Part shown: positions 1 through 64,000 of the stretch, piece after piece
How positions within the stretch are numbered: the stretch's first letter is position 1
Layout: the number at the start of each line of letters is the position of its first letter
Assembly: GCA_026874595.1 (NCBI GenBank)
Contig: CM049319.1
Coordinates: 4,306,601 to 4,370,600, forward strand
DNA: 64,000 bases
Reading direction: 5' to 3'
Source of the DNA: Sipunculus nudus
Lineage: Eukaryota > Annelida > Sipuncula > Golfingiida > Sipunculidae
Program-made: the position numbers and the translations under genes
The notes under the pieces: generated by a model
Database searches by the model: none
Told to the model about the DNA's origin: nothing
Seen by the model: the letters and a program-made list of their open reading frames with translations, nothing else

Positions 1-1815
1 GAGATCTATACACATGCAAAATTTTGGCCCAATCGGTCAAACGGTTCCCGAGATATGAGCTTGGATGTCTGCAGAGTATACCTGAATGTAGCTGGCACCA
101 CTTGTCATAAAATCAAAAGAGCTGTCCAGGATATATATAAACCTGCAAAATTTCAGGTGGATCAGTCAAACCACTGCTGAGATATGAGTGATTTTATCCC
201 AAGGCAGATGAACAGATGGACCCTGTGCATAAATGGTTGCAGGTGGCACCACCAGTTTTGCCTATGATGAAGAACTATGTGCAAAATTTTGGCCCAATCG
301 GTCAAACGGTTCCCGAGATATGAGCTTGGATGTCTGCAGAGTATACCTGAATGTAGCTGGCACCACTTGTCATAAAATCAAAAGAGCTGTCCAGGATATA
401 TATAAACCTGCAAAATTTCAGGTGGATCAGTCAAACCACTGCTGAGATATGAGTGATTTTATCCCAAGGCAGATGAACAGATGGACGCTGTGCATAAATG
501 GTTGCAGGTGGCACCACCAGTTTTGCCTATGATGAAGAACTATGTGAGATCTATACACATACAAAATTTTGGCCAAATCGGTCAAACGGTTCTGGAGATA
601 TGAGCTTGGTTGTCTGCAGAGTAAATGTGAATGTAGGTGGTGCCACCTGTCATAAAATCAAGAAAGCTTTCCAGGATGTATAAACCTGCAAAATGTCATG
701 TGGATATGTCTAACCACTGCTGAGATATGAGTGATTTTTATGCCAAGGCAGATGAACAGATGGATGCTGTGCATAAATGGTTACAGGTGGCGCAACCATT
801 TTTAGTGTATGTTATAAAGCTATCAAAGGGCTACATTTGTGCAAAATTTTTAGCCTGATCGGTCACATGGTTCCGGAGATATGTGGGTTTATGTGTGGAA
901 ATGGCAAGGATGTCTGCAGTGTGAAAGTGAATGTAGGTGGTGCCACCTGTCATAAAATCAAGAAAGCTATCCAAGATGTATAAGCATGCCCATTTTCAGG
1001 TGAACAAGTCAAACCACTGAGATATGAGTGATTTTAACCAAAGTCAAACAAACAGATGGACGCTGTGCAAAAGTGGTTGTTGGTGGTGCCCCCAGTTTCT
1101 TTTATGATAAAGAACTATGTGAGATCTATACACATACAAAATTTTGGCCCAATCGGTCAAACGGTTCCCGAGATATGAGCTTGGATGTCTGCAGAGTAAA
1201 TGTGAATGTAGGTGGCGCCACCTGTCATAAATCAAGAGAGCTGTCGGGGATGTATAAACCTGCAAAATTTCAGCTGGATAAGTCAAAGCACTGCTGAGAT
1301 ATGAGTGATTTTATCCCAAGGCAGATGAACAGATGGACGCTGTGCAAAAGTGGTTCAAGGTGGCACCACCAGTTTTGCCTATGATGAAGAGCTATGTGAG
1401 ATCTATACACATGCAAAATTTTGGTCCAATCGGTCAAAGGGTTCCGGAGATATGAGCTTGGATGTCTGCACATTAAATGTGAATGTAGGTGGCGCAACCT
1501 GTCATAAAACGAGAAAGCTGTCCAGGATGTATAAACCTGCAAAATTTAAGGTGGATAAGTCAACCACTGCTGAGATATGAGTGATATTAGCCCAAGGCAG
1601 ATAAACAGATGGACACTGTGCAAAAAGGGTTGCAGGTGGTGCAACCATTTTTAGTGTATGTTATAAATCTATCAAAGGGCTACATTTGTGCACAATTTTT
1701 AGCCTTTTTCAAACGGTTCCGGAGATATGTGGGTTTATGTGTGGAAACAGATGCACACATGGACACTGGGTCAACCAAAAATGAGGGCGCAGCAGTTCAC
1801 ATGTGACCTGATGAT
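1..1815. mobile_element. Tandem-repeat element with GGTGGCGCCACC-type cores, cut by window edge
   Basis: About six diverged units of roughly 260-300 bp follow each other. Each has a phrase like CGGTTCCCGAGATATGAGC (near 44, 305, 1162) and a GGTGGCRCCACC-like palindrome. The same units recur at 42.2-42.9 and 52.5-54.2 kb. The tail near 1740-1815 (GGAAACAGATGCACAC, then TTCACATGTGACC) matches the start of the tail of the 52.5-kb copy, but the terminal hairpin is missing, so this copy is decayed at that end. Short open frames here repeat with the unit and are not genes. A HINE/pearl-like non-autonomous element is the best guess. Confidence 0.7.
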
Positions 1816-1925
1816 AAACCTGATTCACTTAAAATGCAAGCCAAGTTTTTTCAAACAGTTGAAAGATATAGTTCCAATAATCTGGAAATTCTGCATCTAA
1901 ACACTGTGTGCAGATGTCTAGATGC

Positions 1926-1947
1926 TGTGTCTAGACGTCTAGACACA
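1926..1947. repeat. 22-bp perfect palindrome
   Basis: TGTGTCTAGAC is followed directly by its reverse complement GTCTAGACACA with no spacer. A further partial copy (TTGTCTAGACACC) follows a few bases later and GATGTCTAGATG precedes it, so TCTAGA-centred motifs are clustered. Function unknown. Confidence 0.85.
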
Positions 1948-2269
1948 TTGTCTAGACACCCCCCCAGTGCCAGGTCAGTTGCCATGGTGATGTCTGGACC
2001 CCACCTGTTTGTACTGAGTGACCTCTTGACTTGGCTGCTGAAACCAAGCATGTTGTCAAATCTGTTTTCAAATACAGAAAGCCTTTTTTAATTGGCTAAA
2101 ATGCTTTTTTAAAACTGTGTTTACCCAATCTATTCTTATAAAACTGGCAGAACCCTACCACTGATTAATTCTTGTAAAGTTTAAAACCAATCCGCTTAAC
2201 AGTTTCATCATAAATCAGTGTGTAAGCTAGAAGATTTTAAAATTACATTTTCACTTGTAAAAAACAGAT

Positions 2270-2765
2270 CAATGCAGGTGGCGCCACCAATACCTCAATT
2301 TCAGATATGACATATGTGAAAAACATTGGTATAAAATTTGGTGATTATAGCTCTAGCCGTTTCTAATTTTAGTGTGTTTTTTTGGACAGATGACTAAGTA
2401 CAACCTCCTGTAACTCGGCCTAAATTCTCCAAACTGGAACCATTCAACAAACTTGAGAGAGATTGTTACAGGGATCATTTCTGTGAAATATTGGACAATT
2501 TGGCTGGACAGTTTCTGAGAAAAAGATTTTTAAAGCTTTTTTAGCTTTTTCCCTATAAAATCTAAGAAAATGCAGTTAGAATAAAATAAACTATTTCCGA
2601 TAGTTTTTCAGATGACTGATTATTTGCAAAAAATGTGGTGATGCTAGCTCCTGCCATTTTTGAGATAACTATGGTTGACGTACAGACGACGCACGAGGCA
2701 CGACACACTACGTACGACGGACGCCGCCGCACCATTGCATTAGCTCACAGGTTTGCTAAAAATGT
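2270..2765. mobile_element. Remnant of a GGTGGCGCCACC-type element
   Basis: It opens with the 12-bp palindrome GGTGGCGCCACC near 2279. It ends with a CG-rich stretch (ACGACGGACGCCGCCGC) and a weak TTAGC...GCTAA hairpin near 2740-2758. That is the layout of the better preserved elements in this window: a GGAC/CGG-rich tail followed by a hairpin. No transposase is visible. Confidence 0.4.
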
Positions 2766-3795
2766 TTTTTTATATATATCTTACACATATCCAAATAAAT
2801 GGGAAAAGGAAATACACTGCCTTTAACCAATCCTTGAAAAAGTTTTAGAAATATAACTTTCAATGAAATGAGAAACTGAAAATGTGATGCCAAGTTGTTG
2901 ACAACAGCTGCTGACATCTGGTGGTCACCATCGGAACTAAACCCCTGACTGTTTCTCAGGATTTATTCCACTGTATGGCTTTTACCTTGTGTTATGGTTT
3001 ATGTATCAATAGAATTTCTTCTTCAAAAATTATTCCCTTGATACATGCCTTGTTAATAACAAAATTAAAACAGGGAGACAGTTACCTTACAAATGACATC
3101 ACAGGTTTCCATGAAAACAATCGCTGAATCAAGGCAAATCACAACAGAAATGTGATCACTTTATGTTTAAATGATGCTTTTATGTAAAAGCAAAACATAA
3201 ACATACAATCATTATTCCACTGGGCTTCCCTGATATGACATCCAATTTCACATCACTGCCTATTTAAGTATAAGTTGGCATGTTACCCCTCTTTGGCCAC
3301 ATGTGGGAATGGGAAATTCCCATTATTGGTCAAGAAGTGTTGCCAATTAAATGTGTCCTAAGGGGGTCTTTTTCCACATTTTTCACACAAATCCTGAATA
3401 ATTAATGCTATTTGGGAAACTCTGCACAGGATCTTTTGCAATATCATTTATATTATCTATCAGGTGAACTCAGCCTATGGAAAACCAAACCTGGACAAAC
3501 CTCCTTGAAATCACATTGACCTGTACTAATACAAGAAAAGGTAACAAGTCAGGTTTCCTCTGGTCAGTGATATTTCATAATCTGAGCTAAAAATAATTAT
3601 CTGTGACTATAATCTTTCCAGTTCTTTATCTGTCTGCCTGTATACAAAACATTTTTGCATGCAGATGGTATCCATGGTTTACTTTCAAAGAACTGATTCC
3701 ATATTTCCAAATAACCTTGCCTTTTTTCATTGTATCCTCTCTGTATAACATACATACATGTGCACACACACACATTGAGACTGTATCTGCTTTGG
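2766..3795. other. Intron with no feature seen
   Basis: AT-rich sequence following the last visible exon of the CRACR2A-like gene in transcript order. I found no further exon, RNA gene or clear transposon here. Confidence 0.5.
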
Positions 3796-3801
3796 ACTTA
3801 C

Positions 3802-3948
3802 TTTCGTAGAGCTGATTCCAGACTGCTGTAATCCTGCCTTGTGTTCTTCAGCTCTGACGTGATCTTGATTAGCATGGATTCAAAGTTACTCAACATGTCT
3901 GGATCCTCCCGCCTTAGTTTACCCCACATTGATCTCAATAACTCTGGG
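3802..3948 (-). CDS. CRACR2A: CRACR2A/EFCAB4-like protein, third visible coding exon
   Basis: This 147-bp exon encodes about 49 residues, PELLRSMWGKLRREDPDM and on to SSLESALRK. It resembles the segment of vertebrate CRACR2A after the EF-hands, where a Trp/Leu-rich line is followed by 'LLSNFE' and the start of the coiled coil; here the matching words are 'DMLSNFESMLIKITSEL'. The acceptor is TTTTTAG just above 3948 and the donor is GTAAGT at 3801-3796. It begins with the last base of a codon, which fits the two-base overhang of the previous exon, giving ...MFDN-PELL. Family members regulate store-operated calcium entry or act as EF-hand-containing large Rab GTPases. The coiled-coil remainder and any Rab domain lie beyond the window, so which paralogue type this is cannot be settled. 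Confidence 0.85.
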
Positions 3949-3975
3949 CTAAAAATGTGAAAAAAAATTAGATAT

Positions 3976-4316
3976 AAGGCCAAAAAAAATTAAAGGAATG
4001 GTTCTCAGGCACCGCCCGCATCAATTTTAAACCCCCGCATCAAAATTTTTTATTTTGATTTTCAATAAAAACTTTCCAATTTTGAGCTGCTGCCGCTCCG
4101 ACATTTCTTTCAAGAAGATAAAACCATACATTTTCCTTTGTTTTGTAGTGATTTTACTTGTATAGCAAAATTAAACTGTTATTTTCATGCTTTTCCCTTA
4201 TTATTTGACATTTTTATCAAAACATACCAAAAAATTTAAAATAAAAAAAGCGCCCGCCCGCATTGATTTCTAAAAAAAAGTGCCTGAGAACCATACCTTT
4301 TTTTTATTTTGGCCTA
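3976..4316. mobile_element. MITE, family copy 1
   Basis: A 341-bp element with long imperfect terminal inverted repeats. The left end reads AAGGCCAAAA, then ATGGTTCTCAGGCAC; the right end reads GTGCCTGAGAACCATACC, then TTTTGGCCT. Two related copies lie at 33335-33631 and 54501-54818. No coding capacity. It starts about 27 bp from the acceptor of the exon at 3802-3948, so it forms the start of that intron's 3' end region. Confidence 0.8.
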
Positions 4317-4876
4317 ATTATCACTTAATATTATTATTAAGTGCAGAGGTAATGATTTGAACCATTTTTATTGTTTTACAAAAGAATATGTTTTAAGCAA
4401 GTGCCAAGTATTCTGTATATAAGTCCCTTCACTAGCAGCGGTTATGTTATATTTTAGATATATATTATGAGATCTTATATCATTTGTTTATTCATATGCA
4501 CATACACAGCACCAGATGGGGTCTGGAAATTAAAGAAATACATATTTCATTGTTTTTTAAGGAATTCCTTTTATAAATGGTCAAATTAGCTTTTTAATGT
4601 TTTGTTGTTTAAACCATTAATTTCTGACTTGAAGGGTTGCAATTACTTGAGAAAGTTAATAAAGAATATTAATTAAGATCCAGAAAATCTATTTCATGAC
4701 CTTTCCATGACTTCTGAATTATTCTAAAATTAAATGACCCTTATATATCACATTTTGATGTATCTATGATCTTGTTGTGATCTTGCTGACTTTAAGTATA
4801 GATTCATAATTTCCGCTCTAAAACTGAATCAGAGAAAGAGATTGCATGAGTGACTGATATAAACATCTGGTCTTAC
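4317..4876. other. Intron with no feature seen
   Basis: AT-rich intron between the second and third visible exons of the CRACR2A-like gene. No repeat or RNA recognised. Confidence 0.6.
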
Positions 4877-5042
4877 TTGTCAAACATTTCTCCTGTTCCC
4901 AGGTGACCCAGAAGGTCGTTAAAATGTTCCTCCTCATCCTCAGAGTCCAGGTGATCGTTCTCGTAAACCTTCTCGCTCCCTGCCCCGCTGCTGTCTATAG
5001 ACACCTGTTTCTCCATGGGAGGCCCCAACCCAATAAAACTAC
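4877..5042 (-). CDS. CRACR2A: CRACR2A/EFCAB4-like protein, second visible coding exon
   Basis: This 166-bp exon encodes GSFIGLGPPMEKQVSIDSSG and on to DEEEHFNDLLGHLGTGEMFDN. The acidic 'DSEDEEEHFNDLLGHLG' corresponds to the acidic segment with 'DEEAQFRMLMDRLG' in vertebrate CRACR2A. The acceptor is TTTACAG at 5049-5043 and the donor is GTAAGA at 4876-4871. Phases match both neighbours: it takes one base from the EF-hand exon to make Gly and gives two bases to the next exon to make Asn. The Pro/Ser/Glu-rich character suggests a flexible linker between the EF-hands and the coiled coil. Confidence 0.85.
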
Positions 5043-5887
5043 CTGTAAATATCAAAGTATACAAGTCAGCAATACATCATTTTCACTATATTTTACAGAC
5101 TGTGCCCATTTTTCAGAAGAACCCTAACTGATCTTTCAGATCTACAGCTAGAAATTCATGAAGTCTCAGATTCATTCAAGAACCAAGCATAAAACAGGCT
5201 TTGAGCATCACTGACCCTGACTTCTTTGTTCCTGCAAGCCAAGCAATCCCCAAGATCCTGCCAATGTGTCCTATATATTTCACTGAAATCTATCCATAAG
5301 TTTGATATATATCTATCATGCTGACACAAATCAAACGACATAAATACAGACATGCAGTACACATGTACTGTGCAGGGCCAGGAAGTTTCCATATAACAGA
5401 AAATATGGATGAAATTGCAGAACTGGCATTTTTGAAAGGAAAGATTATTTTTTAATGGAAGAACACTGAGATATCAATAATTATGTCTGATATTTTTCTA
5501 AATCACTGTGTACATTTTTCTATGAAGTACACAAATTTGTAAAGGTGCATTTACTTTGAATATTTCCCCAATGTACTATCCTTGACCTTAACAGGCATAT
5601 GCCGCCCTTCAGCCACAGGTCATTTCAATTATTTTTGTGCATCCGATTCTGCACAGTGTGGGCACACAAAAAAAACACAGATGAACCATTTACAAAGTGT
5701 GGCAGAGTTTGAACAGCTAACCCAGGGGCTTATATATTTAACACCGAACACTGATGAATGCTGAGTGGAATTCCCCTTTCGAAACTAACATAGGAGTGAA
5801 CACAGTTATTCTGAAGTCTACACATGCGTGGCAGCATTTTAAATATCCTGTATTAACTGGACATTTCTTGGCACCGCAGGTGCCAGA
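5043..5887. other. Intron with no feature seen
   Basis: Ordinary AT-rich intron between the second exon and the large satellite-bearing element. No exon or RNA found. Confidence 0.5.
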
Positions 5888-6044
5888 GTATCCCCAGACA
5901 TAGTAGCCCCCCCCCCCCCCTTTTAAGAATAGTCCCCCATTTTTAGCAGCATATACTGACACTTGGCATATTTATTGTTTCTTCCACCTAACAATCCACA
6001 ATCTTGTTGAAGATGTTGGTCCTGTGACCTTGAACTTTTTAAAG

Positions 6045-9000
6045 ATGTGTCCTGTGACCTTGACCTTTGACCTCATGACCCCAAAATCAATTCGGGTCTT
6101 GCTTTTCCAATGGGACATATGCAAGTCAAGTTTGAAATCCATACATCAATAAAAGCAGGAATTATCATCCAGAAACTAATTTTTTTGGACAGATGGCTCC
6201 TGTGACCTTCACCTTTGACCTTGTGACCTCAAAATTGATAGTGTTCTTCCTCTCTTGGCAGGAGAACTATATGTGCAAGATGAAAGATCTGAGATGAAAT
6301 GTTTTGCTGAAAATGCATCCACATCTTTTTAAAGATGTGTCCTGTGACCTTGACCTTTGACCTCATGACCCCAAAATCAATTTTGGTCTTGCTTTTCCAA
6401 TGGGACATATACAAGTCAAGTTTGAAATCCATACATCAATAAAAGCAGGAATTATCATCCAGAAACTAATCTTTGGACAGATGGCTCCTGTGACCTTCAC
6501 CTTTGACCTTGTGACCTCAAAATTGATAGTGTTCTTTCTCTCTTGGCAGGAGAACTATATGTGCAAGATGAAAGATCTGAGATGAAATGTTTGGCTGAAA
6601 ATGCATCCACATCTTTTTAAAGATGTGTCCTGTGACCTTGACCTTTGACCTCATGACCCCAAAATCAATTTTGGTCTTGCTTTTCCAATGGGACATATAC
6701 AAGTCAAGTTTGAAATCCATACATCAATAAAAGCAGGAATTATCATCCAGAAACTAATCTTTGGACAGATGGCTCCTGTGACCTTCACCTTTGACCTTGT
6801 GACCTCAAAATTGATAGGGGTCTTCCACTCTTGGCAGGTGAACTATATGTGCAAGATGAATGATCTGAGATGAATTGTTTGGCTGAAAATGCATCCACAA
6901 TCTTTTTAAAGAGGTTTCCTGTGACCTTGACCTTTGACCTCATGACCCCAAAATCAATTTGGGTCTTGCTTTTCCAATGGGTCAAATACAAGTCAAGTTT
7001 GAAATCGATACATCAATAAAAGAAGGAATTATCATCCAGAAACTAATCTTTGGACAGATGGCTCCTGTGACCTTCACCTTTGACCTTGTGACCTCAAAAT
7101 TAATAGGGTTCTTCCTCTCTTTGCAGGTGAACTATATGTGCAAGATGAAAGATCTGAGATGAAATGTTTGGCTGAAAATGCATCCACATCTTTTTAAAGA
7201 TGTGTCCTGTGACCTTGACCTTTGACCTCATGACCCCAAAATCAATTTGGGTCTTGCTTTTCCAATGGGACATATACAAGTCAAGTTTGAAATTCATACA
7301 TCAATAAAAGCAGGAATTATCATCCAGAAACTAATTTTTTGGACAGATGGCTCCTGTGACCTTCACCTTTGACCTTGTGACCTCAAAATTGATAGTGTTC
7401 TTCCTCTCTTGGCAGGAGAACTATCTGGCCAGATGAAAGATCTGAGATGAAATGTTTGGCTGAAAATGCATCCACATCTTTTTAAAGATGTGTCCTGTGA
7501 CCTTGACCTTTGACCTCATGACCCCAAAATCTATTTGGGTCTTGCTTTTCCAATGGGACATATACAAGTCAAGTTTGAAATCCATACATCAATAAAAGCA
7601 GGAATTATCACCCAGAAACTAATTTTTTTGGACAGATGGCTCCTGTGACCTTCACCTTTGACCTTGTGACCTCAAAATTGATAGGGTTCTTCCTCTCTTG
7701 GCAGGTGAACTATATGTGCAAGATGAAAGATCTGAGATGAAATGTTTGGCTGAAAATGCATCCACATCTTTTTAAGGATGTGTCCTGTGACCTTGACCTT
7801 TGACCTCATGACCCCAAAATCAATTTTGGTCTTGCTTTTCCAATGGGACATATACAAGTCAAGTTTGAAATCCATACATCAATAAAAGCAGGAATTATCA
7901 TCCAGAAACTAATCTTTGGACAGATGGCTCCTGTGACCTTCACCTTTGACCTTGTGACCTCAAAATTGATAGGGGTCTTCCACTCTTGGCAGGTGAACTA
8001 TATGTGCAAGATGAATGATCTGAGATGAATTGTTTGGCTGAAAATGCATCCACAATCTTTTTAAAGAGGTTTCCTGTGACCTTGACCTTTGACCTCATGA
8101 CCCCAAAATCAATTTGGGTCTTGCTTTTCCAATGGGTCAAATACAAGTCAAGTTTGAAATCGATACATCAATAAAAGAAGGAATTATCATCCAGAAACTA
8201 ATCTTTGGACAGATGGCTCCTGTGACCTTCACCTTTGACCTTGTGACCTCAAAATTAATAGGGTTCTTCCTCTCTTTGCAGGTGAACTATATGTGCAAGA
8301 TGAAAGATCTGAGATGAAATGTTTGGCTGAAAATGCATCCACATCTTTTTAAAGATGTGTCCTGTGACCTTGACCTTTGACCTCATGACCCCAAAATCAA
8401 TTTGGGTCTTGCTTTTCCAATGGGACATATACAAGTCAAGTTTGAAATTCATACATCAATAAAAGCAGGAATTATCATCCAGAAACTAATTTTTTGGACA
8501 GATGGCTCCTGTGACCTTCACCTTTGACCTTGTGACCTCAAAATTGATAGTGTTCTTCCTCTCTTGGCAGGAGAACTATCTGGCCAGATGAAAGATCTGA
8601 GATGAAATGTTTGGCTGAAAATGCATCCACATCTTTTTAAAGATGTGTCCTGTGACCTTGACCTTTGACCTCATGACCCCAAAATCTATTTGGGTCTTGC
8701 TTTTCCAATGGGACATATACAAGTCAAGTTTGAAATCCATACATCAATAAAAGCAGGAATTATCACCCAGAAACTAATTTTTTTGGACAGATGGCTCCTG
8801 TGACCTTCACCTTTGACCTTGTGACCTCAAAATTGATAGGGTTCTTCCTCTCTTGGCAGGTGAACTATATGTGCAAGATGAAAGATCTGAGATGAAATGT
8901 TTGGCTGAAAATGCATCCACATCTTTTTAAGGATGTGTCCTGTGACCTTGACCTTTGACCTCATGACCCCAAAATCAATTTTGGTCTTGCTTTTCCAATG

Positions 9001-10150
9001 GGACATATACAAGTCAAGTTTGAAATCCATACAACAATAAAAGCAGGAATTATCATCCAGAAACTAATCTTTGGACAGATGGCTCCTGTGACCTTCACCT
9101 TTGACCTTGTGACCTCAAAATTGATAGGGGTCTTCAACTCTTGGCAGGTGAACTATATGTGCAAGATGAATGATCTGATATGAATTGTTTGGCTGAAAAT
9201 GCATCCACAATCTTTTAAAAGAGGTTTCCTGTGACCTTGACCTTTGACCTCATGACCCCAAAATCAATTTGGGTCTTGCTTTTCCAATGGGTCAAATACA
9301 AGTCAAGTTTGAAATCCATACATCAATAAAAGAAGGAATTATCATCCAGAAACTAATTTTTGGACAGATGGCTCCTGTGACCTTCACCTTTGACCTTGTG
9401 ACCTCAAAATTAAAAGGGTTCTTCCTCTCTTGGCAGGTGAACTATATGTGCAAGATGAAAGATCTGAGATGAATTGTTTGGCTGAAAATGCATCCACAGT
9501 CTTTTTAAAGAGGTTTCCTGTGACCTTGACCTTTGACCTCATGACCCCAAAATCAATTTGGGTCTTGCTTTTCCAATGGGTCAAATACAAGTCAAGTTTG
9601 AAATCCATACATCAATAAAAGAAGGAATTATCATCCAGAAACTAATTTTTGGACAGATGGCTCCTGTGACCTTCACCTTTGACCTTGTGACCTCAAAATT
9701 GATAGGGTTCTTCCTCTCTTGGCAGGTGAACTATATGTGCAAGATGAAAGATCTGAGATGAAATGTTTGGCTGAAAATGCATCCACAATCTTTTTAAAGA
9801 TGTGTCCTGTGACCTTGACCTTTGACCTCATGACCCCAAAATCAATTTGGGTCTTGCTTTTCCAATGGGATATATACAAGTCAAGTTTGAAATCCATACA
9901 TCAATAAAAGCAGGAATTATCATCCAGGAACTAATTTTTGGACAGATGGCTCCTGTGGCCTTGACCTTTGACCTTGTGACCCCAAAATTTATATGAATCA
10001 TCCACTATCGGCAAGTGAGCTATATATTCAAGATGGAAGACCTCGGGTGAAAGTTTGGCTTAAAATGCATCCACAGTATCTTTTAAAATGCCAGTCCAGT
10101 GACCTTGACCTTTGACCTCATGACCCTAGAACCTATAGGATTCTTACTTT
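6045..10150. repeat. 289-bp satellite with nuclear-receptor-type half-sites
   Basis: About 14 units of roughly 289 bp. Each has two blocks about 145 bp apart, read on the plus strand as TGACCTTGACCTTTGACC...TGACC and TGACCTTCACCTTTGACC...TGACC. On the minus strand a block reads AGGTCA, 2 bp, AGGTCA, 1 bp, AGGTCA, then AGGTCA with no gap. About 29 blocks are present, so over 100 half-sites. The open frames of 60-75 residues on both strands repeat with the unit and are by-products, not genes. Confidence 0.9.
6688..9183. repeat. Higher-order repeat, 1155-bp period
   Basis: Four 289-bp units form a block of 1155 bp. Variants at 6688, 6785, 6959 and 7100 recur at 7843, 7940, 8114 and 8255, nearly unchanged. 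The first variant appears again at 8998 with a few substitutions. Near identity over 1155 bp against lower identity between neighbouring units shows recent unequal exchange or slippage. Confidence 0.85.
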
Positions 10151-10755
10151 AGTGGTGGGCCATACATAAGTCATGTTTGAAATCCATATGGCTATCAACA
10201 CTGGAGATATCATAAAAGGTGTGCGATTTTCACCATATATGGCAATATTCAAGGTCAAGGCCACTATCATAGGAAAGGTCATGACCCCAATTTAAATAAA
10301 CATCATCCCATAACCCATACCTATGTATATGCATAATATAAAAGAAATCTGTCCATTAGTTTTTGACTTATAATGCTCACAGTACTGTAAGGTGGCAATT
10401 TTGGGGGTATTAAACGGCACGAAAACAAGTAAAGAATAAAAGGTGGCGCCACCAGTTTCTGGAACATGACAACCCTATCCATGATCTTCCATCAACTTGA
10501 TTTTGGGATAAATTCATGCAAGATTTTTGAGATATTAAAGAATTTGTGTGATTTTCCCCAAAATTGGACCTATTCAAGGTCAAGGACACTCTCCAATAAA
10601 GGTCATGACCTCATTTTAAATAGGCGTCGTCCTCTTACCCATATCTGTACATATACCAAGTTTGGTAAAGTTCCGTCAAATATTTTTTGGGTTATCGCGC
10701 CAACAAGATTTATATGCGGTGGCGGCGGCGGCGGGGGGACCGGTATGAAAACATA

Positions 10756-10782
10756 GTATCCCCCGACTTTGTCTGGGGATAC
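10756..10782 (+). repeat. Terminal hairpin of the satellite element
   Basis: GTATCCCC, C, GAC, loop TTT, GTC, T, GGGGATAC: eight outer pairs, one C/T mismatch and three inner pairs. AATT follows. It matches the hairpins at 42917-42946 and 54216-54245 in position and outer GTATCC/GGATAC arms, but the inner stem differs with matching changes on both sides. Confidence 0.85.
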
Positions 10783-13007
10783 AATTAAGGGTTCTGTCCA
10801 TCTTAGCCATCACAGTTTTGCTATGTGTATGTTACATTCAATGTTGGAGGTCATTCTCATCTATGTTCACTTGCTGATTCATGACAACAGATTTAAAGTC
10901 CCTTGATGCATCTGAGGTATACGTATACGTAGCAATCTCTAGTATTACCAGGGAGAAATCCTTCAATGCTAGCCCTTCACAAGCCTCCCTTACCCTCGTC
11001 CAGCCAGTGATACACAGGCCTGACTTGTCCTTTGGCCCGTATTACACATGTATACTAAAGTTCCTATCTGTTCAACATTATTACACATGTAAGACTTATA
11101 CTCTACGGATCATAACTCATACTAAACCTACCTTTTGCCCTGGGCAACATGTCAAGCTCTAAAGCAGTGTCCTTACCATTTGTATTCACATATCACACAC
11201 CAGTTTGACACCAGACACCAAAACATTCCTGGGAGCACAACACTACCACATGATTAATATGTACAACTTCCTCCGTGGGTGTTTTGTTCATGTACCCGTA
11301 GTTATACACAGACATGTAATTACACATCAGCATGTGTTTACTAACCATGAAAATGATCATTTAGGAGTGTTATCACAGTAAGAATATCTGGTTTACATAA
11401 GATGTTAATGAGTGATAACAATTTAGACCACAGTCTCTCTCTGTGTACTTTGGCAGTTGTGATGTTGATGTAACAACCTACTCAACTGATGTATTCAAGG
11501 CCAAAACTCTTGCATGAACATAAGAAGCACATTATAAATATATTTAAAATGGAATCTACAGTGAGATAATTTACACTGCTTATCTAGATGACTGACAGCT
11601 TTTTGGGATTATAGCCAGATGAATATATCATACAGATGTGACTCCTTAAGCCGAAGGTTTTTTACTTCAAACAAAAGCTCTTTGAAATGAGCTGTCTACT
11701 AATATTCTGAAAAGAAGGTGAAACTTCTTTTTTTAATCTTTATACAGGTATCGGTATCTCATGAACATACTGAGGAGAACTCTAAATATATCAACGATAG
11801 TGAACCTACCACATTTCCTGTTATACAATAGCACCTAAAATATTCCATCTGAAACTTGCTTAACTAGAAATTACCTAGCGAGCACATACCTCCACTAGTG
11901 TCTGAACATACAACTGGATCTGTCACAAAATTTTGTCAACTGTTCCTTGACACACGATCTAACTTGACACAAATTTTACTGAAATTCACGGAGAACTTTT
12001 CTCAGTTTCAATGTGGACAGAAAACTGGTCAAACAAATGGAGTAGAAAACATAACCTCTGGCATCTTGACTGAGGAAATGATCCATTTTCTTACCAATTG
12101 GAGCAGTTTCTATGTTGATAAACCTTAATCTTTTATCCATCCTGGTTAGTAACATTACCAGCTCACATGGACTGATACTTTAAGGTGCATCAACTTAGCG
12201 TGGGGACAGATTCCTGTCATGTTACACTACTTGCTTATCACAGTGACAAATGTCTTAGAACTACATCCACAGGCCGCTAATCAGATTGTCCACTAGATCA
12301 TGTACCCCTCTCCTATATAGCTAGCTGTGTACACTGTCATACATTTACATATCAAACATAGACACCATATTTTATACATTTACTGATAATATCTTGAGTG
12401 GGTTTGCTCACAGTACAACACTTATCCAGTCTATGTACATTATGAAGTTGATTTAGTTATCTTAAGTGGATAAGATGCCTAGAAAACCCCACAAAGATTA
12501 TAATGCAAATGATACTCATCTATAGAGGTTGAGACCAAGTAAGCTTATTTTTTTATAATCCTATATTTTATGTCAATTTTAAGTCTATATATTGACATGA
12601 TTTTCAAATTTTTCATCTAAAATATTAATATTAAACTGGTTACACAAACACACACAAATGAACTATTTAAATATATATACATATTTTATGACAGAATTTG
12701 TTACTGATGTAAACTTTGTATTGCATAATCAAATAACTAAATGATGGTAATTTTTAACAAAATAGTACGGTGAGATGAAGGACATCTACTGCACAATGAA
12801 TAATCCTTCACCAAATCATGCTACACAGACTCTCTTATGTCTGAGAGTTGAAGGAACCACTAGGAGAGTTGAGGTTTTACCGTTTTTTCATGGGTAAATT
12901 TATTTAAATTTGCAGCTTACAAAACCTTTATGTAAATTCCGTCTTTTCAAATATTCTTCTAATCTTATACTTTCCTTGAGGTAAAATAAGTTATGATAAA
13001 AACTTAC
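10783..13007. other. Intron with no feature seen
   Basis: AT-rich intron after the EF-hand exon in transcript order. No convincing exon, RNA or transposon end recognised. Confidence 0.5.
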
Positions 13008-13272
13008 CGAAGCCTTCAGTGAATTCTTCTAGTGTAAGGAAGCCATTTTTATCATCGTCGAGAGAATCAAACACGTCCTCGAGTTGATCGGGTGACAGCG
13101 GAAGTTCTGTCTGCAGTCTCTGCATGTCGCGCTTTGTGATGAAGCCTTTCTCTTCTTTGTCACACAGACTGAACAGCTCGTGAGCTTTCTGTACCATCAT
13201 ATCCTTAATGTCCGTGCCCGCCATGGACCCCTCATACTGCTGGTCTGTACCGTAACCAGCCATTTTGTCCAT
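13008..13272 (-). CDS. CRACR2A: CRACR2A/EFCAB4-like protein, EF-hand exon
   Basis: Encodes [15 protein letters not shown] and on to EEFTEGFG, 88 codons plus one base. Residues about 35-90 carry two EF-hand loops. The first, [12 protein letters not shown], ends in Asp, not Glu. The second, [12 protein letters not shown], has the canonical ligand pattern D-x-D-x-N-G...E. The run '[19 protein letters not shown]' matches the CRACR2A EF-hand region very closely. The donor is GTAAGT at 13007-13002. The start is taken at the first Met (13272); a second Met is three codons on. The exon extends to an acceptor (TTATACAG) near 13291, and the 17 bases before the Met are open in frame (codons read GD-LKHR), so an upstream coding exon is possible. 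Two EF-hands imply calcium sensing. Confidence 0.88.
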
Positions 13273-13289
13273 TCTGTGTTTTAAATCAC

Positions 13290-16200
13290 CTGTATAAGAT
13301 TAATTAACACCTCAGACAGATGTTCTGTAACATATACAATCATAAATGACCATTCCAGTTTTGGTGCCTCAAATTTGTGCAAGTTTATATCCTGGTGAAT
13401 GTATTACTGATAAGATTATAAAACCCAAGTATATAAATGGATGTCAAATAATATAATTTTCATAAATATTCAGTATGGTTTTGTCTGCACTGTCTTAGTG
13501 AAGCTCCTCTTAAAAGAAATTGACTTTCATTCACACCATCATGTAATCCTGTTGACTTTTGAATAAATGAATAATTTATTCAGTCATTTGTTATAGCTAT
13601 ATCAAAAGTCATTCTTTTTGGTTGTAACACCGCACAAAGATTTTAAAGACAAATGTATTGTTATATAATGCTTGTGAGCTTAAACCGAGCTGTTGTTCCT
13701 TTCAATCCTGATACCATTAGTGCTGCATATGTTCACTTGTTGCAAAGGTATATCCCAGGTGAGTGCAGAATATATTTGCAGAATAATAACCAGTATACGG
13801 TATATGTTACACCAGCTGAATACATACAGACACCGCCATCAAATACGTCTCTCCAAAACTGTGTTTACAAATGCAAATGAGCAGACCAGTTTAATATTAA
13901 ACACTTAATAATCAAACAAGCACCAATTGACTCCTCCAGTAAGAATTAAATCATCATTCCTTTCATCCACAGATATGTGCCATCATCTTTACTGCTTGCT
14001 TCACTTCTAATTGTATCATATTATCACTGATGCTGCCATATTGTGGGATTGTTTAGTTGGTGACATACACATATATGTGTTTGTTTCACTGTGATCCCAG
14101 CTGTTACAGACAAATATTGGGCTTTGAGCCGGCCCCGGGGATGCTGGGATTGACAGCTGTTGGGGATCAATAATTAATCAATATGACTGGAGACTATATA
14201 CACTCTCCATCCATACACACCCTACATCTCCTACATCCCATAATATCCCATATTTTATCAATTTTATAATACCTGGTTGATTTTTTTTTTTTTTTTGCTT
14301 TCACTTTATTACTTGATTTGTTAATTATTCTGATAAAAAGTTATATTTATAATCTTTCAATTGACATAAACATACTTTCTTCAACCAAAAATATACAAAT
14401 CAACTATCCCATAATTTAAATTTTTTAAAATAACTGTATAATATTTTAACTTTATTATTACTACATATATGATATTTATAATCATGCCATTTATCAGAAA
14501 TCTATACTATCTATCCATCCATAATATAAATACTAACCATGTCATAATTTTGCTTTTTTTATTTTTTATTTTATATTTGGCTAATTATTTTCTTTTTGAA
14601 TATGCTAAAAATAAATTTGCATATAAATTTCTCTCTATATGTTTAGAACAACATCTTGTCCATCCCATAAATATACATTGTCACCAAGCAGTATTTATTT
14701 ACCTATTTGTTAAATAAGACATCTACATGAATGTGTTTACTTTAAATACTATAATCAACAATAAATAGTGATTTTTACCTTTCGGTGTTTGTATTATAGC
14801 TGTCCTGACATTAATAAAAAGTCAAACAGATGTAAAGTCCTCAGGACACTGCAGGAGTCACTGCTTCACGCATTGATTGATGGGCTATCATTTTGTTTTA
14901 ATCCCATGTTGCACATCAGCAGGCTTGTTCGTGGGTGGACACAGTAAACACTGAGTTCACTCAGTGACTGACCTGGAAAGTAAATCAAATATTTATCCCA
15001 TAGTGACCACGACACAACAACATAAGACATCATAGATTAAGATTAGTATATATGCTATACACATACAATATCAGGAAGTTCACCTGTGTACCTGTATGTA
15101 TGTTATATATACTGGTACTGCGACTTTCACCTTTAACTAAGTATTTCAATATTAATTTACCTACCCAAATACAGTAGAACCTCAAATTTTTGTATCTCTT
15201 TTTTTTTCTGAAAATTAATTTTTCCGAAATTTAAAGAAACCAAAATTTACCTGTTAAATGCTTCACTTCTGTTGAATACAAAATAAGATTAACAATGATT
15301 TTAAAATGACCTGATTAGCATATTAATTGAACATTGATAATGATATGCCAAACATCCCTATCAAAGTATTAGCAGTATACTTCTTGAAAAATGTCTGACC
15401 TCGCATCTCCACGACCTCAGTAAACCGAACAAATTTATGTCCCCCAAACCATTCAGATAATTGACTTCAGAATAAGATTACTACATACTAAACACACCTT
15501 GTAAGTTTAACTGTATGTTTTCAATATACACCAATCTTCACCTATTTAACACTGTATTTATATACATAATAAATATATCATATTAGATATATATTTTCCT
15601 TCAGAATTCTTACTCAGGAAATATTAGATTTAATTAAGAATATGATCAATGCTTCCTTTACAAGGAAGTTTATTGAATAACTGCAGGTGTGTTATATTCT
15701 AGACCATTGTGTAACTTGATAAGATAAAACAAATGTTAATTATCCTTTCGCAGTAATTAATACTCAACTTTGACTTCCATAATTAAGATTAGGGCTGACA
15801 AGACTGCTTCACTCAGATCTTGAGTAATCTGCAAGGTGTTATAACTCCTATTTAAACTCTGGGTTCAAGTGCATAAGTCAATCTGTATTTTGCATTAATC
15901 TGCATTAAGGTAGATATTCATGTTATTCTCAACAAGGGCTTCAAATTTAACCAAATTTATGTTGTTATCATCAAATGCAATTAAACAGTATGTGCTTACA
16001 CTCTAAAGTGGCATAACAACCATTTTATAAGTATTTACATACATTACCTATTTGCATGTACCATTTTTATACCTCCATATGCAAGTGTAACTTTTCATGC
16101 TACCAGTATATGTTAATTTGTTGTAAATGCTATCTGTGATTTGTCTTCAGAATTATCCCAGTTTGGACTGTGGTAATGAGCACTTGAGTGTGAGCTCAGT

Positions 16201-18689
16201 ACCTGTCAAATACCTGATCAAAATTTGCTACACATGCAAACACACCTGCTGAGAAGTTTACCTGTAAAGGTGTGTAATAAATGAACCTTCACCTGTATAA
16301 CGAGGTATAAATGCTTATTTACCTTCCTCATGCAAAGTTTCTAAGCAGTCACCCTCTTAATACAACTCTTTAAAAAATCCACAACAAAAAGGAAAGTTAA
16401 ACACAAGGTAAGAGATAAGAAAGTAGAACATTATCCTGACTGATAATGATTAATCATAAAGTAGGTTAACCATTAATTATCAGGTATTAGTCAGGTAAGT
16501 AATAAAACAATTAAATACTGACCTGAAGGTGTTATAATCACATTCTTATACTCATTAACACCTGCATAAAAGATGCACAGCTTTCCTGTAATATTATATA
16601 TTATTATATACCTTTTGCTCAGACATGAATTTTCAGGTCACATTTATCCAGAGCTCTAAATAGTTATCATTATAGCATATAACCATGGAATACCAATTAA
16701 GCAGGTTTCTACCTCACAAATCTGTATTTGCCACTTACATAAGCACTATATCCAGTGATCACTTTAATGTGGTGATAATGTAGAAATTTAACTTCTTAAA
16801 ATACACATATTTCAATTTAGCAAGTCAGGGGATTTACTTTGCTTCACTATAAGGATATATTATTCATACATGATCATTAATTTACTGTGGCATAATATTC
16901 TGTAGTTATCACAGAGCTCACCATTCATGGTTAACTACTTGTCTGAGGCAAGTAAAACTTCCAGGAAATGGTGGAAGGGCAACCAAAAGTGTGCTCTTAC
17001 CTGCCCGACTGGGCAACTGGATCCAACATATACCCAAAAACTTGAATCTTAACTGATCTTCAAAAGCCATTTTCTTTCTTGGAGAAATGAAATCATATTG
17101 CAATACCTCCATCTTAAATTACCTGTATGTTTATCTGTGCAAATACTCAAGAGAAACATAAGAATGTTTACTGTTGCAAATTAATCACGTGGATCACACA
17201 TTTTGTGTTTGTGGCTGCGATTACAGACTGTAACATGGCAAGAAAAAATTCACATGGGGCAAGTAAAAGCTAGATGTTACCTGCCCTACTGGGAGAATAA
17301 TTTCTAAAGTTAATGTCACTCCCGGTATATGGACAATTGCAGTGTGCCATTACCATGTCAGAGCCACAGTGAATGTCCACTAATATTTAGTGTCAATGCC
17401 CACTTCACCATCCAAACTAAGTGATAACTTCACCAATATGACAAATTTTTATATAATTAATGTTTATGATATACAAGATAATTGCTGTATCATAGTAACA
17501 TATTAAACCCATGGAAAGCAAAAATACTAGTCCAAAAGAGAGCATGTCAAACTGAAACTAGAGTAACCCAAGTCTGAATCTTAGAACAAGCAATTTAAAG
17601 AAGGCAGCATTTCTTTTCTTAAATTATTTCAAATGGCCCTGAATTTATAAGTGACATCCAGTTCTTACAGATAAATTTCTCTTGTGATATAAATTCTGCA
17701 CTTTTACATAAGAACCTGGTAAGATAATTTTATTTTTATCTTGTTCCTGTTATTCAGTAACATGGAATCCCTGAATTCGTCCGTGTTGTCCTTATGAATA
17801 TTCAAAATCCTTGGAAAATAATTTCATCCATTATGACAGTAAAGAGCTGCCATAGTCCATCAAAAGACTGAAGAAATATCACAAAGACTGCATGAGCACT
17901 TTATCTATTAGATCATTTAAATTCCCTTACAATATGAGATTTTTCTCTAATGCCCCGATTTATATTAATGGAAAGAAGGAATACTCATTTTGCAGGTTTT
18001 CACTTTTTACCCAAACATTGCCACACCCATGAAAAAATCAATGGATAAACACCTCAATGCCTGCTCTTTCCACACTGTCTCTTGTATTGATGACCTGGGT
18101 GAGTGGTTATTGTTACAGCACTCAGAACATCACAAACACATGGATTCAGACACTTGATCAGTCATTCCCCAAACACCTGTTAGTGTTCACAGCCACCTGG
18201 TGGAGACTTTGTAAACTAAAATAAACTTGCCAAGAAAATCAGATGCAGCATGAAAAACACTGATGAAAACATATACAGATTCACAATGGATAGACAATGT
18301 CTAAATCACTGATATTTTATAGTTTTATTTAGGAAACCTAATAGAGGAATAAAATAAAAAAAAAGATGATCTTTAACTATTATACATCACAAACCAAGCA
18401 GAGCCCAGGAGGAAGATAGAATGGAGCTATCCAGGATATAATGTGGATATTAAAGGCCAGGATTAATAATTCTGTGTTGTGGGTGAAATCTCCCATACCT
18501 TGGCAGTAAAAGTCATGGGCAGGCAGACACGGAAGAATCCCTGTACTTTTGTCACTTTCAAGGCTCTGGCCAACAGAGGCAATGCCATTTATCAAAGAAC
18601 ACTTTCTGGAATAGTTATTTAGAATAGGCTTACATATTAAAAGGGGAAGGATTAAAAATGTCTTGTGCATTTGTGCAACAGCAGAGATA
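13290..18689. other. Long AT-rich intron or 5' flank, mostly featureless
   Basis: No protein-like exon was found. ACAGTAGAACCTC at 15171-15183 looks like a lone pogo/Tc1-type transposon end, without a recognisable partner. A 195-bp stretch at 14779-14973 has AG and GT borders on the minus strand and could be a non-coding exon, but nothing else supports it. Confidence 0.4.
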
Positions 18690-18691
18690 GG

Positions 18692-19440
18692 GATAGTCCC
18701 TGTTATTCCAATCTCATCTAGTTGAGATAGGAATATTCCAATGTACACTAGATCACAATGGAATATCCAGAAGTCAACCAGTTCACTTCAGGATATCCTG
18801 AAATACACTAGTTTACTTGAGAATATCTGAATATTTTAGTTTAGATGTTACCAGGTAAAACTGTTTATTTTAAAATATCCTGAAATATACTTTAGTCTAC
18901 TAAAGAATATCTTAACCTTATTGTTAAGATAAATTTTTCCCTACTTCTTTCAAATGGACCCAAGAATATCGGAATATCTGTTAATTTAATGCCATGGTGA
19001 TAATTATAGTGAGGCCATCCTCAGTACACCGAGTTGTGCAAAAAATTACAGATATTAATCTATATATAAATGAGGAAATTAAACAGACTAGGAAATGTAT
19101 ATTCTGAGAGTACAGAACACATGTATAAAAAGACGCTCTTTTATTATATTTTACATGTAGCAATTCCATAACTACATTGTAATCACATTCTGAAATATGC
19201 ATATATATGAATATACATATATATGAATATATATATGAAATATGAATATACCCTTTGTAAGAAACAGTAAATAACTAAAATATTCAGATATTTTGAAATA
19301 TACTAGTATATTTCAGAATATCCCAAAGTGAACTGGCTGACTTCTTGATTTCCCAATATCAACCAGTTTACACTGGAATATTTCAATGTCGATTAGCTGA
19401 GATGGGAATTCCAATCTCAACTGGCTAATTTCCAGTTCAG
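18692..19440. mobile_element. Imperfect foldback (long inverted repeat) element
   Basis: The left arm (about 18692-18840) has phrases such as CTAGTTGAGATAGGAATATT, CAACCAGTTCACTT and ATATCTGAATATTTTAG. The right arm (about 19279-19440) carries their reverse complements in reverse order: CTAAAATATTCAGATATTTT, AAGTGAACTGGCTG, GAATATTTC and CTGAGATGGGAATTCC. The 430-bp spacer shows no gene. Probably an old non-autonomous DNA transposon. Confidence 0.65.
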
Positions 19441-20025
19441 TTGTCAATTCCCATCTCAACTACAGTTAAGTTCCTTACTCAACTGGATTCCCATCTACAC
19501 TGTGACATATATATTGTCAATGTGCATATATATTCACTTTAGTACAGATATGTCAAGTTTCACACATAGAATGTGAGTTTCACAGTTTATCCTTGTCTAA
19601 CACTCTAACCATTCTCATGCATTCTAATATTAAATAGCTTTGTGAACATTCTCATTTAAATAAAATATTGTATACCATTTTATTTCTAAATTTAATATTG
19701 TACCATTTTATTACTATGTTCAAATTTCCTGGATTAGCATGCCCTCAGAATCTTACACACTTTCAGGCTCTATCAACTTTGCATTTTTGAGAGTATTAAT
19801 GATTATATTAACCAACTGTAATTTTAAACAAGTGCTACAGGGTGTTCAAAATTTGAAGAAAATAAGATTTTATAATTATTACATATGGAATGACTGAATG
19901 CTGGCTCTTAATGCAAGGTAATTTAACCATGATCTTTTATGATCATAAATGATCATTTACAGATGCCATGTAACTGCTTTAAATTTGCAGAGTTTCTCTA
20001 ATAATCACATAATAAAAATACTTAC

Positions 20026-20161
20026 CTTTGATGAAATTTCCTACCTTTCCACTGACCTTAAATAAAATATTTTTTGCTTGATTTTTACGTGCGCACTGCC
20101 AAACCTGACCGTCTTCAGGCAGACATTGATCAGAACAGGATTCACTAGCAGAGATTTCCAA
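20026..20161 (-). CDS. Candidate alternative N-terminal exon of the CRACR2A-like gene
   Basis: An open frame starting at Met (20161) encodes MEISASESCSDQCLPEDGQ and on to KVSGKVGNFIK. It ends one base into a codon at a consensus donor, G|GTAAGTATTT (donor 20025-20020). If spliced to the acceptor near 13291, that base plus GT makes Gly. The frame then stays open through DLKHR into the EF-hand exon's Met. Strand, phase and donor strength all fit. No homology is recognised and vertebrate N-termini vary in this region, so chance is a real alternative. Confidence 0.35.
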
Positions 20162-22554
20162 CAGGAGTGGATCATGACAGTCTTGAGTGCTGTATGGAGG
20201 TTCTTAAGCATCTCTCAAATAACCATGCCAAACTAATCTTATAAATACATAATTATGCCTCACAATCTCTTGGGGGATTATAACATACCTGTATTACTTA
20301 CTGAAGGATAACCAGACACTTGAAATGATTAAATAAGGTGTGACAATGGAAAATAATTGTTCACATAAACAAATTATACTGAACAATGTCAGCACAAAAT
20401 GATCAAAGTCTGGTGATTCTGGAAGTAAACTAAGCAGAGAATGTGCATTCATTCTGTCTCAGGGAGAGTTACCTTAATGTTCTATTTAAGTACACATGGT
20501 GTACACTGTCTTAAACAGATGAAAGATTTACCACATTGTGTATATCTACAACATAATGCTACTCAATTCTAAAGAAACACTTTACAAAGCTTTCTGTAAT
20601 TATGTATACAATGTAAGCCTGGTACAACACTGTACTGCTGACCTTAATGCCCTGTTCAACAGTTCCTGTAATTCAATTTCTGATACTTGAGTGTGCACCT
20701 GGTAAGCTTATAATTAGTGTACCACAAAAGTATTAATATAAATACACCTGTGCAGTGTTATTACAACAGAGCATTGAGTACTTTCTGGTTTAGTGTATCA
20801 ACTGAATGCCTTCTATCAACAGGAATAACTTGACATATCTGACATACTGAGGTTTAATTGAAAGGAACAGCAGTATATCTGCACACTAACAATGCCAGGA
20901 CCCAGTATGAGGCAAAGGAGACAACGGAGCCACCTGCAAGTACTTCTCAGTGAAATTTTGTTTTGCAAATTCCAATCAAAGGTCCGATACATAGCATCAA
21001 TAAAGTACATCCCATGGAACAGAGAGGGTGGCTCTGAAACCCCTGGATTTTGGGCCCTTCTCAGTTTTTTTAAGTATATATAGTACATATATTTAGTAGG
21101 TGTTCTCTTTTTGTGCACTCTGTCATGTAATCTAATGTGTGAAACAAATGCAGCATGTAGAAATATCTCTATGCACAAATAAACACAGTGTGAGAAAACA
21201 AGTGAAGTAAATTATTTAAGTGACCAGCTGTGATCAGAAGTACAATTAAATATGTAAGCTATTAGATGACTGCACAGCAGAACATTCAATCAACACAGAG
21301 AAGGCCAGAGCTTGTGTCCCTCTTTCAAGACAACCAACCTTGCCTCCCTGACACAATGACACAAGAAATGACACATAAAAAATACTGTCAACACAAGTAT
21401 CACTCACTAAACACACTCAAAGAATAAGTGTCAACAAATTGTCAACACTGTATATTGTATACAAACACAGGACTTAATATCTATGCAATACATTATAATG
21501 AGCAAACAGAGAAGCTGAACAATACTCACTGATTCAAATGCTCTTTGCCACTCTAGATTTTAGCAAAAAAAGAAGTCCTTTAAAATGTTTCAAAATTGAT
21601 AAGTTGAACATTAAATTGAATGTTGATGAGAACTGAAAGGAGAAGACAAGACAAGAATCCAGAGCAGCAGAACACACTAAAGTGACTCAGACTCACTGTG
21701 TTTCCCTCAACAAGATTAAGGAAAACTCTATGTGCCACTTGAACAGCAGAGAGTAGAGTTTATAACTCCTCCAAAGGAAAGCAGTCCTCCTGGATCTGTA
21801 AATTACTCTGAATCTGTATTCATATTCAAAGTCCTGAGTCTCTACTGGCTTATGTCAAATTACTTTAAAGAAAGAATCAGCTAACAGGTGGCAGCAGGAA
21901 GCTGTCTGTAAGAGTAATTCAGGTGTTTACCTGGCAAAGAAATTTCCACAGGATTTAACACATTTATACAGGTCTGCACCTAATATAATGGAGTTTCCGT
22001 AGCCCATGTCACATTACTCTACAAAGCTACAGGTTCATTAGTCTGTGTGTCATCTGACTCATCTTGCAAATAATACACTTTATTGTCTTCAGTATTCGAC
22101 TGGTTGAGCTGTCATACCTGTTGACCTGTGAGTGCCAAAAAGTAGCTCTCTGGCAGAGGTTGGCAAATGATTCTCAAAGTTTAGTCTCTATATGGATGCT
22201 CTTTCTGGCCATTTATTGAGTCTGGCTTCATGATACAGTGGGCAAGATGATAGAAATTAAGTGCTGTGCTGTCTGGTCTGCTTCCCAACATGGGTCTATT
22301 GAACAAACATACGAACCAACAAACAGACAATATATTTAAGCCACCTGCACAACAAAAGGTGACACCTGAACATATAATCTAGTCAAGCATAAATGTCAGT
22401 CACACCATATATTATTATATGTTTAAGGAGTTAAAACACCTATAGAAATGATTATTACATATTTTAGTGGAAAGCTTCAAAAGTATGTTTTCTGCACCGG
22501 AAATACAAAGAAATATATATATATATATATATGATCCAAAAAATTGGAAAGATA
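20162..22554. other. Intron or flank with no feature seen
   Basis: AT-rich sequence. Open frames around 20.8-21.2 kb on both strands show no family resemblance or convincing splice signals. Confidence 0.4.
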
Positions 22555-23165
22555 AGACAATATATAACAATTAATGCTTGCAGAACTTTAGTTCAATCTA
22601 TGGTAATTTGTAGACTTGATTATGCAAATATTCTGTAATATGGAATACCAAAATATTTAACTGACAGGCTCTAGCATATGCAATATACAGTAGCCAGACT
22701 TGTCACAAAAAACAATTAGCGAGATCACATAACACCTGTCCTTATTGGCCTTCATTGGCTACCCATGGAACGTATATATAAGGTCACTACATGCACTTGC
22801 ACCGACATGAATCTGTGAACTAGTCCAGTGATACCAAATAGCACAAGCTTTAAGATCAGCCTCCTGTGTACAGTTAAAAGTGTCAAAGACTATTTCATAG
22901 GGGAACATAGAGGAACAGATCCATTAGAACTGCAGCTCCTACATTATGGAATGGACTTCCTCGTCACATTAGAGATGAACTCTCATTTTTTGCTTTTAAG
23001 GAACTTTTAAAGACTTATCTTTTTAAACAAGCTTATTTTTATTGATGTGATATTGTTGTAGTATTGTATGTTTTTGGTAGATATGTTTTCATGTATTGTA
23101 CAGCACCTTAGAGCATGTTCTTAGAATATGAATAGGGTGCTTTAGAAATGTTGCATATTATCATA
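22555..23165 (+). pseudogene. 3' end of an L2/CR1-like non-LTR retrotransposon, decayed
   Basis: Conceptual reading shows the C-terminal part of a CR1/L2-type reverse transcriptase: CRLDYANIL, stop, YGIPKYLTDRL, stop, HMQYTVARLVTKN. After frameshifts come phrases like TLWNGLPRHIRDE and FFAFKELLKTYLFKQAY. The 3' part has the usual tail of such elements (TACAGCACCTTAGAGCATG, then GGGTGCTTTAGAAATGTTG). Several stops and frame breaks show it is dead. It is truncated at its 5' side, as is usual for these retrotransposons. Confidence 0.8.
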
Positions 23166-23169
23166 TATA

Positions 23170-23439
23170 TGTCAAGGGCCCAGTTCACAATCTGGACGGA
23201 TCTTAGATCTGTCCAGCCCAAATTGTGATTGCAGTTAAGGCCAGCCCAAACTGCGATCACAATCCAGGCTGGCCAAACTGTGATCCTGTCTTTCTTGCTT
23301 CAGGAGTCAGGACGCAACCTGGGCGGGACAGATCTAAGATCTGGCCAGCCTTGATTGCAAATGCAGTTTGGGCCGACCTGAACTGCGATCGCAATTTGGA
23401 CTGGACAGACCTAAGATCTGATATGGACCTTGACTCATG
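23170..23439. mobile_element. Small foldback element
   Basis: The left end TGTCAAGGGCCCAG and inner phrases GATCTTAGATCTGTCC and GCCCAAACTGCGATC are mirrored as reverse complements on the right: GGACAGACCTAAGATC and GGACCTTGACTCA. The centre is near 23300. Its wording (GCCAGCCCA, CTGGGC-type) resembles the larger foldback at 28559-30710. It lies between TA-rich stretches. Confidence 0.65.
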
Positions 23440-23441
23440 TC

Positions 23442-23443
<2 letters not shown>

Positions 23444-23517
<74 letters not shown>
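23444..23517. repeat. TA dinucleotide microsatellite
   Basis: About 70 bp of almost pure TA repeat between the small foldback and the pogo-like element. Open frames made of Tyr-Ile runs here are artefacts of the repeat. Confidence 0.95.
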
Positions 23518-23520
<3 letters not shown>

Positions 23521-24739
23521 TGGAACCCCGCCTTGCGACCACCCCACAATTGCGACCACCCCACAATTACGACCATTTTGCTTGGTCCCGAATTTTTTTT
23601 AGTTTATTTATGTTTAAAAATGACTCAAAATTACGACCACCCCTGAATTCAGAATTACGACCAGATTTCCTGGCCCCAGCGCTAATGCGACCCCGCTAAT
23701 GCGACCACCGCCGAGAAGTACTGAAACAACATTTGTCACGAGTCAATGGCTGCGTCTATAGTCACAGGCGCCTTAACGAAAGATCAAAGCGGGTAACAAG
23801 GTTTCTTTACCCGAGTGTTAATCTGGTCCCGCATATCTTCCCGACTCTGTGTCTTCGTTGACACTCGTTGAGGTGTAGGTTATAAATCAAAGAGGGTAAC
23901 CATCGGCCTGATTACTTAATGAGCCGGTCTGACCTGGGGTCAGATGCTTATTGCCCCTCAGTGATCACCTGTATTACAGCTACCTGAAGTGTGGGCTTGC
24001 GGGCTTAATATTTCAACTCATCACATATTGTTCGATCCTCATTAGTAAAAATTAACGACCTAGTTAATCCTAAATGTGTTCATACCTTATTGACACTGGG
24101 TATTGAGTAGTCAGTAAAATGTATAAATAAAGCTTGCATGGGGGAAAATCCCTCACATTAACTTGCCTTTTCTGATAGATCGTTGTCAGTTTATTTCTCT
24201 ACTGGTTAAGTTTGCATTTAAATTGCTTGCTGTTAGGACTCTGAAAAAGCTCTCCTTGAAGGATAAAGTGGCGTTAATCAAGGCGGCAACACCACGCGCA
24301 GTTAGTACCAAATGGCTCAGCAGTTTAGCGTCGGGAAAACTGAATTGCACGCAATATATATTCAAGCGGAAGGATAAATATATGACAGCCATGTATTATG
24401 TTCAATGTGCATTCAGTAGGTTGTAATCGTATTGCCTTAGTGTTATTATTTGTTAATCATCAGTCACTACGTATGTGTACATGTATATTCATTTTTATCA
24501 TGAATAAATATGTTAAGCAACGCACACACAAAAAAAATCATTCATAATAAGGGTCATCCGCAAAAGGAAAATATTTTGTTATAATTCACATTAAAGATAT
24601 GCAATAGATAAACTCTGAAACACATTAAATATGAGCGTGTTATATGCGACCACGGTAAGAGTTTCACAAATACGACCACCCCCAAATTACGACCACTTTG
24701 CTCTGTCCCCAGGGTGGTTGTAATTGTGGGGTTCCACTG
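23518..24739. mobile_element. pogo/Tc1-like DNA transposon with TA flanks
   Basis: CAGTGGAACCCC at the left and GGGGTTCCACTG at the right are exact inverted repeats, each flanked by TA. The ends continue with mirrored GACCACCCC / ATTACGACCA phrases, giving imperfect inverted repeats beyond 30 bp. At 1222 bp it is too short for a full transposase. CAGT-starting ends and TA target duplication fit the pogo/Tigger branch of the Tc1/mariner superfamily. Integration into a TA microsatellite is expected for such elements. Confidence 0.8.
24163..24426 (+). pseudogene. Possible transposase helix-turn-helix remnant inside the pogo-like element
   Basis: The frame reads LKKLSLKDKVALIKAATPRA and ends in YIFKRKDKY. 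The first part resembles the start of the CENP-B/pogo-type N-terminal DNA-binding domain ('LSLxEKxxII'). The end resembles its 'IxKRKD' close, but the middle does not align, so a frame disruption is likely. A weak call, helped by its position between pogo-type ends. Confidence 0.35.
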
Positions 24740-24763
24740 TATATATATATATATATATATATT
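24740..24763. repeat. TA microsatellite flanking the pogo-like element
   Basis: Continuation of the TA target tract on the right side of the transposon. Confidence 0.9.
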
Positions 24764-27700
24764 TATATGGTGTAGTTTTCTTTAACAAATTGTTTGACAC
24801 TGAATAAAATGTTTTAAAAAAGTAAAGAGGCAGCTAAGCATATCAGCAACAGAACAATGTCTGAAACTTCTGATACACAATCCTGGGTAGCTGCCTACTG
24901 ATACTCACAGGAAACCGTTCAGTGACCCTTATAATGACCTTGATCCAGGAATATTTAGACAGAATAAAGTAGGAGACTGTAAGATAAATCAGGCACTAAC
25001 CTGTCAATCAACCAAGAATAATTTCATTTGTGCTATATATATGGAGGTCATGCACAAAGAGATGAGGTGAGGGTCTTGGCCAATAAGGATTTCAACACAT
25101 TTGTATAAGTGATTTAGGGTCAATTGACAGAGCATGTCCTATTCCTCATATAATAGCAGCACAGTTGAATGCAACATGCTGATCTAATCTGGCTTACAGA
25201 TTAAACATATACATGTAGTGGTATGTACCAATTATAAACACTAGGGAAAAACATATTCTGTCTTAAGAAATGATGTTCAATGATATTTGGCAATCTACCA
25301 CAGAATCCTTCTATCAAATTGCTCAAAAAGGAGGTACAGATATAATTCTCCTTAAAAATATTAATTTGATGTAAACTTCAGTCATATTTTGATAAAAAAA
25401 TATTGATCTTTACACTGGATGGATGGTGCTAGCCGACAGTGTTAAATGAATATAGGTAAGTATATGGTGTTCCAGCTAATGTTTAAATAAAACGTTAATT
25501 CACACTGCCTTCATCCCAGACACAGGGGTTATTCAACCATGTATATTCATATACCTCTAAGTATCTCTGTACACAAGATTTTATTGAAATTTTGTGACAA
25601 AAAAGGGCAATGAAGAGTTATTTTTTTTTGTTAGTCCCCTCATATGTATGTGGTGAGGTAGCTAAAATTTTCTTTTCATTTTGAACATCTGCCTCTTATC
25701 AAAAAGAGTGCCACTAATACTGACATCTGGTGGAGGGTATTGGAAGTTACTTATAGAGGTGGGCATTAAACCAAGATAGGCACTGGCTTGTTGAGCTGAA
25801 ATTTTTCTACATGTACACACACCAAGTTAAAAGTAAACTTGATGGAATACAATTTAATCAGATATTTCACACTTACCTAAACAGATCTGGAATTTTATTA
25901 AAGTTCCTGGTACTTCAAAGACCTTGGAATTTTGTTAACTCGAAAGTCTGACTGTATGATTTCAAGTTGATTATAATAACTGATAGTACTATATTGCAAA
26001 CTTCCATATAACATATTGTAGACACAACCATATATTTTTATAAAATATACATGTGCATTTTTTAAGAATGTATGATGGATGGAATGAAATGTCTAATAAT
26101 AATGATAATGATGAAATACTAGCAGCCTACCTTTGATTGTCACATGTGAAAGGTGATATATGGGTTTTAGTTTGTGTGAAAGTCGATGGCATATCATGAA
26201 TGCTTTTAAACTGGAGCAAGGAAATAGGACACACAGGCACACCAAGGATAATGTAAAGGTATGAATCCATCAGCTGAGTCAGTTTGGTTGTGGTTGGACA
26301 TATAGCAGCAGTGAAGAGGCTGGAGTAAACTGCAAGGCTGGCAGATGCCAATCATTGTGAATTATAGTAGGTTTAGTTTTTGGGAACTCTTAATACCCTA
26401 AGACCAAACTCATTGGATCCCTTGTCAAAGGTGGTAGTCTTGAAGAGTAACAAAACATGTGGTCCAACTTTGTACAGCCAGAGTTAGAAAGAGCCTGTGT
26501 TCTCCATGAACAACATTACCATAAATAACTTAATATTTTAAGACACATGTTTATACAGCATGATCCAAGTATTCTCTACCTGTATGAGACATGGGTATCC
26601 CAGAAATCACCTGTTTGTTCAGTGTAAATCCCTGTCCCAACCTGGTTTCACCACTGATGGTTGTGTGGTATTTACTGTACAACCCGTTCACAGGCAATAG
26701 CTGCCATTATTTACAGTCTTACACCTAACCATGTACATGTACTTGATACACAGGGGTCATACAGGGCCACATATGGTGTAAACAGCCTGCTTATGTAGGC
26801 AGTATAACTGAATATGGTTCAATCATTCTATAGAGCTAAGGTCTATCTGGTATTTTAAAAGTTTAGACTCAGAGGCTTAACTCATAACATCTATTTCAAT
26901 GGGTAATAATCTGCTACCTGGTTCACCCCTTCTCCAAAAACTCTAGAGTGCATGTGCAAATTAGTGCTGTAACAATACTATTTATAGTATAAAGCTCAGG
27001 ATACAAAACTCAAAAAGATACAGATCTGATTTATATTTTCTCAACAAATTGTTCAAAACAAATGCTCCTTTTATCACACAAAGATAAGAACCTATTGTTC
27101 ATACAGTTTATTTCTAAAACAAACAAAAATAGTCCTATAAGTAATTGGCTATACACTAAATGACATTAGTATGCATCTGAAATATAACCCCTTCTGTTGA
27201 CTGATTCCAGCCATGTCCTAAATCTGCTACATGTTTCGCCCCTTATTCAATAATTCTTGAGTCCATGTGCAAATTAGGGCTAAAACAATATCTTTAAAGA
27301 TAAATAGCTCGAGATAAAATGCGCAATATATATAATGTACATGAGACATATTATAGTTTCTAAACCAATGATTCAAACCTAATGTTCCTCTTTGTTAATA
27401 CAAAGAAAAGAAAACTTCCTATAAAACAATTTTATTTCTAAAACATGAACAAAATTCAATGTCCAACATGCCATTGCCCCATTACTTATGAATATTTTTA
27501 TGATACATCTGAAAGAGCCCATTCTCATCACTTATTGAAGCAGTGATTAACTTTGGCAATCCAAAGTGTTTTAGACCCACTTTGGTCAAAAGGTTTTGAA
27601 TCCAGCTCAGGATTGGGTTTCAAATCATTTTCCAAAGTGAATCAAATTATCTGTTCTGCTCAAGTGGTATGTGAACCTTCAATACACATTCTGAATTCTG

Positions 27701-28558
27701 TCAGATGCTATTAAATTGTACCACATGTGAAATTTACATCTTGTGCATTGCTGTCACTGGTGCCCATGTGAGTGCCCAAAACTGTTTGAAACTAATTAGA
27801 TCAATCAGCATTACCCAAAATGTTTTAAACCATTTTTTGTGTGAAGGTGTATATTATTACAGCCTTGGTGGAGATGTGACTGGGCAAATAAATAAATGAA
27901 ACCAGGCCGAAAATTGTAGAGAGTTACAGACATGTTTATAAGCCATAACAACCAGTGATATAAACATGTTGACGCAGTCATTGATATCAACTGTTCAGCC
28001 ATTATCACAAGCTGTTCTTTTATACATCATGCTATAGCATGTATGTGCCTTATCAATCAAACAACACATCATCAGTAATACAGTCCATGCACAGTTTATT
28101 ATTTTCCCTCACACCTGGCCTTTATGTTACAGTCATGCCTGAGCTTGTCTGTTCTACAGCACTGATTATATATTAATATATAAGAATATCTCCTAGGACA
28201 AAGAGACAGGTACCTAGAGATATGTACATATCTTTAGGATATCTTTCTGTGGTTTTATACCTGACTGCTTTCACCAGATGTACATGAGGTTACACTGGTC
28301 CATTGATTTGTTATCAGTAGGATTGCTACCTCATTATAACATTTTATGCATCACTCCCACAACTACGAGACATGAGCTGCAGAAATATACAACACAGTAA
28401 CATTATACAAATATATATGTATTTAAGTGAAGGCATCAAGCTGGCTATAATCAGCAAACTTTTCAGTGATTGGTATCAACCTCTCACTACATGTATCAAA
28501 TTATGTGACAAGACCTACAAATCAATAAAATTATACTACACTCTAATAATTATATATA
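24764..28558. other. Intron or flank with no clear feature
   Basis: AT-rich and CpG-poor. GACTGTAT near 25950, preceded by TTGTTAACTCGAAAG, may be a decayed pogo-type end. No exon recognised on either strand. Confidence 0.4.
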
Positions 28559-30710
28559 TGTTGAGGCCCAGATTAGAATCTGGCCCAATTCAAAACTGGG
28601 CCAGCCCAGATCAAAATTTTGATTTGGACCGGCCCAGATCAAAATTCTAATCTGGGCCAGACCAGTTTTAAACTGGGCCAGCCCAGATTAAAATTTTGAT
28701 CTGGGCCGGTCCAGATTAAAATCCTGTGGTGAAGACTTCAGGATTTAAATCTGGTCTGGACTGATTTTAAACTGGGCTGGCCCAGATTAGAATTTTGATC
28801 TAGGCTGGTTAAGTTTACAATCCTGTGGTGGACTTATTTTAAACTGGGCCAGCCCAGATCAAAATTTTAATCTGGGCTAGTCAAGATTACCATCCTGTGG
28901 TGGACTGATTTTAAACAGGGCCTAACCAGATCAGAATCCTAATCTACTCTTAAGCTAGCTTGATTTTATCATCTTAAATCAGATATTACAGTAAACATTT
29001 ATTCCAGATACACCATTTTGAAGGGCACAAAACACATAATGAACAATATCATTTAAAATATTTTAGTGAGGAAAAAGCTAACGAACAAATGTAATGTGCT
29101 TCTTTGGATTCATCTATTCTCCAAGCATGCAAGTTCATATTTGAACTTCACCTAAACCAACTACCATAATTGATCACAGTTTAGAATATGTGTCAGTTCT
29201 GAGACATCTGCTTGACTTAATATCAAAATTTTCAACTTAACTGAGATAATTTTCTGTACTGAAAATCAATATTACATGTGTAATATTAAATATATACATG
29301 CATAATTAAATACAAGCTTTACTCATTTATAAGTGAACAAAAGTAATTTATCAGTCCTGATGCTCATTTGGGTGGGGTGAGCAGCATGACATTGTGCCTT
29401 TACATGGAGCTAGGGAGAGGTTTGTGATACCATTACTGTAATTTTCAATAGCAGAAAATCCCCAGCTGAGAAAATGATATACGATTACTGTCATTTGGCA
29501 GTCTCAAAAATAGAGGTGAACATGCGTGAAAATTGGATTTAGAATTTTATTTCAGAGGGTGACGAACATGGTGGAGGTTTCACTTTGGAGTTAATACCTT
29601 AAAAAAAGCTAATCTATTAACTGATAACTAATCTAATTTGAAAATAGTTAAATGCTGCAATACAAATATTCCCAACCTTCAATAGTTAAAATGCTGAGTT
29701 AGTGAATATTGTTCCCACTGTTCTATCTAAACACATTTTGATCATGTTAATAGTTCACACAAATTAGCAAATATCAACCTAATTTATGTAAACTAGATAT
29801 ATATTTTTCTGTTTGCTAAATTTCAGTCACCTAATTTCAATGACTTAAGTTCAGGTATCTTAATAGATGTTTCAGGGCCTTCTTTCCTTAATATGTAGTA
29901 TGTTATAAGTTCTAGGTCTAGGTCCAGTGTTACAATATGTGCAAATTTTTTAATGGGTGACTGGGGGGGGGGGAATCACAGACCAAAAACCCCAACTTAT
30001 GATAAATGAAAAATAACTTTTAATAACAAATAAAATTTTGAATTTACAGGTCTTGGATCACAAGCTTAACATTGTGTAACATATATATTAATAATTATTG
30101 ATTAAATTTCGTCTAAGTTTGCTGAATTAATGCACATGTTCTGCAAGCTATATTTGTAGTTTTTAGCTGTTAAATACCAATGTTTAACATGAATATTCTA
30201 TAATTATATTTCAGAAATTTCACACAGGAGGTAAAATTACAAAATAAAATGAATAAATTTTGTCAAAATAAATATAACAGGAGTCCAACCAATGATTTTT
30301 TCATAGAATATGAAATAAAATTATAAGATATTAATTATTTTTGACTTACAATGTTTTAAAAATTCAATGAATTGATTAAAGGCCTGCTAGGTAAATATAG
30401 TGTAATTGAAGCCAGCCTAGGAGTAGATTAGGATTCTGATCTGGGCTGGCCCAGTTTAAAATCAGTCCACCACAGGATTGTTAACCTGACTAGCCCAGAT
30501 CAAAATTCTAATCTCGGCTGGCCAAGTTTAAAATCAGTCCAGACCAGATTTAAATCATGAAGTCCAGGATCAAAATTTTAATCTGGGCTGGCCCAGTTTA
30601 AAACTGGTCTGGCCCAGATTAGAATTTTGATCTGGGCCGGTCCAAATCAAAATTTTTATCTGGGCTGGCCCAGTTTTAAATTTGGCCAGATTCTAATCTG
30701 GGCCTCGACA
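28559..30710. mobile_element. 2.15-kb foldback element
   Basis: The left end TGTTGAGGCCCAGATTAGAA (28559 on) is mirrored at the right as TTCTAATCTGGGCCTCGACA (to 30710). The arms (about 28559-28960 and 30410-30710) are built of short internal repeats of the type GGGCCAGCCCAGAT and AAAATTTTGATCTGGG. The arm ends also mirror each other (CCTAATCTACTC against GAGTAGATTAGG). The 1.4-kb middle has no transposase. TA repeats flank both sides. Foldback-type or large MITE; the mobilising family is unknown. Confidence 0.8.
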
Positions 30711-30792
30711 TATATATATATATATATATATATAACTCTGAAGAAAAACAACACTGTTAATAGAGCACTTTACATCGGAGGGTAACACTACC

Positions 30793-30884
<92 letters not shown>

Positions 30885-30930
30885 ATATATAAATATACAA
30901 ATCTAAATATATATATATATATATATTTAA
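30711..30930. repeat. TA-rich microsatellite cluster
   Basis: Two TA runs, the longer about 30798-30890 with single interruptions, adjoin the right end of the foldback element. Confidence 0.9.
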
Positions 30931-31289
30931 ATGAGGGAGCTGACTAGATTCAGCAAAATTTCTGTGATTGGTATCATATATTTAATACAGGAATTACTCA
31001 AGGTAGCTTAGCAGATTTTCAAAGTTAAAGTATTGTAAACCTGTAACAAACTATTGAATATATGTATTACAAATTGTGTGGGCACTGTTCATTACAAAAT
31101 GCTGTACCTACTGTCAACTGTTGATTGATTTAAATAATTTTGAATCAATTTCCAACAGCACTGGTGACACATTAATCACTTGTACCTATTACAAACAAGG
31201 GAAAAGTTGATCTATGGAACAGATCTAGTATGCCTCCCGCATGTTGTGGGAATATACATGTAGGTGGAAAAAAAGTTGTGAATACAATA

Positions 31290-31540
31290 CATGTATGAAA
31301 TTTGAGATGGTCAATGTTTACCATGATTACCTCTGTGACCTTGAAAACTGCATGAAGGTCATCCATATTCGAACTCAACCTAGCCCTTTATCAAAGCTGC
31401 AAGTTTGGTGACTGTACCTCAAATTCTTTTCAAGTTATTGCATTAGAAAATATGTGACAGAAGGACAGCATGATGGACGGATGGACAGAAAGACGGACCC
31501 TAACCATTTCTATGTCTCCCACCGACGGCACCTTTGGCAA
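31290..31540. mobile_element. Remnant of a GGAC-tailed element
   Basis: GACCTTGAAAACTGCATGAA, a CGAACTCAACC phrase and a GGACGGATGGACAGAAAGAC tail at 31474-31500 resemble the 45.4-46.3 kb element. No clean terminal hairpin is seen. Confidence 0.4.
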
Positions 31541-31805
31541 TGGTTTGGGCAATTACAAGAAAAGGTGTGCCTCTTTACTTGCAAAATTACATATATGAAA
31601 CTGGTGACCTTCTTTTTGCCAGTACTATTAAGTGTTGAGATATTTATGTACAGATAAAACTTGCAGTTATAATTCAAAGGTGTCTGTGAAAAAAATAACA
31701 GGTATTACATGTTATTGTATAAAAGAAGATGTAGAAATCAAAATTCCAGTTTCAGACTAGTGACAAGGCAGTAGAATATTAATGCTGATTTTATATCCTG
31801 GTGTT

Positions 31806-33065
31806 AACCAGGCCTGGGGACCACTACACCTGAAGACCCTGGGTGTGTAACTGTCCCCATTGCTTGGTCATACCACTGGGGAACCCCCCAAAGGCACACT
31901 CTTTTGTGAGCGAAACACAACCATCAGGGTTGGGCAGGTAATACCCAGGTGGGTAAACCTGGGCGGGTAATACCCCTTATTACCCGGGCAGGCAATAAGC
32001 GTTAAAACTCACATGCGGGTTTTAATGGGCAATATGATTTTTGCTTTTCTAGAAACATTCTGTTCAATCTCAGAATGGCTGCATAAAATGCATATAATCA
32101 TATAAAGAGGAAAAACTACAGTGATTGTCCATGGAATAAGTTTAGGTTTCATGGATCAGAGATCACTATGACTGAAAAGACCTAGAACTAAAGATCTCTC
32201 ACATGCACTGGATATATATAGCAGAATCATACCATAATGAAATCCTTTGTAACTCTTTGATTTCCTAGGCTGAACTCCACTATAACCTGTCATATTCTTG
32301 TTATAATAATAACTCCCAAAGTGTCAGTGCCCAGTGGATGCCATTGCTTTTGCAGCAAAGTCCCAGTGAGGTGTCACTGTGGCTTCACCTGTGTGGTATC
32401 CTATACATATGCTGCTAATTAGATGACACTTGGCAGCCAGTAACCATCTTGGGTCGACCAGTTTGTGTACACACCCAATAAGTAATCCATTTACTTTCAA
32501 CCTTTCATTGATTCAAAGGAAATTATTTCAAAATCATTAAATAATTACAAATGATAGATTCAGATAGAAATATGATTGAAATAATTGGAGTTACATTGTA
32601 CGGTAGGTTTATACTCCATTTTAAAGACTCCTGATTTTTTTAATTATCATTATAACTGCTATATATCACCAATATCAGTTATATATTATATATATTTATA
32701 TAGTTATATACATTTTAAAGCAAAGAAACATACTGATCACAGTATTTCCTAAGCTGGTACAAGAAATTTAGAGTTCAGTCAGTTGCAATTTGAGACTATA
32801 TTGTTCATAAAACCTGTAAAACCCATAAAACCCAGGTTTACCCGGGTTAACCAAGTAAAACCCACTGAGCTGGGTTTTATGCTTAAAACCCGGGTTTTGC
32901 CCAACCCTGACAACCATGGGGCACAACCCATTTAGTCTGCAAAGTGCTCACCCTGGGTTGGGTCCAACCATGAAAAATCTCACCGCCTCAGCTGAGACTT
33001 GAACTCACAACCTCCCAGCTTTGAGTCCTAGACTAAAGAAGCCCGTCATCTGATCATTATTCTTG
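31806..33065 (-). mobile_element. Probable tRNA-derived SINE, split by a hAT insertion
   Basis: Read on the minus strand, 33065-32918 contains a T-arm-like B box, GAGTTCAAGTC (33006-32996), in a tRNA-like head. A body with GGACCCAACCCAGG follows. The body continues beyond the hAT insertion into 31924-31806. Joining the two flanks over one copy of the 8-bp duplication gives a continuous sequence. The A box is not clear, so the SINE label is tentative. Confidence 0.5.
31925..32909. mobile_element. hAT-type non-autonomous transposon
   Basis: The ends are CAGGGTTGGGCA (31925-31936) and TGCCCAACCCTG (32898-32909), exact 12-bp inverted repeats. Each is flanked by the 8-bp direct repeat ACAACCAT (31917-31924 and 32910-32917). 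CA..TG ends with an 8-bp duplication are the mark of the hAT superfamily. The 985-bp body holds no transposase; near both ends it carries motifs such as GGGTAAACCTGGG and its inverse. The perfect target duplication suggests a fairly recent insertion. Confidence 0.9.
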
Positions 33066-33334
33066 CCCGAGTCTGCAACTGACTCTCTAAAAATTGTTTC
33101 TAATATAACACCTCTATTTTTAGACCCTCCTTTCAAACATGGCACCAAGAAATTCTAGTTCAAGGAGTGCAGCACAATTAATTTCTATTACACTGTTTTT
33201 CAGTATATTTCCTACATTCTACAATATACTTCCTCCTGTATTTTTCTGCTGCTTGATCTACCTGGAGAAGTCCATTATTCACTTCAAAGCTACCTCTTAT
33301 ACGTGACCTCATCACTACTCACTTGCACCTGATA

Positions 33335-33631
33335 AGACCAAAAAAATAAAAGTTATGGTTCTCAGGCACCGCTCATGTCAATTTTAACCCCCCGCATCAA
33401 AAATTTTTATATTGATTTTTATCTTCAAGAAGATAATTAAAACAATTTATGTAGTGCTTTTACCTGTTTAAAAAAACAATTGTTATTTACATGCTTTTCC
33501 CTGATCATATGATATTTTTATCAAAACATTTTTTTTAATAATACAAAAAAGGTCAAAAATAAAATACCACCTGCCTGCACTGATTTCTGAAAAAAAAGTG
33601 GCGGAGAACCATACCTTTTTGTTTTGGCCTA
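33335..33631. mobile_element. MITE, family copy 2
   Basis: Left end AGACCAAAAAAATAAAAG then ATGGTTCTCAGGCAC; right end GGAGAACCATACC then TTTTGGCCT. Same family as copies at 3976-4316 and 54501-54818, with more decay at the right side. Confidence 0.75.
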
Positions 33632-35816
33632 AACACTTTGATTTTAAGATGCAAATGCTATCAATGGCTATGTTGCAGGTATCAGTACCATCATTTCAAT
33701 AAACTTTATAAAGCCACCTATTCACCTACCTTACCTGTAGAAGTTATTCTGTGTATATATTAAGGTGGCAGCAATGGGAAAAACCAATATATCTAAAAAC
33801 AGTCGAAAAGTTGTTTTAAATGCATATTAGACCCCACCAACAGTATGTACTGCTTGGCCATGGTTGGCATGGATAGTGCTACAGGCTACTACTCTATTGA
33901 GTTTAATACCGGGTACAGATGGTCATGTAGCTCTTGTTGTGGGTAGAAAGTCATTCCATTCATTGTAATAGAAAAAATAAACTTACCATTTATCAAGCTG
34001 CATCAATATATCACATTAATATGCATCTGTAATAGAGTTTTACCCTTTATGTTCCATTTTTGCTGTTACAACTGGAGGAAAAGAAGTAATATCAAATTTT
34101 CTTCACAGTAATAATAAGTGCCAATACTTTCCTACATACTGATCATTCAGCAGTAATTTTGGTCCCTATGGAGTCTAAATATTTGTATTAATGATAATAT
34201 GCAGGGTTTATTTGGTCTCTCTTTATGCTACACAAGGAATTTGTGCCCAAACATCTTTGGACAGATCTGTCTGATGATCCACAGGGTAAACTCTCAATGG
34301 AGTAGCCTGTAGCACCATCCATGCCAACCATGGTCAAGTGGTACATACTCTAGCTAATTAGACCCATAAGTATCTGATTAAAATTTTAATATTTTTTTTT
34401 ATTTCCTCATAGGAAAATTCTTAGTTTTGATTTTTAAGTGTTCTGGGCACCTGATAAAATGTCACACCCTGCCCCTTACTCAGGCCATTCCCTTTCCATA
34501 CCCAGTCAATCCAATTTCTGTAAGTTTTCTCCCTGACAGTGACCTAACCTTGCCGGTTCCCACAGAGCTATTCACTGGCCTTGAGTGGGGACAGATCAGC
34601 AGACTAACCTTCCTGGCCTTGCCTATAATGTTCATTTATCCTGAGCTTTCACTTTACCTGAGAGCCATATGATCGATCTTCAGTGTGGGGTCATCTCAAA
34701 AGGGATATTGTGAACAAAATCAATACTAATCCTTCAACTCATTTGCTTTCCTTTTCTTGAAAATAAAAACATCAAAATAAACATCTTACATGTTTACCTT
34801 TACCTTCGCTGCCATACAAAGATGTCAATTTTTTGTCCTCAGGACACATTTATTTTATTTCTACCTTCACTTCAAAGTACAAATGGAGGCTCCACAATGA
34901 GACAGCTTGCTTTCAGTTTTCATTTTCATAAATATATTTACCCTTTATGATAATTTATCCTATATTCAGGTACAGTAAGTCAGTTGACTAGATGACTGGG
35001 AAAATAAGGGGTGAAAGTGAAAACACAGACTTACCATCTATAAATATCATAACTGATGATGGTCACATGCAAATCTCTTAAATTCTGACTTTCTCTGCCC
35101 TAATACACAGAATAATGAAGTCTATTGTTTGTCATGATCACAGTTCAATCTGCCATAATTTGTTTAAAATATGATAATTTAATATATTGCACTGATCATT
35201 TTGGTCGAATTTAAAATGTTATCAACACTGTAAGGAATCATGACTCTATCTACTCATGATCACATTTAAAATAAGCTGTAACTATTAATATATATTAAAT
35301 ATATAACATAAATATTTTGAGTTCACATTCATAACTGTAACATCAGAATTTCAAATTGATGATTCATAATTAATAAATATAATGTTACAGTTATGATAAT
35401 TATTTTTCTATATATTTTGTTCCACTCTTACATAGAGATGCAACACCATGATCATGATGACATTCAAATTAACTGTAATTTCTTTCGCATATATCACAAA
35501 ATTTAATCCCTCGTCATCAAAAAGCCAATCAAAGTATCTGGTTATAGGCTTACAGTATGAGCATTCTTTTATAAATTGGCAGTAATGGAGGTGGGAGACC
35601 TCAGAACATAATTCAGGGATACAAGCTAAAACTGTCAGAGAATTGTGTTCCAATGGAAAACCTGAAGTAATGTATTCATTTGTTTTTTGTTGTTTTTTTT
35701 TTGTATCATGCTTTAATTTGTTTAGTCTGAATGAAATGGTCCTCACTTAATAATTTGTTGAGAATGTTTCTTTAATGCATTTAGCTGTGTGAGCTGTAAG
35801 TCATAGGTGAGGGTAA
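33632..35816. other. Intron or flank with no clear feature
   Basis: AT-rich. A 112-codon minus-strand open frame at 35408-35746 has no recognisable family and no convincing splice border. The GGAC-type and hairpin element ends seen elsewhere are absent. Confidence 0.4.
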
Positions 35817-35940
35817 GTGATGGTTAAGGCAGTAAAAGGCAGTTTTAGGCAGGTTATAACCTATTTTAGGCAGTTAAAGGCAGGTTTTAGGCTCTGCCTT
35901 ACCAAAAACAGGTTTTGGGCAGCTGAAAACCCAACCCTAT
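35817..35940. mobile_element. Fragment of a second hAT-like element
   Basis: Repeats of AAGGCAGTTTTAGGCAGG and the end TTTTGGGCAGCTGAAAAC then CCAACCCTA. A related fragment lies at 40500-40606 and ends in TTGCCAACCCTG. Both resemble a hAT right end, but no matching left ends or duplications were found. Confidence 0.35.
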
Positions 35941-36329
35941 TAGAAATGCAGCATTATCTGGGCAAACACACATACAAACATAACTATATACAGAGAGAAA
36001 ATATGAAAGGATTTATATAAATAGAGATTAAATAATAGATTAAATAAAAGAGATTAAAAATTATATTTTGGTAGTGCCTGTTAATTAAAAACTTGATTAA
36101 ACTTGAGAAGATTTGCTTAAAATATGTCACGACAATTGAAACCTGGTTAGCTATCCTTTCATATACACCAGTTAAAGAAGTTACAGGACAAGGTAATATT
36201 CTATATAACACAATGCAAGTATGTGTGTTGTTATCAAAATTTTTACTTGCGCATGTTTCTTATAAATATGACTAATCATATTTTGAATAAATATATATCT
36301 TTATTCGGTCCATCTTATTTCTGGTTGAA

Positions 36330-36840
36330 TAAGCTAGTTCTAATAATGATGCGAGTGTGTTTGTGGTAACGAGGTAGCCCGGTGGCCGAAATGGTGCCCC
36401 GCCACCCAAGTCGCAGCCGATATGGTTGACTGGCCAGAGTCAGGGCCCAGCAGTGGCTCCGTCGGGTTGCGGCCAAAATGGTTTTGCATTGAGGCCTGTG
36501 GCCGATACCATGGGTGGCTGAAATCAACAAAATTCCATCATTCCAGGTAGCAAGGCACATCAGGAAACCCAAAGGGTCCTGATAATGAAATTACATTGGC
36601 CAATGAAACTATGTGCCACACAAAAATCGTCTCATGCTCAAGAAACCTATACAGGTTCTTTGAAGACTGCAAGATGCCAGCCAACAGGAAATCATACATT
36701 ACTGATACCGATACCTGAAACCTTCCAGAAGCCAAGCAAATTAGCCTTGTGCCTGCATCGCCCCAGTCAGTTTGGTAGTTTTTATAAATCTTTTAGAAAA
36801 ACAAGGGACCCATGGGTCACGGCGCTCAGCTGATCGTGAT
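36330..36840. repeat. CG-rich patch with GGCCGAAATGG-like repeats, then CATGGGTC palindrome
   Basis: GTGGCCGAAATGGTGCC, GCAGCCGATATGG, GCGGCCAAAATGG and TGGCCGATACC recur at 36380-36520 in otherwise AT-rich DNA. At 36801-36830 ACAAGGGACCCATGGGTCAC contains the perfect palindrome GACCCATGGGTC (36807-36818), followed by GCTCAGCTGA. A near copy of the last part is at 56839-56870, so it probably marks the end of a dispersed repeat. Confidence 0.45.
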
Positions 36841-37136
36841 TGGACTATAAATGTTTCTCCACTGTGATACTATATCGAGTCGATAAAGCTCATGAATATC
36901 ATGGACATGTTGGGCTATTATAAAGGAATGTAATGTAATATGTTAGTAAATGATAAATGAATAACCTGACTGATGGATTAATAGAGTCAAATATAGTGGT
37001 TTATTTTTTATTTATTTAGGAGGGGCTGAAAATTGTGATATATTTGAGCAAATATGAATGCAATGATAGCAGTAATAAACAGTAGTAGAATGATGATAAG
37101 GCTATTTGTTGAAGGATCTAAAGTGTATGGTAGTCT

Positions 37137-38050
37137 GCAAGCTTTCAATTTGACAGATATGATGCTATGATTAACTATGCTGATGAAGTGATTTATGAAT
37201 TTGTGACTGTATGACACAATATCTCTTTAGTCTTGACAAGGTACATTATTTTGATGCCCACTATGTCTACATATTACACAATATTGACATAATTTCTGGC
37301 ATGTACATAGGTACCTATGGATGAATAGTTATACAAAATATTAAAGTATGAATATATCTGATTCATCTTGTTCTTGCTTACGGAGGCTGACTTTTGGATG
37401 GGGTTCGGAGAAGGGAAAAGTGAGGGCAGCACAAAGGTGGATGTAGAAATATTCTATTGTAATGTTTTTCATTTATATAAGAATATGAAACGCTAAGAGG
37501 AAAGGGGCCCTCCTACTTAGTTATAGTAAAGTTCTAAATATATGATTGCAAACTAATACTCTGACAAGACTGTCATGAAGAAAAACAGTAAATGCAAGCT
37601 TTCAATTTGACAGATATGATGTTATGATTAACTATGCTGATGAAGTGATTTATGAATTTGTGACTGTATGACACAATATCTCTTTAGTCTTGACAAGGTA
37701 CATTATTTTGATGCCCACTATGTCTACATATTACACAATATTGACATAATTTCTGGCATGTACATAGGTACCTATGGACGAATAGTTATACAAAATATTA
37801 AAGTATGAATATATCTGATTCATCTTGTTCTTGCTTACTGAGGCTGACTTTGGGATGGGGTTCGGAGAAGGGAAAAGTGAGGGCAGCACGAAGGTGGATG
37901 TAGAAATATTCTACTGTTATGTTTTTCATTTATATAAGAATATGAAAAGCTAAGAGGAAAGGAGCCCTCCTACTTGGTTATAGTAAAGTTCTAAATATAT
38001 GATTGCAAACTAATATTCTGACAAGACTGTCATGAAGAAAAACAGTATAA
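37137..38050. repeat. 457-bp tandem duplication
   Basis: The segment beginning GCAAGCTTTCAATTTGACAG at 37137 begins again at 37594 and runs to about 38050. Only a few substitutions separate the copies (for example CGGAGGCT against CTGAGGCT). A recent duplication in non-coding DNA; no open frame is conserved across it. Confidence 0.9.
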
Positions 38051-38262
38051 GTTTTGAGATACTGTAATGCATATGAAAATTTACAGATGGACAGGCAAGT
38101 GGACAGAATGGACTAATACCTTTATTTCACTTTCAAGGGAATAATGCATTTAAGTTTATATATAAGCCTATTTTTTTAAGAATATCCACTTTTTCCATTA
38201 AGAAGTTTTTATCTGAATCATTTTTTTTATTTACAGGTTTTATAAATTTTTAATAAAAAAAC

Positions 38263-38397
38263 CTGAAAATATAAGTTAAAATATTAGAATTGTTGCAAAA
38301 GTTGCAATCATTATATATACAGAGTAAAAAACTGAAACTATAAGTTAAAATATTAGAATTGTCGCAAAAGTTGCAATCATCATATATCCAGAGTGTA
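38263..38397. repeat. Short tandem duplication, about 69-bp period
   Basis: ATAAGTTAAAATATTAGAAT followed by TGCAAAAGTTGCAATCAT occurs twice in succession, with single-base differences. Confidence 0.85.
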
Positions 38398-38946
38398 GCT
38401 CATATTGGGTCATATTATGCATACACATATATTTTATTATTTTAAATCATAAATGTTTAAACTGAATTTAAAAGAAAATAATGCCACAACATGGCATCTA
38501 CAAGAATATTCCTTGAATCACTATTAAAAAGTTTTGCACATTGGAGTTTTCAGTACATGCTTAATTTTATTCACCAAAATAAAATAAAAGATTCAGTAAA
38601 TTTGATAAAATAAAACATCTTTTCAAATAAAGTATACACACTGTTGGTTGAATGAGGGACAAACAATATCATTGTGCTAATTACTATCCCAGTTTTAATT
38701 TATTACTGGAATTAATGGTCAATTTCACACCTGGTGAAGTTTTTACTCCTCTGAAGTAAGGAATTACTTATCTCATGAACATCCACACTTTCATAGCAAT
38801 ACACCACTTTGTGGACACAATTAAATGTACACTTTAATCATTGTAACCCTGGTGGTACAATACAAAATCTAAAATGTAGCATAGCCTGGAATAAGAATGA
38901 ATCAAATACAGAAAATAATAACATTCATCTAGTTTATGCACCATCT

Positions 38947-38972
38947 GGGGGGGGGGGGGGGAGGGAGGGAGT
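38947..38972 (+). repeat. G-rich tract
   Basis: About 15 G followed by AGGGAGGGAG. Able in principle to form a G-quadruplex; also a likely assembly-length problem. Confidence 0.8.
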
Positions 38973-39129
38973 GCAGGGCACAGGGGAAGCCTGCTGGTAG
39001 TGACCAAGCTGACCCAAGGCAAGCTGCCTGGGGTGGGTTACATAATGCAAGTGAAGGCTGTACTACTAGGTGGGCTAGATGTAAACAACACTTGACATGG
39101 TGTATGAAAACATGAATAAAAGCTATTCT

Positions 39130-40490
39130 TTCCAATCAATTTCTTTGAAATTTCAGATTTTAAAAGATTAAATCCTTATGTATATATGCTGTGAAAATTA
39201 AATCAACAGTGCCAAAGTTGGACAAAATTTAAGGTATTGATTTTTTATTTATGCTAATAACTTGAAAAATTTGCAAAATTCAGATCTAATTTTGGGTAAA
39301 CAATTGAATCTTGATTAAATAAAGTTATATTCCTGAAAAAAAAGTCTCTAGGTTCAGCAATTCTCATGTTAGGTGAGTAAATATATTTCCTGATTTTTTT
39401 AAAAATTGCATTATGTTTTGGCCCATAACTTCAAAATAATACCCAATACTGACCTAATTTTTGGTAAGTTCATAGAAAATGTATGAAAGAATTTGAATAC
39501 CAAATACGATCAAAAACAGATCAGTGGTTTTGATATTAGGCAGCCTTGAAGTGTAACAATGCCTTTTTATGGAAAATGATTTTTTTTTCCTTAATATCTC
39601 GAAGGAACGAAGTCCTAATGACCCAATTTTCGGTATGGTAGGAGATTTTGGGGACATCTAAAATTATGCAAACAGCTTGGGGAGCATAGAGATGTGCACT
39701 GAATGACCTACAGTCATCGAAGTGGACTGCTTGACAATGTAAGGGAATACAACAAGAGCCTCCAAAAAAATTCAATAACTAGCCTAATTTTGCAGCTTTT
39801 ATTTTCAAATTTCAGATTTGAACAGATTAAATCCTTATGTATACATGCTGTGAAAATTAAATCCACAGTACTTACAGGAAAAAAATGTGCCGTGGCCAAA
39901 GTTGGGCAAAATTTAAGGTACCAATTTTATATTTTTGCCAATATTTAAAAAAATTTAACAGATTTTGATCTAATTTTTGGTATACAATTAAATTTTGATT
40001 AATTAAAGTTGTATTATTGGAAAAAAGTCCCTACCTTTAACACTTTTGGTCTTAAGTGACCAAATATCTTCCTGATTTTTTTACAAAGTCCATTATGTTT
40101 GGGCCCATAACTTTTTTTAATTATATAATACTGACTTAATATCTGGCATGTACATAGGAACTATATAGAGGAACATTTATGGTAAATATGAAGAAAACAA
40201 GATGAGTGGTTTTGATATTAGGCAGTCCTGAAGTGTGAAAATAGATTTCTAATAAAAAATTGAGGTTTTTCCTTAATATCTTGAAGGAACGAAGTCCTAT
40301 TGACCCAATTTTCGGCATGGTAGGAGATTTTGGGGACATCTAACTGTATGCCGAATTTCAGATTCGTAGGTCCAACGGTGTCGAAACGTGCCAGTCTTAC
40401 GGACGGACATCCAGACGGACGGACGGACGGACGACGGACAATGGACCATGACTATAGCTCAGACGACTTATAGTCAGCTGAGCTAAAAAT
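39130..40490. mobile_element. Two-unit tandem-repeat element with terminal hairpin
   Basis: Two diverged units about 682 bp apart share phrases such as GCTGTGAAAATTAAATC and AGGAACGAAGTCCTAATGAC / ...TATTGAC. The second unit ends in a tandem CGGACGGACGGACG run and a hairpin at 40455-40485 (TAGCTCAG against CTGAGCTA, with inner GACT/AGTC). A single-unit relative is at 57980-58712. No transposase. The open frames in each unit recur with the repeat and are not genes. Confidence 0.7.
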
Positions 40491-40609
40491 TAAATAAATG
40501 TAGGTTAAAGGCACTTTTTATGCCTAAAACATGTTTAAGGCAGGGCAGTTTTAACCAGGTTATAACCTATGGTTGAAACCTTTCCGCCAAAAACTTGCCA
40601 ACCCTGGAT

Positions 40610-42180
40610 GCAATTGATATCTGATCTGACCTCTGCACAGTGCACATTGACTATGTAAACAGCTATCCTAACCACTGGCTTATCATACATTCAAAATGAC
40701 TGTGAAATGACCATACTCTAATAAATCAAAGGCCTGTCAGAGTATCAGTATCTTAAATTTAATTTAATATGATGTGCAACAAGTTAAAGTTCATAAGAAT
40801 ATTCATAAACCAAACATTTACAAAATAGTAAATTCTTTGTGATACTGGTATATATCTAAAACTTAATATTCCCTGGAAAGGCAAATGAACAACCATGCTT
40901 GTATAAAGGGACTGTGACTCATACATTGTTTTTTCAGAATATCAAGTACTGGAATAAGTACTTCAGATGTTATTCACAGGTACACAAAACTGTGAGACCA
41001 CGTTTAAGTCAGGCACTTGTGTACCACAACTAGGCAAGTGATACATACATATAACACCAATACTCTTACAGATGTGAGAATATATCATACCAGCTGTGAT
41101 TATGTGAGCCAGTTCAGATCACAGTGAATCACTATAGTAAACATACCTGAAAATAAAATGCTGATCAATAATAAGATAAGTCTGTTGATGCCAAATTTTC
41201 TCATCATCTTTCCTGCAGTGCCATAATCGATTACCGGGGGTACAAAGTTTTGCAAATAACATAGGCTATGGGATGACAAAATGTACGTTTCATTTAATTT
41301 ATGGCCATGGGTGCAAACTCTAGACAAATCTGTGTTTACTAATAAGTTTAAATAATTCATAAGCCTATATATGTTTATTTTATATTATTAAAGAAGGTAC
41401 AGGTCTTATTCAATCAGTAATTTTATACTCTTATATTCAATCACAAATGATAATGTTAGCACACCAAAACTTTAACAAAGCTTATTCAACTAATAAGTGT
41501 AAACAACCCAGCCATGAACTGACCTTTCAGCATGATGTACAACAATTCTATACAACATATTTTACAGTAATATAGATGGTAAATAAAATAATTGATTAAT
41601 TATCGACAATCAGTCGGTTTTTTTTCCATCACTGAATATTACTTTACAAGCGATTCTTACCACAAACAGTCAAACTCAGGTAAAAACATGACCTCAGTCA
41701 CAGAAACCTGGCAATGGAAATTATTATTATGATTCGTTTTAGTCATCATGTAATTTCTTTTTTAAAATCAAGCAACAGAGGAGCCTGGAGAGAATGAGCA
41801 ACAAGACACACTTGGCCTGATTCCCTCTCAAATGTTGTATTGTTGGAAATAAGGGACCAAGCCTGGAAATGCTTTCTGGACACTAATAGTGATTGTGTTG
41901 GCCACATCAATTTCTATAAATGTTCTAAGTATCACACTAGTGATGCATATCTTATGCAGCCAACTTTTCCCTGACAAGTGACCCCTTTAATGGATATATG
42001 ACTTTCAGTTCCTGCACAATATAATCCCATACATAAACTGAATATACAGTAGTCATGTACAAGATAAAATTTAACATCTCATATATAATACATAGTTTAC
42101 AGGTTCCATACAACTAATGCATATACTTAGAATATTTTAATGTTACACCTCCAAGGTAATTACAATTTTATGAAAAGATA
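40610..42180. other. Intron or flank with no feature seen
   Basis: AT-rich sequence without recognisable exon, RNA or transposon end. Confidence 0.4.
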
Positions 42181-42946
42181 ATACACATGCAAAATTTCAG
42201 GGGGATAAAGCAAACCAGTCCATAGATATTAGCATGAATGTCTGCAGCGTAAACATAAATGTAGGTGGCGCCACCTGCCACAAAATCCAGAAAGCTATCC
42301 AAGATGTATATACATGCAAAATTTTAGGCAGCAAAGTCATACCACTGCCGAGATATGAGTGATTTTATCCCAAGGCAGACAAACAGATGGATGCTGTGCA
42401 AAACTGGTTGAAGGTGGCACCACCACTTTTGTGTATGATAAAAGAGCTATGGGAGATCTATACATAAGCAAAATTTCAGGAGGATATGTCAAACCAGTCC
42501 TGAGATAAAATCCTGGATGTCTGCAGCCTGAACGTGAATGTAGGTGGCACCACCTGCCATAAAATCAAGAAAGCTATCCAGGATGTATACACATGCAAAA
42601 TTTCTGGTGGATAAGTCCAACCACTGCAGAGATATGAGTGATTTTATCATAAAGCTAGATCCAAGGGCTACATTTGTGCAAAATTTTTAGCCTGATTGGT
42701 CAAACCAGTCCAAAGATATGAGGGTTAATGTGTCAAAACAGACATTCAGATGGACGCATTGGAGACAGGAAAGGTCAGCAAACAGGTTAGGGCAGTTAGG
42801 CACCATTTCACAGTTGACATGATAATTGGTTCCAGTTTGGGAAAAATTGGTCCAGTGGTCTCAGAGGAGTTCTCCAGAAATGAACGTGGTGGCAGCGGAA
42901 CCCGGTCAAAAACATAGTATCCGCAAAACTTTGTTTTGGCGGATAT
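42181..42946. mobile_element. GGTGGCGCCACC-type element, 5'-truncated, with terminal hairpin
   Basis: About two units with GTAGGTGGCGCCACCTGCC (42261 on). The tail ends in AACCCGGTCAAAAACATAG and the hairpin GTATCCGC-AAAAC, TTT, GTTTT-GGCGGATAT (42917-42946). The hairpin is nearly the same as at 54216-54245, with the last pair decayed. No GTATCC left end is found, so the 5' side is truncated or eroded. Confidence 0.75.
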
Positions 42947-43489
42947 AATTATATGGTAAGTTTTGTGAAAATCCATCAAAGCCCCAGAAAGTTATGCAGC
43001 GACACTAGAAGTTTATGGACATACAGACAGTGGGTATACCATGATACTCCTGTAATATGACAGGCGTATATTAATCTGACTGGCTCTACAGACTACACAA
43101 GAGTTGATGTTTATTGCGATTTACGACACATATTTGGAAAATATTACCATTCAGAAGCACATGCTCATTAATTCATATACAACAACAGATTTATGAAAGT
43201 TTACTGTTGCACTGTCACTAAATATTTTTATTTTTTATCAGCACTAACATATGCTTCGAAACATTTCCTCATTTTTTTATGATTAGCATTTTCATATAAC
43301 CATATCCATCAGATGCATTTTTTCCCTTTCTTACACTTTTTTCATATTTTTATCATTACGGACAATTACAAATCTATATTTTTAAACAAATCCTGGTTAG
43401 ACACTTTCTTTTTCCTTCATATATTTTTTTCCCGTTTAAAACTCGCAAACAAACTTTCAAGGAGTTGAATCTTTAAATGCTCATTTTAT

Positions 43490-43990
43490 CAAATCCCCGT
43501 TTTGAGACGACCCCTCACAATTGACAACATTTCCATGCATGGCGCGCCGCTTCAATTCAACAGAACCTACATGCATCACGGTTTTGATGATACAAGCTGT
43601 AGCAATGATAAAACGAAACTTACCATCATCTTAAGCCTTCCTTGACAAAAATGCCGCGTCATAAGCGCTCCACGGACGATCTCTGATTACTGATCTGTGA
43701 TCATTCTGTCTTCCAGGTATCCCCTATCCCACTGTTTACATCAACAGGTGCCGCCGCAAAGCTCGTTCCAGGCGAGTATCTGCGAGACCATGGCACAAAA
43801 CAAGAACAGAGTAATCACAAAACGACGATCCGGGTAGTACAAATTTCCCGCCTTTGTCTCGTTCCTCAAGCTCCAAAATGAAACTAGTGCGCTGTAGCCT
43901 ACATGTATGATCTATCGACGTAGGTTTTGATGCGCCGTTAACAATGTCAATTGTTCTTATCTTCCCCTTTTAAAACATGGGTGAAAGGAT
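43490..43990. promoter_or_regulatory. CpG-rich island, probable promoter region
   Basis: CpG is scarce in the surrounding DNA but frequent here: GGCGCGCC near 43541, GCCGCGTC, AAGCGCTCC, GCCGCCGC, GGCGAG and CTGCGAG. Unmethylated CpG-containing patches mark promoters in many animals. A consensus donor on the minus strand at its left end suggests transcription leftwards toward the CRACR2A-like exons. Promoter function is inferred. Confidence 0.45.
43624..43790 (-). other. Candidate first (5' untranslated) exon, minus strand
   Basis: CpG-rich sequence ends in AAGATGATG then the consensus donor GTAAGTTTCG (donor 43623-43618). If joined directly to the acceptor near 13291, the reading ATG ATG GTG ATT TAA would be a tiny upstream frame, so this exon would be untranslated. 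The transcription start is not defined; the upper border is a guess. The 30-kb link to the EF-hand gene is unproven. Confidence 0.35.
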
Positions 43991-44731
43991 GCACGGCAAG
44001 GCTATAGGCTTGCTTTTGCGCATGCGGAAACACATGATAGCCTATAGGCCTATAGGCCTATATATATAGGGCCTTGCCTATCTGAGCCTAAATGAGTCAA
44101 ATCGTGGCACTAACTGTACTCTATTATCTTCTTTTTTGGCGTCGATCACCTTGTATAATTATATTTTTACCTGGTATGATTTTATTTTTATTTATAATTT
44201 TTTTAAAATTCTAAATTATTATTTGGCCTATTAAATAAATATATAGTTGCCACAACGGCTTTGTCTCACATGTGGACATCGAATGTTGGTTTACTTTGTG
44301 GTAATTAAGATATATCTTCCACCATTTTTGCTAACCAGGTGCACGCGGAGAAATTAAACTCACTATAACGCAATTTGACTAGGCCTATATTGCAAATTAG
44401 TAAATATATTTTAATAGAAAGTTTTAATTACACATATATTCAAATATCTCTTTTTTATAGACTATAAATAAAATGAGTGACACTAATGAAAACTGATAAC
44501 TGAGACTGATTAAACACCCAAAATCACTAATGAAGCGCAATCGAGGGGGACAGTATTTTACACACTAATGAAAGGTTAGAAACAGTGTTTTTTTGTACGT
44601 ATACAATTACACTAAAAGGCAATTTTCTATGGTACAGGAAATAAAAGAAATAGTATAGGTTCATAAAAGATGTAGAAATAATATATATATGTATATATGT
44701 TATATTAATAACAATATTTTGATATTTACAG

Positions 44732-44866
44732 AGTCTTGACTGGCATCAAGCAGATCAAGGGATTGAAGGTAAAAAAGAGAGGAAACCAAAGAGACCGGCT
44801 ACTAGCAGCAAGGTCTTGAAGTTGTGTGACAGCCTCTTTGACTTCGACAATAAATGGACAATTTGA
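44732..44866 (+). CDS. Possible terminal exon of an unrecognised plus-strand gene
   Basis: After a TTTGATATTTACAG acceptor the frame reads SLDWHQADQGIEGKKERKP and on to SLFDFDNKWTI, then TGA: 44 codons, Lys-rich in the middle. A good-context ATG at 43791 (MAQNKNRVITKRRSG) in the CpG-rich patch could be its start. However, the donor there (GTAGTA) is weak and would put this exon in another frame, which ends earlier. I recognise no family. It may be chance. Confidence 0.25.
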   Translation, partial: SLDWHQADQGIEGKKERKPKRPATSSKVLKLCDSLFDFDNKWTI

Positions 44867-45419
44867 GGAAAAACAAAAAGACTCCGCGTTGATGAAGCTG
44901 GTGGGGGCTTCAACGTGTTGCGTAAATCCATGTATACAAATGTATTATGTATTTTCATATTCTGTTTATTGCAAAGCGTTTTGAAAAGGATAGAATGTGA
45001 TAACTTTTAAATATATACCTGTGCACATGTGCATGGGTAAAATATTCAAATTGAGTACATTTAAAGTTCCTTTTATTTTTGTGACACTTTCTGTACCTTT
45101 GCGGTATCCAGATACTTTTCGCAAGCGGTGATTGAAGGCTTTCTTTGACAAACCAAATATCACAGATCATTAAATGGCTTGATTATTTTACTTAGAACTG
45201 ATTGCCTTGTAATATCTGGATAAACTCTGAAACCTTGCTTTATTGTTTACAGTGTTTTACAGGATAGGAATGTTATAACTATAATATCAGCAGAAGCTGA
45301 CAAAAGCCCTCAGCCAAAAGAACAGTGTTTAAAGGTGGTAACAGCAACAAGTACTAAATATATCTGTTCTCACATGGATGTATATATGTACATGTCTCAG
45401 TTATATTATACATTTAAAA

Positions 45420-46303
45420 CGGAGAGGTATGTACCATGATTCATAACAATCCACCAAATGCTTCCTGAAAATTAAGCTTCTAAGTTTTATTCTATTATAA
45501 GCTCTGTGACCTTGGAAAAGTAGGTCAAGGTCACCCATCTTCGAACTTGACCGAGATTTTGTCGATATACATCTTCACCAAAGAAATAAAATTCCTAATG
45601 TGAATCTTTTAGAGATATCCCGCTCACAAGGCCGAGGTTAAAAAATCCAAGAAAAATTCATTAAAAATCAGAAATTGTAGGTGGCGCCCCCAAACTTGTG
45701 CAGCAGTTACAGACCATTAGTCCCTATGATCATAGTAAGTATTGTTAAAATCCACCCAATGGTTCCTGAGAAATAAGCTTCCAAATTGTTTAAATAATCA
45801 GCTCTAAAACGTAGAAAAATAGGTCAAGGTCACCCATCTTCGAACTTGACCGAGATTTTGTCAATATACATCTTCACCGAAAAAATGAAATTCCTACGGT
45901 GAATCCTTTTAGAGATATCCCGCTCACAAGCCCAAAGGTGAAATTTCCGATAAAAATTCATGAAAAATTAGAAATTGTAGGTGGCGCCACCAATCTTGTG
46001 TAGCAGGTAAGACTATCAGTCCCAATAATCATAGTAAGTTTTGTGAAAATCCACCAAATGGTTCCTGAGTAATAACCATTTCAGTGTTTTTCTATAATCA
46101 GCTCTAAAATGTAGAGAAACAGGTCAAGGTCACCCATCTTCGAACTTGACCTAGATTTTGTCGATATACATCTTTACCGAGGAAATAAAATTCTGACGGT
46201 GAATCCTTTTCCAGATATCCCGCTCACAAGGTAAAAGTTAACGGACGCCGGACGGACAGCTTGGGTGACGACAATAGCCCATCAGCCTAAGGGCTGAGGG
46301 CTA
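45420..46303. mobile_element. 300-bp tandem-repeat element with terminal hairpin
   Basis: About three units of 300 bp; the phrase AGGTCAAGGTCACCCATCTT occurs at 45522, 45821 and 46121. Each unit holds an AGGTCA-AGGTCA direct repeat, and two hold a GTAGGTGGCGCC-type core. The tail GGACGCCGGACGGACAG leads to the hairpin at 46275-46303: TAGCCC, bulged A, TCAGCC, loop TAAG, GGCTGA, GGGCTA. No coding capacity. Confidence 0.75.
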
Positions 46304-46559
46304 AAAACCGTATTTGATTTGCTGTAGAGGTTTATAAATACTGCACATATGTTTGATATAGATTCTTTACAGAGCTATTGATTGCCATTTTAATACTATA
46401 TGTTCTTTTCTGATCCATCAATTAATGTTTGTATCGATCTTTTAGCATCTATCGATATATTGTGGCTCCTTGCTTGATGTAATAAAATGTTGTATACATG
46501 AACAAGATTCAGTGTCTTCTTTTCTATAGAAGGCCATGATTATCTTAAATGACGTAATA

Positions 46560-46755
46560 AAAACGTAACATCAAATTCAAAATTACGATCTTAATCACGT
46601 AAATTAACGCTATATCTAAATGCCAAATGAGCGTAAAATCACGCACTTTGTAGCGTGAAATTACGCAAATAATATGATCAAATGTGCGTAAAATTACGCG
46701 ACTATGCAGCGTCAACTTTGCTGCCCCGACATTGTCGCGTAAAATAACGCACAAT
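46560..46755. repeat. Cluster of GCGTAAAATTACGC-like interrupted palindromes
   Basis: Four copies of GCGTRAAATNACGC occur at 46631, 46653, 46686 and 46737, with further CGTAA/TTACG half motifs around. The arms GCGTAA and TTACGC are complementary around AA. The CpG density is unlike the neighbourhood. Could be a transposon fragment or a protein-binding cluster. Confidence 0.6.
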
Positions 46756-46759
46756 TATT

Positions 46760-48340
46760 TACAAACATATTCGTAGTATCGTGGGGTTAATTTGATGGGT
46801 TATTTTATCAGTGAGAGCTATTGGACGAAATGATTGGTCAAAATGGGGACATAAAATGATTGGTGTTAACATAACCAATAGCCTCTAGAATAAGAAAAAC
46901 AAGTATATGAGCAAGATGTGCACAAAAAAAAAAAAAAGAAAATGGTGGTACTGTTCGCCTAGATATATTTTTCTTTAACGATATTTACCCACGACTGAAA
47001 ACCTACCAACTGTAACACTTAAGGTTGTGAGCAACCAACGCTAAGAAAGTGAGAGTCGTATAACTCAAAATAAATTTTGGGGTCAATTTTCCCATCCAAT
47101 TGTGCCTATTTAGTGACTTTGGGTGTACAGCCTCTAACATAATAGGCCGAACATTTTAAGTTTTTAAACGTATTCACTGACAAAATGCATTTTTTTATAA
47201 TTTAACATATTTTGTGGATTCAACATTTATTTTAACACATTTGTAACATTTTTCATGGTACGGCCAAGGTTTGGGTAAAGGAGGATTTATATCGCATCTC
47301 ACTTGTCAGGCCTAAATTTACACAATGTGGTCATCTTCTGTCACAAGTTCTTTGTCCAGAGGTGGTCCCGTATTCCCGGGGAAAGTCTGCTGATACAAAC
47401 TTGCTGTGATTTAAGCTCTATGAACCTTCCCTATTTCTTAAAGAAAAGGGCACATATATCAATGCACCAGCAAAATCAATATAAATGGGAGTAAAAAATC
47501 TGCATGAATAGAAAGTATGTACGGAAAGGGGACCGTGTTTTATACACGGGGGTTTTCTCGGAACAGAGTTTGTCATCTGCTTTTCTCATTGGCCTACGCA
47601 TTGTTCTATAGCTATAACATGCAGTATCGTGGGTTTGTATATACTAAAGTAAATATCCCATCTCCCTGGGGAACATGTGACTAAAGCATTTATATTAATT
47701 TGTAGGTTGTGAATTCTATACATTTTCCTACGAGGCATGACTGGTACCCATTCATTCATTTGAACAAAGGGTCCACTCTTACGATGATGGCCTTTGCCAG
47801 GTGCCTAGGCACAGGGAAAGGTCAAACTCGCAATCTTTTACATTTGGTTGAAACTGCTGGATGTGAAGCAATGCAACTACTTCATATAATTAGTCGTTAA
47901 TATAAATATTGTAAAAACATTCTTTTACATTACGTACGTTTAAAAATTGCTAAAAAAAAATAAAATGTACACACAGGGTTGTGGGTTTTCCAGCTTTTAT
48001 TGCACATAATATAGAACATATGGGGCAAATATTCATTGTCTGATTTTGCATACATGAAAATTATAATATCCCTATTAAACAATGTCCAATTCATAATTAA
48101 TTATGTACAATTTAGCAATACACTTAATGTCAAATGTGTATGCCTGTGTAACTCACTACATGTGGTCTGAATGATGCATGTATAAATTGTTTTTATTTCC
48201 ACTGCATTTTAAATGCTTTTATATTCAAATACATACTGATCATATCACATGAGAGCCCCACCTATTTTTATTTATAAATGACTAAGATATACATAAATGA
48301 TTTATTTTTTAGAAATCCTACAAACAAGAATAAGATTATA

Positions 48341-48385
<45 letters not shown>

Positions 48386-51324
48386 ATATTTATTTATTTA
48401 TTCAAGATTAGTGATTATCAAAAGGAATTGATTCAATATTATTTACATTATACAACACCTTTCAATTTGTTTACATCTATATTAATTACTCTTTCAAAAT
48501 TTATAATAATAATAATTGTATACTTATCAGTGTAACATGGCTGACTAAGTTACAACATACTGTAACTTTACATTTTTAGAGCATTTGATCTTAATGGATC
48601 ATCCAGGTTAACCTTATATCAGAGAGTAGTTAATACAAATTGTTAATGGTTATACATTACAGATCTGGCAAGAGTTATGTAGACATATGATAATGTATTA
48701 AACAAGTCCCTGTAAGTAGGCGAGTTGTACAACTACAAAATAAACCATGTGGCATGAACCTGATTGGTGGCGAGACATATTACACAAATTCACAATGCTG
48801 GAACTGTTATGAAGTCCATGAGCATACCCTGAGGGGTAAAAGGGTTGAATTCATTATGGTTATCATGCATCTAAGGTTGGTAATGCTGAAGTCAAAAGGG
48901 GACTTGACTTGTCACGTCAGCAATGTATCATGGGGTAGCAGAAACTTTATAGGAAAGTATCTTAATTAAATAGAAATAATAATCATAACAAAAGAAATGA
49001 GGTAAAATGACTGATAAATACCCTTCAAAAACTACCCTATGCTGATCTTTAACACTGCCTTTTTAACCCTATAATTAGAATCTGGCCATTCAATAAAAAA
49101 ATTATGTATAATGTACGTTTATCACTCAGGTTTTCTTTCATTTTTTCTTATATCAATATTTCCATGTTTTCACATTTTTCAAACATCTAATGCTCATTTT
49201 TTGTTATCCTCCTGTTTTCAGAACTGTTCATCATGATGGTAGGCCTCATTAAAATTCACTTATGATAATTATTCATGTGATAGTACATGCTGACTTTGTC
49301 ATAAAGATTTCAATTCAGGCTGTATTTCCTAATACAGTATCTCAATATCAGGGCCACATGTGCACACATTCTGGGAGTAGTCTGCAGAAAACCAGCCATA
49401 TTAATGAAAATATTAATGATTTCCAGATAGGGACATTATCTTGTATGTGTTTTGTAAAGGGCTGGGGCTATGTGTGTTTTTTTTTAAAATAAATGTATAT
49501 CATTTTTTTGTGATTCACATAATATCAATATTTCTCCTGAATTTTTATGCGGTCATATTGATGCAGTACAAGTTTACAGATGAATGCAGAACATACAGAT
49601 ATACACATGGAAACAATGTGTTCTTGAACAGAGATATGCAATATTCCTGTACACAGCACAGCAAACTTAAAATACAGATATACCTCAGATAACTTACAGA
49701 AAACAAAGAACACCTGAGTATTCACAAGAGTTGTGGTGTGGTCAAATCTGACATTATCTGTTTGAATAATTGATTAAATCATAGTCTGAAAGATTGCAGG
49801 ATTTATAAAGAAAAAAAATGTCTCCTTTGGAGTGCTTTGGTTCAATGAACAAACACCAGGTGGCACTTTGAAGCAAATTTGGTATCACTGTAAATATAAA
49901 TGATCAAGAAATTTTAAAGTCCTCATTTAAAGGTTTCAATTAACCAGTGCATGGGATTTAGAATGTAGAATAAAGCCAACAGACATTATGGATACAGGGG
50001 TCACTATATCTACGACCATACATTGTCTTCAGTAGTGTAGTGTAGTTCCGTGCCTACCACAAGGTGGAGCTGGTGTCTTGTCAGTATTCTAACATTTCAT
50101 CATTGGATGGCAGATAAACAGGGAGTTCTGTAAAGATCATGTAAGACCTTATACAGACTGAACTCTAAGGTAAATTCTTCTGAAATGCTCACAGTGAGAA
50201 ATAAACAACTGGTATGTATATATGAAAAACAAACATCTGGCCTTGTACAAAATAAACAAGCTAAGACAATGAGGATGTAGAACAATCATAGACCCGAAGA
50301 AAATTCAATATCAACAAACATTGAAACAGTTTAGTTATGCTACCTACTGATCACTAAAATTAATTCAACAAGAGTGACTTTCAAGAGGGCGACATCAGTT
50401 AGGACATTTAACAGTTAATAATTTCAGCTACATCCCACACCAAGGTTGAGGGCTCTGCAGGCTTAATGGGAAGCTAGGCTATGCCCATGGCAGTGTTTTA
50501 CTCACAAACGAGTGGGCCTTTCGGGGGTTCCTTAGTGATATGAGCTAGAAATGAACAGCAATGTTAGGAACCTAGCAGAGGTGATGTCATGGTTTTCTCC
50601 ACTCAGATATTTGCAAAGTATACATTGCTTGTATAGATGGATATGAGCATAGGTCAGAGAAACAAGTCTTAACTCAGTGAAATCCATCTTAGCTAAGAGT
50701 AAGAGCCTAAGACTAGGTAATATTATGCTGCATATTTCAAATCTGTCCACTTTAAATATGCTTCCTTGTTAAGCTATTATTAGTTTACATAAGGCTGTAT
50801 TAGCATATCAGCATATTAGCTCTGCTTCCACATGAGTTGGGATGTTCCATAGTGCAAAATCTGTCAAAAGTGTCCCCATAAGGACGTAAGATTTTCTAAT
50901 GGAATACCTTTTTTGATAACAGAAGTACACCATTCAATAAGGATCTGTTAACATATTTAAGATATACCTGGTGACCTGACCCTTACTGACTAAGTAAGGT
51001 AGTCATCATGCCTTGCGCAAATTGCCTGAATTGCTCTCAGGTTTTTTTCCATGTGGTCCATTTAGCCAATGTGCATGCATAGTAACTATACATTGAAACA
51101 GATAATACTTATAAAAAGGGATTAAAATTTTTTCAGGTCATGCATGTGGACTAGATTTGCAAATGCATGGAAACAGCTTAAAACAAACATTGATGTAACC
51201 CCATGTAGTACAGTCATTTAATAGATATATTTCTTTGTCAACTCAGATGTCTTGATGCTATAGTTATTTATGAATATGACACATGGTTGAAGCCATAGCC
51301 TTATGAAATATGCAAGATTACTGT
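46760..51324. other. Region between the two genes, including the TBC1D9-like 3' untranslated side
   Basis: AT-rich, with a TA microsatellite at 48342-48384. No convincing exon on either strand. The 3' untranslated region of the TBC1D9-like gene should lie just below 51325; I could not fix its polyadenylation site. Confidence 0.45.
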
Positions 51325-51999
51325 TCACGATACACTCTGCCTGGTCATGAGACGCCGGTTACGGTAATGGTCGATTGGTTCCTGTAAATCCCAGTGCTTC
51401 TCAAAGAACTCGACCAGCTGGGGCTCCGTTAGTAAGTTAGCTTGGAAATGCTCGAAAGTAATGGACCATTCATTCTCCATCTTGGACACCGTTGATGCCA
51501 AACTACTCTGCGATGATGACAACACATTCTTTGAGGGCACCTTGCTTTTAGACACATCCATTAACGGCACCGAACTTGTTCTTTCAACATTTTTAGGTTT
51601 CTCCTCCATTTTTTCTTTACCATCTCCTCCGGCAGGTTTTTCATCCTCGGAAATTTCTCCTTTTGAGTCATCTGCAGATTTTCTCCCAGAATCCACTGAT
51701 GTGTTCTCCGGGATTTTCTCAGAATTTTCTTTAGAATTTTTCTGGCCGATTTCGAGATTTCGCATCATGTTCTCAGCACCCTCTGATACACTCTCAACGC
51801 TGCTTGCAATAAAAATGTCAGAGTCGACAGAAGTGGAGAATGACAGTGGACTGGTACCCTGCTGCATTAATTGCTTGCTGACTTCACCTATCTGTAGGAG
51901 CAGAGTACCAGCCTTAGCTATGGCGTGGTAGAACTGTTGCTCCTCGGGGTGGTCTCGGAACATGTTGTACAGTGTCTTACAAAGCTGGATAAACTGCTC
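51325..51999 (-). CDS. TBC1D9: TBC1D9-like Rab GAP, last coding exon
   Basis: Encodes 224 residues and a TGA stop. It starts EQFIQLCKTLYNMFRDHPEE and 'AGTLLLQIGEVSKQLMQQG', closely like the 'QFIELCKTMYNMF...LLLEIGEVGK' block of TBC1D9. A Ser/Glu/Lys-rich linker follows (about residues 45-170). Then comes the conserved end 'EWSITFEHFQANLLTEPQLV', 'EFFEKHWDLQEPI'. The acceptor is TATTTTCAG at 52008-52000, and the exon is in phase with the exon at 54941. TBC1D9 proteins are GRAM-TBC-EF-hand Rab GTPase-activating proteins; this region is the C-terminal tail. The catalytic TBC domain lies outside the window. Confidence 0.92.
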   Translation of the reverse strand, partial: EQFIQLCKTLYNMFRDHPEEQQFYHAIAKAGTLLLQIGEVSKQLMQQGTSPLSFSTSVDSDIFIASSVESVSEGAENMMRNLEIGQKNSKENSEKIPENTSVDSGRKSADDSKGEISEDEKPAGGDGKEKMEEKPKNVERTSSVPLMDVSKSKVPSKNVLSSSQSSLASTVSKMENEWSITFEHFQANLLTEPQLVEFFEKHWDLQEPIDHYRNRRLMTRQSVS

Positions 52000-52511
52000 C
52001 TGAAAATATACCAACTCGGTTATTTAAAATTAATACTGTTTTGAATTATTGAAGCTTTATTCTATACTTTAATTTGATCTGAATTTAGGGCATGTAAGCC
52101 ATGTGACAAACTGACACACTGACCAAAGGGTTTGTTTTAATCAAACTTGAATTATATACATAAGTACCTTGAAATTACAACCACAAACAGGACCTGGATA
52201 AAGTGGTCACATCTTTGATTGTCTAAGTGAGGTCTTATATAAAGAGCAAAATAGAATTGGGACCATGAACAAGTGGTTGTCATTTTGAGGTGGTCACTAA
52301 AAAGATGTGATCATCAGACCAGGTTTTACTCTATTTTTAATAATTTATGTTGACTTAACCGTAAATATTCATTTAAGTGAAAAAATATCTACTGAAAAGC
52401 TTCAAGAACATATTGAAAAGAAAGGTCTGAGAAACAATACTGATGCAAACATTGCATGTTACCTGTCAAGTCTTCAATAACAGTTCAAGCCTATCACAAA
52501 CTAGAATACGG

Positions 52512-52530
52512 GTAGTCGACAAGCGACTAC
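52512..52530. repeat. Small perfect hairpin next to element start
   Basis: GTAGTCG, loop ACAAG, CGACTAC. It ends two bases before the GTATCCGCC left end of the 52.5-kb element. Its role is unclear; it may belong to the element's 5' end. Confidence 0.7.
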
Positions 52531-52532
52531 GT

Positions 52533-54245
52533 GTATCCGCCAAAATCAGAGAAGAACGGTCGAAGTGAGGCATGGATTGAGTGGCAAGGGGATATAGAGT
52601 TACATGTGTTAAATATTAGAATGGATCTCTGCCACATAAACATGATTGTAGGTGGCGCCACCTGTTATTTGAATGAGAAACTATCCAAGATATATACACA
52701 TGCAAATTTTCATGTGGAAAAGTCAAACCACTGCAGAGATATGAGTAATTTTATCCCACAGCTGACAAACAGATGGTACTGTGCCAAAATGGCTGCAGGT
52801 GGCGCCACCATTTTTGTTCATGTTATAAAGCTATCCAAGGGCTACATTTGTGTAAAATAATTTTCCTGATTGGTTGAATGAGTCCGGAGATATAAGCATG
52901 GATGTCTACAGCGTGAACGTGAACGTAGGTGGTGCCACCTGTCATAAAATCAAGAAAGCTATGCGGGATGTATAAGCATGCTGAATTTCAGGTAATTTGG
53001 TCAAACCACTGCAGAGATATGATTGGTTTTTACCAAAGGCAGATTAACAAATGGACACTGTGCAAACATGGTTGCAGGTGGCGCCACCTTTTGTTGTGTA
53101 TGTTATAAAGCTATCCCAGGGCTACATTTGTGTAAAATTTTTTTCCGGATCGGTCAAACGGTTCCCGAGATATATGGGTTTATGTGTGGAGCGTTAATGT
53201 GAATGTAGGTGGCGCCACCTGTCATAAAATCAAGAAAGCTATCTAGGATGTATATGCATGCCAACTTTTAGGTGAATTAGTCAAACCACTGCAGAGATAT
53301 GAGTGATTTTAACCCCAGGCAGATGAACAAATGGACACTGTGCAAACATGGTTGCAGGTGGCGCCACCTTTTGTTGTGTATGTTATAAAGCTATCCCAGG
53401 GCTACATTTGTGTAAAAATTTTTTCCGGATCGGTCAAATGGTTCCCGAGATATATGGGTTTATGTGTGGAGCGTTAACTTGAATGTAGGTGGCGCCACCT
53501 GTCATAAAATCAAGAAAGCTATCTAGGATGTATACGCATGCCGAATTTTAGGTGAATTAGTCAAACCACTGCAGAGATATGAGTGATTTTAACCCCAGGC
53601 AGATGAACAGATGGACACTGTGCAAACATGGTTGCAGGTGGCGCCACCTTTTGTTGTATATGTTATAAAGCTATCCCATGGCTACATTTGTGTAAAAATT
53701 TTTTCGGGATCGGTCAAACGGTTCCCGAGATATATGGGTTTATGTGTGGAGCGGTAACGTGAATGTACGTGGCGCCACCTGTCATAAAATCGAGAAAGCT
53801 ATCTAGGATGTATACGCATGCTGAATTTTAGGTGAATTAGTCAAACCACTGCAGAGATATGAGTGATTTTTACCCCAGGCGGATGAACAGATGGACACTG
53901 CGCAAACATGGTTCCTGGTTGCGCCACCTTTTGTTGTGTATTTTATAAAGCTATCCCAGGGCTACATTTGTGTAAAAAAATTTTCCGGATCGGTCAAACG
54001 GTTCCCGAGATATATGGGTTTATGTGTGGAAACAGACACACAAACGGACGCTGGGCAGAGACGAAAGGTCAGAGGTCAAGGTCACTTGGTTAGGCACCAG
54101 TTCACATGTGACCCGATAATTTGTGTAAGTTACGGAAAAATCTGTCCAGTAGTCTCAGAGGAATTCTCCGAAAACGAAGCGGCGGCGGCGGCGGCGGAAC
54201 CCGGTCAAAAACATAGTATCCGCAAAACTTCGTTTTGGCGGATAC
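52533..54245. mobile_element. 1.7-kb element with terminal inverted repeats and 280-bp tandem core
   Basis: The left end GTATCCGCCAAAA (52533-52545) is the exact inverse of the right end TTTTGGCGGATAC (54233-54245). The core has tandem units with an exact 280-bp step (GGTTGCAGGTGGCGCCACC at 53070, 53350 and 53630, and a decayed fourth at 53910). The palindrome GGTGGCGCCACC appears up to twice per unit. The tail has a (CGG)n run at 54178-54197 and the hairpin at 54216-54245. No protein is encoded. It sits in the intron before the last TBC1D9-like exon. Best described as HINE/pearl-like. Confidence 0.8.
54216..54245 (+). repeat. Terminal hairpin of the 52.5-kb element
   Basis: GTATCCGC-AAAAC, loop TTC, GTTTT, bulged G, GCGGATAC; AATT follows. 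Thirteen pairs around a three-base loop. Confidence 0.85.
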
Positions 54246-54500
54246 AATTATTGTATCATATCATATTATATATCACATGTAGTCATATCATATAATATAC
54301 ATGTACAATACAAATGCTGTTCATTTAAACAAAATATACACTTAAGACCATCAGTGTACAGTGTCTGCCATGGTTTCGAAAAATTTCTCTAAAGGTAGTT
54401 TGAAACAGGTAAACCTCAGACATAGGGTATGAGGTTCAAACTATACCATGATCAGTGAAACTCAACTGACATCATCAACATCAAGACAATCAGATGTGGT

Positions 54501-54818
54501 AAGTCCCAAAAAAAAGTTTTGGTTCTCAGGCACTTTTTTTCAGAAATCAATGTGGGCTGGCAATTTTTTTTATACTTTTTTTTGTTTGTTTTGATAAAAA
54601 TATATGATCAGATTACGCAAGATAATAACAGAAATGTTGTGCTAAACAGGTTAAAGCACTACATAACAAATGAAATCTTACCAAACTGCATTAATTTATC
54701 TTCTTGAAAGAATAGTCACAGCGGCTGGAGTTCAAATTTTGTAAGTTTCTATTTTTGATGCATGTGATTAAAAATGATGCGGGCAGTGCCCTGAGAACCA
54801 TACCTTTATTTTTAGCCT
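54501..54818. mobile_element. MITE, family copy 3
   Basis: Left end AAGTCCCAAAAAAAAG, then TTGGTTCTCAGGCACT; right end CCTGAGAACCATACC, then TTTTTAGCCT. Internally it runs in the opposite orientation to copy 1 (CAGAAATCAATG near the left end, against CATTGATTTCT near the right end of copy 1). Intronic, about 120 bp from the donor of the exon at 54941-55065. Confidence 0.75.
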
Positions 54819-54940
54819 AATGTTTGATGTTTATTATAAGCAAGTGATTGCTTTGATGAGTCCCAGGAAAGATCATCACCGTGGGGGCGGTCATGTTTTT
54901 GGGACTGTCATCCAGTATTAGTATTTTTTTTTTTACCAAC

Positions 54941-55065
54941 CTGGTTCATCTTGGGTAAGTTCTTCATGCGGGCCTGGTAGTCTGGTTTGGGCCACAGGTT
55001 TGCATACACTCGAGTCTCACGACTTGGTGATGTTGCTTTACTACCTTTGCTACCATTGTTGCTTC
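54941..55065 (-). CDS. TBC1D9: TBC1D9-like, penultimate coding exon
   Basis: This 125-bp exon reads SNNGSKGSKATSPSRETRVY and on to YQARMKNLPKMNQ. Its end joins the next exon as NLPKMNQ-EQFIQLCK, matching 'DLPKLNQ-GQFIELCK' of TBC1D9. The acceptor is CTCTTTCAG at 55074-55066 and the donor is GTTGGT at 54940-54935, a weak +5 context. It starts with the last two bases of a codon (Arg with the previous exon) and ends in phase 0. The first half is a Ser-rich linker. Confidence 0.88.
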
Positions 55066-55665
55066 CTGAAAGAGTTAATAGTTCTGTTAACTTATATAAT
55101 ATACAGTGTTAGAAGTAATGATGGGTTTTAAACTTTTGCAGTCTGTATATATGAATATAAAAACCAAAGGGGTATTTATTTATAAATGATCAAACACACT
55201 ATTATGAATAATTATTAAGATGTTGTGTTGAATAAACAAAGTTTTTATTTAGATAGGAATACATCAATGTCTGTATGATAAAACACCATTAGTGGTTCAT
55301 TCTGACAAGACAGATGAACAAACACACAAAATGATCCTACATTTGATATTTAGCTAGGAATATATCAATGTCTGTATAATAAAACAAAATCAGCTGTTCA
55401 TTCTGAACAAATTAGACAAAAATGATCCTACATGTTCATTTTGTTGCAGATAAACTTAAAGATAAAACTGGAAACAAAATTTGACCAAACTAAAAATATT
55501 GTATTGAAATTCACCTCTTATTTTTCAGAATCTTCTGCAGTAATATAAGGACAGACTGAAAAATACTGTCCACACATTATAACCAGTCTGTAAGATGTGC
55601 ATGACCTGATCAATAAAAAGGTCAGAAAATAAAACTTCAGTTAAACTTCGAAGTTAAGTACTCAC

Positions 55666-55866
55666 TGGCTGGTGATTCTGCAGGACTTTCAAGAAGCATC
55701 TCAGGCACGTCACTCAAACTGTCAGCTGGGCTGGTCTGAACGCTGTCCATGTTTGGTGATTGGCCAATATCCAGACAGACAGGTCTGGTGGGCGGAGCCT
55801 TCTCCTCCACTGTGTTTTCACTTTTTGGCAAGCTGCCAAAGGCAGGTGTGCTCTCTTTACTCTCCA
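55666..55866 (-). CDS. TBC1D9: TBC1D9-like, low-complexity linker exon
   Basis: This 201-bp exon reads VESKESTPAFGSLPKSENTV and on to LSDVPEMLLESPAESPA. It is rich in Ser, Pro and Glu, and probably disordered. No homology is obvious on its own; it is accepted because acceptor (TACATAG), donor (GTGAGT at 55665-55660) and phase (two bases in, one base out) link it to both neighbours. It falls where TBC1D9 proteins have variable linker. The Ser-Pro pairs could be phosphorylated, which is inference. Confidence 0.8.
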
Positions 55867-56219
55867 CTATGTAATACATATAAAATTAAAATTATACCTA
55901 AGCCATATTTACCCATTTATATCGAGTAAATTTATCATCAATATTCAACAGTTCTATATTCTGACTGGCTATTTGCTCAAATATGAAAAATATCTACTCA
56001 AGGTAGATTCATCAGTGAAGAGTGGCTCTTCCTTATGCATATACTAATTTCAAACAAAACAATTCTTGGAATTCATGTCCTCCACTTTTGCCTCTTGTTG
56101 TCTTTTATGCTTGTCCTATTAACATATTTTAGTTTTAATTATGCCAGAAGATGTCCCCACATGTCATACTGGCTCTGTCTTAGTTTTCATTGTGTCTCCA
56201 TGTCATAATTTTGGTTGTG

Positions 56220-56437
56220 AGATAGGACCAAAATTGATAATTTTGTTTTGGAGCTGGTGAGAACAAATTTTCAGACAGATTTCCAAAATTAATCCCAACC
56301 AAGGTATACAAGAGAGCAACCACTGACCTAAATTTGTATGAAATCAGATAATATTTAGGAAATTTATCACACATAAACTTAAACCTGACAGACAGACAAA
56401 CCCAAATTAACGTCCCCGTTCCATGGAAATGGGGGAC
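56220..56437. mobile_element. Element 3' end with GTCCCC hairpin, copy 1
   Basis: AAGGTATACAAGAGAGCAA, GATAATATTTAGGAAATTTA and the CTGACAGACAGAC tail are shared with 63780-63963. The end is a hairpin, GTCCCC...GGGGAC (56412-56437), around TTCCATGGAA. Confidence 0.65.
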
Positions 56438-56738
56438 AATAAACTAATAGTAAAATGACATGCCATTTTTTCTTTTGCAAATAAGATGCTTATGTATGGT
56501 GTAGGTTTAAACACTCAGCAAGAATGGAGGGATTTTTTAAAGTGTTTAAGCTTCATGAATGCCAATAACATCCATCATCCTATTGACTGTTTGGTTTTCC
56601 TTACAGTGATTAGGCTTAAATCTGTACTCAGACCCTTTAACACCACTGGTATCATGGGAAGTCATTAGCTAGACCAGAAATCAGGATAATACTGTATTTA
56701 TATTATTGTGACATCATGGGTTTTACAAATGTCCTCAC

Positions 56739-56819
56739 CTGGACTTGACACTTTGCTGGAACCTGAGCTAAGATCTTCATCAAAGAACTCTGTGGCTTCC
56801 ATGGCACTCTCAGTGGAAC
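56739..56819 (-). CDS. TBC1D9: TBC1D9-like, 27-codon exon
   Basis: This 81-bp exon reads STESAMEATEFFDEDLSSGS and SKVSSP. 'SAMEATEFFDED' matches 'SAFEATQYFFED' of TBC1D9, after the EF-hand region. The acceptor is TCTTCTCCAG and the donor is GTGAGG at 56738-56733. It takes one base from the exon at 60588-60759 to make Ser and gives one to the next to make Val. A dispersed repeat end (ACAAGGGACC...) lies only about 19 bp beyond the acceptor. Confidence 0.88.
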
Positions 56820-56838
56820 CTGGAGAAGATGAAATAAA

Positions 56839-56875
56839 AACAAGGGACCTATGGGCACTGTGCTCAGCTGACGTT
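56839..56875. repeat. Dispersed repeat end next to a splice acceptor
   Basis: ACAAGGGACCTATGGGCAC then GTGCTCAGCTGACG resembles 36801-36833. It adjoins the pyrimidine tract of the exon at 56739-56819. No matching second end was identified. Confidence 0.45.
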
Positions 56876-57840
56876 AACTTTGAAGGTAAAAATCTAAAAT
56901 AATATCTAATGGAGATAAAGTGTAAGAGGAAGATGTAATAAAGGCCATGGTTGGTTTATATGATTGGTTTGTATTGATGAGCAAGAAATTGTTGCAAAAA
57001 ATATTTTGTGACCTAACCATGTGTTTCCTAATGTTGAAACTAAAGCATGTGAGCAGTTTGTGAACAAATGATCTGTACTATTACCATGATCATTAGTTGG
57101 TTTTTCGATTAACTGTTGACATTTCAGTAGTTTACACATTTGTTCAATTGCATCTATTTTTTTGTATAATATATATTATTAAATATATATGTATTTTTTT
57201 TATTAAATGTATACAGTTAAAATATAGCTAATTAACAACATAAAACAGGGCAAACAAAGCCTGATCTCAAGTTCTGCTGAGGCAGGAAAATAATGAACAA
57301 ATGTTTGTATTAAATCCTGATTTTTTTATCACATCATTTATTTTCTAATTTAAGTTTATATTTCTATACATTTCCAATTTAACATATATATCTGAATATA
57401 AAAGTTGATTCATAATTCTCAATTGCATCATCATACATCTCAATCTTGTCAGATAACACCACATCATGCATACATATGTTTATTTATTTTTTACCACAAA
57501 AATATATTTTTTAAATCTGCAAAACAATAAATATCTAAAAATAATACTTGATTTAGATTTCACAAATTTTAATTGTTTCTTTATTTATCCATAATGTGCT
57601 TCATATTTTATAATAATTTAAGCATACTGATGGGTTCATTTATATTTGTTAAAATCATTTAAAAGAAAATTGATTTCTTTAAAAATGCTACATTACACAA
57701 CATTGCATCTTCTGGATTACACCTTGAATTATTTTTTCAAGGAAAGTTTTTGCATATCGGAGTGGAAACAGCATTACAATTAAGGAGATATGGTGAAAAC
57801 AATAACAATTACTGCATAACACTTGGTGGGTTGGGTTTGC

Positions 57841-57860
57841 GGGGGGGGGGGGGGGGGGGG
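57841..57860 (+). repeat. G20 homopolymer
   Basis: Twenty G in a row. Length is likely to vary between individuals or reads. Confidence 0.9.
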
Positions 57861-57979
57861 ATGATTTGGGTGGTGATATGAGAATAACTGTACACCTGTC
57901 ACAGCAGGGGATCTCCCCCAGTGACTGTAACAAATCAGAAACCCTGGCATAGCTGACTTCCAGTGACCTGGAGTGGGAC

Positions 57980-58712
57980 CCTGCATCTGTAATCAAAGCA
58001 AGTGACTACAGAAAAAAATCAATAACTAGCTTAATTTTCAAGCTTTTATTTTCAAATTTCAGATTTAGACAAACTAAATATTTATGTTTATATGCTGTGA
58101 AAATTAAATCAATGGTGCTTACAGGAAAAAAACGTGCCATGGTCAAAGTTGGGCAAAATTTAAGGTACTGATTTTTTTTTTATGCTAATAACTTAAAAAA
58201 TTTACAAAATTCAGATCTAATTTTGGGTAAACAATTGAATCTTAATTAAACATAGTTATATACTTGAGAAAATAGAATCTAGTTTCAAAATTTTTCATGT
58301 TAAGTGAGTTATTATTTTTCCTGATTTTTTACAAAGTCCATTATGTTTGGGCCCATAACTTAAAGAATTTATACTTTACAGACTTAATTTCTGGCATGTA
58401 CATAGGAACTATATAGAGGAATATTTATGGTAAATATGAGGAAAAACAGATGAGTGGTTTTGATATTAGGCAGTCCTGAAGTGTGAAAATAGGATTTTAA
58501 TAACAAATTGCGGTTTTTCCTTAATTTCTCAAAGGAACGAAGTCGCAAAGACCCAGTTTTCGGCTTGGTAGGAGATCTTGGGGACATCTAACATTATGCT
58601 GAACTTGGATTCCTAGGTCTTACGGTTTCAAAACGTGCCACATCTACAGACGGACGGACGACGGACAATGGACCACGACTATAGCTCAGATGACTTATAG
58701 TCAGCTGAGCTA
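57980..58712. mobile_element. Single-unit relative of the 39-40.5 kb element, with terminal hairpin
   Basis: It shares GCTGTGAAAATTAAATCAA, GGGCCCATAACTTAAAG-like text and AGGAACGAAGTCGC with the earlier copy. It ends in CGGACGGACGACGGACAATG and the hairpin 58682-58712 (TAGCTCAG / CTGAGCTA). Intronic in the TBC1D9-like gene. Confidence 0.75.
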
Positions 58713-59226
58713 AATAACTAAAATAAGAATTCATTTTAATAAACAGTAAAAAGTGTCATGAACAAGAATACTGGCCAGCTGGTTTGCTTCTTGGTCTGGT
58801 GTTCATAATTTAATCACTTTACTAAGAGTTGACTATTTACAGTTTGTCATGGATATGAAGGCAGTAAGTGACTTCAATCATTACATATATAGAGTTTTGG
58901 TCACATTTGAAATAAATAAAGAACATAGCCCTGAATAAACCTCACTTTAAGGCCACCTATGAAGCAACGTCAGCAAACAAGTCTTGCCTCTGAAACATAC
59001 TGCATCTGATATCACCCTGTATTGTTGATCAACACATAAAATGCTGAAGACTAGTTTTTCTGATGCTGAGTGAGATGGTAGAATTTTAGACTCCAGTTTT
59101 TCATGCTACAGATTGACATACCAGATTTTAAGAATCCAGTTTTTCTGTTCCTGAGTGATACACCAGACCTTAAGACTCATGTATTTATGCTACATAGGGA
59201 CATTCACTACTGACTCTGGAGACTCA

Positions 59227-60598
59227 AATTATCCTTATACAGACAGACTTACTAGAACTTGGAGACTCTGGGGACTCTAATTTTCCTCATACGGACTGAC
59301 TTACTAAACTTTTGAGACTCTTATTTACCTCATAAAGACAGACTTACTAGACTTTGGAGACTCTAGGGACTCAAATTTTCCACATACAGACTGACTTACA
59401 AGACTTTGGAGACTAATTTTCCTCATACAGACTGACTTACTTGACTTGGGAGATCCTAATTTTCTACATACAGACTGACTTACTAGACTTGGGAGATCCT
59501 AATTTTCTACATACAGACTGACTTACTAGACTTTGGATACTCTAGGGACTCAAATTTTCCACATACAGACTGACTTACAAGACTTTGGAGACTCTAGGGA
59601 CTCAAATTTTCCACATACAGACTGACTTACTAGACTTTGGAGACTCTAGGGACTCAAATTTTCCACATACAGACTGACTTACAAGACTTTGGAGACTAAT
59701 TTTCCACATACAGACTGACTTACTTGACTTGGGAGATCCTAATTTTCTACATACAGACTGACTTACTAGACTTTGGATACTCAAATTTTCCTCATGCAGA
59801 CTGACTTACTAGATTTTGGAGGTTTTTTTCCTCATACTGGCTGACTTGCAAGATTTTGCAGACTGTAGTTTTCCTCATACAGACTGACTTACTAGACTTT
59901 GGAGATTCTTATTTTCCTCATACAGACTGACTTTCTAGACTTTGGAGACTCTAATTTACCTCATATGGATTGACTTACTAAACTTTGGAGACTCTTTTAT
60001 ACCTCATAAAGACAGACTTACTGTACTTTGGAGACTCTGGGGACTCAAATTTTCCACATGCAGACTGACTTACTAGATTTTGGAGATTATTATTTTCCTC
60101 ATACAGACTGACTCACTTGATTTTGCAGACTCTAATTTTCCTCATACAGACTGACTTACTAGATTTTGCAGACTCTAATTTTCCTCATACAGACTGACTT
60201 ACTAGATTTTGGAGATTCTTATTTTCCTCATACAGACTGACTTACTAGATTTTGGAGATTATTATTTTCCTCATACAGACTGACTTACTAGATTTTGCAG
60301 ACTCTAATTTTCCTCATACAGACTGACTTACTAGATTTTGGAGATTCTTATTTTCCTCATACTGACTGACTTACTAGATTTTGCAGACTCTAATTTTCCT
60401 CATACAGACTGACTTACTAGATTTTGGAGATTTTTATTTTCCTCTTACTGACAGATACAAGATTTTGCAGACTCTAATTTTCCTCATACAGACTGACTTA
60501 CTAGACTTTGGCGATTCTAATTTTCCTCATACAGACTGACTTACTAGACTTTCAAGACTCTAATTTTCCTCATACAGACTGACTTACTAGACTTTGGG
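59227..60598 (-). repeat. Minisatellite of about 31 splice-donor-containing units
   Basis: About 31 units, mostly 43 bp, with some variants carrying an extra GGGACTC. On the minus strand a typical unit contains AAAGTCTAGTAAGTCAGTC then TGTATGAGGAAAATTAG. The first unit is the true exon-intron border of the exon at 60588-60759 (CTA|GTAAGT). Each later unit therefore repeats the exon end plus 5' splice site; most keep GTAAGT. Older, degenerate units seem to reach back to about 59040. Confidence 0.9.
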
Positions 60599-60759
60599 GA
60601 CTCCAGTTCTTCAACAATGTCTCCCGGGAGCAGGGCTGGAGGAAGGTGGAGACTGTACAGGAGTCCTAGCTTCTGGTGAACATCACCACGACACATGATA
60701 CCCAGCAGCCAGGCAAAGTCACGGAAATTAACTGACTGGTCCTGCTTCTCATCCAGTAA
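60588..60759 (-). CDS. TBC1D9: TBC1D9-like, EF-hand-like exon
   Basis: This 172-bp exon reads LLDEKQDQSVNFRDFAWLLG and on to YSLHLPPALLPGDIVEELES. It matches 'LLDENGDSLINFREFVSGLS' and 'KLKLLYKMH' of TBC1D9. The EF loop DEKQDQSVNFRD is degenerate: Lys at position 3, Gln in place of the Gly at 6, Asp at 12, so calcium binding is doubtful. The acceptor is TTTTATAG. The donor GTAAGT (60587-60582) is the first unit of a 43-bp repeat array. It ends one base into a codon, in phase with the exon at 56739. Confidence 0.9.
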
Positions 60760-61014
60760 CTATAAAATATAAAACAAACACAACACTTAATTTAGAAAAC
60801 CTATTATAATATACAGATATAGGAGAATACATAAATGCAAACATATACAGTGCCTAAAAACAAACAGATGGACTTAATGCTAAAAAAGTGCAAAAATCTG
60901 ATAAAGTGTACCTGATTAAAATAATGCCGATAAAGCATCATGTGAATCACATCCCCTAACCCCAAAATGGAATCATCTGAGTATAACCATATCTAATACA
61001 CTGTAGTTCCTCAC

Positions 61015-61206
61015 CTTAAACGCCTGTAGAGCTACCTTATCAGCCACTGGTCCCATGGCCCAGGGAGCGATGGCTAGGAACAAGGTCTTGAAGTTCTCCA
61101 TGTCCAGCTTGTACAGTTCATAGTACGGTTTGGTGGGGTCGTACTTGTCCACCATATCTGATGGCTGTTGCTGGTTCCTCCAGTAACAAGATGTCAGGTA
61201 CTCCTC
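61015..61206 (-). CDS. TBC1D9: TBC1D9-like, conserved 64-codon exon
   Basis: Reads EEYLTSCYWRNQQQPSDMVD and on to APWAMGPVADKVALQAFK. It matches 'AEHLTSCYWGG...FPWACGTHSDVLASRLFQ' of TBC1D9, the stretch leading into the EF-hand. The acceptor is TTCACAG and the donor is GTGAGG at 61014-61009. Both borders are in phase 0, as is the neighbour at 62273. Confidence 0.92.
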
Positions 61207-61884
61207 CTGTGAACAGGAAAAAATACTTTTTACCTCCACCAGTGAAGATGTATGGGAGGTTATGCTACAATCCATATTTGTCTCACCATTTGAATGTTTG
61301 TCAGTCTGTCTGTGTGTAATCTTCTCTATTGCTAGGTAAAAACATCCAGGAACTCCCTAAGTAACAGCTGCTGAGTGCTTAAGCACAAAATTAGATACCC
61401 ATTTCAGCTCTGTTATAAAACACATGATGCGATGTATGTCTTTGCTGCACTAACAAAAGTATAACAGGGCTTTCAATAGGAAAAAAATTTGTAAAGACTT
61501 GGATGTTCAGGACAAAATCTGGGCATGGAAAGGGCAATTAGGAGCACCCCAATGGGGATGATCTGTGACACATTTAGAAGAGTTGTATAAATTTGATCAT
61601 TTATTAACCTTATTTTTGTATTATTCGTTGATTAGATATTATGTCATTATTTGATTCATTATATGATTATTTTACTGAATGAACACTAAGAATCAATTGT
61701 CATCACAGTGTTTACACCACTGACTGACTGACTGACTGAAAGTGAAGTCGTTGCTCGTGCCAGTCACAGGTCTCAGGAAAATCTGGTCACACTGGCTGCC
61801 TCAGCAACAACAAAGTTTGACAGATTTGGTCAGTTTTTGGTTGATCCAAGATATTTAAGGCAAAAACAGAAGATACTGATAGAG

Positions 61885-62047
61885 TTATAGATGGTAGCGG
61901 GTAAGGATGGAGGAAACCAAAGGATCCAGAGAAAACCACCAACCTTGGACAGGCCACTACAACCCACTCTCATAGCCATACAGGGTATCGAACCTTGGTC
62001 ATCAGCTGAAAGGGCTGAGCGTTTTATCACTCAGCCATCTAGGCCCC
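61885..62047 (-). mobile_element. tRNA-derived SINE
   Basis: On the minus strand it starts GGGGCCTAGATGGCTGAG. The A box region is TGGCTGAGTGATAAAACG (62037-62020) and the B box GGTTCGATACC (61994-61984) fits the GGTTCGANNCC consensus exactly. A body with GGTGGTTTTCTCTGGATCC and GGTTTCCTCC follows. The head is tRNA-like, of Leu/Ser type, but the cloverleaf is imperfect and a SINE body follows, so a functional tRNA is unlikely. Intronic. Confidence 0.7.
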
Positions 62048-62272
62048 ACAAACTTGACTGGTGTTTGAGGAAATCAGTAATGGTCAGTGACTGCTACAAA
62101 GCCAAATTTGATCCCTGCTCAAACAGCCCAAAATTTGGTATGGGACACTTAGACCCCCAGAAGCAATCATTCCTGACATACCTGGTACACTGAGTGATTA
62201 TCACATTAGTACATGACAAGTTATTTGACCAAGGTCACTCTCTGTACTTTAAGCCTTTACAAGTTTACTGAC

Positions 62273-62371
62273 CTTAAAGACAACAAACAGCTCCTGCAGC
62301 TGTTTTCCACTGAACAGCGTGTCATCTCTCACACTGCGAATCACATTCTTCATTGTACTGTCCTCAATGCC
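62273..62371 (-). CDS. TBC1D9: TBC1D9-like, 33-codon exon
   Basis: Reads GIEDSTMKNVIRSVRDDTLF and on to QELFVVFK. It matches 'LEDTTKRNVVRTI...ELEELYALFK' of TBC1D9. The acceptor is TTTATTGCAG and the donor is GTCAGT at 62272-62267. Phase 0 on both sides. This is part of the EF-hand-like region that follows the TBC domain. Confidence 0.92.
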
Positions 62372-62807
62372 CTGCAATAAACAATCACATTACATGTGTA
62401 TTAGCATTAAACATTGACCTAACTCATATTTTTTTACCATTTTATATCAGTTTTACAAATACAAATGTGATAACACAGAAAGCAAAAGGGACCTTTAATT
62501 TTGACAAAGATTAGGATGATACATAAATAGGTAAAGGTTAGGCATGACCCTAGCAGTAATATTACTCTCAAGGGTCAGAGGCTTCCATATTATCCTATAA
62601 ACTTAAGATTCTGTTTTTCCTCCATTTATCTGCAATGTCCACCAAACAGCACGGCCCATTAAATGCCTCTTTTGTGGCCAATTATTCTTTTCCTGCTTTT
62701 CTTTACTGGCCACTCTGTCATTATGGTTCCAAAGTGAAGAGGTACCACTCAGTGTAAAGATATAACAGATTGTCCTCGTGATGTTACAGTGTTGAACATG
62801 TACTGAC

Positions 62808-62918
62808 CTGTACCACCCTGAGTCTGTGCTTGCTGCGGAGCTTGTGTATCTGAGTATTGCTGATGGTGGAGAACTTCTTGTACGAGTCCTGGATCAGATC
62901 TGTGACATCACAGGAAGC
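62808..62918 (-). CDS. TBC1D9: TBC1D9-like, first exon visible in the window
   Basis: Reads ASCDVTDLIQDSYKKFSTIS and on to SKHRLRVVQ, 37 codons. It matches 'LIRCSYEKFGSVRAEAIEQM' and 'KQRLKVIQ' of TBC1D9, just after the TBC domain. The acceptor is TTCCCTGCAG and the donor is GTCAGT at 62807-62802. Phase 0 on both sides. Upstream exons (GRAM and TBC domains) are expected to the right of the window. Confidence 0.92.
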
Positions 62919-63288
62919 CTGCAGGGAATTACGGAGAACACTCGGTAAACATCACATCCCCAACTCAGCCCACTATATACTAGCTGTGTCACAGCAATGT
63001 GCTGTGTATTGGCAACACATGGAAAACCCAAGGTAAGTCCCACTGGTCACCAACTTGCACCTCTATATACTAGCTATGTCACAGCAACATGCTACATATA
63101 CTGATAAAATATCATGGAATGTCAGTTTTGGTCACTTATAAAAATGTAATAAAGCTAAATGTACAATAATTAATAAATGCACAATAACACACCCTGTAGC
63201 ACTTGAGTGAATTATGATAAAATTAACTGATTATGTCTTGCAATATTCCTTTTTCCGCCTACAGTGTGGGATACAGGATATTAGAAAA

Positions 63289-63316
63289 GGGGGGGGGGGG
63301 AGGGGGAGGGAGGTGG
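63289..63316 (+). repeat. G-rich tract
   Basis: A run of G followed by AGGGGGAGGGAGG, a possible G-quadruplex. Intronic in the TBC1D9-like gene. Confidence 0.8.
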
Positions 63317-63779
63317 CACAGGGGAGGGTATTTTAAGCACCAACTTCCAATAGTGTAAAAACTTTTTTGAAAATTTAGGCTGTGAAAATGCCCAGTCTGG
63401 TGTTGTTTTAAAAGCATCTTGATGTCAAATATGGCGAAGTATTTATTTTTCTATTCCAGATTTTTTTGTCGAAAAAGGAATGTATGTGTCTCCCACACCT
63501 CCTCCCCTAAAATGCCACTTGCTTCTAAAAGAAACATGCAATTCCAGGAATTTATGTTTACACTTCCACCTTCAAGTCTGAAATGATTTTGAAGTCTGTG
63601 GTGATTTAGTGCAAATAGGTTTAACCACGATCAATAGATGGCAGCACATGGAAGTTACTGCAAAAAAATTTAAAGTTATTTATGCCACCCGCTATCAACA
63701 CCTGTTGGTGATTAGCGACACTAAATGTGCTGATTCTTCATATCAATAATGAAAGATGCTATTGTATTATCATCTTATC

Positions 63780-63963
63780 AGACAAACACACCAAAACCAA
63801 TCCCATCCAAGGTATGCATTAAAGCAATTACTGACCCGAATTTGAATGAAATTGGATAATATTTAGGAAATTTACCGCACAGAAACAAAAACCTGATGGA
63901 CCGACAGACGGACAGACAGATGGACCCAAATCAATGTCCCCCGTTCCGAGGAAGAGGGGGACA
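63780..63963. mobile_element. Element 3' end with GTCCCC hairpin, copy 2
   Basis: Same family as 56220-56437 (GATAATATTTAGGAAATTTA shared). The tail GGACCGACAGACGGACAGAC leads to the hairpin TGTCCCCC...GGGGGACA (63935-63963), followed by AAAAATTT. Confidence 0.7.
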
Positions 63964-64000
63964 AAAATTTCTATTAAAAGAGTCTCCAAAGATTGGTTTA

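Follow-up and report, generated by a model that had tools for sequence, protein, structure and literature searches.

The 5' splice site of an exon in a TBC1D9-like gene of Sipunculus nudus was found to be the first of a tandem series of donors: a minisatellite of 31 units starts at this site and runs into the following intron, and among all unit starts only the first one yields the full protein. The array lies on the minus strand of the window, by which we mean the whole stretch of 64,000 nt that was analysed (contig CM049319.1 of assembly GCA_026874595.1). TRF reported a single array (59217-60603, 31.2 copies, period 43), and a donor-anchored segmentation of the minus strand from 60587 to 59211 gave 31 units, in agreement with the initial annotation, which had proposed a minisatellite of about 31 copies of an exon's own 5' splice site. 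The feature is placed here at 59211..60587 on the basis of TRF, segmentation, alignment and motif counts. The repetition of exon end and donor at steps of about 43 bp, as it had been described, holds for 20 of the 31 units; the remaining units measure 52 bp (six), 41 bp (three), 42 bp and 40 bp (one each), so that the step has to be given as a range from 40 to 52 bp. On realignment the hexamer GTAAGT is intact in 27 of the 31 units and GT in 29, and thus the retention of GTAAGT in most units, on which the annotation had made its claim depend, was confirmed. All 27 GTAAGT motifs are located inside 1.4 kb, and with one additional GTGAGT 28 units carry GTRAGT. A search with a 25-base donor stretch, allowing at most 3 mismatches, gave 27 matches, all within the array, compared to 0 expected from shuffles, and TAGTAAGTC was matched 21 times compared to an expectation of 0.33. 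We observed that 27 of the 31 units are distinct and that unit families come back in blocks (unit 20 is exactly identical to unit 26, and unit 22 to unit 28), as in tandem turnover. An AATAAA motif is present within the array at 60438.

The exon which bears the array (60588..60759, minus strand, 172 nt) starts in phase 0 with the acceptor TATAG and ends in phase 1 with the donor CTA/GTAAGT, as supported by its open frame, its flanking AG/GT and its phase. That the array begins at this true donor (60582..60587) proved correct; splicing of the exon to 56819 and through the exons after it leaves a single frame open up to a stop. The exon itself closes with a partial copy of the unit, ~30 nt in length: homology reaches to 60617 in a gapped alignment, and 13 of 16 nt match the units in register at a shift of 43. 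Units that span an exon–intron boundary and contain exon bases, and a splice signal in many of these units, are therefore present here as in the 'mirages' of lancelets, which are minisatellites across exon–intron boundaries of several genes, including Adh3 and the globins BflGb6 and BflGb9 (PMC3087553). At the opposite end, beyond 59211, four decayed units extend the array to about 59037 (59037..59210, minus strand). None of the four has an intact GTAAGT, and the local alignment of this flank with the unit consensus scored 84, compared to at most 47 in 500 shuffles. Two of the four decayed copies have the motif ACTGGA in common with the exon end, at a place where the inner units differ. Judged by sequence comparison, this fits an old, slow-changing edge with a homogenised interior, and the order of origin is not proved by ACTGGA.

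The host gene is represented in the window by eight exons on the minus strand between 62918 and 51325, whose splicing yields a single open frame that runs for 551 residues up to a stop. Three exons precede the array-bearing one (62808..62918, 62273..62371 and 61015..61206), each supported by the spliced frame and by a genomic match, a single one for the first of them. The next exon (56739..56819, acceptor CTCCAG/GTTCC, phase 1) is supported by the spliced frame; it is followed by two exons with spliced frame and genomic match (55666..55866 and 54941..55065) and by the last coding exon with the stop codon (51325..51999), which lies in the spliced frame and the first part of which was included in the genome query. 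RabGAP-TBC (1.4e-25) and GRAM (2e-8) domains were found in upstream exons of the same gene (L009-L012), and the array-bearing exon together with the preceding one shows a weak resemblance to EF-hand proteins (best E 0.006). The order GRAM, TBC and EF-hand is what we take to be the layout of TBC1D9. A Pfam search with the 551-residue tail gave no match above the cut-off. A second gene copy or haplotype was considered and rejected: the genome search with the first 375 tail residues gave eight matches, all of them the gene's own exons, each matched once.

We observed that the repeat is specific for this locus, a property which we added here to the definition of mirages. In 1,426,538,692 bases, 19 exact occurrences of the 17-mer GTAAGTCAGTCTGTATG were counted, all of them inside the array, and a 473-base genome query returned five pieces, all in the array and forming one candidate region. 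A dispersed satellite or transposon is thus ruled out, since the genome searches place the unit at the TBC1D9-like locus only. In the window, Rfam at gathering thresholds gave no structured-RNA match, and no tRNA was found. Other tandem repeats were noted as well. A 289-bp satellite (14.2 copies, 95% match, TRF) occupies positions 6035-10126, and tandem units of 146/289 bp are also present upstream of the window. Arrays with units of 265-280 bp at 52639-54030 and 15-1660 have a GGTGGCGCCACCTG stretch in common, which is likewise carried by a 278-bp array in L065, and positions 37136-38047 contain a 457-bp head-to-tail duplication with 97% match.

Minisatellites at exon boundaries appear to recur in this genome, judging from partial sequences: besides the TBC1D9-like donor we found them at three other donors (two in RAF, one in CNNM), at two acceptors (one in CNNM, one at a GRAM exon) and perhaps at one more site. 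The seven arrays L062-L068, all within the first 3 Mb of C1, correspond to the places listed by a genome pattern search for three GTAAGT at steps of 26-56 bases. They were read in part or as a whole, the array edges were judged by eye and candidate exons were searched for domains. Three of them start at exon donors, three do not, and L068 fills its stretch, so that its ends remained unread. Two of the donor arrays follow two exons of one RAF-like gene, identified by the Raf Ras-binding domain (6.3e-16) and by matches to RAF1 and B-Raf chains: a 35-bp array (L062 4421-4835), where the exon tail shares 13 of 13 nt with the next copy, and a 54-bp array (L063 5271-7423), where 28 of 34 nt are shared (these and the two CNNM arrays are given in minus-strand locus coordinates). 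The CNNM donor array has a 44-bp unit (L066 3976-5291); its 39-residue exon matches CNNM2 in PDB (5.3e-15) and nothing in Pfam, and 3 exon nt are shared with the next copy, the TRF array taking in the last 10 exon nt. The acceptor array of this CNNM-like gene (L065 1-1427) has a 55-bp unit; over the initial 24 nt of the exon, 19 match the previous copy at shift 55, and this exon matches CNBH_CNNM2_C in Pfam (5.1e-9) and nothing in PDB. The GRAM exon of the TBC1D9-like gene itself is preceded by an acceptor array of 2.9 copies of 44 bp (about C14:4385240-4385367, minus strand), in which the 5' end of the exon is part of the unit (20 of 24 nt match at shift 45); no other array of 20-100 bp with at least 2.5 copies was found in the 40 kb that lie upstream of the window. 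The remaining candidate, a 39-bp array with the donor GTAATT (L067 3720-4765), follows an ATG-initiated open frame beginning with MATTRLQIYVDKED, and the putative exon tail has 17 of 19 nt in common with the next copy. The 34-residue peptide, perhaps a securin, gave no match in Pfam or PDB. No exon was seen at the start of the L064 array, of a 40-bp array in L067 and of a 30-bp array in L065, which follows a stop codon. For the pattern with full AGGTAAGT donors, 22 distinct arrays from C1 to C4 were counted among the matches listed.

For the frame outcome we translated the junction of every unit start with the next exon. The first of the 35 unit starts is the sole one which gives the full protein and keeps the downstream frame, and all 34 later starts lead to an identical tail ending in SPKSSKSVCMRKIRVLKV and a stop, regardless of phase or retention of GT. 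The responsible TAG (60544..60546, minus strand) straddles the border of units 1 and 2, its last base being the one with which donor 2 begins, and it is the 15th codon if the junction codon is included, as had been predicted. Even when donor 2 is joined to the next exon the TAG is re-formed at the junction, because that exon starts with G. The argument that 43 is not a multiple of three, so that a neighbouring donor shifts the frame, is right but incomplete: since the stop lies inside the first extension, later starts whose exon length would bring the frame back (e.g. those of units 4, 6 and 9) meet the same stop.

The observed anatomy, locus specificity and frame outcome, taken with the further boundary arrays in the same genome, are probably best explained by a mirage-type minisatellite, that is by a junction-spanning tandem duplication which expanded into the intron, with the first donor mainly used and the array being close to neutral or slightly lowering the output. 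A segment made of about 30 nt of exon end and about 13 nt of intron start would have undergone a tandem duplication across the junction, after which further copies would have spread into the intron through the usual turnover of tandem repeats (slippage, unequal exchange and conversion). The exon-proximal copy would be kept by coding and splicing constraint, and distal copies would decay. The spliceosome would then meet 28 GTRAGT donors of near-equal computed strength. As these pair about equally with U1, strength alone gives the first donor no advantage; splicing most likely relies mainly on it, and since it defines an exon of normal size and any later choice adds a stop, it should stay in use. 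Use of a later donor would give a truncated and probably NMD-targeted mRNA. Because this outcome is common to all later donors, the array would be nearly neutral or would act as a mild brake on output, maybe dependent on array length.

Several other explanations have to be weighed against this one, and two of them concern the origin of the array. A random intronic minisatellite, whose birth was unlinked to splice junctions, might overlap an exon end by chance. The genome is minisatellite-rich, and the GTAAGT triple pattern shows no enrichment (15,519 compared to 22,419 for the reversed control, counted as overlapping matches and not as arrays); with AGGTAAGT in the same pattern the enrichment is small (762 compared to 610). 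Furthermore, 12 arrays with units of 20-100 bp and a length of at least 300 bases were found in 154.5 kb, and six of them were not seen at an exon boundary, although for L068 neither end and for a 44-bp array of L066 (9-3177) only one end was read. However, the other six, including the TBC1D9-like array and the L067 array, which is unconfirmed and has no domain support, sit on a boundary and include exon bases in their units. Of the four among these 12 arrays that were not chosen by the GTAAGT motif, two are located at a boundary, and a further small boundary array occurs in the same TBC1D9-like gene. Among 12 shorter arrays in the same stretches, this GRAM array and the decayed flank of the TBC1D9-like array were seen at a boundary. 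The sample is small and partly selected and thus gives evidence of recurrence, not a rate. Taken together, we regard a chance overlap as unlikely. Exon–intron junctions, donors as well as acceptors, may instead be preferred birthplaces of minisatellites in this genome, so that mirages would be a common structural feature of genes and not restricted to lancelets. A junction-linked process, e.g. through breaks or template switching where splice junctions are paused and prone to R-loops, might then repeatedly duplicate exon edge and splice signal; we consider this possible and hold it only tentatively. Tandem arrays are prone to assembly errors, and collapse or false expansion could in principle have produced the array. 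Against this stand the 27 distinct units, the ordered unit families, the decayed flank and the single locus in the assembly; a pure artefact would probably not show such divergence among its units or a decayed flank, and collapse or false expansion would hardly be credible.

The remaining alternatives assign a function to the repeated donors. If later donors were used at a regulated rate, an NMD-targeted fraction could tune TBC1D9, with array length setting the level. The shared truncated tail from all 34 later unit starts would suit such an array of poison donors, and in human ABCA7 a longer VNTR is associated with lower expression and more skipping of exon 19 (PMC5954066). The donor hexamer is also low in variability: it requires 3 parsimony events, compared to 1.4 per column on average in the rest of the unit (p 0.023 by permutation), and 2 of 43 six-base windows, the hexamer included, are as low. 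This conservation is weak and depends on the treatment of gaps, since with gaps counted as a state the hexamer has 5 events compared to 1.57 (p 0.09), and the window from -3 to +6 is not low, with 21 of 43 windows at or below its value, in an alignment that misplaces the 52-bp units. The low variability could mean selection, but as a feature of the sequence it is suggestive rather than robust and gives no firm evidence. In addition, the donor is lost in the decayed units, stops would arise from any intron start that contains one, and in ABCA7 the retention event is unchanged by VNTR length (PMC5954066). Regulation by poison donors is therefore improbable in our view. The initial annotation had also named an uptake of U1 snRNP by the array as one possibility. 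Docked U1 might be held on the nascent intron, where it could aid the true donor or block early polyadenylation, or it might be titrated. The 27 GTAAGT motifs within 1.4 kb and the AATAAA inside the array are in favour of such a role. The computed pairing with the U1 5' end, however, ranges from -5.4 to -5.7 kcal/mol in the 28 GTRAGT units (true donor -5.6), which makes the array donors the weakest among the six scored for this gene, the other five reaching -7.1 to -11.6 kcal/mol; of 3624 GTs elsewhere on the strand, 9.5% equal or exceed the true donor in pairing. By this measure the array does not consist of exceptionally strong U1 sites, and the suggested uptake is not supported. Two of the sibling arrays sit at acceptors, where a role of U1 is inapplicable. 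U1 is abundant, which makes titration by one gene implausible, and we see no good sign of it. When several U1 bind at alternative donors, the choice is reported to be affected and the efficiency is not, unless the sites are too close (PMC5389562). Overall, a U1 docking array is very unlikely.

The array is a member of a known but rarely described kind, namely repeats spanning exon–intron boundaries. Mirages have additionally been described in troponin C and PGBD5 (PMC3902484). The Adh3 data and RT-PCR of the globins suggest that regular splicing is undisturbed by them (PMC3087553; PMC3902484), and length instability is reported as well (PMC3087553). The units described there likewise combine exon end or start with the splice signal, at either the 5' or the 3' boundary, those of Adh3 measuring 10-72 bp. 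They differ from the present case in being found in cephalochordates, and the TBC1D9-like array has 31 units and is known here from one assembly. Searches of this genome gave no match to the GFP family, a negative that does not prove absence, 5 matches to octopine dehydrogenase and at least 141 to C1q; such a gene content would suggest a mollusc, probably a bivalve, and speaks against a lancelet. In the human ABCA7 gene an intron 18 VNTR with a 25-bp unit starts with the donor of exon 18 as its first GT, and retention of one unit, at about 2%, causes a frameshift (PMC5954066). Our array resembles it, as it also begins at a canonical donor and its unit is not a multiple of three, so that retention of a single unit (43 nt) disrupts the frame with a stop at the junction. 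Unlike in ABCA7, where the repeat varies from 12 to about 427 copies among people and is tied to exon skipping and disease, the homology here also enters the exon for about 30 nt, exon bases are part of the unit, and one stop serves all later donors.

In the human IFI6 (6-16) gene, a minisatellite that carries several splice donors, reportedly described by Turri et al. in 1995, is said to give in-frame isoforms, in contrast to the TBC1D9-like array, whose later donors truncate the protein. Both minisatellites provide one exon with several splice donors, two downstream repeat units acting as donors in IFI6 (PMC4526556); coding isoforms from downstream repeat donors are not predicted here, as 34 of 34 later starts lead to a premature stop. 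In human paralogs, variable tandem repeats at exon–intron boundaries may give rise to novel introns (PMC2812944). They resemble our array in their position, and they differ in their units of ~30 bp, their average of ~4 repeats and their location in primate segmental duplications; the available part of that source describes no donor array. Among the matches listed from the molluscan literature, as far as these texts were available, no exon-boundary minisatellite is named; a 27-bp minisatellite in intron 3 of an abalone TSSK1-like gene is not placed at a boundary in the available text (PMC6905558). What seems to be new is the recurrence of boundary arrays at several genes of the Sipunculus nudus genome, with its mollusc-like gene content.

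The TBC1D9-like exon faces about 28 donors of near-equal computed strength, and the protein would be preserved by none but the first. It is a natural test for how one of many identical 5' splice sites is selected by the spliceosome. If boundary arrays are common in this genome, they would offer many replicates of this test and a model for the origin of human donor VNTRs such as that of ABCA7. They would likewise provide material for the proposal that mirages create new introns (PMC3087553).
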